DNA from: Capsaspora owczarzaki ATCC 30864
Taxonomy: Eukaryota; Opisthokonta; Filasterea
NCBI RefSeq assembly: GCF_000151315.2
Contig: NW_011887294.1
Coordinates: 1,880,460-1,944,459, forward strand
Length of the DNA stretch: 64,000 nt
Direction: 5' to 3'
The position numbers were made by a program, and so were the translations under genes. This document shows, one piece after another, positions 1 to 64,000 of the stretch; position 1 is the stretch's first letter; every line of letters begins with the position of its first letter. The notes under the pieces were generated by a model, which was not told the origin of the DNA, did no database searches, and saw only the letters and a list, made by a program, of their open reading frames with translations.

Positions 1-964
1 GCCAAACAGCGAAGAGACGAGGGCGTTTGCAAACAAGCCCATGGCGCGCGTGGCTCGTTTGACGCTGTAGGTGCGAGGATTCGCGTCGTCGCGCCGGACA
101 GACCTCTCGCTGCGTTGCTTGGTGTCACTCAAACCGGCCACGACCATGCTCGGTTGGTAGGGAGGCGGGAACTGGCCGAGGCGGTTTTGGGTTTTGTTCA
201 AAACGACACAATAGTCAAAGTATTCGCACAGCTCTTCGGATGTCAAAGTGGTCAGTCCGAGCGCGTTCACCAGCGGCGCGACGTATCGGTCGCTCAGCAG
301 CGGGCAAATAATTGAGCCGTTGATTGGCACAGTTTGGACTGGTATCGTTTCGACCGCTATTTGGATTGCGATTCGAGGAAACACAAAAACGAGGAAAAGA
401 CAAAAACAGAGAACATGAACGCCGTTGACCAAAATCAGCAAGTTCGGCACCAACAATTCCATGTGCTCCAGCAAGCTGCCATACTGTTGCTCACACGCGT
501 ACATGTGCACAAAAGCGAATGCAACACTTACCAACCACACATGCATTGACGAATATGCTGCGAATGCTTTCCACATCAGTCAATGTCGCCATCAGTTGAA
601 AAGTTGGCAAAATTGCTCGGCAGGCGTTGCAATTTGTCCCAAAGCTTTGCTCGAGCAACGGATCCGGAAACGGATCTAACGGCGCCAAGGGCATGATCGG
701 AACCGAGAGTCCTGTGCCAGCAAACAGACTGGGGCTGGACTGGCGGCGAGACTGCCGACTGCTGCTACGCGCAGACACCGCAATAGCGAGCTGTGCTGCA
801 TCGTCTGCGTTCATCTTTGAAGGGTCGTTCACCGCACCGCCGTCACCCGAGTCTCGCAGCAACTTCCCCGCTGGTGCCGCGGCTACCAGTGGTAAAGACT
901 CGAGGCTCAGGAGGAGCAGCAGCGACAGGAGTGCTGTTGTCAGGACGCCGCCAACATGTGTCAT
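1..964 (-). CDS. Secreted saposin B-domain protein (C-terminus beyond window)
   Basis: Two exons are visible (964-532 and 338-1; GT-AG intron 531-339, phase 1), and the frame runs off the left edge. The ATG at 964 gives a typical signal peptide: MTHVGG, then a Leu-rich core, then a small-residue cleavage region. A longer in-frame start at 1138 would bury that signal. Residues about 112-188 carry six cysteines in saposin B order (CNAC, FVNAC, IICP, then ELC and DYC), and the order is complete only after splicing. Saposin B domains bind lipid in lysosomal or secreted proteins, either free or in front of enzymes such as acid sphingomyelinase or acyloxyacyl hydrolase. The roughly 65 residues after the domain are basic and show no catalytic motif, so the full identity cannot be settled here. 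Confidence 0.72.
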
Positions 965-1314
965 CTGGAAACGAGAATTTTGGAGTGCGCCAAATAATCG
1001 TAACATCAACAACAACAAACACGCAATTTGTTCTTTTTTCGCATTCGAATTGGATTGATGATTGGGCGAAGTGCACGATGAAGGTGAGGTATTTTGGGGA
1101 AGAAGGGTGTGACGAAGGTGAAATTTTGAAACAAACAAAACGGTACTGAATCACTCGAGCTGGGACATCCGTTGGCCGTTTCCATGCGTTTTCGACTGCA
1201 GCACGTTTGCTATCGGCAGATGATCAACATTGACGGTTTTGATGGGCAACCAGTCTGATCTGATCAGAGAACTGTTCCAGTCGTTTTTTTTTTTCTTCTT
1301 TCTTCAAACCAAAA
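965..1314. promoter_or_regulatory. Divergent intergenic region, saposin gene / Rpt1
   Basis: This 350-bp spacer lies between two start codons that face away from each other, so it must hold both promoters. It contains a T-rich tract (about 1285-1305) just before the Rpt1 ATG. No TATA box or clear core element was recognised. Confidence 0.4.
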
Positions 1315-3498
1315 ATGCCCAAGGATTATCTTGGAGAGGATCAGCGCAAGGTCCGCGCTGACGAAGACAAGGACGATAAGCCAATCAAAGGTACGCAAGG
1401 CAGGCAGGCAGGCAGGCAGGCAGCGTCCGTTGAAGATGGGAGCGGCGAGAGCGAGTACTTTGGTCGTCTCAATGCATCTCCATTGAAAACTCTCAACCGT
1501 TCAACCGTGCTGCGTTCCTTGCGCAAACTGCGGCCCTTGTGCTCACTCTGTGGCTCTCTGCTTCTGACTTGCTTCAATCCAGCGCTCGACGAAGGCGACA
1601 TTGCCCTGCTCAAGACCTATGTACGCGACTTGAGTTCGATGACGCTCTCTCTCTCTTCTCTGTCCCTCTCTCTCTGCTCGTCCTATTCCCGCTTTGCACC
1701 CTGCGTTCACCGTTTTTCAGCACCAAGAACGCCACTCGCTCGCAACTCGCACCAGCGTCGTCGACCACCGAACCAGCTCAAAGCAAAGGACTCGAACAAA
1801 AAGCTTCTCGATTTTCAGTTGACGAGATCGCGAAACAACGAATTTTTTTTTTTGTGTTGTGTGTGTGTGCTCGATGTTGTGGATTGGTGAGAGCGAGATG
1901 GCTTGAACCGCATCATACTCGTTATTCAGGGCTGCTGCGTTCCTTGTTGGGGAGACGAGACGCTGAGCGCTTCGTTGGTTGAAAGGCGTTCCATCACTCA
2001 ATGCAATGCAACTCACAGTCACTTTTTTTTTTTTTTTTTTTTTTTTTTGGATTTCTGTCCCTTGGGCTGATCTTCTTAGGGCGTCGGACCGTACACCCGA
2101 TCAATCAAGAAGGTCGAGGACGACATTGCAGCAGCCGTCAAACATGTTAACGAGATTGCCGGCGTGAAGGAGTCGGACACGGGCCTCGCACACCCCGGCC
2201 TGTGGGACTTGGCCGCAGACAAGCAGATGATGCAGGAGGAGCAGTCGCTGCAGGTTGCACGATGCACCAAGATCATCAACGTGGCAAACCCGGGCCCGAA
2301 GGAGGCGGCGTCGCAGTACGTCATCAACATTAAGCAGCTGGCCAAGTTTGTCGTCGGCCTCGCAGACAACGTCGCCCCGTCCGACATTGAGGAGGGCATG
2401 CGCGTCGGCGTCGATCGCGGCAAGTACCAAATCCACCTGCCGTTGCCGCCACGAATCGACCCCACGGTCACAATGATGCAGGTTGAGGAGAAGCCAGACG
2501 TGACGTACGCGGACGTCGGCGGCTGCAAGGAGCAGATTGAAAAGTTGCGCGAGGTTGTTGAAACCCCCCTGTTGCACCCAGAGCGCTTTGTCAACCTCGG
2601 CATTGATCCTCCGAAGGGCGTCTTGCTATTCGGCCCGCCCGGCACCGGCAAGACCCTGTCGGCCCGCGCTGTCGCCAACCGCACCGACGCCTGCTTTATT
2701 CGCGTCATTGGCTCTGAGCTTGTTCAAAAGTACGTCGGCGAGGGTGCTCGCCTTGTTCGCGACCTGTTTGACATGGCGCGATCCAAGAAGGCCTGTGTCA
2801 TCTTTTTCGACGAAATCGACGCTGTCGGCGGCGCCCGCTTCGACGACGGCGCTGGCGGTGACAATGAAGTCCAGCGTACCATGCTTGAGCTCATCAACCA
2901 GCTCGACGGCTTCGATGCCCGCGGCAACATTAAGGTGTTGATGGCGACCAACCGGTGAGTGGTGACACCAGCAGAGCGCGCGGTTTTGGTTTTGGTTTTG
3001 GTTGTTGTTTTTGTTTTGTTTTTGTATTCGGTCTGACTCTTTTGCTCTTATTTTTATGGACGCCAGACCTGATACACTCGACCCCGCATTGCTGCGTCCT
3101 GGTCGTCTCGACCGCAAGGTTGAGTTTGGCTTGCCCGACTTGGAAGGCCGCGCCAACATTTTCCGCATTCACGCAAAATCGATGAGTGTCGAGCGTGATA
3201 TTCGCTACGAGTTGCTTGCACGGCTGTGCCCCAACAGCACCGGTAGGGTGTCCTGATTCGAGGGGTTTTTGAGTCAGTGTTCGTTGTTGCACGACAACTC
3301 ACGGCTCTTTTTTTTCGTTTCCCTTGTATTGTACTTGCAGGTGCCGAGTTGCGATCAGTCTGCACAGAAGCCGGTATGTTCGCCATCCGCGCACGCAGGA
3401 AGGTCGCCACAGAGAAGGATTTCCTCGATGCTGTCAACAAGGTCATCAAGGCCTACGCCAAGTTCAGCGCCACTCCTCGCTACATGACATACAATTGA
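1315..3498 (+). CDS. PSMC2: 26S proteasome regulatory ATPase Rpt1
   Basis: Five exons (1315-1390, 1583-1620, 2080-2954, 3067-3242, 3341-3498) encode 440 aa, the usual Rpt1 length. It is one of six AAA+ ATPases that unfold ubiquitinated substrates and feed them into the 20S core. The protein starts [12 protein letters not shown], and exon 2 encodes [13 protein letters not shown], diagnostic of Rpt1 rather than other Rpts. Walker A (GPPGTGKT, about residues 221-228), Walker B (IFFDEID) and the arginine-finger region (LRPGRLDRK) are intact. The C-terminus is ATPRYMTYN; Rpt1 is not one of the Rpts that rely on a strict HbYX tail. The third intron acceptor follows a long poly-T tract (2023-2048). 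It converges with the thiolase gene, leaving only about 170 bp between the two stops. Confidence 0.97.
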
Positions 3499-3668
3499 AG
3501 CTTCAAATTGTTGATAAAAGTCTGTTGTTGTAGTTGTTGTTGTTGTTTTGTGGGTCGCCATTGCGCGTTGAATACAGTATCAAGCAAGCAAACAAACAAA
3601 CTTTTCCGCTCTATTATTCGCGATTCGTTCACATGAATTTTTTTAATTTGGTTGATGCAGTGCACACA

Positions 3669-5518
3669 TTATAGCTCTGCCTCAAAGATTGCTGCAGCTC
3701 CAGCGCCCGTGCCGATGCACATCGACCTAAGCAATCAAGAACGACCAAAATGAGTACTCATGTCGTGGAGCATCACAAGCAACGAAAGCAAAAAAACCAT
3801 CAAAATTCAAACTTACACAACACCAAGACGCTGCTTGCGACGCTTCAGCTCGTACAGAAGAGTCGAGACCTGACGCGCACCGGTGCAGCCGAGGGGGTGG
3901 CCGAGGGCAATGGCGCCGCCCTTGGGGTTGACGCGCTCCATCGGAATGCCGAGCTTGCGGACAGAGTAGAGGGCCTGGCTGGCAAACGCCTCGTTGATTT
4001 CGTAAATGTCAATGTCGGAGACGCGGAGGCCAGCCTTCTCGAGCGCTGCGGGAATGGCCACGGCCGGGCCAATGCCCATTTCGTCAGGGGCAACGCCGGC
4101 GACAGCAAAGCCGCGGAAGGTGCCGAGAATTGGCAGGCCAAGCTTGACAGCCACGCTGCGGCGCGCCATGACCACAGCGGCAGCACCATCGCTGACCTGG
4201 CTCGAGTTGCCCGCGGTCGTGGAGCCATCGGCAGAGAAGGCGGGCTTGAGCTTGCTGAGGGACGCGGCGGTCGTGTCGGCGCGAACACCGTCGTCGGCGC
4301 TCACCGTGACCTGCTTCTCGTTGCCTTCCTTGTCGGTGACAGTGACGGTGACGGGGATGATTTCGTTGGCAAACAGGCCCTCCTGCTGCGCCTTGGCGGC
4401 GCGCTGGTGCGACAGGGCGGCGAACGCGTCCTGGTCGGCGCGCGAGACACCGTAGCGTGCTGCGACGTTTTCCGAGGTGATGCCCATGGGAATCAGACAG
4501 TCGCTGGCCTTGTCGTTGGTGCCGACGCGCGGGTTGAGGTTTTCGGGAACGGACGCGGTCATGGGTGCCTGAGTCATCGATTCGACGCCCGCAGCGAGGC
4601 CAATGTCAATCGTGCCAAAGCGAATGCTCGAGGCAATGTTCGCGCACGCCTGCAGACCCGAGCTGCACTGGCGGTTGACTGCGACGATCGGGGTTGTTTC
4701 CGGGATGCCCGCAAAGAACTGCGCGAATCGGGATGTGAGCGCACCGGCGCCAGGCTGGAGGACGTTGCCTGGGTTGAAAAAGTGTCGGTCGACACTGAGA
4801 TGAGCATTCATACACACACACACACACATACACAATGCAATACAATATGTTTCAAAGTGATCGAGTTGTCGTATTGTCGAGTTGTCGTATTGTCGAGTTG
4901 TCAACTGAGCGACTGAGCGACTGAGGGGGGACAATAGAGTTAAGTGGAAGTGATCATCGCTATCTTTCCTCCAAAGCCAAACACCACACGTCCGTGTGGC
5001 GAACGAGTGCCACCCACACACACACCCACACACACACACACAGAATTCAACAGCGAATGCACTGAATGGTTGAATAGTTGGGTGGTTGGGAAGTCGGAAG
5101 TCGGAAGTCGGAGTCGGACGGCAGATTAACAAAGCCCGACGGCTGAATCCGCTACAGTTCACTGTTCACTTGTTCACGCAGTCCCCACTCCACCAGTCAT
5201 CACTCAACACAAAGAGACAACTCGTGCATCTTCATCATGTGTGCAGACGGACGCACCGACAACAATGTCGCCGATGAGCTTGGGATCAACGTTCGCACGC
5301 TGGACGGCGGCTTGCATGGCGGCGGCGAGAAGGTCGTCCGGCGGGGTGTCGCGGAAGCCGCCGCGCTTGGCCTTGGTGATGGGAGTGCGCACGGCAGACA
5401 CAATCACAACGTCGTCGTCGCGCTTGGGGAAGGCTGCGGCGGAAGGGGCGGCAGAGGCGGCGGCAGGCGCGGGTCCGTTGGCGAGGAGATGACCGGCGAG
5501 ATTGGAAAGGCGCTCCAT
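3669..5518 (-). CDS. ACAA1: Peroxisomal 3-ketoacyl-CoA thiolase
   Basis: Three exons (5518-5257, 4768-3817, 3726-3669) encode 423 aa. Thiolase catalyses the last step of beta-oxidation, cleaving 3-ketoacyl-CoA with CoA to acetyl-CoA. The N-terminus [11 protein letters not shown] fits the PTS2 peroxisome signal exactly (R-L-x5-H-L), so import by the Pex7 route is predicted. The nucleophilic cysteine lies in [10 protein letters not shown], the His motif in NEAFAS, the [10 protein letters not shown] loop is present, and the short last exon supplies the CIGTGMGAA motif. The C-terminus is EAEL, not a PTS1. The first intron (5256-4769) is the long one and carries CA repeats plus GTCGAGTTGTCGTATT-type short repeats. 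Sequence and length both match animal ACAA1. Confidence 0.96.
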
Positions 5519-5755
5519 GACTGACTAGTACTGTTGAAAAATGGACGAGTGAGCTTGTTGGATGATTAGATGAGGTGTGTGAGGAGAGGTGAAAGACATG
5601 GCAATGATAATTCAACTGAGGACAAAACTAAAAACGAATGCTCGAAATCGCTTGGAAACACAAAGCAGACGCCAAGTCAAAAAAGCAACCAAGCAACAAC
5701 AAAACAATCAACAGCACACAGCGAGTCAAATAAAAGCCACGACAGGCTCTCATGG

Positions 5756-6351
5756 CTAATAAATGGTCAGGTAGAAGGATAGCAAAACCTGGGCAGCGAC
5801 AATCGAAAGAATAAAGTACGTCCGGCGCTTGTAGCCGTGATCTTGCGCGCCGCCCTCGTCCACCATGGCCAATCGTAGTGTCTTCACCTGTTGTTGGAGG
5901 GGAGGGAGGTGTGTTGATTGTAAGTGCAGGGTTCAGACAAAGGCGCCGTCAAGTCTTTTTGTTGCAAACCATACCAAATAAAACGACAAGGACAGGCAGC
6001 AGAACAGCAAGACGGCAGACGATCCGAGGGAATTGAGCACAAACATGGAAATGATGGTCACAATCATGCTGCGTCAAACACAGGTGGAGGAGGAGGAGGA
6101 GGAGGAGGAGGAGGAGAATGGGTTAGTGGCGTTGTTTCTCGTTTCCATCAAACAGCCACACCACCATCTTCAAAATCCGAGCAATCAACCTACCCGACAT
6201 ATTTGTAACCGCAGTAGGCCATCAAGTCCATGGTTTGGATGGGGCAGTTGATGTTCATGATGTACATGCTCAAAGACATGGCGGCGACTTCGAAAATGTA
6301 CCAGACGAGTGCAGAGCTTGCCGTCATTCCCAGCAACTCGATGGTAAACCT

Positions 6352-6448
<97 letters not shown>

Positions 6449-7638
6449 CAAGGGGAGAAACGATGGTCAGGACATTGAAAAAAGTACAAGCATGTTTTCA
6501 TCATCCGTTTCAAAGGCGGGTGCATCACACCCATCGATCATCACGCACTTATTCTGAACGCCAAGCCAAAACCCAACGAGCAGGACGTATGTGACGAACG
6601 CCATCACTGAGTGAAGAAAAGAGCAGAAGCAACGAAACCCAAATCAACACAAAAGTGGTCAGTTTATGCATTCATGCGCTGCTTCCCTTCAGAAACAAAG
6701 GCAACCTTGCTAATGCAATCACGTCGATCAAAAACGACGTACCAGGAATGTACAGATCGGGCGCGTTCACGTCGTCACGGGGAGGCAAGAACGAAATGGA
6801 GTTGGTTGACGGATCCGTGCCATGCTTGCGGCTCCAGTCCTGTGCGCAATCCCAACGCACCCAAATCAAGCAACGTGTAGGTTAGCAAGTCGTTGCACCA
6901 TGCATACCATTTTTTCGTCGTCAGCAGCTGTTGCGTTGTGATTGAGAGGGTCGACGACGTGTCCCCAAACCTTACTCGGTTCAAGAAGGGGAAGAGCACC
7001 AGCCGCAGCTTGCGCGCAACGTACGACGTGTTGACAGCAAAGTAGTACTTGAGCTTATTGATGGTCACAAACCGGCTCAACTATCACGAAGCGATGGTAA
7101 AGAAGCCAAGTGAGTGCAACGCGACGACCGCCACATCCAAACTGCCCCCCTGCCACATCCCCCACTCTCGCTCTCCCAGCCCAACTCTCTCCTCTCGCTC
7201 TCTATGATAGCCGAGTCATCCAGACCAGACCCCCTTCGCCCCCCCCCCTTTCTCTCTCTCTCTCCCTCGTTTCAACAGCCCGTTCTGTTCTGTTCCGTTG
7301 GTGCAGAGCCAGCTTTCCCCTCTGTTTCCCCCCCCCCTCGCGTTACTCACGTTCTTGCCGACATAGTTCTCTGCGACGCTGAATCCGTGCTGGAGCGCGA
7401 GGTTGGTTGCCGGGTTGGCCATGAACGCCTGGCCCTGCGACATCATTGTGCTGAACAGTTGGTTTCCATTGCCAAAGTCCATCTGCTGCTGTCCCTGCGC
7501 GTACTGCTGCTGCTGCTGCCCAGCCATCATCATTGGATTGCTTGGGTTTGGATTGTTGTTGTTGTTGGCAAAGAACGGCGAGAACTGTGGCAGGCCGTTC
7601 ATCGGCTGCGTTGGCTGCTGGTAAGGATTGAACGCCAT
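5756..7638 (-). CDS. YIF1: YIF1-family ER-Golgi transport membrane protein
   Basis: Seven exons (7638-7351, 7080-6976, 6839-6743, 6606-6549, 6349-6194, 6068-5975, 5887-5756) encode 309 aa. YIF1 pairs with YIP1 in the early secretory pathway and acts in ER-to-Golgi vesicle traffic. The N-terminal about 95 residues are cytosolic, rich in Asn, Gln and Pro (MAFNPYQQP start). The conserved core follows: LKYYFAVNTSYVARKL, DVNAPDLYIP before the first membrane segment, then five hydrophobic segments including CGYKYVG. All exon phases close. The fourth intron carries a long CT microsatellite directly before its acceptor. The gene shares a 108-bp divergent promoter with TIMMDC1. Confidence 0.93.
6355..6447. 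repeat. (AG)46 microsatellite inside YIF1 intron 4
   Basis: About 93 bp of uninterrupted AG on the + strand, which is CT on the transcribed YIF1 RNA. It ends five bases from the acceptor at 6350, so it occupies the position of the polypyrimidine tract. Confidence 0.97.
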
Positions 7639-7746
7639 TGATATCGATGAATGGAGAAGTGAACCCCTCACTATTCATACATATATGTTGATCATTCACT
7701 CAGTCGTTTAACAGTATTCGCATTATTGTTTTGTTCGTTATTCGTG
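7639..7746. promoter_or_regulatory. Short divergent promoter, YIF1 / TIMMDC1
   Basis: Only 108 bp separate the two start codons, so both promoters and both 5' leaders must fit in or overlap this stretch. No core promoter element was recognised. Confidence 0.5.
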
Positions 7747-8752
7747 ATGGCGTCGGATCCGTCATTCTCGGCGCTGGGCTGCGACGACGGCTCGGAGGGC
7801 GGCTGGGCGAACGTCCGCGAGCTCTTCAAGGACTTTGGCAAGAGGTAGTCAACATTATCAGAGTCAGAGTCAGAGTCAGAGTCAGAGTCAGAGTCAGAGT
7901 GAAGTGTGGATGGCTGTGGATTGTGTGGATTGTGCATTGAGCAATGGCCAAGACAGACCTGACCCCTCTCCTCACTATTCCGCTTGATGACTGTCCAGCT
8001 CGAGCGAGATGGATGCGACGCGCGAGGCCCCGCCGCAGCTGGCAGAGTGGGCGCAGATGACTGGCTCGGCGGGACTGATCGGGTTCTTTGCTGGTGGAAA
8101 CCGAGGCATGATACAAGCGCGCGAAGCTCACATTGCGAACAACGCCAACACACTCTACCATGGTCAGTTCCATGCTCAGGTAAATGGCAGAATTTTTCTG
8201 TTTGGATATTGGCGAGATTTTTCGGATTTCACTTGGATTCTACTTGGATTTAGGTTGAAACTTAACCTCGCCCACCGCCTTGCTCGATACCAATCGCAGA
8301 GAGAGCTCAATTATAGCACGTTTATGGGATACTCGAGCTCTGGAATGCGCATGGCTGGACGGCTGGCATTGGTCACTGGAGTGATGGTCGGAACGAGTAT
8401 TCTCATTGATCGCTACTTTGCACGCACTCACGACATTCGGAGTGCTGTGGCTGCTGGCACGCTTACGGGAGCTGTGTTTTCGCTGACTCGCGGTCCTGCT
8501 GGATTTGCACGAGGCGTCGCGCTGGGCGCAGGTCTCAGTTCCGTTTGGGGCGTTGCTCGCGCTGGCGCACTCTGGGCCGGTCATGCCATCGATCCCGAGA
8601 CGTACGCATCCCCTCAGTACAACCAAGCCCGTCTGGACCAACGCGACGCGCGCGACCTTCGCACCAAAGAAGCCGGCGTGCACGTCACCGCCGCAATCAT
8701 TGACGATCTCGACCAGCAAATCCACGCCATGCGTCGCGACAAGTCGCCATAG
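7747..8752 (+). CDS. TIMMDC1: TIMMDC1-like complex I assembly protein (Tim17 family)
   Basis: Three exons (7747-7844, 7999-8179, 8300-8752) encode 243 aa. TIMMDC1 is an inner mitochondrial membrane factor for assembling the membrane arm of respiratory complex I. The match rests on an N-terminal WANVRELFKDF block, an AGLIGFFAGG glycine-rich first helix, LYHGQFHAQ after it, and a second half with AAGTLTGAVFSL and GFARGVALGAGL helices, in the same order as the animal protein. Four hydrophobic helices are visible and there is no cleavable presequence, as usual for the Tim17 superfamily. Intron 1 contains a GAGTCA hexamer array. Other Tim17-family members are less likely because the WxxVRELF block is specific to this group. 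Confidence 0.85.
7861..7900. repeat. (GAGTCA)n hexamer array in TIMMDC1 intron 1
   Basis: Nearly seven perfect copies of GAGTCA, 17 bases after the intron 1 donor. Confidence 0.95.
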
Positions 8753-9106
8753 CAGCTTGCCTCTTCTTTGTTTTTGGTCTTGAAGAAGTTTGTACTGTAA
8801 CAAGCATCAAACAATCAAGTTAGTCGTTGTCTACGTTCATTGATCGAACAACAATTTCCATATTTTTTTGTTCGCCATCTCGCTCCAACGCCAGCCCCGT
8901 ATCATGTCTGGCATTCACATGTTCTACCCCTTGTTGTCACTCCAAAGTCCAATCTAAATACCATCCAGTTCAGTCGTCTCAATCTCAGTCTCAGTCTCAG
9001 TCTCCAAGCTTCTTTGTTCTCAATCTCAGTCTCAGTCTCAGTCTCCAAGCTTCTTTGTTCTGACTCGCTCCACGGCTTTCGCTCGTTGTTTTTGCTTGTT
9101 TGTTTC
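8753..9106. other. Spacer and 5' leader of JKAMP
   Basis: This 354-bp spacer lies between the TIMMDC1 stop and the JKAMP ATG, both on the + strand. Its second half is a tandem duplication (see 8980-9061). The JKAMP frame is open back to 8840, but the ATG at 9107 begins the signal peptide. Nothing else was recognised. Confidence 0.5.
8980..9061. repeat. Perfect 41-bp tandem duplication in JKAMP leader
   Basis: Two identical 41-bp units (8980-9020 and 9021-9061). Each holds a run of TCAGTC hexamers followed by CCAAGCTTCTTTGTTCT. They lie just upstream of the JKAMP start codon. Confidence 0.95.
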
Positions 9107-10792
9107 ATGATACTGCGACCAAGATCCAGTCGTGCGAGTGTCCTCTCTGCTGCTGCTGCTGCTGCTGCTGGCGCTGTCATTGCGCTCGGATTGCTGCTGA
9201 GCTTGGCGGCGGTTCGCTGCAGCGCGACGACAGACAATGCCGACCGCCACAGCCACGGCAGCCACCTCCGGCAGCCCCTTGCATTGCACGCAGCTCGCTC
9301 TGAAGAAGCTTCTTCGTCCCTGTTGTTGGACGGAGGTGCCGCAGAGCACCCGTCGAGCGCGACTCGGTCCGACGAACCGGCCGTTCGCAATCTCGCCGAC
9401 AGCAGTGGCAGTGGTGCTTCTTCGTTCACCGGGCCTGACGATGACGTCCGAGCACTGATGACGCTTGCTGCAGATGCATCAGATGGAGCTCTGGCTGGAC
9501 CAGTGTACGAGGGCCTGCCCGTCCCGGACTACTCGACAACCTACCTGCCTTGCCCTGGTGCGTACTGCGGACGGGTCCTGGCTGTCGTCCCTGCAAACGG
9601 ATCGGTCGGTGCGCATGTGCGTCTGGCCACTGGCGAGTGTGGCGCTTGTCCGGATGGCTATCGATCGGATGGCTACGTCTGTTTGCCGTGCAGCGAGCCG
9701 ATTCCAGCCTATGCCTGGATGTACTTGATCGGGATGGCACTCGCATACTACTACCCGGCGACCGCTGTCGTGCTAGTGAATTGGGCAAATGTGCGCGTGC
9801 GGCAGCACTTGATTTCAGCGACGCTCGAGACGGTTCTCGCGATTCTTTTCGCAGTGCTTGTAAACACGCCAGCCTGGACGCTGGATTTGACGGGCTGTGC
9901 GGTGTCGTCGGTGGACGATTTCTATTCGATGCTGCACAATCCCGAGATTGACTTTGAGTATGTGCTCCAGTGCGGTCAACAAGCAGTCTACCCGCTGTAA
10001 GTGTTGTTTGCGAACCAAGAAACCGAGAGCTCAGCAAAACTGTCAGCTCACTTTTGGGAGCTTGAACAATAACCACAACAACAACAACAACAACAGATTC
10101 TCAATCGTCCTCGAGATTTTTGGATTTCAATTTGCGCTGCTCTTGCTCTTTCGCGTTCCTCTGGTGTGGCTGCAACCCAAATCTCAGTTTGATCGCGACG
10201 TCCTTCTGATGTCGTTCTTCCTCCTGCCATTGGCAGCTCTCGCATTTGTGTTGTTTTGCGGGCCTCTATGTACGTACACCCGTTGTCGCTATTCCCCTGA
10301 GAACGAAGTCTGCTGACTGGAGGTTGGTGCGAATGACTTGACATTGCAGATTACGCGTTTCCGTACCTGGGGATTGTATTCTCCCTGCTATCCACCACAG
10401 GTGCACTATCGGGGGCTTTTGGACAACGGGTAAGCATGGTTCTTCTTCACACTCGTTTCGAATTCTGGATGTCGGCTTGTTGCGTTCTTGATTTTTGCCG
10501 CTCATCACCATCTGGATGCACGCAGTCCGTCGTGGCAGCCCGAATGCAACAAGTTCCTTTGTTAAAAATGATTCGCGAAATCATCTTGTTGCCACACACA
10601 CTGCTGCTGTTGACGCGACAGGCGGGCGTGATGGGATTTTCTGTCGCAGCTCTGATCTGCTTTTACGACGGATTCGAACCAGGCACGAGCGCCGACATCC
10701 TGGCTCCCCATGTTATTTCCGTCTTGTTAACACCACTTGTTCCGTCGTTATTATTCTTTGCCACCGAGCGAGTGACGCGGGCGAAACGATGA
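9107..10792 (+). CDS. JKAMP: JKAMP-like multipass ER membrane protein
   Basis: Four exons (9107-9996, 10097-10269, 10350-10429, 10526-10792) encode 469 aa. In animals JKAMP (JAMP) is an ER membrane protein that recruits proteasomes and ERAD factors and modulates JNK signalling. The family core is clear: CPGAYCGR, GECGACPDGYRSD, CLPCSEP, YSMLHNPEIDFEY, QCGQQAVYPLFSIV, YYAFPYLGI and the membrane helices between them. It is about 150 residues longer than the human protein. The extra N-terminus is a signal-like hydrophobic stretch after MILRPRSSR plus a long acidic Ser-rich segment. The first intron ends in an AAC repeat at the acceptor. The exact start is uncertain because the frame is open further upstream. 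Confidence 0.9.
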
Positions 10793-11002
10793 AGCGGTTG
10801 TCGTTCGTGTCTTGTAAATTTTTGTGTTGTTAGCAAAAAATGGCTGGATTGCGTGTGGTTGGTTTGCTTTCGCTTTTGTATTATTAGTACGTAGTTTCCA
10901 TCGAATTGGCCAACGACACACACATAAACACAAAGGGAAAACAAAAGCAATTGGCTTTCAACGTGCAGAGCACGATCTTAAAATGCATGAGCTGATTGGC
11001 GA
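10793..11002. other. Convergent spacer, JKAMP / PP5
   Basis: About 210 bp between two converging stop codons. It holds 3' untranslated sequence for both genes; no further feature was seen. Confidence 0.4.
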
Positions 11003-14000
11003 TTAGAACATGCCCATACCGCCAGATGCGTACGCCATGGGCTTGACGTTCGGATGTGGCTGCAAACGACAACATGGATTGCTGGAGGTGAGAGCCACAA
11101 CAAACAAACATGCCTCCAGAAACACGAGCGAGGACACGTCGGGAAATACTCACCACGGCGTCAAACGTCGTAAAGTTGGGCTCCAAAGAAGGACCCAGAG
11201 TGATGAAGGCACCCTTGTTGCCCATTTGATCGCTACGAGGGGGGAGGGCCAAGTTGCGCACGCATGAAGGGGAAACGGGGGAAAAGAACGAAAAAAACGA
11301 TGAACGGCCAATGGAACATTCACCAAACGCAAAACACGATGCAATCGTCATGCTGCTTACCAGTAATTCGGTGCAGAGAACACCGTAATGCATTTGCCAT
11401 TGTGGGCGACCTCGTATCCGAGGTCCTTGACTTCATGACTGCGGACAATGTACGCTGTAGAATGCGGAGGGGGGTGAGTGACTCAATTTCTGTTCGACAG
11501 AGAGCAATTCCAAGGGTCACATACAGAGGTTGTTGCGCTCCAAAAAGTTGCGAGTCACGTCGGGGCCAAAGTGGACACCAACGCCGCGCTTGCTGACGCC
11601 GCGGCCGAGCTATGCAGGGGAAACAACCCATGTCCAAGTTGAGTTCAAGCAGTTCTCCACAAACATGGAAGAGGCGTTGACAGAATTCCTACCTGAGGCT
11701 GAGGATCCGACCAAAGAATCTCGCACATGATGCCCGAATCCGGAGGCTCACGGTTTCGCTCTGTGGCCTTGATGTCTGCCAGTGTGACGTTGTCGTCCGA
11801 GAAGAGACCGCCGTGAACAACCTGTCCGGGTGAGGGGATGGTCGCATCGAGGCAAAGTTGTGACACAAAGGAGCACGGAAAGTGAGCGACTGCCAAGAAA
11901 AAAAAAAACCGTAATTCCAAATCGAAAAAAACAAAATCACACACCAAAACCTTCTCAGCAACAACGTGCGCGAGGGGCAGCCACAGGAAGACCTCATGGA
12001 ACAGGGTGACCATGCGATCGCTGTACCTATGTTGGCAAACAACACAACAAAAAAAGGATCAAAAACAAAGTTAGATCAAATTTGGCGCCGCGCGTTCGCG
12101 TTCGTAGGACGTACTTGGCCTTGACTTCGCCATCGAAACCGTAAACCTTGTTCATGTTGTCAGTTTCGTGGTTGCCACGATTCAGGAAGAAGTGGTTGGG
12201 GTAGAGCAGCTTGAACGCGAACAGCGTCAAAATGACCTCGAGCGAGAATGATCCTCGGTCGACAAAGTCACCATTGAAGAGCTGCAGTCACATCGATGCG
12301 TGTGACAACAGGAAAACACGTGCATGAACCGTTAGGAATGGTGATGCCGAATCTGGTCTCAGAAACAAACAGCCATTTGGTGGTGCCCTTTTCACTTACA
12401 TAAGGATTGTCCTCGGAAGGAAGGCCATTCTTTTCAAAAATGTTCATCAAATCGTAGAATTGACCATGAACATCACCGCAAATGGTGAACTTTTGAGTCG
12501 TCTTGGAAAGCTCGCACTCGACGAGCGAGGGCACCTTCATCAAGTAGTCTTTGACCAGCAGCAGAATCTTGTACGCGTACTTGCGGTCGAGACGCTTCTC
12601 CTGCTTGAATCGCTCAATCATGGCGAGCACAAACTCGGAGGTAATTTGCTCGGGGAGGTGCGGGCCGTCGTACGAGTTGTCGATGGCTGGTTGCAGTCTC
12701 AAGCAGAGTGAGCATTCAAGGGGTCAACACAAAGACATACACTGGTGGGTAAACGCCTCGACGACATACACAGATCATTCACTTCCGCCATATCGATGCA
12801 GGGCTTCTTGTCGTCGGCAGCGATCGCCTTTTCGAACGCAATGCGCTTGACAATCTTTTCGCACTCGCGCATCTTTGTTTGGGCATCCTTGTCGTTCGGC
12901 GCGACCTTGACAACCTGTGCGAGAGGGGTGCGAGGGTGCGAGATGTCAAGGAGATGAGAAAAGGATCAGAATCAAACTGCAAACGAGTAGAACTCGAGAC
13001 AGAGGCATTGATGGAGCCTTCTTACTGCTTGCAAGTCCTTCAAGCTGTCCTTGAATCGTCCCAGCGCCATGTTGGCAGTGGCACGACGATAGTATGCCTG
13101 TCAAATCGGCCCAAAATGTTGCGAACAAAGTCAAATGGCACAAAGAGTTGATCGGCAGTGGTAAACTTTGATGTCGTCACCCCACCTTGACAAACTGCGA
13201 ATCAAGCGCAATGGCCTTGGTCGCATCCGCAATGGCATAGCCATAGTTCTCGGCTTTGATGTTGGCGAACGCACGGTTGGCAAAGTACGGCGCGAGAGTC
13301 GGGTTGAGATCGATGGCCGCCGAGTACTTTTCGATCGCCAGCTGCCACTTGCCATCTACAAGCGAGCAATCCAAAGGCGAAAGACAAGTGAGCGACACGC
13401 AGAGCAGCCGAGATCGATGGAGTGCAGAGTTGAAGGAATGGAGTGGAGTGAGAGCGAGCGAGCGACGATCGACCGAGTGGATGAGGAGCACAGAGAGCTG
13501 CCCTCGCCACTTCTACCCCCGACTGAAACAAGCTGACAGGTTGGGAAGGCATTGGGGGAGGGGAGCGGTGGGTGGCGTGGTGTGGAGGTCAAAGCACGAG
13601 GAACATTGCTCGATCACTCTGCAGTGGCGCCTCCGCCTGCCGACCACCATGGTAGACTTGATCTCCAAGGCAGTTGACAACGCAGCAGCAGCTTGAGACT
13701 GGTTCAGTAGTGCCAGTGGGGGTGTTTGGCGTTGTTTGCAAAACCTTGTGTCTTCAAGCCGTTCTTAGTTCTCTCCTCTTCCCACTCTCGCTCTGCTGCT
13801 GGACCGACCCCGTACTCTCGTTGGAATTTCTCACTCTTTGACTCTACGAATCCGCGTCGAGCGAGTTTTGGTGAACGACGACCGTCCTCTGCAGTGTGTT
13901 TTCGGTTTGTTTTCGTCGTTTCACTTGTTTGCGCCCTGTTTTTTTACCCTTGAATGCAGCGTTGCCTTCGTCCTTGAGCTTGTCGGCCTGCTTCTGATCC

Positions 14001-14053
14001 GCCTCAGTGACAACGACGTCCATCGGAGCAGGAGCAGAGGCAGTAGTGGCCAT
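11003..14053 (-). CDS. PPP5C: Serine/threonine protein phosphatase 5
   Basis: Twelve exons (14053-13948, 13355-13186, 13097-13026, 12914-12770, 12686-12400, 12281-12115, 12026-11945, 11821-11693, 11609-11525, 11454-11361, 11232-11154, 11059-11003) encode 490 aa, close to human PP5. PP5 binds Hsp90 through N-terminal TPRs, which also keep it autoinhibited, and dephosphorylates kinases and receptors. Three TPR units occupy about residues 20-125 ([26 protein letters not shown]). The PPP catalytic motifs follow in order: GDVHGQ, GDFVDRG, RGNHE, the VVHGGLF His and FSAPNY. The C-terminus [15 protein letters not shown] matches the PP5 tail. All phases close. The first intron is the largest (about 590 bp). 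Confidence 0.97.
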
Positions 14054-14247
14054 ACTTGTAACAGAAGAAAGAAAAAGGAGGAATGAGTTGTTTGAACAAG
14101 TAAATCTGAGACATTCTGAGAAACTCGTCCATTTCTGAGCATTTGTTTTTCGGTGATGTTGATGCCTTGTTTCGCTTTTTGAGTGTGTTTCCGTCTCACT
14201 GCTCACTCTCCATTGCATCGCACTGACCTTGAACAGCAGTGCTTTTG

Positions 14248-14664
14248 ATGGAAGGCCCAGTCGACCCGCGGCTCAATGCCGTGTTTGACCGCCGCGACGC
14301 AGCCAACGCCGTCGCTTCAGGTATGGAGTGTCAAAATGACTCGCTTTCACGCATACAGGCTGTCCTGTACTGCAGCGTTGGCGAGACGGCCGTTTTGGCT
14401 GTCGCTCTCAAACTCACGCGCGGCAAACAGTCGGACGTGAAACTGTGCATTTGGTCACCCTCTGACGCTCCCGAGGCTGCCAACCCCCTGACCAAACTGC
14501 TGCTCATCTTTGGGTGTTTTGTCGGCAAAGCGGCATGCAGTGGGCTTCTGAAAGAGGGGCGGAGGGGGGTTGGGTATTTTGCGCGATTCGAACTCTTCGT
14601 CGCTCGTCACCATGGTCGCTTTGGCACGCTCCGGGGTGTGGATCCATCCCGCCTGCGCAACTAG
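14248..14664 (+). CDS. Small ORF of unknown function (doubtful)
   Basis: An open frame of 138 codons starts at MEGPVDPRLNAVFDRR, divergent from PP5. I do not recognise the protein. The first 85 codons look coding (typical codon use, LYCSVGETAVLAVALKL, KLCIWSPSD), but the tail after KLLLIF is basic and low quality, so a splice near 14515 is likely. A GT at 14321 and AG at 14358 look like an intron, yet removing it (38 nt) breaks the frame. A possible later exon begins near 14667 (VNLLILVHNG). It may be a real small gene whose exon structure I could not solve, or chance. Confidence 0.3.
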   Translation: MEGPVDPRLNAVFDRRDAANAVASGMECQNDSLSRIQAVLYCSVGETAVLAVALKLTRGKQSDVKLCIWSPSDAPEAANPLTKLLLIFGCFVGKAACSGLLKEGRRGVGYFARFELFVARHHGRFGTLRGVDPSRLRN

Positions 14665-15086
14665 TCAACCTGCTCATCCTTGTTCACAATGGCAATTGCA
14701 ACAGTTGTGGCCAGCGTCAAAGGAACCGCCATTCAACCATTGGTTTCTATGAGATTTTTGGGGTTGTTGATTGTCAAGATTTTCGCGCGACAGTGCCACA
14801 CTCTCAAAAGTACTCGCTGGGCTCAAAAAAGACCGTCCGTCCAGGCATTGTTGCGGATGTGCTTCGTCCTGAGAGCGGTGACGATGATAATGACGACGGG
14901 GAACGGCGGAGGCGGGCAGTCCGCACGACGAGCGACAGATTTGTCACCTGAATCTTTCGCATCTCTCTCTCTCTCTCCAACGACAGAGCACGAGCATCCA
15001 GACAGGAGCATTCAGAAGAAGCCAATCCTGACTCATTCATCTCCCCGAGCCTTCTGTTGCGGGGACTGTTGAGATGCTCCGTCGAG
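14665..15086. other. Spacer upstream of the MSK-type kinase
   Basis: Open frames in two phases cross this stretch but none resembles a known protein. It probably holds the 3' end of the doubtful small gene and the kinase promoter. A short CT run lies near 14970. Confidence 0.35.
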
Positions 15087-18000
15087 ATGTCTCAAAATTA
15101 CACCAAACCGCACGACTTTTCCACAAATTTTTACCGCGAATTTAGTCGTCGGCCGTCCATTTTGGATATGAACACACAACTGATGATGATCATGTGTTGA
15201 CAAAGTACCCGAAAACAAAAACAAAAAAAAAACAAAGCGCACTCACAACCTCGTTGCTGTTTGAAAATTGTAGTGAATTTCAGCAACCACCCAACGGAGC
15301 GCGTCGATTGCAAGGATTTCGCAATCCTCAAAATGCTCGGGACGGGGGCGTTTGCACGCGTCTTTCTTGTGCGGAAGAGCACCGGCCACAATGCAGGAAG
15401 ACTGTTTGCCATGAAGGTGCTCAAGAAGGACTCGATTGAGCGCGAGTCCAAGACCGTTGAGCACACTCGCGCTGAACGCTCGATTCTCGCCGCCGTCCAC
15501 GACGCTCCCTTTTTGGTCCACTTGCAGTATGCTTTCCAGACCAGCGCAAAGCTCTATCTTGTGCTCGAGTACTACGACGGCGGGGAGCTCTTTTCGCACT
15601 TGGTCGCCGAAGGGAGCTTTTCGGAACACCGCACGCGCTTCTACGCAGCCGAAGTCGTGCTGGCCATCGAGTACTTGCACAATCTGGGCATTGCGTACCG
15701 AGACATGAAGCTGGAGAACATCTTGCTCGACTCGGAGGGCCACATTGTGCTCACGGACTTTGGGCTGAGCAAGGAGTTTTTGTCGTCGGGAGACGAGAGC
15801 GACCGCGCCCATTCGTTTTGCGGGACGGTCGAGTACATGGCTCCTGAGATTGTCCAAGATCCAAAGGAAGGCCACGGGCTCGCTGTGGACTGGTGGAGTC
15901 TGGGTGTCTTGATCTTTGAGCTTCTCACAGGGCGGCCTCCCTTCAATCACTCGGACGACTCGCTCAACTCCCAGCAGCAAATCATGGAGCGCATTGTGCG
16001 CGAGCCCGTCAGCATTCCTCCGACCTTCTCGGCTGAGGCCAGCAGCTTGATCTCGCGCTTGCTCATCAAAGACCCGGCACGGCGCCTCGGAAGTGGGCCG
16101 ACGCGCGCAAACGAAGTCAAATCTGCGTCTTTTTTCACCAAGCATTTCTCCTGGAGCGAGGTGCTCAACCGCAAGCTCGTCCCTCCCATCATTCCAGACA
16201 AGGCGCACGCGGACGACGCCGCAGCCAACTTTGACGAGTACTTTACCACGCAGCCGGCAATCGACACTCCTGCGATTGGCTCGTCCATGTCGTCCGGAAC
16301 GGCCAATCTGTTTCATGGCTTTTCTTACGTGGCACCGCTGCATGTGCGCGAGGCTCTTGCTGCAAACCGTAGCGCTGGGTTTGGACTCGGGACTGCGCGC
16401 TCGATTGAAATTGTCGAGCAGGCGACTTCCATGGTCCAAGACGACGAAGAAGGCACGACCTATGTCGCTGAAAGTCCAGCCCCCGCGCTGTCATTTGAGG
16501 TCGCGCAGCTTGGCGAGGCTGTTCTGCAGCCACAAGAGGCCCAGTCCTCACCGAAACAGCAGCCCATGGATGATGATGGCGTCGCGTCGGTTTCCGAAAT
16601 GGGCGGGCCTGAGCTTGCGTACCTGTCACCGCCCCGGTCCAATGACCCCGTCAAGCATGGTGCGGACGTGGTGCTGTCGGCCGATGAGCTGCAGCGGAGC
16701 GATCTTCCGTTTGGCTCGATGCTCAGTCAAAATTCTGCCTCGTCGCTCAGCTCGTCGCTTCTCACGCCGTCTGACAATGATGGGCTGCGGATTCTGCCGA
16801 CGGTCGGTCGGCGAGATACATCCTCTCCAAGAGTTTTGAACGCGACAGGGTCGGCTGTAGCCGAGCAGGACGAATCCGAACCCATGGAAACATCGCCGTT
16901 CGATAAACTGACTCCAAAGACAGTCAGGGACATCATGGGTCCGCCGACCATCAGTGCGACGCCCTTTTCAATGCAAAAAGACGTTCGACGCGCACGGACA
17001 GCGTCAGAAATGCTGGCCGATTCCTCGAACGAGGCCGGGAAGCCGGAAGCTGGGGTGATTCCTGCCGAATTTCTGCAACACTACTCCCTCGCCGATCCGC
17101 CAGAACGTGTGGGCGCTGGCGCGACCGGATCTGTGTTTCGCTGCGTTCAACGAGCGACTGGAACACCCTTCGCCGTCAAGACTGTCCGCAAATCGCGACA
17201 CGACCCCGCCATCGAGGTCGAAGCGCTCCGCCGGTGCCTTGGGCAGCCCAACATTGTGCAGTTTGTCGAGCGGTTTGATTCGAGCACCCATGCATTCATT
17301 GTTTTGGAGCTGATGCAAGGTGGCGAGCTGCTCGACCGCATCAAGCAACGGACGTGTCTGTCCGAGTTGACCGTGTGCAATATTGTTCGCAAGCTGGTGG
17401 TGGCCATCAACTATATGCATAGTCAGCGGATTGTCCACCGGGATTTGAAGCCAGAGGTGAGTTGCGGCGGTTTTGTCCCAGAGCACGCTTTTTGTTGGTT
17501 TATTTTTCGGTTTTTGATGATTGTTTGTGAATTTCTCTTTCCTTTCTGGCACAGAATCTGCTCTTTGTTTCAAACGACGAAGACTCGGAGGTTAAAATCG
17601 TCGACTTTGGATACGCGAAAATTACCGACAACCAGCGGTTTATGACCACGCCCGTGTTTACGCTGCAATATGCGGCGCCGGAAATTCTCAACGTGCACGA
17701 CCGCGGTCTCCGACTCGCCAAGGCGCAAGCACCAGGGATTTCCGCTCAGCCATGGAGTCAGCGTGCTCAGTCCGAGGATGGATATGACGAGTCCTGCGAC
17801 TTTTGGTCGTTGGGTGTGATTGCGGTGAGGTTTTTTTTTTGTGTGTCGCAAGTTTGCTTTGCTGTTCGACATTTGCGATTGTCGGCTAAACTTGTCTCCT
17901 TTTTGCAGTATACCATGCTCTGCGGTTATGCTCCTTTCCAGGAAAAGCTCGTCGACGTCTCCGCGTACCGCATCATCCAGCGCATCAAGCAAGGCGTGTT

Positions 18001-18916
18001 TGACTTTCCAGAGAAGGAATGGGGCAGTGTCAGCGAGCCTGCCAAAGAGTTTATTCGCGGGCTGTTGACGGTCGATCCGAGACGGAGACTCCAACCCGCC
18101 GAGGTCGTGCGGCACCCTTGGCTGCATCGAGCAGACGGTCTGCCAAGCTCGCTCCTCCCTGCGAGCGCCGCTGCCATGGAGCTTGCGTCACGGGACGCTG
18201 TTCCGCCGCGCGTTATTCAGCAGCATTTCGGGATGCAGGCCACTGGCGGTGGTAGTGCCAGCGCCATTCAGTCATCTCCGCCTCCTCCTCAAGCAAGGGT
18301 TGAGACGGAAAGTTTTTCGCATGGGACAGACCCAAAGCCGCCTGCAAGCGAGGGATCTGCCGTGTCTTCGGCCATGCAAGTGGACTCTGAGAACTCGTCC
18401 GCAGGTAGCGTGCCTACCACCACGGCGGCGGCAGCAGCCGCGAACGCTTCCGAAACGTCTGGGTCGGGTCAGCCGATTTTTGTTCCACCTCGCTCTGTTC
18501 GATCAGCCCAGCATCCGTCATTGGCCGCTGTTAGCTCGAGCACAAGCCTCGCTCTTGCGGTCAGCCTAATGTCCCCCGGGATATTGCGCGACGAAGACCG
18601 GAATAGCAAAGCAACCGTCAATGCAGCCATGTCCGCCTTCTTCAAGATGCACCCGCGCATGCTCCTCAACACCGTGGCCGACTCTCCACTGGCCAAGCGT
18701 CGAAAGCACCGGCACAGCACGTTGAGCGATGTATCGACTGCTTCGTCAGATGAGCTGTCACAAGAAGGAAGCTCGCCCGCTGCTGCTGTTGCTGCAGAGA
18801 GCCAACTTCCGGATTCGCATGTGAGGCGCCAGCAGAGCCAGCAACGAATCCACGCGCTGCATCAACAGTATGCTATTCAACAGCAGCAGCAACAGCAGCA
18901 CGAGCAGCCGCAATAG
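15087..18916 (+). CDS. MSK-type double kinase (mitogen- and stress-activated)
   Basis: Four exons (15087-15193, 15284-17456, 17555-17824, 17909-18916) encode 1185 aa. The architecture is that of RPS6KA4/5: an N-terminal AGC kinase (about residues 46-310) and a C-terminal CaMK-type kinase (about 635-1000). The first has GTGAFARVF, AMKVLKK, YRDMKLEN, DFGLSKEF and T-loop SFCGTVEYMAPE, followed by hydrophobic motif FHGFSYVAP. The second has HRDLKPE split by intron 2, DFGYAKI and activation loop TTPVFTLQYAAPE, which keeps the Thr-Pro site used by ERK and p38 in animals. The tail has SPLAKRRKHRHS, matching the MSK nuclear signal and MAPK docking site. About 26 extra residues sit after AAPEIL. The ATG at 15087 depends on an unusual GTGTTG donor. 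In animals MSK phosphorylates histone H3 and CREB. Confidence 0.92.
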
Positions 18917-19644
18917 CAGTATTCTGAGGTTTGCTCTGTTGGATTTGAGGGTTGTTGCTGTTTTTGTCGATGGATTGACTTGTTAGAACGAAAATGAGAA
19001 TTTATTGCATGAGTTGAATCCGCATGACTTGATGCCAGTCTGAGTTTTGTTGCTTTCTCCGTGTTCTTCTTCGACAATGTTGCTCAGCAGCAGCGCGTGT
19101 GCATGGCGCAGCTGCTCCAGCACTGTGGCCTGCCTCGCACCCGCTGCTGTCAGCTCTGTCAGCTCTGCCAGCAGCAATGCAATGCGCTCTACTTCTTCCT
19201 CTGTTTCTGTGACCCATCCGATGGCCGCCGCGCTTCGCGTGCTCGCACTGGATCAACAGCCGCTGCGTCGCTCCTCGTCGTCGATCGCTGCTTTGACCAC
19301 CGTCCGAACGAACATGCTGCCGCTTTCATTCGCTTCCTCGCGCAGCCAACCACGTGCAGTCCATTGCGGTGGCGACGCTGTGGTTTCGACTCTGTCGCGC
19401 TCGCTCTTCACGCGATCGACGCCCTCGCAGTCGCAGTCGCAGTCGCAGTCGCAGGCAAGTCCAACGACGCATCACCCCCCCCCTCCCCCGTCAAAATCCA
19501 CAACGCGAACAAGCACACCAAAGCACTTTGAAGTTGGAAACAAAAAGCCTCAGATTGTGACAGTCCGCTTCGACACGAATCCAAACCCAATCCAAAACCC
19601 AATCTCCAATCTCCAGCTTGCCAAGACAAAAATCGCACTCACAC
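18917..19644. other. Spacer between MSK-type kinase and COX15
   Basis: A 728-bp stretch with long open frames on both strands. The + strand frame from 19219 (MAAALRVLALDQQPLRR) resembles a mitochondrial presequence and could belong to COX15, but I found no donor in the phase needed to join it. Near 19425-19456 there is a CAGTCG hexamer run. See also the minus-strand candidate at 18978-19200. Confidence 0.4.
18978..19200 (-). CDS. Possible coiled-coil coding fragment
   Basis: On the minus strand an open stretch of about 70 codons begins TETEEEVERIALLLAELTEL and continues as a heptad-like helix through LEQLRHAHALLLSNIVEEE, ending at a stop near 18978. An AG acceptor (TCACAG) lies just before it. 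Upstream in the same frame, past one stop, is another protein-like stretch (GWLREEANESGSMFVRTVV). No start codon, donor or homolog was established, and the + strand is also open here, so the coding strand is uncertain. Confidence 0.25.
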
Positions 19645-21276
19645 ATGACAAACTACGTTGAATGTGTTTTCTGTGGACAGATCACAAATGCTGGTTTCAC
19701 GCTGGCCAAGGCTGGATCGCTGATCTCCGCAGAAGCACTGACTTTGCGAATCCGAGTCCGCGGGATTGTGGGCTCAATCACCAATGTCACACGAGCAATG
19801 TCCTCGACGACCGCTGAGGCCTCCACCAACACGAGCGGCCAACATGACAAGAAGCAGTCCGAACAGCCCCCGCCGCGCATTGTTGGGTTTTGGCTGCTTG
19901 GCATTTCCGTGCTTACCTTTGCAACGGTCGTGATGGGCGGTGTGACGCGTTTGACCGAATCTGGATTGTCGATGGTGACCTGGCATCCCGTGCACGAGCG
20001 TCCTCCGTCGTCGGAAGCCGGCTGGGAGGAAGAGTTTGAAAAGTACAAGCAGTTCCCGGAGTACAAGATGTAAGTCTGAGGATTCAGTTTCATCATCACG
20101 TTGCCAAAGCAGCATTGTTTTGCTCAGCCGGAACAACACACCCCCTTTGCTCTTTCGATCGCGCCAGGATCAACAAACACATGACCTTGGACGAGTTCAA
20201 GCGCATTTGGTACATGGAATACAGCCATCGCATGTTTGGTCGCGCCGTTGGCGCCTTTTTCGCGCTGCCCGCGCTGGCCTTCATGGCCAAGGGTTGGGTG
20301 CCAAAGTCGCTTCGCCCGCGTCTGCTCGCCATTGGCTGCTTGATTGGATTCCAGGGCCTTCTCGGCTGGTACATGGTCAAGAGCGGTCTTGACGAGAATC
20401 TCTTGCAAGACCGGGCCGTTCCTCGCGTCAGCCAGTACCGCCTCTCTGCCCATCTGATTTCCGCCTTTGTGATTTACGCGCTGACCTTGTGGCATGGCCT
20501 CAACGCGATTGATCGTAACGTTCCGTTTGTACGTGGAAGAGTTTGTTGTATTCCTCGCAGTTGTGTCCTCATCTCACACATCCCCATGTCCCTTGTTCGT
20601 GTTGTCGAAACTAGGTGACCTCCGACCGTCGTATCAAGCTTTTGCGCGCCATGGCCAAGGGCTCTGTTGCTTTGGTCTTTTTGACTGCCATGTCAGGTAC
20701 GAATGCTTGCCGCAATGGAGGAGGATTTCAGCCTTCTCTTTCCTCATGCAGCTCATTTTTTTCGCTTGGAATGCATCATTGTAGGCGCATTTGTGGCTGG
20801 CCTCGATGCTGGGCTTGTGTACAACTCCTTCCCCAAAATGGCCGACAAGTGGATTCCCGATGATTTGCTCGTCCTAAAGCCCACCATTCGCAACTTTTTC
20901 GAGAACGTGACGACTGTGCAGTTTGACCATCGCATTCTGGTAACGCCCGTGTCTTTGTTTGTATCGTTCGTTTTCAGCGACGAAAAGTTTGCTCACTCTG
21001 GTTGCACACATTGACCTTCGACAGGGCATGACAACCCTCGCAACCCTGTCAGCCGTGTTCGTGTACGCGCGAAAGCTTGATCTTCCTCGACGAGCAAAGG
21101 CGGGTGCACACGCCATGGCGGGAATGGCTCTCGTGCAAGTGACGCTCGGCATCACCACCCTGCTGATGCTGGTGCCTGTTCCGCTGGCTGCCGCCCACCA
21201 AGCCGGCTCCCTCACTCTCCTGACGTTTGCAATGTACTTTTTGCACACAATCCGCAAGGCAGCTGTGGTCTTGTAG
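19645..21276 (+). CDS. COX15: Heme A synthase, COX15
   Basis: Five exons (19645-20069, 20168-20528, 20615-20696, 20785-20939, 21025-21276) encode 424 aa. COX15 is an inner mitochondrial membrane enzyme that oxidises the C8 methyl of heme O to make heme A for cytochrome c oxidase. Diagnostic blocks are [69 protein letters not shown] and [14 protein letters not shown]. Heme-ligand histidines are visible in [20 protein letters not shown] and AAHQAG. Eight hydrophobic helices are present. The start is uncertain: the ATG at 19645 gives an Arg-containing, acid-poor leader that could target mitochondria, but an upstream exon or the ATG near 19798 cannot be excluded. Confidence 0.95.
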
Positions 21277-21474
21277 TGGATGAGCACGATGGGGTTGGAT
21301 GGGATGCAGCCTGTTACATTTGCATTTGTGGTAATACTGCAGAACGAGCGAAAACTCCAATCACACACAAACAGCAGCATGCAACAACAACAACATCATC
21401 TCCCAGAATCAGAATCAGAATAGACACACAGCATCATCATCTTTTGGGGACTGCTGACTTGCTTCTTTTTTTGA

Positions 21475-23429
21475 CTACAGGCTCAGTGCCAGCTGGGCGA
21501 AAAGGCCATAGTTGGGGCTGCCAAAGCCCGACGTGGGATCCCAGCCGACAGTGGCTTGGAAGCCGGGAGTGCCGCAGCCAGGGTTGTTGCCCTTGACAAT
21601 GTCATGAAGCGCGCCAGCCTGGGGCAGGAGCGTGTAGATGAGCGGGTTGAGGAAGCCCAGGGGCGACTTGTTTGCGTTCAGGCGCACGTCGTTCACCTTG
21701 CTCACAACGGAGGTGAAGGTGGGGGAGGCGCAGGACGTGCCGGCAATGCCGGGGGTGACGATGAGGTTGCTGACGACCACGAAGCCTTCGGCGAGCGCTG
21801 CAACGTCGGGATAGGCGCGACCGGTGCCGTTGTAGTACGAAGCGGCGGGCAGGCTGGGCGCCGAGCTCAGGTAGCTGTTGACGGCGGCAGACTGGTAGTC
21901 GGGGCGCGGGAAGACGTCCGAGAAGCCGCCGCCAGAGAGCGAGGCAGTGTGCTCGTCGCTGTCCGTCAGAGGAAGCGCCGTGCCACCGACGGTGGTCACA
22001 TAGGGGCTGGAAGCAGGGAAGCTGGGCACAAAGCGCGAGCACGAGACGCCGGCACCACCGACACCGCTGTCGCCGCTTGCAAAGAACAGGCTGAGGCCAC
22101 GGGCGCCCATCTTGGCAAACTCAGTGTTGACGCGCTGCATGTAGTCCACATCAAGCGAGTTCTCGTCATCGCCATAGCTGGTCGAAAAAGTCCACGGGAC
22201 CTGCGAGGTGTTGGCGACTTCCTGGACCCATTCGAGGAAGGGCTCCTGACCGGCGGTTGTGCCAGCCACAGACCAGAACCAGGTCTTGATGTGTCTGTGA
22301 GTTAGTTCATAGAGGAGCAAGGTGAGTTCGAAGCGATGCACAAAAAAGTACAGCCACAATTCGAACGACAGCAAAAGCGAAAATCAGCCTAGAAAAAAAA
22401 AACGACTTACGAAGCGGCAACACTCGTCACATATTGGACATCAAGCTCGGCTTCAATGCCAGAAGGGGCAGTATCCGGGCCCACAACCTTGGCAATGTCA
22501 AAGCCAACGTTGTCGCGGTTGTACAGACGGTTGAACTCGTCGTAGTCGGCCTTCAGGAAGTGCTGCTTGAGGAATGCAGTGACGCACTGGGAGTTGTTTG
22601 CGGCCGTGCCAATCGCATCGGTCACGTTGTACAGCTTGCGGAGGCTGCTCGGGGTCGCGCCAAGCAGGTCGCCGTCGGCCTTGACCAGGTTTTTCGCGTT
22701 GCTGATGCGGCTCACGTCCGGGAAGCGGTGGAAGCCACCCACAAAGTCGAGGTGCGATGCCAGCTCGGCAGGCACCGAGTACGTGTCAACGGTGCGCACA
22801 GCTGTGACGCCCGTTGCGAGGTGGACAAAGTTGGCAAACTGAACCTGGAAGACACTTTCAACCTGCGAGCGCGGCGCCTCGAGCGTGACAAAGTCCTGCG
22901 CAGCGCTCTCTGCAAAGGCAACGCCCGGGAATGCAGATGCAATAAAGCTGCGGACGGCAGCAATGCGGGCCTGCTGGGGACGGACGAGATTGTTGACATC
23001 GGCAAAGCTCAAGTGCTGGCCGTAGCGAGGCGAGCGGGGATCGGAGACGGCCATCAGCGTGCGCTCCAGCTCGGGAACATTGCTCTGCTTGACGGCAAAC
23101 ATGATGCGGTGGGGCTCGTCGCCAGCGGCGGCACCGAGATTCTTCCAGCCGAGCGGAGCGGGACGCGGGCGCAGTGCCTCGACATACGACGCCGACATTG
23201 GCAGCAGCGGGACGGCGTCGGCCAGCATCAGCACGACGAACGGGTTGAAGAGCAGCACGGCCACGGCGAGCGCAAGCAGGGCGTCGCTCTTGCCGAACGG
23301 GCGGTAGCGATCGGGGCGGCTGCGAAAGTACGCGCGCACCTGATCGCGCTGGAGCGGAATGCCGAGCTGGTAGGGGCGGGCGGCAGACCCGGCTGCGGCG
23401 GTTGACGGCGTCGGGTTGCTGAACGACAT
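21475..23429 (-). CDS. Tripeptidyl-peptidase 1-like sedolisin (S53)
   Basis: Two exons (23429-22411, 22294-21475) encode 612 aa. Sedolisins are acid serine-carboxyl peptidases; animal TPP1 removes tripeptides in lysosomes. The triad is intact: Glu326 and Asp330 in GIEAELDVQYV, and Ser527 in GIAGTSCASP. The oxyanion Asp415 lies in FASGDSGVGG, and the C-terminal calcium site is in GWDPTSGFGSPNYG. A prodomain (about residues 95-290, RIMFAVKQSNVPELER) precedes the protease. Unusually, about 50 polar residues come before the hydrophobic segment (LLALAVAVLLFNPFVVLML), so it looks like a signal anchor rather than a cleaved signal peptide. It is tandem with PSMA6 and convergent with COX15. Confidence 0.93.
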
Positions 23430-23649
23430 GAGTCAGAGTAAAGAAGAAGGAGGGAAGCGAAGGGAAGGGAAGGGAGAAGGGAGTAAAGAAGGACTGAGTT
23501 TGAGTCAGTTTGAATGGAGTCAATTGGCGGAAAATTATTCAACATTGAAAATGGGCAGAAACATCATCATCGAATGCAAAACAAAAAGCATATTCACTGG
23601 TCAGCTGGAGAGGAATACACTCGCTTTTGGTTGAACGAGCTTTGCTTGC

Positions 23650-24160
23650 TTAATCGCGCTCGGCAAGTGTTTGCAAATGTGCCTCAATCTCGCGCTCGGA
23701 TAGCACTCGGAAGAATGGGTTTTCCTTGGTGACGACGCCAACTTCGATTTCAGACGGCTTGAAGTCGAGCGACAAGACGGAGCCGAGAGCGGTGATTGCG
23801 TTCTGACAAAAGCAATAGGGGAGACACCGTGTCCAATCAGCACCACAAGTGCACAACTTTTGTAACACAACACTGCCACGAAGCAACAACAGAAGCGTTA
23901 TTACCTCAACAGTTTCTTGATACGACCACTCGGGATTCTTTTTGATTTTCTTCTCGAGGTAATTGTTCGCCTCTTGGCTCTTAATGCCCGCAGAGGTAGC
24001 CTTATAGCCAATGTAGTAGCCGGCTGGGTCGGTCTTGTACAATTGCGCGCCATACTCGTCGTCGTAGCCGATGAGAATCATTGCTGATGGTGGCATTCGA
24101 GCAAAAAAAAAAAAACAAAAAAAAAAAACACGACGAATCAAGTCAGCTACAACGTTCCGC

Positions 24161-24203
<43 letters not shown>

Positions 24204-25356
24204 GAAGCGTCACTTCACGTCACAAAAAAGCAAGCCTGGGCACATACAGCAGCCAAGTGGGCGGGCGCCTGCTTGTTGTGTAGAAACCTGGGAAATGTCG
24301 GCAACGCGGCGAGCGAGCTGGTCGACAGGAATCGGGTAGCCGTAGGTGAACTTGAACTGGGCAGCCTCGTGCCGTGCGCGTTGCACCTGAGCGCGTGCGT
24401 CGGCTGGAAGACGATGGATGGCGAGGAGGGGAGGAGGAGCACGAGACGACAAGCATCCAAAGTGAGCATCCAAAATGAGACAACGTTGAAGAGCCCAGAC
24501 AGCTCGACTTTTCTCACCAATCATGCCAGTCATCACGCAGCCAATCTCCTCGGTGAGCTGGAAGAGATGCGTGACGGAGGAGGCATCCATAAGTTTGTCC
24601 TGAGCGAGGCGAGTGAAAAAGAAGTGAGACGTCGTTCCACCTCCCTCTCCCTCTCCTTCTCCTGCTCTCTCCCACTGGCAACGCCAGGCGCATCTTCTAA
24701 TACATCAACGTGCTGTGCTAGTCCCACGCATCGTCCACTGCAGACACCCTTACCGGAACTTTCTTCTGGGTGATGACAACGCAGCTGTCCTTGCCGCGCA
24801 TGCCGATGCTCGTCAGGCCGCCAGAGTTGATTGCCTTGAATGCGTATTCTGGCACGAATAGAACGCCGACCCACAACGCGAACGTGAGCAACGCACACAC
24901 ACACACACGACACACACGACACAGAACGCAAAGAATCGAGATTTCATAAAAAAAAACAGCGTTTACCGATCTGGTACAGCCGACCCTCTGTCCGTTTCAG
25001 AGAGCGCAAGGGGGGGGCGGGTGTGCGTGGAGTGGCAGCACACACACACGCACGCAGGATGAGTGGCCAGAGTTGGGTTTCCATCCGCAGTTGAGGGGGG
25101 AATGGAAGCGCATTCGAGTGGAAGAAAGGCAAAAATCAAACAAAATACATTGCAAGTGAGCCAAAAAACTATAAAAAAAAAAAAAAAAAAAAGAGATCGC
25201 GAAACTTTGCCATTGCATTGGAATCGTCTTCGAGAGCTCAGCCAAAAGACAAGCACAACAAGCATGGGTATCGAAGAGGAGAGATAGAAGGGTCGAGAAT
25301 AACGCACCGGGGCTGAAGATGCTGATGTGACGATCCCACGATCCGGACTTGGCCAT
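23650..25356 (-). CDS. PSMA6: 20S proteasome subunit alpha-1 (PSMA6)
   Basis: Seven exons (25356-25308, 24987-24967, 24848-24754, 24599-24518, 24403-24248, 24083-23905, 23802-23650) encode 244 aa; human PSMA6 has 246. It is one of the seven alpha subunits forming the outer rings of the 20S core. The start [20 protein letters not shown] carries the alpha-ring signature (YQIEYAFKAI follows). [37 protein letters not shown] and [12 protein letters not shown] follow in family order, ending AERD as in animals. Exon 2 is only 21 nt and is required for the GRLYQI block. Subtype assignment rests on the PLGCSMILIG and [12 protein letters not shown] blocks. A CA repeat lies in intron 5. Confidence 0.97.
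24162..24199. repeat. (CA)n microsatellite in PSMA6 intron 5
   Basis: About 19 CA dinucleotides, preceded by poly-A runs at 24105-24128. It lies in an intron and is not coding. Confidence 0.95.
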
Positions 25357-25606
25357 TGTGTGTGCAAAAACGATTGAGAGACTGAGCTTTGAAACTTTGG
25401 ATCCTTTCTGCTACTTTGAGCAACGCCATTCATTCATTACATGTGTTGAAAGACAATAGAAAGGCACATGTTTTGGAGGGATGCGAGATGGATTTCAACC
25501 ATTGGAATTGTATCAAACAACGAAAACAAAAGAAAACAAGAAAATCGTGCACAAGAATCAACCACTACAAGTCAACCATGCTCAAAGACACAAAGCCACG
25601 CAGTTA

Positions 25607-32180
<6,574 letters not shown>

Positions 32181-32439
32181 ATGGAGTTCCCGCGCAAAGG
32201 CAGACCACAAGGATTTTTAGATGGTTTGCTTCTGTAGAATCGTTATTGGCTTTGTTTTTCTGTGTGTTGCTTTCTGCAAATGTTTTTTTAAATGCCCACC
32301 TCCTAAGCCCCGCGCTTGAAACTCGCAAGCTTATAAAAAAAAAACAATTCATGTCCCATCATCATGCATAACTTGGCTTTTTATTGACGGTGGGTGGATG
32401 CACAACAATCGAAACCAAAACAAACACAACACAAAAAAC

Positions 32440-33462
32440 TCAATTTCGTCGGAGCTCCACGCCGGGCAAGCTGCAGAGCATTTCAAATAGCATGTTGGCG
32501 CCCAGCAGCGCAGTGTTGCCACTCGTGTCGTACTGGGGCGCAACTTCGACAAGATCACACCCGACAATGTTGAGACCGCGGACGCCGCGCGCAATCTCGA
32601 GACCCTGGTGCGCGGTCAAACCGCCATACTCTGGCGTGCCAGTGCCTGGGGCAACGGAGGGATCGAGGCCATCGATATCGAACGACACGTATACTTTGCC
32701 AGATCCCATCGCGGCGCGAACCTCGGCCATGAGCGGAGCGAGCGAGCGATACCAGCACTCCTCGGCCTGCACGACGCGAAAGCCTTGCTTTCGGCCCCAG
32801 TCAAAGTCGTCGGCTGCGTACCCGCTGCCACGCAGACCAATTTGCACCACACGCTTGGTGTCGAGCAGCCCTTCCTCTACGCAACGGCGGAAGGTCGTGC
32901 CGTGCGCAATCTTCTCGCCCTTCATCACGTCGTTCGTGTCCGAGTGCGCGTCAATGTGCACCAGTCCAACCGGCCCGTGCTTCTTGACAATTGCGCGCAG
33001 GATTGGCAGCGTGATGGTATGGTCTCCACCCAGCGTCATCGGAACACAGTTGTGCTGCAGAATGTTGTCCGAGTAGAATTGCTCGATAATCTTGATCGAT
33101 TCCGCGAGATTGTACGTGTTGATGGGCACGTCGCCCGCATCCGCCACCTGGAGGCACTCGAACGGCGCGGCACGCGTGGCCATGTTGTACGGCCGCAGCA
33201 GGACAGACTCGGCGCGAATGGCGCGCGGGCCATAGCGGGTCCCGACGCGGTTGGATGTGCCCAAATCGAAGGGAACGCCGACGAACGCAGCCTGCACGCT
33301 TGCTGGCAACGGCAGCGGGCTCACGGGCAGACGCATCATGCTGGCAATGCCTGCAAAGCGCGGCATCTCGTTCCCGCCCAGTGGCTGATTGAGCCCCTGT
33401 CTGGCGCGCGCAATGCTGGAAGCTGCCATTGAGAAGGATCGGACTCTGCTTCCAACAAGCAT
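32440..33462 (-). CDS. AGMAT: Agmatinase-family ureohydrolase, likely mitochondrial
   Basis: A single exon encodes 340 aa, with stop at 32440 and start at 33462 (MLVGSRVRSF) or 33429 (MAASSIARARQG). Both N-termini are basic and hydroxylated, like a mitochondrial presequence. The binuclear manganese motifs of ureohydrolases are complete: GGDHT, DAHSDTND and SFDIDGLDP. The order SMMRLPV, GVPFDLGTSNR, RRCVEEGLLDTKRVVQIGLRGS and CDLVEVAPQYD matches animal AGMAT closely. Members release urea from guanidino compounds; recent work assigns human AGMAT to guanidino acids rather than agmatine, so the substrate is left open. SRD5A3 lies 112 bp upstream on the same strand. Confidence 0.93.
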   Translation of the reverse strand: MLVGSRVRSFSMAASSIARARQGLNQPLGGNEMPRFAGIASMMRLPVSPLPLPASVQAAFVGVPFDLGTSNRVGTRYGPRAIRAESVLLRPYNMATRAAPFECLQVADAGDVPINTYNLAESIKIIEQFYSDNILQHNCVPMTLGGDHTITLPILRAIVKKHGPVGLVHIDAHSDTNDVMKGEKIAHGTTFRRCVEEGLLDTKRVVQIGLRGSGYAADDFDWGRKQGFRVVQAEECWYRSLAPLMAEVRAAMGSGKVYVSFDIDGLDPSVAPGTGTPEYGGLTAHQGLEIARGVRGLNIVGCDLVEVAPQYDTSGNTALLGANMLFEMLCSLPGVELRRN

Positions 33463-33574
33463 GTCTAACAAGGTGTTAAAAAGTGTAACAAGAATGAGTG
33501 TATTGATACAAAAAACAAGTGTGTGTGTGGATTGCACCAACGAAGAAAAAAACACCAAGAGCGGCTGTGCGGAA

Positions 33575-34825
33575 TCACCACAAGCGGGGAAGCAACACAC
33601 GCTTCGAGTAGCCCGGAAAGTGCGTGCGATACCAACGATCGGCAAGCCGCGCTCCCTGGGAGAGATTGACTACGACTGTAAAGAAGCACAGCACGCTGTC
33701 GGTGGCTCCAGCCATCATGATGGACAGCGACAGGTAGACGAGGATTTCTGCCAAATAGTGCGGGCTCCCGCACCACTCAAACCAGTCGCCATGGGGCATA
33801 AAGTACCCACTGGCCTGGCTTCGCGATGTGCGCAAACCTGCCAGAATGCGATGGCACTGGAACTGGTGGTAGCTCGCAATCACGAAAAGCTCGATCGCCA
33901 GCAGTCGACGCCACGTCAGGGCTGCCATGCCCAGAGCATACCAGTCTGCAAACGACGTCAGGCCAGTAAAGCTGGTGGCCAGCGAGACCGCGGGCGACTG
34001 CACGCCAAGCCAGAGCGGGGACTGGGCCACCAAGCTCCACGGTGCGGCGACGTAGAACAGCAGCCCAAAGACATAGTGGGCGGCATGCATTGTTCCGTCC
34101 GAAAAGACAGTTAGGTACTGGCTCTCCAGGTGCCGGCGCACGACCTGGAACTCGAGCATGAGCATTGCCAGCAGCACGTCGACGGAGGACATGGGTCCCG
34201 GTGCAATCCATGACTTTGCTGCTCGTGTCATGGCGTCAGAGAAACCAGGCCACGCCTCAAAGCCGCTGCACACAAAGTTCTGCAGCTGTTGGAGTGACAG
34301 CATCTCGAGGATGCTCGCGTGGTGGGAGCTTGCACTCGAGGGATTGGCGAGTAGTTGAACGTGATTTTCTGCCTGTGCCACAGCTTGCCGGCTCCACAGA
34401 ATGTAACAGCCGAGTAGTACCGTGTTCCATGTCGTTGCTAGAGCATAAAAGTGCTTGAAGGCGCTTTTGGGCACGCGCCAATACATTAAGCGCGACAACC
34501 AATGCTCGTTTGGTTTTCCGGACAATCCTTCGGTCTTGGGGTCTGTACTTGCGGACGATGCTTTCGGTGACAATTTCGACGTTGCCTGTGCGGATTCTGA
34601 TTCTGGAATTTCGTCTTTGGTCGTGGCAACACGAGGTGGTGACGACTTGCGACCGGAGGAGTTGGCCGACGCCGTCTTGCCCCATGCCATGAGCTGCCGG
34701 ATGAAGGCGTTTGGAGATGTTTGGACGCTTGCAAGCACAAATAAGCCCACGAGGATGGCAATCCAGACGATTCGAGTCGCTGCCAATGTCACGAACGGAG
34801 CAATCTCAACGAAACCTGCCAACAT
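33575..34825 (-). CDS. SRD5A3: Polyprenol reductase, SRD5A3 type
   Basis: An intronless gene of 416 codons. SRD5A3 acts in the ER membrane in the conversion of polyprenol to dolichol needed for N-glycosylation and GPI anchors. Family blocks: YWRVPKSAFKHFYALATTWN, RRHLESQYLTVFSDGTMHAAHY, FGLLFYVAAPW, SYHQFQCHRILAGLR and the NADPH-binding region with GDWFEWCGSPHYLAEI, ending RTHFPGYSKRVLLPRLW. Six or more hydrophobic segments are present. An about 70-residue low-complexity Ser/Lys insert follows the first helix, making it longer than the human protein (318 aa). SRD5A1/2 are excluded by the HQ-x2-CH-x2-L motif and overall order. Confidence 0.93.
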   Translation of the reverse strand: MLAGFVEIAPFVTLAATRIVWIAILVGLFVLASVQTSPNAFIRQLMAWGKTASANSSGRKSSPPRVATTKDEIPESESAQATSKLSPKASSASTDPKTEGLSGKPNEHWLSRLMYWRVPKSAFKHFYALATTWNTVLLGCYILWSRQAVAQAENHVQLLANPSSASSHHASILEMLSLQQLQNFVCSGFEAWPGFSDAMTRAAKSWIAPGPMSSVDVLLAMLMLEFQVVRRHLESQYLTVFSDGTMHAAHYVFGLLFYVAAPWSLVAQSPLWLGVQSPAVSLATSFTGLTSFADWYALGMAALTWRRLLAIELFVIASYHQFQCHRILAGLRTSRSQASGYFMPHGDWFEWCGSPHYLAEILVYLSLSIMMAGATDSVLCFFTVVVNLSQGARLADRWYRTHFPGYSKRVLLPRLW

Positions 34826-35027
34826 TGTTCAGCCGAGTCAAAACGCAAAACATTTAGAAGACTGGGGATTTTGGATTTGGATTTGGGATTTGGATTTGAA
34901 CGGGGAAATGGAGCGTTGAAGACCTGTCAAGGGTCGCAATAATCCGAAACAAAACAGTCCGACTTGCCAAATTTATCAACAGCTCAGTTCTTAAGTTGAT
35001 TACCATTTTTGTGTTTCTTGGCATAAT
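34826..35027. promoter_or_regulatory. Divergent region, SRD5A3 / LETM1-domain gene
   Basis: About 200 bp between divergent starts. It contains a run of GGATTT-type hexamers (about 34864-34898). No core promoter motif was recognised. Confidence 0.4.
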
Positions 35028-36689
35028 ATGTCGTTCGTTGCTTGCTCGCTCAGGCTGTCCGTCGTCCGACAGCAAGCGTCGCTTGTTGCATCGGCACTGA
35101 GCAGGCAACACGGTGCATCCATCAGCACCAATGCACATGGCTGGAGTGTCGAACGCAGCTCGTGCGTGGGTGCAGTGCAAGCGCGATTGTCATCAAGTCT
35201 CGCGAGCAGCAGCGTGCAGCCGACCCCAGAAGCCCCATCTCCGTCCACGGCGTGGCAAACCATCCGATCGGCCATCAGTGACATGGTACTGTGACCGGGC
35301 AGAGCCCAGAAGGCCCCGCCCGCTGACTCTTGTCTTCTCGATTTCAGTTCGCTGTACTGACCCGATTTTGCTGTGGTTGAACATGGTACACTTGTGCTGT
35401 CCGCTTGCATGTCGCAGAAAGATGGAGCGGTTCAACTGTATCGAGATGTTGGTCAGATGCGCAAACTGACGTCTCAATCAAGAAAGCTCAACTGGGCTGA
35501 AACACAGTTTGTAGACATGTAAGTGATACGACGTGCACACCGTTTGATACCTGAGATCCGACGATCATCGAATGTTGCAGGACTGTGCCTCTCTCACTCG
35601 ACATGTGTGCACACATGGAGTAGCACGCGAACGAATCTCAAGTCCTTGGTCCCATTCGCAATTTTAACACTGCTGCCAGGCTCGTTTGTTATCATTCCCT
35701 TGGCCGTAAGCCTGCACCCAACGATAGTTCCCACCGTGTTCCAACCTCGGAAAATGAAGGTAGGCTGCAGGTTGGTGTTGGTGAGCTACAGTAGGGACCA
35801 ATGGAATCCAGCAAGCACCCAACTAACCGCAATTCGCAACAAAAAATTTCCTATCGCACACGGATCGTGCGCGGGCGCCTGATGGCGCTTTGACAGCTGG
35901 AACAACGGGTAGCCAATGCGCTGCGCCGTGAACATACCGCAGAGGACGTTTTGCAGCAACTCAAGGCAGCTTGCTGGAATCAAGTCGCCTTTGAAACTCA
36001 GCCGGACTCGGTGCACGACGCGCTGAAGCTCTTTTATGGCCTACGTTTAAACAGGTATGTGAATGGTTTATTGAAGCAAAAGTAAGCTTGCAGTTGTGTT
36101 GTCTGGGATGTGTCACTGAGCACTGGTCGGCTTTTTCTGGTTGCTCCAACCAGAGATTTGAGCGATCATAGCAAGCTACCGACACTGGAGCAAGTCACCA
36201 GCACAGCCTATCTCGAAGAGTACGCCGAACTACGCGATGAGTTTCAACGCGCTGCTCATTGCGGGCGGTTGACAACATCCCAGTGCAAAACCGTTGCAGA
36301 GTTTGATGGCGTTCGCACCTATCCGCTCTTCTCGCTACGATCGCGACTGAACGCGCGAGCCGAAGCAATCCACAATGACGACATTCTTCTCGCAGAGTAT
36401 GGCGTGCAAAACATTACGCGGGTGCAGCTGATTGCTGCCTGCGAAGCCCGAGGTACGAGCAGTTGAAAGAGTTTGAATCGCGATGCCATGTTTTGCTCAC
36501 TCACTGTGGTTCTCCTCTTTGGCTTGAACGCATTCTATAGGCATCCCAACGCTCGACGTCAGTGAAGCAGATCTGCGCCAGATGCTGAACGCGTGGTTGC
36601 AGCTAAGCGCCGCCGAAACCAAACCGCGCCAGCCTCTCTATCACGCCTGCTACGCTGCATTGCTCACTGTCATTGCTCTCCATGGATAG
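35028..36689 (+). CDS. LETM1-domain mitochondrial protein (LETMD1-like)
   Basis: Six exons (35028-35285, 35418-35518, 35624-35759, 35897-36054, 36154-36452, 36541-36689) encode 366 aa. LETM1-domain proteins sit in the inner mitochondrial membrane; LETM1 itself acts in cation/proton exchange and ribosome binding. The first about 85 residues are Arg/Ser-rich, presequence-like. One membrane segment follows (SLVPFAILTLLPGSFVIIPLAVSL split from its basic flank), then PTVFQPRKMK. The C-terminal ribosome-binding-like half has LTTSQCKTVAEFDG, YPLFSLRSRLNARAEAIHNDD, AACEARGIPTL and LRQMLNAWLQL. Only one LETM1 domain and no EF-hand is present, and the size fits LETMD1 better than LETM1. Exon phases close. 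Confidence 0.82.
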
Positions 36690-36907
36690 AAGGTGTACCT
36701 TTGCGATGTCCATGCAGCTTTGAGATGTGAATAGAACGGGATGGATCTTCAGTACTGTATTTCAATCCATGTCGCTTAGAATTGACAACATTCGAATCTA
36801 TTGCAATACTTTGGCTCGACACCAACGTTACGAATTCCACCCTACATCTCTTAGCATCTCAACATTCCGCATCTACTTTGTCTCAGTCCTGATTCACGTT
36901 GGAGAAA
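36690..36907. other. Spacer, LETM1-domain gene to tail-anchored gene
   Basis: 218 bp between the two + strand genes; no feature recognised. Confidence 0.4.
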
Positions 36908-38978
36908 ATGGCGTCTTCCACCTTGTCCTCGCGCGCTCCAACGACGCCACTCACGTATCGCTCGCAGCCGCACGCGACGAGCGCCGCTGCGATGCGCACT
37001 GGCTCTGGCATCACTTGGCAGCCATCGACGCCCTCGTCCAGCCGCCGATCGACGACGATGACGACGATGACGACGACGACGACCACGACCACAACGCATC
37101 AGCTGCAGCGTGCGAGCGGAGACGGATCAGCGCAGCTCGCCCCGTGGCCCACCGATCGCACCTCGCTGCTGCTGCTGCTGCCACCGCCGTCGCTACAGGC
37201 TGACCGAAGGAGTGCTGCAGGCTCACACAGCAGCCCCGAGGAGTCGTCGCTGGCCGACGTGCTTGGCTTGGCGGAGCACAAGCAGCAGAGCGATCCAGGC
37301 TCAGTCGCAGGCTGGCTCAACGCGCAGGTCCGTGGAGCGGGAGAGCCGAGCAAGACATCCAAGACGACAACACTCCAGGGTGGACAAGCTGCCAGCAGTT
37401 CGAGCGGCGAGGAGGGCGAGTCGCTGCCTGCACTGTGGACGCGCTTCAACGAGGCATCCACACTCCAATCCAAGCAGCCGGCTGCGAATGCCAACAGCCC
37501 CTTTGCGCTGTTGCTGGCGTCACTCTCCGATCCTGCCCGATTGGTTGTGCCTGCCAGTGCGCCTTCGGTTGCATCGGAGGCTGCTGAGGACGCCCATGCG
37601 CATCCTGCGCACGAAAGCTTTTTGCCGTCGCTCGCCACACCGTCGCGGCATGTCAAGAAGACTCCGGTTGCTGTAAGATCTTTATTCGGAGAGGGGGTTT
37701 TTTTGCGTGATGCAGGTGGATGACCAGAGTGGTTGTGTGCGAGAAGGAGGTCGTTCTTAACTTTGGATGATTTTGGATGATTTTGTGCTGTTTCTCGCAG
37801 AAAAACAACAAGATCGATCTCGCAGTCTCTCAGCAGGACGACGACAAGGCGATTGCAGAGCAACTCATGAAGAAGCGACAGTCTCCCAGCCGGTACCTAA
37901 GCATGCACGAAGCAATTTGTTTCGCCTTTTGCGTGTTTGCGTTTCCTCACTCTGCATGACTCGCACGCTGCAAATTTTACAGATCTGCTATTGGGACGAA
38001 CGCGACCACCGTATCGGAAACTGATATTCCGTCAGGGATTGACTATGACGCTGCGCTGAAATTGACCCAAGAGCTCAAGGTACGGTCGTAGTTTCTGCTC
38101 CAATTTTTCTTCTTTTTGCGCTGGTGGTGTCGGAAGAGGAGGTAGTTAAACTTTTTTTGACTGCCTTGTTTGCTGTTCTGGTTGTCTTTTGGACTCGGCA
38201 GACCAACATTACGCAGTATCAGGCGAAAATGGAGGCTGACTTCAAAGCACTTCAGTTGATGCAAACCCTCACCAAGGCCGCCCCACCTCCAGTCTCCCAG
38301 CCTACGACAATGTCCACTCTTCTTGACAACCTGGTAAGCCTCTGCTGTTCTGTTCGCTTGGACATCCATCGTGCCACGCTTTTTTTTTGCGTATTGATGT
38401 TTTGCATTTTTGCAATTTACCTCTTCTCTTAGGACTCTGAGCGCACTCGACTCCAGGAACAGTTAAATCAGCTGGACGCATCGTTTTCGGAATCTCGAGA
38501 AAAGAAGGCAGTCAAGAAACCCACCGAACGCAACGACGGACTGAGCAGCCCGCTGGAATCGAAGCTTGATAAGATGGTATGAGTCGCCGTTGTCGTGTTT
38601 TGTTCGTGGCAATCGCACCACTGGTCGTGTCTAAAGTCTCCGGGTGCATTTTTTGTCCTTCAGAGTGCTCAACAGAAGGAAACGCAACACCAACTGCACA
38701 AGATGGCCGACTCCACAGTCAACAAGGTGCGAGCAGCCTCTGCACGAGCAGCCGGTCGGCCTGGATGGCCTGCGTGGGCCATCCTTGGTTTTGTCGTACT
38801 CCTCCTCGCCGTTTTGTTGCAAATGCTCTTGCTGGCTGATACGTCTGGGTAAGCTGGGGTTTTTTTTTTGTTGTTGTTGTTTTTTGCTTATTGTTTTTGC
38901 GTTTCTTCTGGGGGTTTGCGCTACTGTTTAATGCGCTTCAGTGTGCTCAACTTGTGTGCTCTGTGTCGTTCAAAATAA
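36908..38978 (+). CDS. Unrecognised tail-anchored coiled-coil protein
   Basis: Seven exons (36908-37672, 37801-37892, 37983-38079, 38202-38333, 38433-38576, 38664-38848, 38942-38978) encode 483 aa; all phases close. I do not recognise the family. Residues 1-255 are Ser/Thr/Ala-rich and probably disordered, with a Met/Thr tract (residues about 50-63) from GACGAC-type repeats. Residues about 330-430 are helical and charged (YQAKMEADFKALQLMQTL, RLQEQLNQLDASFSESREKK). One strong membrane helix (WAILGFVVLLLAVLLQMLLL) lies 19 residues from the end, preceded by a basic stretch (KVRAASARAAGRPG). This is the layout of a tail-anchored protein facing the cytosol, as in SNAREs and ER adaptors, but no SNARE zero-layer residue was identified. 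Confidence 0.8.
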
Positions 38979-39402
38979 GGTCGTCGGCAACGAATTCGAG
39001 GCCGCTGCTGGACTGGACAGGGTTGCTTCGTTGGCTGGGTGCGGGCGAACTCGCAGGCGCTCGCCCAGTGTAGAACCGAGTGTCGCACATGCTGCTTGCA
39101 AAACCGTTCAGCTTGAGGCATAAGGACGCTGCGATTGTTTTTCAGTTGCACGTGCGTGTCAATTGGCGCCGTGAATTTGATAGTGGGGCGAATTGTGATG
39201 TTTATTTTGTTCATTCAAACCTCAGACGTCGAGTCGGTATTGCCGACTCGAGAATCCGTTGTTGGGAGGAGGAGGGGGCGGTTGGAAAAAGTTGACACCT
39301 GGGTTTTCACCGCCTGAATGGGGTTTGAGCTTGTTGGGTTGTGATGCATGGCCCGCGATCGCAGTGCATCTTTATCTGCAACTACCTGCAGTTTAATGGC
39401 AT
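38979..39402. other. Convergent spacer, tail-anchored gene / PIG-O
   Basis: 424 bp between converging stops. It holds both 3' ends; the short open frames here show no recognisable protein. Confidence 0.45.
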
Positions 39403-42393
39403 TCAACTTTGCTGACCAAAGAAGAGCGCAAATACATCAAATGCCAAAATCGCGGCGGCTGAAAACAAAAAGTTTGGAGCGAAAATCTTCCATGCCATGA
39501 GATGCCGACGGTGCATCATTGCCGTCACCAGAACGATGATGAGGTGCAGGTGATGGATTGTGTGGGTCTGCAACAGCAATCGCAACGGCGGCTCGGCCAC
39601 GGTCGTGCTTCGGAAGGATGCGAACGCCTTCGGAAGGGCCACAGCACCCAGAGCGGAGACTGCCATTCCTGCAAATGCTTCGAGGAAGATCATGGTTCCC
39701 GAGCGCACCATATCAGCGTCATCAAAGCCTACAAACGGCGCAGTCCATCGCAGGGTGCTAAAGGTTTTCTGATGCCCAATCGAGAAGAAGAGAGTCCAAC
39801 CACCGAGCCAAAGCAGAACTGGAAGCGTCCACGAATGCGCCACGGTGTTGTTGATCGCAGCAGAGGAAGCGGGATAACCGGGAACAGCGCTCGAGCTCAC
39901 GACGGAGGTTGGAGGTCGTGGTGCACTGGGAGGATGCAACGCACGAACAGCAGCGCCCAAACAGAAAATGGAGAGGCCACAGTATAGCACGGCAATCGCA
40001 AAATACCGTCCGGCCCAGAGACTGCAGCAAATGTAAATGCCGCTCAGGATGTACTTCGAATGTACTTGACGAGCGAAACGCAGCACCAGTAGACCAGCCA
40101 TCAGCCCACCGTACAGCAGTCGAATCGCTGCGTTGACCCACCACAGACTGCCCGCAGCAACTCCATCATTGTTGCGTTCTCCTTGCTGAAGTCCTGCCAC
40201 CTGGCTATTGTGTTGCTGGATATCAGTCTCGACTCCCGCCCAGAGCAAAAGGCCACACAAAACAGCGCAAAACAGCATCGATCGATTGCGCCTTGCCCAA
40301 TCGCGCGTTTTGCAAGCGTACAGCAGCCACAGCAGGCATGGAACTCCAAAGGTCAAGGTAAATGCGTAATCGTACACAAATGTGCCAGGTTGGACTTGCT
40401 GCAGACTCGCGCACTGCGGCGAGGATTGCTCTTCTCGACAAACCAAGCATGTCTCCAGGCATAGACGGAGTAAAACCAGGCCGGCCACGGCCCAGGCAAT
40501 TGGGCGCAACGGCTTGAACCCGCGCATCGTCATCGAGTGAGAGATGCACTGGCCCAGTGCTAGCAGCACGAGTAGCGCGAATGCGAAGGGAAAGGTGAAG
40601 CTCTCGTTGACGACGAAGCTATTCGAAGTCGTTCCGAATAAAAGAATTGCAGTCAACACGAAAGCGGGCAAATCGTGAAGGCGAACGGGCGCGAGCACAA
40701 ACACAACCGCTAGCAGCGGAAGCGCAGAAACAACGGCGAGCGCAATGCCCAGCTGCATGCTGTTTGTATCAAACCGTGCCCAGGTCTCGCGGCACAACTC
40801 CTGGACTGTTTGTAGATAGACATAGTACGGGTGCGTCCGGACATCCACCCAGTGTGGAAGCTGTTGCTGGGACCTGGTCCAGACAGAGCGATGGGCGTGC
40901 TCGAGTTGCTTGCGAATGGCAGCAACCGTGCTGGGCGACAAGTCGCTCGAGACTGATGCGTACGTGAGCATGTACCGGTGGACTTGTACTGCGTTCAGTG
41001 TCAGCCACCAATCTCGCGTCTCTAGATTTGCGGGGAGCAATTCTGGGATGGCGGCCCCGAGATTGCCAAACGGAATTGGGATGCCCAGCAGGAGAGACAA
41101 TGTTGGCACCAGATCAATTTGGCGCACAGTCGTCACGTCAGAGGCCAAACCCTCTGATGCGAGCTGTGGTGGCGCCCAGCCGCGCGTCGAGTACACAAAC
41201 AAGGCTGCGTCCGTTTCGTCCAAACTGTCCCCGCCGTGATCGCCTTCACGCGTCATGCCGTGGTCTCCGCAAACAACGAGCAGCGTGTCCTTGAAGCGTG
41301 GATTGTGGTCGATTGCGGCAATCGCTTCGCGGATGACGCCGTTCATTTCATGCAGCTTGGCGTTGATGGCGGGCACGTACGGTCCAAAGGTGTGGCCCGC
41401 GTGATCGACACCGAGAAAGTGGGCCACAATCGCTCGATAGTTTTCGCTGTTGTCACCATCATGAGCATCTTGGGTCTGGTAGTTGCGCTGTTGGAGCAGG
41501 GGAAGCAGGATTTGTTCGACACCGTGATCGACCGTGTGCAGATCGTGCACGTTGAACGATGGAAACGGGTGTGCCTGCCGAAATGAGCGAGGGAACAGGT
41601 TCATCCATGTGTCGTCTCCGAGGAAGAGTAGTCCGTTTCGAGCCGGCGTCGACGTCGGACCAGTGCGAGCTCGGCTGGACTTGTCGCTTTCGGCGAGCTG
41701 GTCAATCCAGTTATCCTCGCCAATGCTGCCGCTGGCAAAATTCGATCCCGCGTCCACAAACGTCGGAAGACTGCCCGTGGTTAGTCCCTTGAGGCGCTGC
41801 AGCGTCGTTGTGGGCGGATCTGCGCGAAACCGAAACAGACGCGCGCGATTCGGATGTTCAGCGAGCTTGTCGCGAATCGCAGTCAGATGGCCCGTGTACG
41901 GCGCCTGCGGGTCGCACGGCGGAAAACGCGCGTGAGGAATATTACTGGTCTGTGCATCATCACTGTGCGATGGGGCAGTCGGCTCGCACGGTGCGGCAAA
42001 GTCGTACCGCAACGCGTCAATCACAATCAGAATGAGCGCTGGATGGTCCTGCTCCTGCCGCTGCTGCTGCTGCGACGACGCTCCATCGCCATCCAGCCAT
42101 CCTCGTGTGCTTGGATCGTTCTGCTTGGGCAGGCTTGTTGCTTTGTCGGATGCTAGGCGATCGTCCAACGCGCCAATCAGTCGCTCGCTCAGCTGGTCGT
42201 CATCACCAGCACCACCTGTCTGACGCGCGGCGAACGCACTTCGGAGCTGTGCAAAATCATCGCTGCTACTGCGATTGGGAACTTCGATTCTGGCGAGTAG
42301 AAACCCGCGGGCAAATAACGCAATGGCAGCAGCGTGCACAAGCAGTAGGATGGCCGTCGCGAGCGAGGGCGACCATCTCTGCAATCTGTGCAT
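39403..42393 (-). CDS. PIGO: GPI ethanolamine phosphate transferase 3 (PIG-O)
   Basis: An intronless gene of 996 codons from ATG 42393. PIG-O adds phosphoethanolamine to the third mannose of GPI precursors in the ER lumen, forming the bridge to protein. The luminal alkaline-phosphatase-like domain (about residues 90-470) has LILIVIDALRYDF, a Thr nucleophile region PPTTTLQRLKGLTTGSLPTF, DDTWMNLFP, HDLHTVDHGV, FLGVDHAGHTFGP and VVCGDHGMTREGDHGG. These carry the metal ligands. One N-terminal signal anchor and about ten C-terminal membrane helices follow. DDTWMxLFP and the TTTxQRLK context separate it from PIG-N and PIG-G only moderately, but overall order fits PIG-O best. Confidence 0.93.
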   Translation of the reverse strand: MHRLQRWSPSLATAILLLVHAAAIALFARGFLLARIEVPNRSSSDDFAQLRSAFAARQTGGAGDDDQLSERLIGALDDRLASDKATSLPKQNDPSTRGWLDGDGASSQQQQRQEQDHPALILIVIDALRYDFAAPCEPTAPSHSDDAQTSNIPHARFPPCDPQAPYTGHLTAIRDKLAEHPNRARLFRFRADPPTTTLQRLKGLTTGSLPTFVDAGSNFASGSIGEDNWIDQLAESDKSSRARTGPTSTPARNGLLFLGDDTWMNLFPRSFRQAHPFPSFNVHDLHTVDHGVEQILLPLLQQRNYQTQDAHDGDNSENYRAIVAHFLGVDHAGHTFGPYVPAINAKLHEMNGVIREAIAAIDHNPRFKDTLLVVCGDHGMTREGDHGGDSLDETDAALFVYSTRGWAPPQLASEGLASDVTTVRQIDLVPTLSLLLGIPIPFGNLGAAIPELLPANLETRDWWLTLNAVQVHRYMLTYASVSSDLSPSTVAAIRKQLEHAHRSVWTRSQQQLPHWVDVRTHPYYVYLQTVQELCRETWARFDTNSMQLGIALAVVSALPLLAVVFVLAPVRLHDLPAFVLTAILLFGTTSNSFVVNESFTFPFAFALLVLLALGQCISHSMTMRGFKPLRPIAWAVAGLVLLRLCLETCLVCREEQSSPQCASLQQVQPGTFVYDYAFTLTFGVPCLLWLLYACKTRDWARRNRSMLFCAVLCGLLLWAGVETDIQQHNSQVAGLQQGERNNDGVAAGSLWWVNAAIRLLYGGLMAGLLVLRFARQVHSKYILSGIYICCSLWAGRYFAIAVLYCGLSIFCLGAAVRALHPPSAPRPPTSVVSSSAVPGYPASSAAINNTVAHSWTLPVLLWLGGWTLFFSIGHQKTFSTLRWTAPFVGFDDADMVRSGTMIFLEAFAGMAVSALGAVALPKAFASFRSTTVAEPPLRLLLQTHTIHHLHLIIVLVTAMMHRRHLMAWKIFAPNFLFSAAAILAFDVFALFFGQQS

Positions 42394-42592
42394 TCGCAGA
42401 CAGACAGCCAAGAGTTACCGCGAAACGACTGGACAGAGTTTAGTTGAAGCATTGCACCAAGTCACTGAACAACTTGAAGCATCCAATCGCAAATTGCAGA
42501 ACTTGGATGCTTCTTCTCAGATTCCAGAGTCGTGCTCGGTTTTCTAGTTCTCTTTCAATGTATTGGAAACAACAGCGCATAGATCTGAATCC
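42394..42592. other. Spacer with 11-bp hairpin, PIG-O / LRR gene
   Basis: About 200 bp after the LRR gene stop and before the PIG-O start (both minus strand). A perfect inverted repeat GAAGCATCCAA (42476-42486) and TTGGATGCTTC (42503-42513) encloses a 16-base loop. On the + strand the same stretch is open and reads as a short coiled-coil (SLVEALHQVTEQLEASNRKL) to a stop at 42547. Confidence 0.6.
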
Positions 42593-44340
42593 CTAATCTT
42601 GTCGTTCGATATACCCGACAGAGAGCGACGCAAGTCGCACAAAACTGTAATACTGACCGAGTTCAACTTCAACCTCCCAACCCTCGCGCATTTGGCGGAT
42701 GACAGGATGGTCTGTTGGCGAAATTGTCACCAGCTGAATGTTCGAACCGACGACAGGCGCTTCTGCAGCCCATTTGTATCGAACAGCACCTAGCTCGTCT
42801 CGAACAATCAGATCGAAACGGCCCGATTTGGCTTCGGACTGTTCACGAAGGACTTGAATCGCTTTCACTCGGATGGAATTTCCATTGCTGCTTCGAGGCA
42901 TTGTAAGTTTCAGGAAAGCGATCTGATTGTTCCTAGCCCACGCTTGGTGAATGTGCTGCACGCCTTGCAAGTACTCCGCTTCGTGCATAACGAGCTCGGC
43001 AACCTCGGCTGGTAGTGCAGGGAGAAGTGCGGGCTGATTCTCCTTCTCGTGTCGGCCTGTCAGCAGGTGAAACACGCTCTGCCAGTCTTCAGAGGTTGCC
43101 AATCGTGGAAGCAAGGAGAATGCAAGCGGGTTTATCTGGTCCTGGATGCTGTGCAATGAACAAGCAAAAGGTAAAGGAACCATCAGGAGGACCGTTCCAT
43201 TGAGTATTGGTTCGAGGAACATGGACGAAGCATCAATGGCTCTCATTGGCAAGAACAAGCAACCTACTCAAGCTTAGTCAGAATGCCGTTGACTTTGCGT
43301 GCCTCACCAAGCGCTTGAATGCCAACTTGGCCAATGCAGTTGTTCTCTAGACTGGCGTTCAAAGTGTTAGCAGGTTGATAACGTAGCAAGGTCTGAACGA
43401 TGCTGGTTCAATGTCCCAGATGAGCAAGGCACCCAAGCACTTACGTCAGGTCAGTCAGCGTCTTGTTGACCTTGAGTGCTTCAGCGAGTGCCAGAGCGCC
43501 AATGTCACCAATCCGATTCACACTCAGACTGCCCATCCCCTCCATCAGTGAGCATTCGGAATTTTTATGAATCCCTCACATGCATCAGTAAACGTGAGAG
43601 GACTTACTAGAGCAAAATCAGGTTCGTGTTCACTTTGAGAGCCTCAGCGATCGCCTGCGCTCCAGCATCGCCAATTTGATTGTGGTACAGACTGTCCGCA
43701 CAACCTTCATCAGTGAGCACGCTGAATACCTTCTGCTAAAGTCACCCACTCACATCCATCAGTACAAAGTGAGATGACCTACATGAGCCACCTCAGGTTC
43801 GTGTTCACTTTGAATGTCTCAGCAATCGCCCGCGCTCCAGCATCGCTAATCTGATTCCAGCTCAGACTGCCCGTCCCTCTCCATCAGTGAGCACTCTCAC
43901 TGTCATCTCCTGCAGTCACCACTCACATGCATCAGTTCAAACGAGACTCACGCAACCTCGACCACCGTCTTGTTCACTTTGAGTGTCTCAGCAATCGCGC
44001 GCGCTCCAACGTCGCCAATCTGATTCTCACGCACGCTGTCCAAATCGCCTCCATCAGTGAGCCGCTCTTGCTGTCTCTACTTGATCGCCCACTTCCATGC
44101 GTCAGTGAAATTGAGATGACTTACTCGAGGTGCGTCACTGTCGTGTTCACTTTGAGCGCTTCAGCAACCGCTTGTGCTCCATCGTTGCCAATCTTCTTCC
44201 CATCCCACCTGTCTCTCCATTTTCGTCAACACAAACGCGCGGTCACACTGTTTCCAACCTTACAACTCGGCTTCCCCTTACCAGATCCATCCATTTGCGT
44301 TCTTGACGATATCATGCAGCTCGCGCTGGCTCTCAGACAT
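42593..44340 (-). CDS. Leucine-rich-repeat protein of single-repeat exons (NLRC3-like LRRs)
   Basis: Eight exons encode 372 aa. Exon 1 (44340-44282) gives MSESQRELHDIVKNANGWI. Six exons of exactly 84 nt follow, each coding one 28-residue ribonuclease-inhibitor-type repeat with consensus NxIGDxGAxAIAExLKVN, and every junction is phase 2. The last exon (43148-42593) encodes a 185-residue C-terminal region. It has an F-box-like LPALPAEVAELVMHEAEYL and a beta-rich stretch (RFDLIVRDELGAVRYKW, VTISPTDHPVIRQMREGWEVEVELG). No NACHT, CARD or kinase domain is present. LRRs of this class bind protein partners; the partner and role are unknown. All phases close to one frame. Divergent repeats at the 3' end (CIGQVGIQALGEARKVNG) suggest older units there. 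Confidence 0.88.
43260..44230 (-). repeat. Six tandem exon-plus-intron LRR units, about 163-177 bp each
   Basis: The repeat unit is the whole exon and its intron, not the exon alone. Introns share CATCAGTGAGC near one end and GAGATGACTTAC-like donors, with CACTCACATGCATCAGT in the middle. The conserved AAT codon position (Asn of NxIG) recurs at about 43333, 43510, 43673, 43848, 44017 and 44190, giving spacings of 177, 163, 175, 169 and 173 bp. Confidence 0.88.
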
Positions 44341-44950
44341 ACTCTGATAAGTCAGCATTTTCAACAATCAAACAAAGACTGACTCGATGCTCCATTTCAT
44401 CTCTCTACCCTGACACACGCAGGTCTATGAGCCAGCCATTCTGATGGCTGTTCCTCCTTGAGGAAGTTTGGAATATCAGGATAATTTTCAGTGCAAATTT
44501 TGTTGATTGTAGAAAGGGTAGTGTGCATTCCCACCGATCAGACCTATTCAAGTCATAGTATTCTTCGACAACATTTTGGAGTTATCTTAGAAAATAGGAC
44601 TGCACAAGAAACCATAAAACAAACAAAACAGAAAACGTTCAAAAAGGACTGTCTCCCGAATGCCGGAACAATCCTCCTGATTTTGCGCCTCGTCTCTTTC
44701 CAGAGTCGTACTCGGCATTTCATGTTCATCGTACGCGGGGAGATTGAAGTAGAACGTTCACTTGGAGTTGAAGCGGTTTTTGCTCAGCTCTGAGCTTTGC
44801 CGTGGCAATCCACTTCTGAATTCTCGGATGTTTGTGCTGCTTTGTCTTTCGTTGCTTGCCATCTGATGACTAGATCTACGTTATTCCTCAATCCATTTGT
44901 AATCCTTTCATTCAGTCTTGCATTTTCACTTTGAAGCCAAATCGAAATCA
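44341..44950. promoter_or_regulatory. Divergent region, LRR gene / GMF
   Basis: 610 bp, AT-rich. The + strand open frame at 44491-44793 (about 100 codons) has no recognisable features. An 18-bp direct repeat (44698-44715) matches 42522-42539 beyond the other end of the LRR gene with one mismatch. No core promoter motif was identified. Confidence 0.4.
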
Positions 44951-45980
44951 ATGGTAAAATCAAAATTCTGAATTTTTGGAGTTTTTTTTTATTTTTTTTT
45001 TATTTTTTTTTTTGCTGATTTTCCATCGCCATTCTCTCACTTTCCACTGTCTCACTCGCTTCCTTCCGTCCTTCCTTCCTCTCTTCGCTCTCTTTTGACG
45101 ACTGAATGCTCATTTGCTCAGACGGACATCAACGTGTGCGACATCGACCCGTCTGCGATCGACAAGATCAAAAAGTTCCGTTTCCGCAAGGCCAAGAACA
45201 CTGGCGCCCTCATCCGTAACGTGCAACCCACTCCGCGCACCCTACAAATCCCTCTTGGTGGTCAACGTTGTCGAATGACCATGGCGATGAGACTGGAGAT
45301 CCATGGGTGGAGGAGGGGGGGTAGTTCAGATTGAGTGGACATCAGCTGGTTTTTCAATCTTTTTCTTTTGTTCTTTTGGCAACTCGTTCATTGATCACCA
45401 TTCAATGTTGCTCTGCTTCTTCTTCTTCTTCTGCTGCTGCTGCTGCTGCTGCTTGCTCTCGCAGTCAAGATCGTTCCTGAGGAGCTCAAGTGCGTCATCG
45501 AGCAGGAGCTGGACGACACGTCCCTCGCTGAACTGGCCAACGAGCTCCCCGACTCATTCCCTCGCTATGTCGTGTTCTCGACCGTCCACACGCACCCCGA
45601 TGGCCGTATTTCGTACCCGCTGATGCTCATCTACATTTCCCCTGCCGGTAAGAGCGAGTAAAAGAGTCGGGTTGGTGCTGCTTTAGATTGTGCCTTTTTT
45701 TTTTTTTTGTAACTTTTGGGGATTGTTTGTTTCGTCTGCCGTGTCCCAGGCACCAAGCCTGATTTGCACATGATGTACTCTGGCACCAAGACCGAGTTGG
45801 TTCGTCTTTCTGGCATTACCAAGGTCAGCATGGCGAGAATAACAACCTCGAAAAACGTTGTCAAATTGCTGGCGCTGATTTCTGTGCATTCCTTGTCTCG
45901 TCACACAGGTCTTTGAGGTGCGCAGCACTGAAGAACTTGACGACGAATGGCTCGAAGAGAAGATGGCCTTCTTCAAGTAA
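44951..45980 (+). CDS. GMF: Glia maturation factor (ADF-homology actin regulator)
   Basis: Five exons (44951-44953, 45122-45215, 45465-45647, 45750-45823, 45909-45980) encode 141 aa, the GMF length. GMF binds Arp2/3 complex and removes branches from actin networks. Matching blocks: INVCDIDPSAIDKIKKFRFRK, ELPDSFPRYVVFSTVHTHPDGRISYPLMLIYISPAG, MMYSGTKTELVR, TKVFEVRSTEELDDEWLEEKM and FFK. The frame has no ATG in exon 2. The only solution I found is a first exon ending in the bare ATG (44951-44953) spliced by GT at 44954 to the AG at 45121, phase 0. ADF/cofilin genes in animals and plants are known for an intron right after the ATG. Cofilin itself is excluded by the missing N-terminal Ser3 region. 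Confidence 0.9.
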
Positions 45981-46265
45981 ACGCGTCGTCAAGATGGACC
46001 GAGTCCGATGGTGTGTTGTTTTAGTTTTTTTGCTCCACCTCCCCTTGTTCATTTGTTGATATGGCTCGAAACGCATGTGGCTGGTACACCCATAAACACA
46101 ATGGTTGCAAGATGTTGTTTTCGATTGTTCTCAACACGTTAGGGACAGACAGCCAACATGCAGCAGTTTCGTCTCATTTCTTTTTTTAAAAAAAAAAAAT
46201 TCTAGTCGACGTCAACTAGAGAGCTATTGGACCTCGCTGACGACACGCTTTCTGGTGGCGCAGTT
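45981..46265. other. Convergent spacer, GMF / cornichon
   Basis: 285 bp between converging stops, with a T7/A12 dyad at about 46182-46200 that could serve polyadenylation of either transcript. Nothing else was seen. Confidence 0.4.
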
Positions 46266-47542
46266 TTAATGGTCGCGCAGCGATGAAATCGGAGCAATTA
46301 GTGCGGTGATCATGCTGTTGCGAAGATAAGAGCCAAAACAAAAGTGACCCACAAAGTTAACAACCAAGTCGGACAACCTCCTCTGCTGCAATCACCACCT
46401 CCAACAACTTACGAGTACAAGTAGTAAAAGAAGCACACAAGGTACAAGCCAAGCTTGATGAAGGACTCTTGCTTGTGCTTTCCGAGTGATTGGAAAACCT
46501 CGGTCGAATCGTACAAGTAGCGTTTGCTATGAATCCTGCGTTGGGGGGGGGGGGAATGAGAAGGACAGCACGAGAAGGCAAGTGGGAAACAAGAACAGAG
46601 GTCGGGGAGAGTGAGAGAGTTGTGCGAAAAAAAGGAGCCAGCACTCGAGTTCCAACGCACCGATGAGCGTGGTACGCGACAAGCGGAACGTTCAGAAGCA
46701 ATGCAAGCCATTGCAGCCGGAAGAGGAAGAGCGTTGTCAGGAAGGCATGAAGGCCGACTTCAGGCAAAATGTACTGCCACATCGAGGACAAATTTGGAGT
46801 TGACAAGTTAGCTCAGAAATACAAACCGCGCTGCCTCAAAGGCCATTTCGACTTTTGTGCGTGAGTGTATGCGCGCGTTTCTTGCTGTCATATTCATACC
46901 ACGTTGAGGCTGTTGCAGAGGTCGACAGGATTGATGTAGTCGCATTGGAGGTCTGAGAACATGATGATCTGCAGCCAAAACAAATGAGTGCAAATGAGTG
47001 ATCCAGCCATTCGCGAGTGAATGCTCGGTGTATTTTTTGTGAGACGATGAATCAACAGAGCATGATTCTGGTCTCTGGTTGGCGGTCTTCGATGCCGGCT
47101 GTGCACAAAGAGGGGAGATCTCGGCAGTTGATGACGACGGCGAGTAGAACAGCGAGCGACTTTGGCGTTCCGGTCGTCCACCAGCCAGGCACTGATGCGG
47201 GGTCATTAGTGCTGGCGACACAATGCAAACGCTGTCATCCCCCCCCCCTCGTCTTCTGGGCGAACGCGGCAGATCCAGCGCGAGACGAAACCATCCGTTG
47301 CAAAAAAGGTCTCCCTTTCGCATTTTCCTCCCAGTTCTCAACGGGCCAAACCGCTGCAGCCTCCCCCCCCCCCTTTTTTTTTCCTTCCATCAGACGGCTG
47401 GGTTGAGGTGGTTAGGGATGCACGGCGGCGCGGTCAAAAGTGACGGGAGGGGAACTGAACGCACAAAGTAAACCATGAGGAAGAGCAGTGCTGCTGATAC
47501 AATCACAGCAAAGATGTACAAGGCGGCGTCCGTCGAGACCAT
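46266..47542 (-). CDS. CNIH4: Cornichon-family COPII cargo receptor
   Basis: Five exons (47542-47465, then about 46964-46896, 46789-46677, 46533-46411, 46314-46266) encode 143 aa. Cornichons pack membrane cargo into COPII vesicles at the ER. The family features are all there: a first helix AALYIFAVIVSAALLFLMVYF, DLQCDYINPVDLCNSLN, PEVGLHAFLTTLFLF, LLLNVPLVAYHAH, RYLYDSTEVF and FFYYLYSMI. Reading straight through the last intron would stop at FFYYLYS, but a GTAAGT donor there joins in phase to an exon giving MITALIAPISSLRDH. This restores the usual cornichon end. Assignment to CNIH4 rather than CNIH1-3 is tentative, based on the short loop. Confidence 0.9.
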
Positions 47543-47685
47543 TGCTGCTGATGAGTGAAAGTGGAGTGAAGTGGAATATATCAAGATAGAATTGTCGAGT
47601 AACAATTGCAGCAACCGAGGAACGCAGAGCATTAGTCTGAGCGGTCTTTGGTACTGTTTTCAGAGCATCTGAGCGGTGGCTTTTT

Positions 47686-47716
<31 letters not shown>

Positions 47717-47847
47717 CTGTTCCTTTTTCTAGGCAGGCAGTCTTTTGCTTTGCTATTCTTTGTTTTTGTTTTATTCCGTTTCAAGGGGTGAACGGCGCAG
47801 TGAAAGACAGAGCGCAGTGTGTGCGTGCGTGTGTGTGTGTTAGCAGA
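47543..47847. promoter_or_regulatory. Divergent region, cornichon / PP2C
   Basis: 305 bp between divergent starts, with a TG repeat (47691-47717) and further GTGTGT runs (about 47818-47840) in the PP2C leader. The PP2C frame is open upstream across the TG repeat, but the reading (Met-Cys-Val repeats) is repeat-derived. Confidence 0.5.
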
Positions 47848-49859
47848 ATGGCATTGTCGCGCTCGGTCGCGATCGCTCGGCTCGCCTCTTCCTCTTCCTC
47901 ATCATCTCCCGCGACTTTCTCATCGCTGCCAGCCTCATCATCGTTATCATCATCATCACCAACATTCGCATCATCGCTGGGAAGCCGCAGTGGTGCATTG
48001 ACATGTATCACAGATCAACCACGGCCGAGCTTACCACCGAGCAGCAGCAGACAGAGCGCCGCAGCAACGCTGCCTTCGCAACTACCCACCCGCAGCCCAG
48101 CCCGGATAGATGCAGACCCGTGTACGCACTCACTCACGACGCACTCTGACTTGCCATCACGACGTGCTGGGCGGACGAGTGGCGCTACACCAACGCAAGC
48201 TCGGGATTGGTCACCGACACGTCTCCCTTATCTGTATGCGAACCACCACGCTGCGTCGCCACTCGCCACGCACGCGAGGACGAGGCTGTTCTCAACACTG
48301 GGCAGTGCTGCATTGTTCAAGACGACGGTCGGGCGCTCAAACGCAGAGGAGTCCTCCTCCTTCACCTCGTCGTCCGCTTCTGCTGCACCCTCTGCTGCTA
48401 CCGAACCAGCTGCTCCGTGTGAAGAACCCGGACCCGGCTCGACAGCCAACTTTGTCGATGGGCTGCCACTGTTTGCGCAACCCTTGCCGCATGGTAGCAG
48501 CAGCAGCAACGCTACATCGCCCGCAAGCGACGGAGCGGCCGTGGTGGCATCTTCAGAGCAACCGCTGCTCTGGTCCCGCAGCGAGGTCCGACGTGCGAAC
48601 GACACTCGCGCGTTTGCAGGCGTGCGGAGCACTCGCGCCCGTCGAGACTACAACGAAGACCGTCTGTGTGTGGCGCAGTTTGGCCCAGACACGTTCTTTT
48701 TTGCCGTGTTCGACGGCCATGGCGGATCGAGCGCAGCCGATTTCGCCACGGCGCACGTCCACTGGGAGGTGCATGCATTGATGCAAGCGGGCGCGAGCCC
48801 CTCGGCTGCGTTGGTAGGCGCCTTCCAAAAGGTCAACGACGATTACTGCGCGTCTGCGCGGAGCTCGAGCACGTCGCGCACTGCGGGAACGACGGCCGTT
48901 GTCGCCGTTGTCGTCGGCCGAACAATGTACATTGCCAACGTTGGCGACTCGCGTGCCATTCTCTGCCGCTCTGGCCGGAGTGTCCAGATGTCGTTCGATC
49001 ACAAACCCGACGTGCCAGAAGAGCAGCAGAGAATCGAGGCTCAAGGAGGCGAGGTCGTGCACGACTTTGGCGCCTACCGCCTGCAAGGCATGCTCACCGT
49101 TTCACGGGCGTTGGGCGACCTAGAACTCCAGCAGTTTGGCTTGATATCGACGCCCTTCGTGGTGCGGCATGAAATTTCCATGAATGACGCCTTCCTTGTC
49201 CTCGCCTCGGACGGTTTGCACGACGCGCTCGCACCAAGCTTGATTCTCGACATTATTCGAGGCGCGGCTGGACCCGACGAAGCCGCAGTGCGACTCACCA
49301 TGGAGTCAGAGATGCGGGACGTCGAGGACAATACGACGGTTGTTGTCGTTCGGCTACCCGGCTGGCGACGCTTCCAGACAGACCACTATGCCATCGGCTC
49401 GCCGTTCGGGCGAAAGCTAAACCTTCCCGCGCTTCTTTCACAGATGGACAAGTACATGCCTGTGGAGATGACGCAGGACGACATTGCCAAAGAGTTGGAA
49501 GTGTTTGAAAAGACGGGGCTCGGCTCCATCTCTCGAGCAGGGTTTCACGTGTTTGACGAGACCCAACAAGGGTACATAACGTTTGCTCAGCTCGAGGCTG
49601 CGATGAAGCGTCTAGGCGAGGATTTCTCAAAGAAAGAGCTGCGTGAGATGTTTGACGAGGCGGATCTTGATCGAGACGGCAAGATTGGATATGAAGGTGA
49701 GTTTTTTTGCTGTCTGTTGCTGTTTGATGAGGTCGGGGGAAGGGGAGCGGGCGGTTGAGATTGTTTCCGATAGCTACTCACTTGCCGGTGTGCTGTTGTG
49801 TTGCTACGGCAGAATTTTGTCGGACGCTTCGGCAGCAAAAGGACGACGCTTCCAGTTGA
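47848..49859 (+). CDS. PP2C-family phosphatase with C-terminal EF-hands
   Basis: Two exons (47848-49696, 49813-49859) encode 631 aa. PPM/PP2C phosphatases are metal-dependent Ser/Thr phosphatases. The catalytic domain (about residues 255-505) has RRDYNEDRLC, FAVFDGHGG, GTTAVVAVVV, ANVGDSRAIL, SFDHKPD, VSRALGD, VLASDGLHD and DNTTVVVV, so all metal-binding Asp residues are kept. Two EF-hands follow: a degenerate one (FDETQQGYITFAQLE) and a canonical one (DEADLDRDGKIGYEEF), the second completed by the short last exon. This fusion suggests calcium control of the phosphatase. The N-terminal about 250 residues are Ser-rich; MALSRSVAIARLASS could target mitochondria but is not conclusive. Confidence 0.92.
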
Positions 49860-50073
49860 CACTTTGTGGATTTTTTTTTTCTTATCGATTTTTTTTCCTA
49901 AATATCTTGTATCGATTCCGCTGCAACCAACCTCCACTGCCCGCCCCCCTTTTATGATCGTTGTCGATATCGTTATGACTATGGCATCGCTTGGTTTGAT
50001 ACACTTGTGCCTGTATAAGTTGTTCTGTATATTGTAATTTTGATTTCAACCAGTCGCTGCATCGCGCTGCGCT
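49860..50073. other. Convergent spacer, PP2C / PB1-SAM gene
   Basis: About 210 bp with poly-T runs; it holds both 3' ends and no other feature. Confidence 0.4.
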
Positions 50074-52069
50074 TTAAGGAGTATGCAGCTCACTATCTGC
50101 CGCGGGTGCCGCTGGCGGTGCCGACGAAGAATCAAGCGCAAACAAGCTCAGCGTTGCGATGGCCCGCAGAATCCTTAGTCGGCGTCCTGCACTTGTGATG
50201 GACATGGACCCAAGGGTCTCGTGATCAAGTGCTAGCAGAGCTTCTCCGTCAATGTCGTTTTCTGTTTTGTGCAATCCAAAAACGGCGAGACATGCATCAG
50301 ACACAACAAACAACAATTCACCTTTGCACTCTGCAACCAACCACCCCCAAATCGATACTCTACCTTGGAACAAGGGAATGTACTCAGCAAATCCGTTGGC
50401 GCCCATCCATTGAGCGACATCCTCGGCAGTCCACTGATGAATGGTACTCACTGGCAGGTTGTACAAACAATGCAGAGCAGAGTTAGCGCCGCACTTTGAC
50501 AATACACTGGTTGCTCAGGGGGAATTGCAGAAAATCGTCTCACAGTCAAGGATGGAAGGTACTCTTGGCGCACCCACAACTCCGCGACCCGGCGATCCTG
50601 GAGCACCTGCTCCCTCTGCAATCCCTCGCGCTGCAGCGCAGAACACGGAAAACAAAAGGGGTGGATGAGCACAGCAGCGCTAAAAGAACGAAAATTTGGC
50701 AAATCGAAACCAAAACTCACGAGTGATCAGACTCTTGCGATTCCTGTCGGAAACCATGGGGCTCATATTGCCGTCAACTGCCCAGCGAAAACAGAGACCA
50801 TTCCGACAGTCAGAACCATCACAGGCTGCGAAACACGCAATCTCGTCAATCTCAAACCTCGTGCAGTGATAAAGAAACTAATGTCGCGCAGAATTTGCAC
50901 AATCTCGGCCTCGGGCAGCTCGTCTCCAAACACACTCCTGCTGCGTTCAACACTTTGCGGAGAGAGTCCTTGAAGTTCTTGCGCGCTCGCTGCAAAACAA
51001 AACACGCACCAAAAATCAATCTCAAGGCTCGGCTCGCACGCGAAAGAAACTCGCCACTAGCTGTAGCTTACAGGCCATGGTCCGCGCCACACGATTGCCA
51101 GAGCTCTCCTCTGATAGATGGCCCGTGCGCGGAGGGGTCTCAAAGGTCACAACTGACGCCGGACCAGGCCGGAATGACACCTTCTTTTGCTGCGCAGCCT
51201 GCTGTGGCTTTGACAAGTCTTGCGCTGGCATTGCAGCATGACGCGGTGACGCGCCACTCGGGATGGGAATTTCAACACGAAGCGTCGAATCACGGAACAG
51301 GTCCACTTGGTTTGAGTGAACATTGGCGGCAAAATTGGGTAAAACAGAATGTTGGCCCAAATGACGAACACCCCCCCTTCAAAAACCAATGCCTCAAAAA
51401 TCGTTCTACCTGCAATCTTAAACTCTTCCTCGCGGGCCATTGTGACCAAGTCGCCGTCGGTATCGCGGTACTTGAGCAGCATTGTTTCGCCCAAAGGCGA
51501 TTGCGCCAAAACCGCCATGTCGACCTGTCCAGTCTCGTCGGCTGCGTACACCTCCCGGATCTAACAATCATCACCCAAAGTAGCAACAACAACAACAACA
51601 ACAGAGGTCATGCCAAGAGTGAGTGATTGATGTTTTGCTGACGTTTCGGTTGCAGAGGGCGAGAATGCATGGAATTCTGAATCCAATAGTCAGTCCCACT
51701 CATCCGTCCATCATCGTCCCATCGTCCTCCACTCCAAGGCTGCAATCAACGGATGATGGCCACTGCAATCTGTGAGCCGAGTCGCGGCTGCTGCAGCTGA
51801 GCTTTTGGAACAAGTGAGGGACAAACGGGCAAAAATGGGGGTTTTGAAACCGTTTACAATGCAAAAGTAAGCATTCGCTGTGCATACGCGCTGTTCGCCC
51901 GCAGTGCCGACTGGAGCGTGATGAACGTGGGAAGTAAGAGTTTGCATATGTTAGTGGAGCGGTTGAAAGGGGGGGGCGGGCAGACCTTGGCTTTGAGCTG
52001 GGCGAGCTGCGATCCAGCCGGCAAAACGATGCGGCGACAGTCATCGCCAAAGGACACTTTGAACTGCAT
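50074..52069 (-). CDS. PB1-SAM domain protein (adaptor-like)
   Basis: Eight exons (52069-51986, 51560-51410, 51305-51072, 50989-50858, 50777-50721, 50630-50544, 50450-50364, 50261-50074) encode 339 aa; every phase closes. Residues 1-78 form a PB1 domain: basic-cluster end MQFKVSFGDDCRRIVLP and an OPCA-type acidic end KYRDTDGDLVTMAREEEFKIA. Both faces are present, so it may pair head-to-tail. Residues about 255-315 form a SAM domain: QWTAEDVAQWMGANGFAEYIPLFQ, then ENDIDGEALLALDHETLGSM and GRRLRILRAI. The middle is Ser/Pro-rich and disordered. No kinase or enzyme domain is seen. Both domains mediate oligomerisation or scaffolding in MAPK and polarity pathways; its true partners are unknown. Confidence 0.88.
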
Positions 52070-52231
52070 GCGTTGAAAATGCGGATGGATGGGACAAGAA
52101 GACTGAGGACGAGCATAATCAAAAAGAATATTGAATTCTGTCGATCGAAACACCTTACGAAACGAAACATTGAACTCATTTGGCCGTTGAACAAGTACAA
52201 AAAACGAAAACAATCTCCCAACACACACACG

Positions 52232-52460
52232 TCACGCTGAAAGCAACGAATAGAGACAGGATGCAGCGTAAAGGAGCCCGCCATTCAGACAGAAAAACAA
52301 CCCTGCGTAGAGAATGCTGCGGCTATGGCGGTAGTCGACTTTGTGCAGCGGGGCCTTCTTCCAGGACGTTGCGGCTTCTTTGGACAGCTCTGCGGCTTTG
52401 GCTGCAACAAGCCGATGGCGGACTTGGGCTTGCGTCTCAGACGAAGCACTCGAGCCGCTG

Positions 52461-52494
<34 letters not shown>

Positions 52495-53994
52495 CGATGG
52501 ACGACTCCTTTGCGGCCGCGACCTTCATGCTTGCGCGGGGCGCGTCCACATCAAGCCGAGAGCCCAGCTCTGACGCAGAGGCAGGGAGAGACACGGTGAT
52601 GGCATCATGCACGTTCGATGGGAAGGTGCCGTTTTGCCAGAAAAATTTGAGCAATTGGTCCTTCTCAATGTACAGGTTGTTAATCCACGCGGCCAGGGCG
52701 TCTTCGCCGGTGGGGAGGTCGGCGAGCAGGAATTTGCGGCCATGAATGTGCACTTTCGTGGTGAACGAGTGCCTGGTGAAGAGGTCGAGAATTCCAGGCG
52801 CGCGACCCTCTCCAAAGCCCTCGTATGCGACAGTGTAGTCGTACACGTACTTGGCCGCTGGGTTTTTCCGCATCTTTTCAACCACATACACAAACGCGCG
52901 ATTGCGTGGCCAGAGCAGATACTGCAGCTTGGGAAATCCATTCTCTTCGCAGTACGCGTGGCACTTGGCCATTGAATTGCGGTGCTGCAAGCGCAAAAGA
53001 AATGTGGGAAGGATGCCAGACGCGAGGCACAGTGAGGTCGTAGAAGCAGAGACGGGCACAAGAGCAAGAGGAAGGCGAGTCCGTGAGATACGGTGCACAG
53101 AGACAATTCAGGTTGCTGTGTTTGAGAGAGTCTTTACCTTGAGCGCGCCTTCAGGGAAGAAGCAGTACAAGTGGAACATGTCACTGGACAAGAGTTGTTC
53201 GATGCTACGATCCAGGTAAGGCTTGTCGGATGGCCACTGAAAAAATAATGGCACAACAGAATGATGAGAAAAACGCAAGACACAAGTGCGCTCTTCTCGT
53301 CGTCGTCGTCGTCGTCAATGAGAAGACGTACCCGACACGGAATCCAAACATCACCTCGGAGCATGCCAGCCCATGCGAATGGGAATTTCGACAGGCCGTT
53401 CCAACCGACCCAGAGCTGGAAAGTACCACGGGTGAGCAACAGAAACCAAATCGAAATGAAATTCACCCACTCAGCCAATGCCCAGCTTGTCACAAACAAC
53501 AAAACAAGCTTCACATACAGCTCGGGACATGACGTCTTGGAAGAAGAGATATGCGTTGAGAATCGGCACATCGCACCTGTTTGGGTGATTTTAACCCGCA
53601 TTCAACCAAGCAAACCAATCGGGTCAGCAGCGAGGCTTCCAACGACAACCTCATGGGCCCCCCAAAAACATGCAACAGCGCGACTCTTCTGGTTTTACCA
53701 GCTCTGGTGGTTGAACATGACGATGGCCTTCTCGTTCTGGCTGGGGAAGGCGATTTGCTCGCCCGAAGAGAAGCAGTCGACCAGCGAGTACTTTTGGAAG
53801 GTCGGGAAGGTCCACGCGCAGGCAATCTCGCTCAGAATGCCGACGATCCGCTCGTACAGGTTGTGCGAGACGAGGTACCACAGCGGCAGGACGACGAGGA
53901 AGGCCGCAGCGAGCCAGGTGAAGGTGCTCAGCACCAGCAATCCAAAGCCGACTGCAACCACCGTCATGTACCACGGAACACGCGGCCGCGGCAT
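52232..53994 (-). CDS. PlsC-family lysophospholipid acyltransferase
   Basis: Five exons (53994-53699, 53576-53519, 53415-53332, 53236-53138, 52984-52232) encode 429 aa. PlsC/LPLAT enzymes move an acyl group from CoA to a lysophospholipid in ER membranes. Motif I is NHQSWCD (His and Asp catalytic pair, split by intron 1), motif II lies near GMLRGDVWIPCR, and motif III is FPEGALKHRNSM (split by intron 4). Membrane segments: two near the N-terminus (MTVVAVGFGLLVL, AAAFLVVLPLWYLV) and one at the very C-terminus (YAGLFFCLNGGLLYAASCLY). The layout resembles AGPAT5/LCLAT1. The region after motif III (LWPRNRAFVYVVEKMR, YDYTVAYEGF) also fits that branch. The substrate cannot be told from the sequence. 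Confidence 0.9.
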
Positions 53995-55162
53995 CTTTTT
54001 TTGTTTTTCGGTCGAGTGGGACGGAGACGTGGATGTCTTCTGGTGTTGGAAGTGTGTGTGAGACAGGAAGCGGGTTGTTCGGCGCTTTAGGTTGTTTTTG
54101 TTGATGATAAAAGAATGGACTGCCGATCAATGGCCCAACGGCACTCTTTGGCTTTGATTCCAACGAGATGCATTTCCGCTATTGATTGACGTTCATGTAG
54201 TAATGATGTTGCTTCAAGTTCCAGATTTCAAGTTCTCAAATTCTCAGAATCTACGATGCATCACAAAAACTGCACTGATTCCGTTCCGTCTCCGACCCAA
54301 TGCACCCCTTCAGCTCATGTCCGACGCAGACTTTTTTGAAGAGTTGCAAGCCGATTACCCCGTAATTACCATCCAGCGGTTTACCATCCAGCGGTTTACC
54401 CAGGCGTGTAAGGTGGTCCCTAAAGCTGGGGGAAAAGGGGACAGCGGTGGTGATGGATGTTGTCGCTTTTGCTCAGGCTTTTGCCACAACTGTTGCATCA
54501 TTGGCGACGTGAACCACATTGACCACATGTTGCAACTCGTCAGATGGAAATCACACAAAGACACAGCAAAACCGCAATGCTCAGTACCAATTGCCAATCG
54601 ATGATTGGACGACGCCTCTTCCAGCTCTTCTGGACCAAGTATCACGCGCGTCCACATCCCCAAAATGTATCGGTTGCCACATCCTCGTCCATCCGACAAG
54701 CAAGCACGAACTCGTGACGGAGGCAGTTTGGCGGCTTCACATTCTTCCTTTACCCCAAAAAAAAAACAAAAAAAAAAAACACTGGCGCGTTTTCGACCCC
54801 CCCCCCTCGCTGCCCGGGGCTTCTACTGACTCCCTGCTTCTCTCACAGTTCGTTTTTTGGCATGAGAACACATCCCGTGGTGCGACACACTCACCCGAAT
54901 GCGCCCATCTCTGGGTTCCGTTCCCTGTTCGAGTTGGCCACGCCCCCCTCCTCATGCTGCACTTCAGACAGCGGTCCCTGCCCATTGGCAAGGCCAGACC
55001 AATATCCAGCACACCACAGACGAGGGCCTTTTTCAATGGGCAATCCAGTGCGGATGGGGTACCCGGACAAGATCGACCAATGCATCACAAAAGCGAAAAA
55101 CAAACCAAGTGTCACTTTTTCACTTTTTTGATTTTTATTTTTTATTGTTTTACGGCAGAGAG
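53995..55162. other. 1.2-kb stretch without a confident gene
   Basis: Lies upstream of the acyltransferase start and after the claudin-like gene stop. It contains one exon-like block at 54316-54409 on the + strand (listed separately), poly-A runs (about 54758-54780) and several unlinked open frames on both strands with no recognisable protein. It could hold a small gene whose other exons I failed to find. Confidence 0.4.
54316..54409 (+). other. Orphan exon-like block with 15-bp in-frame duplication
   Basis: Bounded by an acceptor-like CCCCTTCAG and a GTAAGG donor, this block reads LMSDADFFEELQADYPVI followed by TIQRF twice. The duplicated 15-bp unit (ACCATCCAGCGGTTT) keeps the frame. Codon use and the acidic helix look coding. 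No start exon or following exon was established, and I do not recognise the protein. Confidence 0.35.
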
Positions 55163-55771
55163 TTACGCTCCGATCGGCAGGTAGCGCTGGTCTCCATGCA
55201 CAAAGAAGACTGCAATCTCTTGAATCAGTGCCAGGAGGACGGCGACAAAGCCTGCGGCGATCAGGGCAAACATGTGACCGTAGTCGACTGTGATGGGGAT
55301 GGTGATGAAGTCGAGATCGAGCCATGTGCCAGGGCGGGCTTTGAGGTCCACCGCCATGCCCAAGCCCGCAGCCGCGACAACCACTGCCAAACTGAGTGAT
55401 CCGAGAATCCATCGACTGCGGAGAGTCGCGTTGATTGTAACTGCAGCGATAACCGCCGCGGCAATCCCGGAAAACAGCGCGGCCGACGCGACAACACTGC
55501 CGCTCGCGTAGAGCTTGGTCGCGCCGGAGCTTGTGAGGATCCGAAAACCATTGATTTCTTGCCGATGCCACCAGTCGCACTGGTCGAGCACGCACAACTT
55601 CCAAAACCCGGCGTCGGCGGTTACGTAGAGCCAGCCCTGGTTTGGGACGTACGTCTTCGCGTCGGTGCTGTACACCGTGTTGGTCGCAGCAGCAACGGCA
55701 TAAAACACAGCTGCCGCTACTGTCAGAATGAGAGAGATGGTGCGGTGAGCGCGGACGTTGGCAAACATCAT
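55163..55771 (-). CDS. Four-helix membrane protein, claudin/PMP22-like
   Basis: A single exon of 202 codons. Four membrane helices are clear: ISLILTVAAAVFYAVAAATN, ASAALFSGIAAAVIAAVTI, WILGSLSLAVVVAAAGLGM and FALIAAGFVAVLLALIQEI. The long first extracellular loop carries GFWKLCVLDQC, which resembles the W-GLW-C-C signature of the claudin/PMP22 superfamily (Gly-Phe-Trp in place of Gly-Leu-Trp, Cys spacing 4). The length (about 200 aa) and helix spacing fit. Claudins seal tight junctions in animals; in a unicellular organism a membrane or cell-contact role is only a guess. Another four-helix family cannot be excluded without a profile search. Confidence 0.7.
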   Translation of the reverse strand: MMFANVRAHRTISLILTVAAAVFYAVAAATNTVYSTDAKTYVPNQGWLYVTADAGFWKLCVLDQCDWWHRQEINGFRILTSSGATKLYASGSVVASAALFSGIAAAVIAAVTINATLRSRWILGSLSLAVVVAAAGLGMAVDLKARPGTWLDLDFITIPITVDYGHMFALIAAGFVAVLLALIQEIAVFFVHGDQRYLPIGA

Positions 55772-56841
55772 TTTGGCTGCGAAGAAAAGAAGACTGTGTG
55801 TGTCAGCAGATGTTCCCTATTTTGTTTTTTTTTTGTTTTTTTTTTTTTTTTTGTTTTTTTTTATTTCAGTCCACTTTTCTCGATTTGCGCGCTTTTTTTT
55901 TTTTTTTTTCGGTAGGCTTTTTTTTTTTTTTTTTTTTTTTTGATTGACTTTTTGTGGGTTTTTTTGTTTCCACTTTCCTCGACTTCGACCGTTTGGATTC
56001 GGACTTTTGCTCTGTTATTATTCCTAGAAAAGCGAGGGTTGCTGTTTTCATTTTGCAACATGGACATCATTGCGTCGTCGACCTGAGTGTGAAGCGTTCA
56101 ACCACCGCAACCCTTTTTTTTTTTTTTTTTTTTTTTTTGGTTGCGATTTTCCATGCAAATCCATACAAATCCATGCGTCTCCACGTTGGATCACTCCCCT
56201 TGTGGCCGCGTTTCGCTGCTCGCGCTTGCGCATGCCGGCTGTGTCCTGTGAGACGCACTCTGTGTCCAACCGGGAGCCAGCCCGGACGAAACGGCGCGTC
56301 AGGAGATGCGTTTTGCGTTCTCACGTTGCGTTGCCCAAAAAGCCGCCCATTTTCCGACGCCATCTCGGCCTTTTCTTTCGTCGCGGCGTGCGTCGCTCGG
56401 GATGCCCTGCGTGGCGCGTTGACATGGGTCTCGTTGATCACGACTACTCGTTCGCTCGTCCATCGCATTGGCTCTGAGGTCGCCAAGACCGCCATTTTTT
56501 TAGCCGTCTCACTTTGCAAACCAACTGTTTCACTTTTTTTTCTTTTTTTTTTCTTTCTTTTTTTTCTTTTTTTTTTTCTTTTTTTTTTTTCTTTTTTTTC
56601 TTGTGGTTGATCAAGTGAGGCAGCTTTACAGTCATCACAGAACAGAACAGAACATAACAGAACAGCACAGACATGATTGTCGCCGTTGCATGTGTGTGTG
56701 TTCAGCATTCACTCACTGTGTGTCGTTTCGTTGTTTTGTTTGAATCATGCATTGCGCATGTGTTTCCACCACACAGGATTCATCTTCATCATCACCGTGA
56801 CTCCCATCTCCCCCTCCCCCTTCTGTCAGTAAGATCTTGGA
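55772..56841. promoter_or_regulatory. Divergent region with long poly-T tracts, claudin-like / exportin-1
   Basis: 1070 bp, dominated by T-runs on the + strand at about 55827-55862, 55892-55940, 56115-56138 and 56525-56600. The Lys-rich or Phe-rich open frames are translations of these runs and are not genes. A more complex block at 56160-56500 has an open frame but no recognisable protein; it may be 5' leader of exportin-1. Confidence 0.45.
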
Positions 56842-59800
56842 ATGAATATCGACCAGTACTTGGAAAGCGGCCGCGCTGTGCTCTTCAACTTTGACGACAA
56901 GTTCGATGTTGCGAGCTTTGACCGCATTGTCGACCAAGCAACTCAATCAGTTACTGTACGTTACTTGTTTCCCCCATCGGTTTAATCTCATCAGTGTGAT
57001 GCAAAGGGGGGGGGGATCCGTCTCTTGCTCTCGTCCCATAACAATCATGATGCGCATCCCAAACTGACTTTTTTTTTTTTGCCAACACAGCCTTATTTCC
57101 AGGCAGCACAACAGCTGGTCACCGAGTTTGTCGAAAACCCCGACTCTTGGACGCGTGTCGATGCCATTCTCTCCTTCTCTGTCAACCCCATCAGCAAGGT
57201 ATGCGTGCGAAATGGTGGCAGTGTTTTCAAGTCTGGTTGTGGGTGTTGCTCAATGTCTTGTTGAACTCTTTGTTCGTCATCCAACACAGTTCTACGGCCT
57301 GAATGCTCTCCGTAGCATGATCAAGACCCGATGGAAGGTCTTGCCGCGCGAGCAGTGCGAGAACATTAAAAAGTTTATGATTGACTTTGTCACAAAATGC
57401 TCGATTGACGACGCTGCCCTGATCGAGTCCCGCCTGTACCGAACCAAGCTGGACGAGACGCTCGTTGCGGTAGGTGCTTTCGAGCTAGCAACGGATTTGA
57501 ATGTGTTTGCCATGGTTTGGCACTCATCCTTGACCTCCTTTTGTTTTTTTCCTTGTCAGATTGTGAAACACGAGTGGCCTGCGCACTGGCCAAACTTTAT
57601 CGAGGAAATTGTTGGTGCCAGTCGTACCAACCTTGCCATGTGCGAAAACAACATGATCATTTTGAAACTTCTCAGGTAACGAAAAGAACATTGGCCAATT
57701 CGGAGCGATGCAGCGGTTTGTGGCTGCTGCTGCTGCTTTCGGGACGAAGACTCACCAAATCTCCACCTCCCCCCCTTTTTTTTTTGTTTCATTGCAGCGA
57801 GGAGGTCTTTGACTACTCGTCGGGCCAAATCACCCTGGCCAAGGCGAAACAACTCAAGCAGCAAATGTGCGAACAGTTTACGACCATTTTCGAGCTTTGC
57901 CAGCTGGTGTTGGTGGAGGCCAACAAGGCGTCGCTCATCGAAGCGACGCTCGGCACGCTGCAGAGCTTTTTGAGCTGGATTCCGATCGGCTACATTTTTG
58001 AGACCGAGCTCATTTCCATCCTGCTCAACACGTACTTCCCCAACCCGCTGTACCGAAATCTGACGCTCAAATGCCTGTCGGAGATTGGCAGTCTTGACAC
58101 TGGCAACCAGTACGAAATGACCTTTGTCAACATGTACTCTGGCGTGCTGACGGTGATTTTGGAGACGCTCACTCCCGAGCTGGACATTTCCGAGGCCTAT
58201 ATGAACTCGGACGATGACGAGCGCAAGTTTGTGCAAGACGTGGCGCTCTTCCTCTCGTCCTTTTTCCGACAGCACTCGAAGGTGCTCGAGGCGCGCCCGG
58301 AAATGCACGAGCTTTTGCTTGCGGGCATGTTCCTGGTTGCGCGCATCTCGGACGTTGAGGAAACTGAGCTGTTCAAGGTCTGCCTCGAGTTTTGGAACTG
58401 GCTCTCCCACTCGCTGTACGTCGAGAGCCCGTTTGGCTTCACTGGCGGCGCGCTCATGCTGAACGGCGGTGGCTTTGGCCGACAAGGCTCGCCCCGTCGC
58501 GAGCTCTACACGCAGCTCTTGAGCCGTGTCCGCACGATCATGATTACGCGCATGGCCAAGCCCGAGGAAGTGCTGATTGTTCAGAACGACGAGGGCGACT
58601 ATGTTCGTGAGCTCACCAAAGACACAGACTCGATCAACATTTACAAGTCGGCGCGCGAAACGCTCGTGTATCTGACGCATCTCGATTGCAGCGACACGGA
58701 GGTGATCATGTCGCAGCGTCTCTCGGCCCAGGTCCACGACGCAGGGTTCTCGCCCGAGCTGCTCAACACGCTGTGCTGGGCAATCGGCTCGATTTCGGGT
58801 GCCATGAGCGAGGAGGACGAGAAGCGCTTCCTCGTCACGGTCATTCGCGAGCTGCTCGGCTTGTGCGAGTTTAAGCGTGGCAAGGAGAACAAGGCTGTGA
58901 TTGCATCCAACATTATGTACATTGTCGGCCAGTACCCCCGCTTCTTGCGCGCGCACTGGAAGTTCCTCAAGACGGTCGTGCAGAAGCTGTTTGAGTTTAT
59001 GCACGAGCTTCACGAAGGTGTCCAGGACATGGCCTGCGACACCTTCATCAAGATTGCCCAAAAGTGCCGCAAGCACTTTGTCACGCTGCAAGCTGGCGAG
59101 GAGACGCCGTACATTGACAAGCTGCTGGCCGAAATGAACCTGCACATTAACGACCTGCAGGAGGGCCAAGTCCAGACCTTTTTCGAGGCTGTCGGCTACA
59201 TGATTGCGTCCCCGCTGGACCCTCAGACGCGCGATCGTCTGATTGAGCGCTTCATGCTGATGCCCAACAACCACTGGATTGAGATTGTCGCCCGTGTCTC
59301 GTCGGACATTAGCGCACTGAGCGAGCCTCCGCTGATTAGCCAGCTCTTGCACGTCCTGCGACTCAACAACCGTGCCTGCCTCGCCATCGGCCACACTTTT
59401 GTGTCGCAACTCGGCAAGATTTATCTTGATTTGCTCAACATTTACAAGGCGGTGAGCGACATCATCAACTCGCACCTTCGCCAGTCGGGCGACGTTGTGC
59501 TCACCTACGCCAGCGTCAACTCGCTCGTCAAGGTGCGCCGCGAGTCCCTGCGTCTCATCGAGACGTGGGTGGCGCGCACCGAAGACCCGCTTGCTGTGCG
59601 AGACAGCTTTGTGCCCCACCTGCTTGAGCTCGTCTTCCTGGATTACCAGCAGTGTGAGCCGTCTGCCCGCGAGCCCGAAGTCTTGAGGCTGTTGACGACC
59701 ATTGTCAAGCAAGTTCAGGTGAGAGTTTGGCAAAAAAGGGGGGGGGAATTGTCTTGAGATTCATGGCTGCTCATGTTGTTTTTGTGGTTGTTTTGTTTTG

Positions 59801-61015
59801 GTTTTTTTTTTTTTTTTTTTTGCGCGCTCTCTCTCCGCAGGGTGAAATGTGCCCAGTCATTCTTGACATCTTCCCGCTCGTGTTTGAATGCACGCTGGAC
59901 ATGATCAACAAGGAGTTGACGCTGTACCCCGAACTTCGTGTCGCCTTCTTTAATCTGCTGCAGCAAATTTGCGAGCATTGCTACCCTGCCCTGTTCCAGA
60001 TTCCGGAAGACCAGTTCCGAGTTGTCATGGACTCGCTCACCTGGGCCATGCAACACACGATGCGCGATGTGGCAGACACTGGTTTGTTGACGCTGAAGGA
60101 CTTCCTCGAGCGTGTTGCCACGTTGAACGACCCCAACATTGTCCAAGGTTTCTTCCGCTCGTACTACTTGTTGCTGCTGCAACATTTGTTTGCCTGCCTG
60201 ACCAACTCGTTGCATGCTGCTTGTAAGATGAATCTTGTCGTCCTCTTTTTTTTGTTGTTGGTGGGGTGCAGTCGCACTCACGCTTTTCTTGCCACCGTCT
60301 TGTTTTGTTCTCTCTTTGACACCCCTCAGCATTCAAGATGCATGCTACCGTGCTGTCGGTCATGTTCCGTCTCGTGTTTTCGGGCGTCATTCAAGCGCCC
60401 TTGTTCAACCCTGCCGAGTACCCCGAAATGGACAACCCCACGTTTGTCAAGCAGTTTATGCAGGTCAAGCTCCAGGAAGCCTTCCCGCATTTGAAGCTCC
60501 AGGAAGCCTTCCCGCATTTGGCACCGTAAGTAGTCTTTGCCGTGCGTAATTGTGGAGATGTTGATGATCTGTTGTTGCTGAAACTCGATTCTCTTGTGTT
60601 TGCTCTTTCGCGAGCACAGACTCCAGATTGAAGTCACCGTATTATCCTTGTCTGCGCTTTATGGCGATGCCTCTGCTTTCAAGAGCGCGTTGAGAGATTT
60701 CCTGGTTCAAATCAAGGTGAGGACTGCTTTTTTTGCCTTTTTTTTTGCTTTTTTTGTTTGGTCTCTGCTCGGTTTTTGGTCTCTGCAGGTTTGCTGATTA
60801 CGACTGTCGGCTCACCCAACACACCGCTCTCCTTTTTTCATCAGGCTTTCGCAAACGAGGAGGATCTCTTCCTGGAAGAGACGGAGGCGATGCAGCAGCT
60901 CGAGCAACTCAAGAAGAAGGAGGAGCAGACTGCTGTTCTCGGCATCCTCAAGCCCGGCGAACGCGACGACATGCTTGACATGAATCAATTCGAAGATCAC
61001 ACCCTCGAGGTGTAA
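56842..61015 (+). CDS. XPO1: Exportin-1 (CRM1)
   Basis: Nine exons (56842-56955, 57091-57198, 57290-57469, 57560-57675, 57798-59718, 59841-60222, 60330-60525, 60620-60716, 60845-61015) encode 1094 aa. Exportin-1 carries proteins with leucine-rich export signals, and some RNAs, out of the nucleus with RanGTP. The HEAT-repeat solenoid matches animal CRM1 throughout: PDSWTRVDAIL near the start, KTRWKVLPREQC, EWPAHWPNF, the CRIME-type N-terminal region, and the NES groove block [25 protein letters not shown] written here in two parts, [14 protein letters not shown] and [11 protein letters not shown]. The Cys in GLCE corresponds to the leptomycin B target of human CRM1. Near the C-terminus KLQEAFPHL is duplicated in tandem (60467-60520). 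It ends HTLEV. Confidence 0.97.
60467..60520. repeat. 27-bp in-frame tandem duplication in exportin-1
   Basis: Two identical 27-bp units (60467-60493 and 60494-60520) encode KLQEAFPHL twice. Other CRM1 proteins have one copy of this helix. Confidence 0.95.
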
Positions 61016-61237
61016 TCGTGTATTACTAGCAAAAGCATTAGCTTTTATTTTCCAGTCGACACCCCCTCCAATAAACCTATTTTGTTTTTCTCCATTTATC
61101 TCTTTGATTACGAATTCACATTCACTTTCATGATTGAATGGGGAATGGAACGAATGAAAGCGAATTGGGGTTAAATTTGGTGAAACAAGAACACGGAAAA
61201 ACAAGAAAACGCGCAAAAAGAGAAATACAGCACGAAA

Positions 61238-62181
61238 NNNNNNNNNNNNNNNNNNNNNNNNNNNNNNNNNNNNNNNNNNNNNNNNNNNNNNNNNNNNNNN
61301 NNNNNNNNNNNNNNNNNNNNNNNNNNNNNNNNNNNNNNNNNNNNNNNNNNNNNNNNNNNNNNNNNNNNNNNNNNNNNNNNNNNNNNNNNNNNNNNNNNNN
61401 NNNNNNNNNNNNNNNNNNNNNNNNNNNNNNNNNNNNNNNNNNNNNNNNNNNNNNNNNNNNNNNNNNNNNNNNNNNNNNNNNNNNNNNNNNNNNNNNNNNN
61501 NNNNNNNNNNNNNNNNNNNNNNNNNNNNNNNNNNNNNNNNNNNNNNNNNNNNNNNNNNNNNNNNNNNNNNNNNNNNNNNNNNNNNNNNNNNNNNNNNNNN
61601 NNNNNNNNNNNNNNNNNNNNNNNNNNNNNNNNNNNNNNNNNNNNNNNNNNNNNNNNNNNNNNNNNNNNNNNNNNNNNNNNNNNNNNNNNNNNNNNNNNNN
61701 NNNNNNNNNNNNNNNNNNNNNNNNNNNNNNNNNNNNNNNNNNNNNNNNNNNNNNNNNNNNNNNNNNNNNNNNNNNNNNNNNNNNNNNNNNNNNNNNNNNN
61801 NNNNNNNNNNNNNNNNNNNNNNNNNNNNNNNNNNNNNNNNNNNNNNNNNNNNNNNNNNNNNNNNNNNNNNNNNNNNNNNNNNNNNNNNNNNNNNNNNNNN
61901 NNNNNNNNNNNNNNNNNNNNNNNNNNNNNNNNNNNNNNNNNNNNNNNNNNNNNNNNNNNNNNNNNNNNNNNNNNNNNNNNNNNNNNNNNNNNNNNNNNNN
62001 NNNNNNNNNNNNNNNNNNNNNNNNNNNNNNNNNNNNNNNNNNNNNNNNNNNNNNNNNNNNNNNNNNNNNNNNNNNNNNNNNNNNNNNNNNNNNNNNNNNN
62101 NNNNNNNNNNNNNNNNNNNNNNNNNNNNNNNNNNNNNNNNNNNNNNNNNNNNNNNNNNNNNNNNNNNNNNNNNNNNNNNNN
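61238..62181. other. Assembly gap (944 N)
   Basis: Unknown bases, 222 bp after the exportin-1 stop. The gap hides the 5' part of the next + strand gene. Its true length may differ from 944. Confidence 1.
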
Positions 62182-63167
62182 GCCTCCTTGACGCTTTCGT
62201 GAGTGATGTGCGCACCCTGCTACAGATTCCATCGCTTCTCACATTCGAGGAGTTGCTGCGAGCGCCCCCGCTGACACCGTCGTCGAGCTGCACCGAGCCT
62301 GCCACTGTCCGAACCGTCAAGCCGAACAAGGCCTACTCGCCCCAAGATGCGGCACAGCGTGCTACCCAACACGAGCGAGAAGCTCGGGAACAAGAAAAGG
62401 CTCAGGTTGCGCCTCTCATGGAGGAGTACAAACGAGCGATGAGGACCTACGAAGACAAAATCGAGCCCTTCATGAATCAGCAGGACCAACTCAAGTCGAC
62501 GATCGCTGCCGACCAGACCCGGCTCGCAGAACTCGAGGCAGACGACTCGGCAGCCGCTCTGGTTGCAGACGTGCGTGCGCAACTTCACGCGAACCAGCAG
62601 AGGCTCGCCAAAGTCAACGCGACCGTGAAGCAAATGGTCGCCGCAAAACCCAAGCGCCCCGACGTCCGACACGTCCGCGCGCTTGCCGCCTCGAAAGCAG
62701 CAGCTGCGGCACCGGCTTTGCAATCGGTTGCGACGATGGCGGTTGAGCAGGACGACTCTGACGACGAATGCGAAGAGGACGGCATTCCGCCGTCGCCAAT
62801 GCAGGTGACTTCTGCCGCTCCAGCGCGCTCCAGGAAGAGAATCTATGAAAGAGACTCTGACGACGAGGCCGCTCCATCATTTGAAACAGCCCAGAGTGGC
62901 GGGTCGGACGAGAATGTGACCTATTCGCTGTCGTCAAGATCTCTCGAGCGGCTGAAGGAACCCCGTCTTGCTACTCGCAGCTCATCGCGGCTCATTTTGC
63001 CTCCAGGTATGACACTCAGTCGTGCCAACACAAGTGGCGTGAGCAGCTGGCTGACAAACGACATGGCGGCGATGCAGCTTGTGTCAACCGATGAAAATGT
63101 GTCGTCCACGCCGAAAACCGATCGCCGGAAGCGACTCGCGCTATCTGACCTCTCCAATTCGAACTAA
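62182..63167 (+). CDS. Unrecognised coiled-coil protein, 5' end in gap
   Basis: The frame is open from the gap edge (LLDAFVSDVRTLLQIPSLL) to a stop at 63167, about 328 codons. I do not recognise it. After a helical start comes a charged coiled-coil (about 62350-62640: REQEKAQVAPLMEEYKRAM, DQTRLAELEADDSAAALV, LHANQQRLAKVNATV). Then follow a basic stretch (AAKPKRPDVRHVRAL), an acidic patch (DDSDDECEED) with a nearby SPMQ, a basic RSRKRIYER and a Ser-rich tail. Patches of this kind are common in nuclear proteins. The product may be chromatin- or kinetochore-related, but that is a guess. Confidence 0.65.
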
Positions 63168-63401
63168 ATGTGTTACATGTATGGCTTTATATGCAATTTG
63201 ATGTATGTTATTGTTGTCGGGTTGATTAAACGACGATAATTCTTTGTCCCGATTCGAACCCGCGCACACTCCCGGCCATAAGTACGCACAACATGACCCT
63301 ATCGTCCACCAATACGGATAATATCGATTTTCTTTGCATCTTCGCTGCATGTCCACTGTCGGGGGCGGGCGGGAAGGTGCCGGGAGTGCTGCGGAGGTTG
63401 T

Positions 63402-63580
63402 CCCTCCTACAATGGGACAAGATTTTTCGCGCCCAGCCAAAGGTCAATGCAAAGTCAAAATTTCATATTGCTCCGACCGCCGCCATTTTTTGCACATCGT
63501 CTATATTAATAATATTGAACAAGAATATGAAGAGAGCTAGATGCAGGGTGGTCTCCATTTTTTGTCCCATTGTAGGAGGG
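63402..63580. mobile_element. 179-bp element with 19-bp perfect terminal inverted repeats (MITE-like)
   Basis: Left arm CCCTCCTACAATGGGACAA (63402-63420) and right arm TTGTCCCATTGTAGGAGGG (63562-63580) are perfect reverse complements. The 141-bp interior is AT-rich, non-coding, and carries CCATTTTTTG twice (once just inside the right arm). It lies between two converging genes, seven bases past the stop of the minus-strand one. No target-site duplication was convincing beyond TT. A non-autonomous DNA transposon fits; a conserved hairpin is the alternative. Confidence 0.55.
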
Positions 63581-63586
63581 TTCTCT

Positions 63587-64000
63587 CTACAAGACTGGAG
63601 TATCCAGATTGGAGCGAACACGCTTGAGCTCTGGATGGCTGGCAGCAACAACATCGGAAGCGAGCTCAACGGTGGCGTCTTCTGGGGCATCCTGGTCAAA
63701 GGGGCGCTTGGGGCGACGCAGAATCAAAATGTTCTTGCCATTGTGTGCAGTGTGCAGGACCGAGTGCTCGGTGACGTCGCCAGTGCTGGCCTCGGGGCCA
63801 GAAAGGCTGTCAAACAAGGCTTGGTCAAAGACGCTCATGCCGTCAGCTTGGGCACTCTCGTTCATCATGGCCAGCGCGGCAGCCTCAAGCTCGTGCGCAA
63901 CGGCAGCACTGCCGCTGTTCGCTGAGGAGGCGCTCTCGCGGTAAAAGCCCTTGCCGCCAATCGAGTAAAGGGGCAAGTCCGCGTTGGACAAATCTTGCTC
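63587..64000 (-). CDS. Unrecognised protein, C-terminal part only
   Basis: The minus-strand frame enters from the right edge and stops at 63587, giving about 137 codons. It reads NADLPLYSIGGKGFYRES, an Ala/Glu-rich helix (AVAHELEAAALAMMNESAQ), FDQALFDSLSGP, then NGKNILILRRPKRPFD and ends LDTPVL. I do not recognise it. The basic RRPKRPFD and acidic surroundings would fit a nuclear protein. The start lies outside the window. Confidence 0.6.
   Translation of the reverse strand, partial: EQDLSNADLPLYSIGGKGFYRESASSANSGSAAVAHELEAAALAMMNESAQADGMSVFDQALFDSLSGPEASTGDVTEHSVLHTAHNGKNILILRRPKRPFDQDAPEDATVELASDVVAASHPELKRVRSNLDTPVL

Follow-up and report, generated by a model that had tools for sequence, protein, structure and literature searches.

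The window, i.e., the whole 64-kb stretch of Capsaspora DNA analyzed here, contains an eight-exon gene on the minus strand (44358-42593), predicted from the sequence alone and laid out in Table 1. Each of its six middle exons (6/6) is 84 nt long and encodes one 28-residue leucine-rich repeat (LRR). AG/GT borders flank all six, and all seven introns (7/7) are GT-AG and lie in phase 2, including those at the end of exon 1 and at the start of the 556-nt last exon. This agrees with the first-pass annotation, which had described six 84-nt exons with one 28-residue LRR each and phase-2 junctions throughout; the unit spacing, given there as 163-177, was found to be 173, 169, 175, 163 and 177. The introns measure 73, 89, 85, 91, 79, 93 and 119 nt. 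The spliced reading frame is open, with 372 residues counted from the ATG at 44340, which had originally been taken as the start. A MLxYQxM start lying six codons upstream of this ATG is common to the relatives, however, and because of this conservation the start codon of the window gene is probably 44358 rather than 44340.

The predicted repeats are ribonuclease-inhibitor-like LRRs, as judged from the match of the window protein to the LRR_6 profile (PF13516; E 1.2e-28, 97.3 bits vs a gathering score of 23.4) and to ribonuclease inhibitor in the PDB (E 1.1e-30). A domain search of the window protein detected no NACHT, ROC, COR or kinase domain, and by eye neither a signal peptide nor a membrane span was seen; the proteins of this family are probably intracellular. 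The downstream neighbour, an ORF at window positions 39403-42411 on the minus strand, encodes a long multi-pass protein which, by eye, we take to resemble a GPI ethanolamine phosphate transferase. A run of N at window positions 61238-62181, either a gap or a withheld stretch, accounts for the low GC there.

Table 1. Exons and selected intron of the LRR gene in the window, in gene order, with comparison to the relative L015.
Feature	Position in window	Strand	Remarks
Exon 1, constant N-terminal exon, MLTYQSMSESQRELHD...	44282..44358	-	ends in phase 2
LRR exon 1, 84 nt	44125..44208	-	
LRR exon 2, 84 nt	43952..44035	-	
LRR exon 3, 84 nt	43783..43866	-	exon half of fused unit; resembles L015 unit 3 exon
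Intron after LRR exon 3	43692..43782	-	intron half of fused unit; resembles L015 unit 4 intron
LRR exon 4, 84 nt	43608..43691	-	vs L015 unit 5: exon 97%, intron 98%
LRR exon 5, 84 nt	43445..43528	-	vs L015 unit 6: exon 80%, intron 95%
LRR exon 6, 84 nt, last repeat	43268..43351	-	98% to L015 unit 7
Last exon (556 nt), encoding the conserved ~184-residue C-terminal domain	42593..43148	-	

A six-frame scan of the 64-kb window that imposed no splice condition found exactly six LRR-like 27-mers; all of them (6/6) are bordered by AG and GT in the register of an 84-nt exon, which argues that this register does not arise by chance. Further 84-nt phase-2 LRR exons, for which a genome search had been suggested from the outset, occur in the relatives: among 265 distinct LRR-like 27-mers collected from loci L009-L050 (window excluded, again with no splice condition), 254 were in the exact 84-nt AG/GT register. 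The other 11 had AG plus GC (2), lacked AG (5), lacked GT (3) or lacked both (1). The arrays comprise 3 to 12 recognised units. Intron identity within arrays averaged 67% (322 pairs, taken from 20 loci plus the window), vs 56% for shuffled introns with their splice sites kept (maximum 66% of 300), indicating that each exon is duplicated along with its intron, in line with what the first-pass annotation had proposed for the window gene. Between arrays, random intron pairs were 68% identical, i.e., the introns of different genes are as alike as those within one gene.

In order to place the gene within its family, we searched the 27.46 Mb of the genome (29 contigs). A 96-nt homology arm published for the C. 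owczarzaki coWts gene (PMC10959527) has a single location in this genome, with 96/96 bases identical. The window gene used as a DNA query yielded 108 matches, and the C-terminal domain yielded 127, which reduce to 119 places after removal of eight entries that were either weak or second fragments. A four-repeat protein query produced 1374 candidates, 150 of which were scored, and at least 203 matches. The LRR_6 profile gave seven weak matches on the genome, this model being too short for unit counting. A pattern for the N-terminal exon motif occurred 80 times genome-wide, vs 0 for the reversed pattern. Copies of this motif also lie at contig ends (C5:1601, C8:108, C9:19499, C14:8882, C18:2605, C19:6288 and C26:8289), and the two ends of C3 (C3:10165-10788 and C3:2509775-2510212) bear 98% identical arrays in opposite orientation.

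The arrays are followed by different C-terminal modules, assigned here by distance and strand and not by gene models. Within 7 kb downstream of the 80 N-terminal exon motifs we found the C-terminal domain of the window gene in 52 cases, a match to the kinase query in 11, COR in one and none of these in 16. Similarly, 98 repeat clusters built from 147 typed rows, with a tail sought within 4.5 kb, were followed by the C-terminal domain (58), a kinase (28), COR (2) or none (10) among the matches listed. Downstream of the L039 array lies a kinase of Pfam family PK_Tyr_Ser-Thr, whose nearest PDB relatives are BRI1, FERONIA and IRAK4, and an array on contig C19 is followed by COR-A, COR-B and a kinase. 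Arrays L036-L038, L046 and L048 were likewise observed to precede IRAK/RLK-like kinases, and one has COR plus kinase.

No credible match was obtained for the C-terminal domain itself in Pfam (12 members searched, each listed family being matched by 1/12), in the PDB (best E 0.51 with a profile and 0.13 with a single sequence) or in NCBIfam (best 0.13). The genome holds 15 COR-B places and four NACHT places; by eye, and among the matches listed, none of the latter (0/4) comes closer than 10 kb to an array or to a C-terminal-domain place. The best identity between units of kinase-type arrays and those of other arrays was 90.5% (49 x 222 comparisons), and recent unit exchange between the two types is therefore not supported.

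Units gained, lost and exchanged in frame, which had been anticipated from the exon plan of the window gene, have left traces both in that gene and in near-identical relatives. The window gene has six units, whereas five of its seven closest relatives (L011-L015) have seven; the other two have five recognised units, with an insertion in L009 and fused repeats in L010. The exon of window unit 3 is 97% identical to that of L015 unit 3 and 86% to that of unit 4, while the intron that follows it is 93% identical to L015 intron 4 and 73% to intron 3. In the alignment with L015, the switch from unit 3 to unit 4 falls at the exon-intron border, the pattern expected after a single unequal crossover in unit register. 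Window exon 5 is locally diverged from L015 unit 6 and is followed by a near-identical intron; a donor for it was not found among the 283 units compared.

Several of these relatives showed further irregularities. The insertion in L009 (6964-7710, gene orientation) comprises several hundred bases inside the array. The first exons of L010 (~7049-7175) are rearranged, with an LRR stretch of more than 84 nt that resembles two fused repeats, and intron 1 of L012 is lengthened by a long TG dinucleotide run. Broken or rearranged units are present in some arrays of the family. Runs of N occur in two array ends of relatives as well as in the window, i.e., the available sequence is incomplete.

Other close sets of paralogs differ in unit number in various ways. 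L034 and L035 are inverted copies ~19 kb apart, in which 8/8 shared exons and introns are 100% identical; nevertheless, L034 has eight recognised units vs 12 in L035, which contains one 80-nt broken unit in addition. The extra L035 block opens with a unit that matches the one after the block at 98% in the exon and 96% in the intron. The kinase-type genes L039 and L040 are 86-95% alike from just upstream of the start codon. Their common tract of ~1 kb, in which a 2-base gap is the only difference, ends inside unit 7; beyond it the arrays continue differently, with eight vs 11 units, and over the 2.5 kb compared the flanks are unlike on both sides. Near-copies also occur inside L021, where some units are 98% alike in the exon and others 97% in the intron. 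Unit number is kept in L032/L033, L041/L042 and L036/L037/L038, while the difference between L043 and L044 is a single unit, damaged instead of absent. At ~1859-1978 of L043 (gene orientation), ~60-100 bases are unlike L044 (35% and 83% in two 60-base steps); this block sits within copies that are otherwise 95-100% identical and costs one recognisable repeat.

Across seven close sets, picked for closeness and not at random, unit number thus differs in three, is the same in three and is affected by a damaged unit in one. Recombination among eight close paralogs is supported by their 192 informative sites, for which the observed compatibility clustering was reached by 0/1000 permutations at each of four window sizes.

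We next considered which residues vary. Among 244 distinct unit exons, entropy was 3.61, 3.63 and 3.63 bits at repeat positions 2, 3 and 26 and 2.62 bits at position 25, and did not exceed 2.07 bits at the other 23 positions; junction residue 28, which is split by the phase-2 intron, had 3.53 bits (238 junctions). In a ribonuclease-inhibitor fold, positions 25, 26, 28, 2 and 3 would point outward from the beta-strand of the concave face (xxLxLxxN).

Substitution rates were determined on nearest-neighbour unit pairs sharing at least 85, 90, 93 or 95% identity (129, 72, 51 and 40 pairs, respectively). At positions 2, 3, 25 and 26, which had first been picked from the same data, the nonsynonymous rate divided by the synonymous rate pooled over all positions was 2.13, 2.85, 3.82 and 3.48 at the four cut-offs, vs 0.40, 0.59, 0.73 and 0.87 at the remaining positions. 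Pairs of nearest neighbours are not independent; the bootstrap, which resampled locus pairs, gave lower bounds of 1.8-2.7, and 0/2000 draws came down to 1 at any cut-off. For the window clade, with positions chosen from other loci, the ratio to pooled synonymous sites was 2.41, vs 0.52 for the rest (40 pairs; p 4e-7 in a test that treats pairs as independent). Fast change at positions 2, 3, 25 and 26 is firmly established.

A measure that draws its silent changes from the same codons gave ratios of 1.31, 2.13, 3.29 and 4.34 at positions 2, 3, 25 and 26 (85, 90, 93 and 95% identity); the silent changes behind these values number 47.8, 10.2, 3.5 and 1.5, i.e., the value of 4.34 rests on 1.5. The other positions gave 0.43-0.84 by this measure. 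A separate analysis of positions 2, 3 and 26 alone gave 1.13 at 85% and 2.35 at 93% identity, and in the 93% pairs intron divergence was 0.048 vs 0.105 for the nonsynonymous sites at these three positions. Family-wide, diversifying selection at positions 2, 3, 25 and 26 is supported by these comparisons.

In the window clade the same-codon ratio was 0.98 (synonymous 14.2 of 87, nonsynonymous 62.8 of 393), and two or three bases are substituted in 22/49 of the changed codons. Codons changed at a single base comprised 24 replacements vs three silent changes where 4.5 to 1 is expected, in a small sample. The density of silent changes was 0.163 at codons 2, 3, 25 and 26 vs 0.054 elsewhere, an approximately threefold excess that hints at block import or at a local hotspot. 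Since silent changes are also raised, selection is not separable in this clade from segment import, and the import of segments from other units would explain the window-clade data equally well.

Such import is central to an alternative that we regard as possible although doubtful, i.e., neutral concerted evolution, in which similar tandem units recombine and unconstrained exposed residues are imported in blocks, the proteins being scaffolds or decaying duplicates that play no part in recognition. Units and introns that are on average 67-73% alike and arrays that are in some cases broken would be consistent with this alternative, but splice borders are intact in 254/265 units. Likewise, the window-clade ratio of 0.98 is that of sites without constraint, and the threefold density of silent changes (0.163 vs 0.054) points the same way, whereas family-wide the same-codon ratios of 1.31-4.34 exceed 1, those against pooled synonymous sites (2.1-3.8) never came down to 1 in 2000 bootstraps, and the other positions are constrained (0.43-0.84).

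It is very unlikely that the differences in unit number are largely assembly artefacts, or that they arise from a diploid genome whose two haplotypes were assembled next to each other. The Capsaspora genome has been described as diploid (PMC10959527), there are runs of N inside arrays of relatives, and the inverted pair L034/L035, ~19 kb apart with shared units 100% identical, is what such a reading would point to; were these two loci alleles, the variation between them would still be real. The window gene and L015 are separated by scattered substitutions along their whole length, and the missing window unit is therefore not a second reading of L015. A one-unit change, moreover, would be shorter than ordinary reads. 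Equally improbable is a somatic or splicing-made repertoire, in which units recombine within the lifetime of the cell line or 84-nt exons are dropped alternatively: the exons are interchangeable in frame, and such exons are alternatively spliced in human NLRP3 and in brown-algal ROCO genes (PMC6642158; PMC11378527), but all changes seen here are differences between assembled loci.

With moderate confidence, we favor the interpretation that these genes form a large Capsaspora LRR recognition family, diversified by heritable unit exchange together with diversifying selection, whose tails signal. Each gene would begin with the constant N-terminal exon, continue with serial 84-nt phase-2 exons of one repeat each and close with a C-terminal module, which may be the undescribed domain, a kinase of the IRAK/RLK-like sort or COR together with a kinase. 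The differing length and content of the arrays would be explained by crossovers and by copying, and because such changes occur in unit register the reading frame would be kept. The phase-2 intron lies inside the hypervariable strand and splits codon 28, so that a swap would remix the residues of a single strand. The concave face may then bind varied ligands, most likely non-self in nature (microbes, viruses or other cells), while the C-terminal module would signal. Diversification would be heritable, fed by unit exchange and diversifying selection, and not somatic, with non-self recognition as the most likely cause of the diversity. The genetics of the unit array are well supported by the comparisons above; a recognition or immune role of the window gene is what we infer from them.

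A bolder version of this interpretation, which we consider unlikely, would see in Capsaspora an intracellular recognition system that diversifies in the germline; repeat exons of a single kind, shared among the genes, would feed at least three output modules (the undescribed domain, IRAK/RLK-like kinases and ROCO-type kinases), and the intron in the binding strand would let each swap remix contacts. Under this version the 84-nt phase-2 exon would be homologous to the repeat exon of animal NOD/NLRC genes, and modular LRR immunity would predate animals.

Comparable arrays have been published for Tetrahymena and brown algae, and the Capsaspora array is not the first of its kind. The genetics of the first-pass reading (units gained, lost or exchanged in frame) stand. 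Tetrahymena carries tens of thousands of 90-bp phase-2 LRR exons, with more than 1,000 LRR genes in most species and a retrotransposon (REP-type) linked to the units; ectopic recombination and unequal crossing over have been proposed, and young members are concentrated near centromeres and telomeres (PMC6564038). Its authors were aware of no comparable uniformity of exons and introns in any other eukaryote and suggested a possible single origin for the LRR genes with exons of exactly 90 bp; the text of that paper does not contain the term 'positive selection' (PMC6564038). Tetrahymena resembles Capsaspora in being unicellular and in having fixed-length one-repeat exons with phase-2 introns (PMC6564038), but the exons are 90 bp there and 84 bp in Capsaspora (6/6 in the window, 254/265 in relatives), and this length rules out the Tetrahymena type in the strict sense.

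Brown-algal ROCO genes possess 72-bp phase-2 LRR exons and are reported to undergo shuffling and diversifying selection (PMC11378527). They share with Capsaspora the plan of one LRR per exon in phase 2, and the array on C19 has COR and kinase as well. Their architecture is LRR-ROC-COR, however, whereas the window gene lacks ROC and COR, and the difference between 72- and 84-bp exons rules out this type, too, in the strict sense.

Most human NOD and NLRC genes encode one 28-residue LRR per exon, and across most NLRs the exon border falls inside the beta-sheet (PMC6642158). The window gene shares with human NOD/NLRC genes, as far as these are described in that source, the ribonuclease-inhibitor-type 28-residue LRR, one per exon, and the border inside the beta-sheet. 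Human NOD/NLRC proteins have a central NACHT, which the window protein lacks, and the use reported for their LRR exons is alternative splicing (PMC6642158). Identity as an NLR was ruled out for the window gene, there being no NACHT in the protein or within 10 kb of the listed arrays. Plant receptor-like kinases and animal IRAK kinases provide the nearest PDB kin (BRI1, FERONIA and IRAK4) of the L039 kinase; LRR receptor kinases have the kinase in the same gene, whereas the window gene has neither a kinase nor a visible membrane span. Lamprey variable lymphocyte receptors are made by somatic assembly of LRR cassettes. In fungal NLRs, repeats are reportedly shuffled and exposed-surface residues are under diversifying selection (PMC10197012), and in zebrafish NLR-B30.2 genes the B30.2 domain is reported to undergo both gene conversion and selection (PMC4852459). 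Among the matches listed in the openly licensed literature, we found no description of these Capsaspora LRR genes.

What is new here is a lineage near animals in which unit turnover can be traced directly, change can be followed residue by residue and the signalling tails are exchangeable. Among unicellular organisms, Capsaspora is closely related to animals. On the interpretation that we favor, it would join Tetrahymena and brown algae as a lineage using the one-repeat exon trick, and LRR genes with uniform exons and introns are now present in a eukaryote other than Tetrahymena (cf. PMC6564038). Capsaspora can moreover be cultured and gene-edited (PMC10959527). If it does possess a large family of modular, rapidly changing LRR genes that includes IRAK/RLK-like kinases, ideas on how innate recognition arose in animals would become directly testable.
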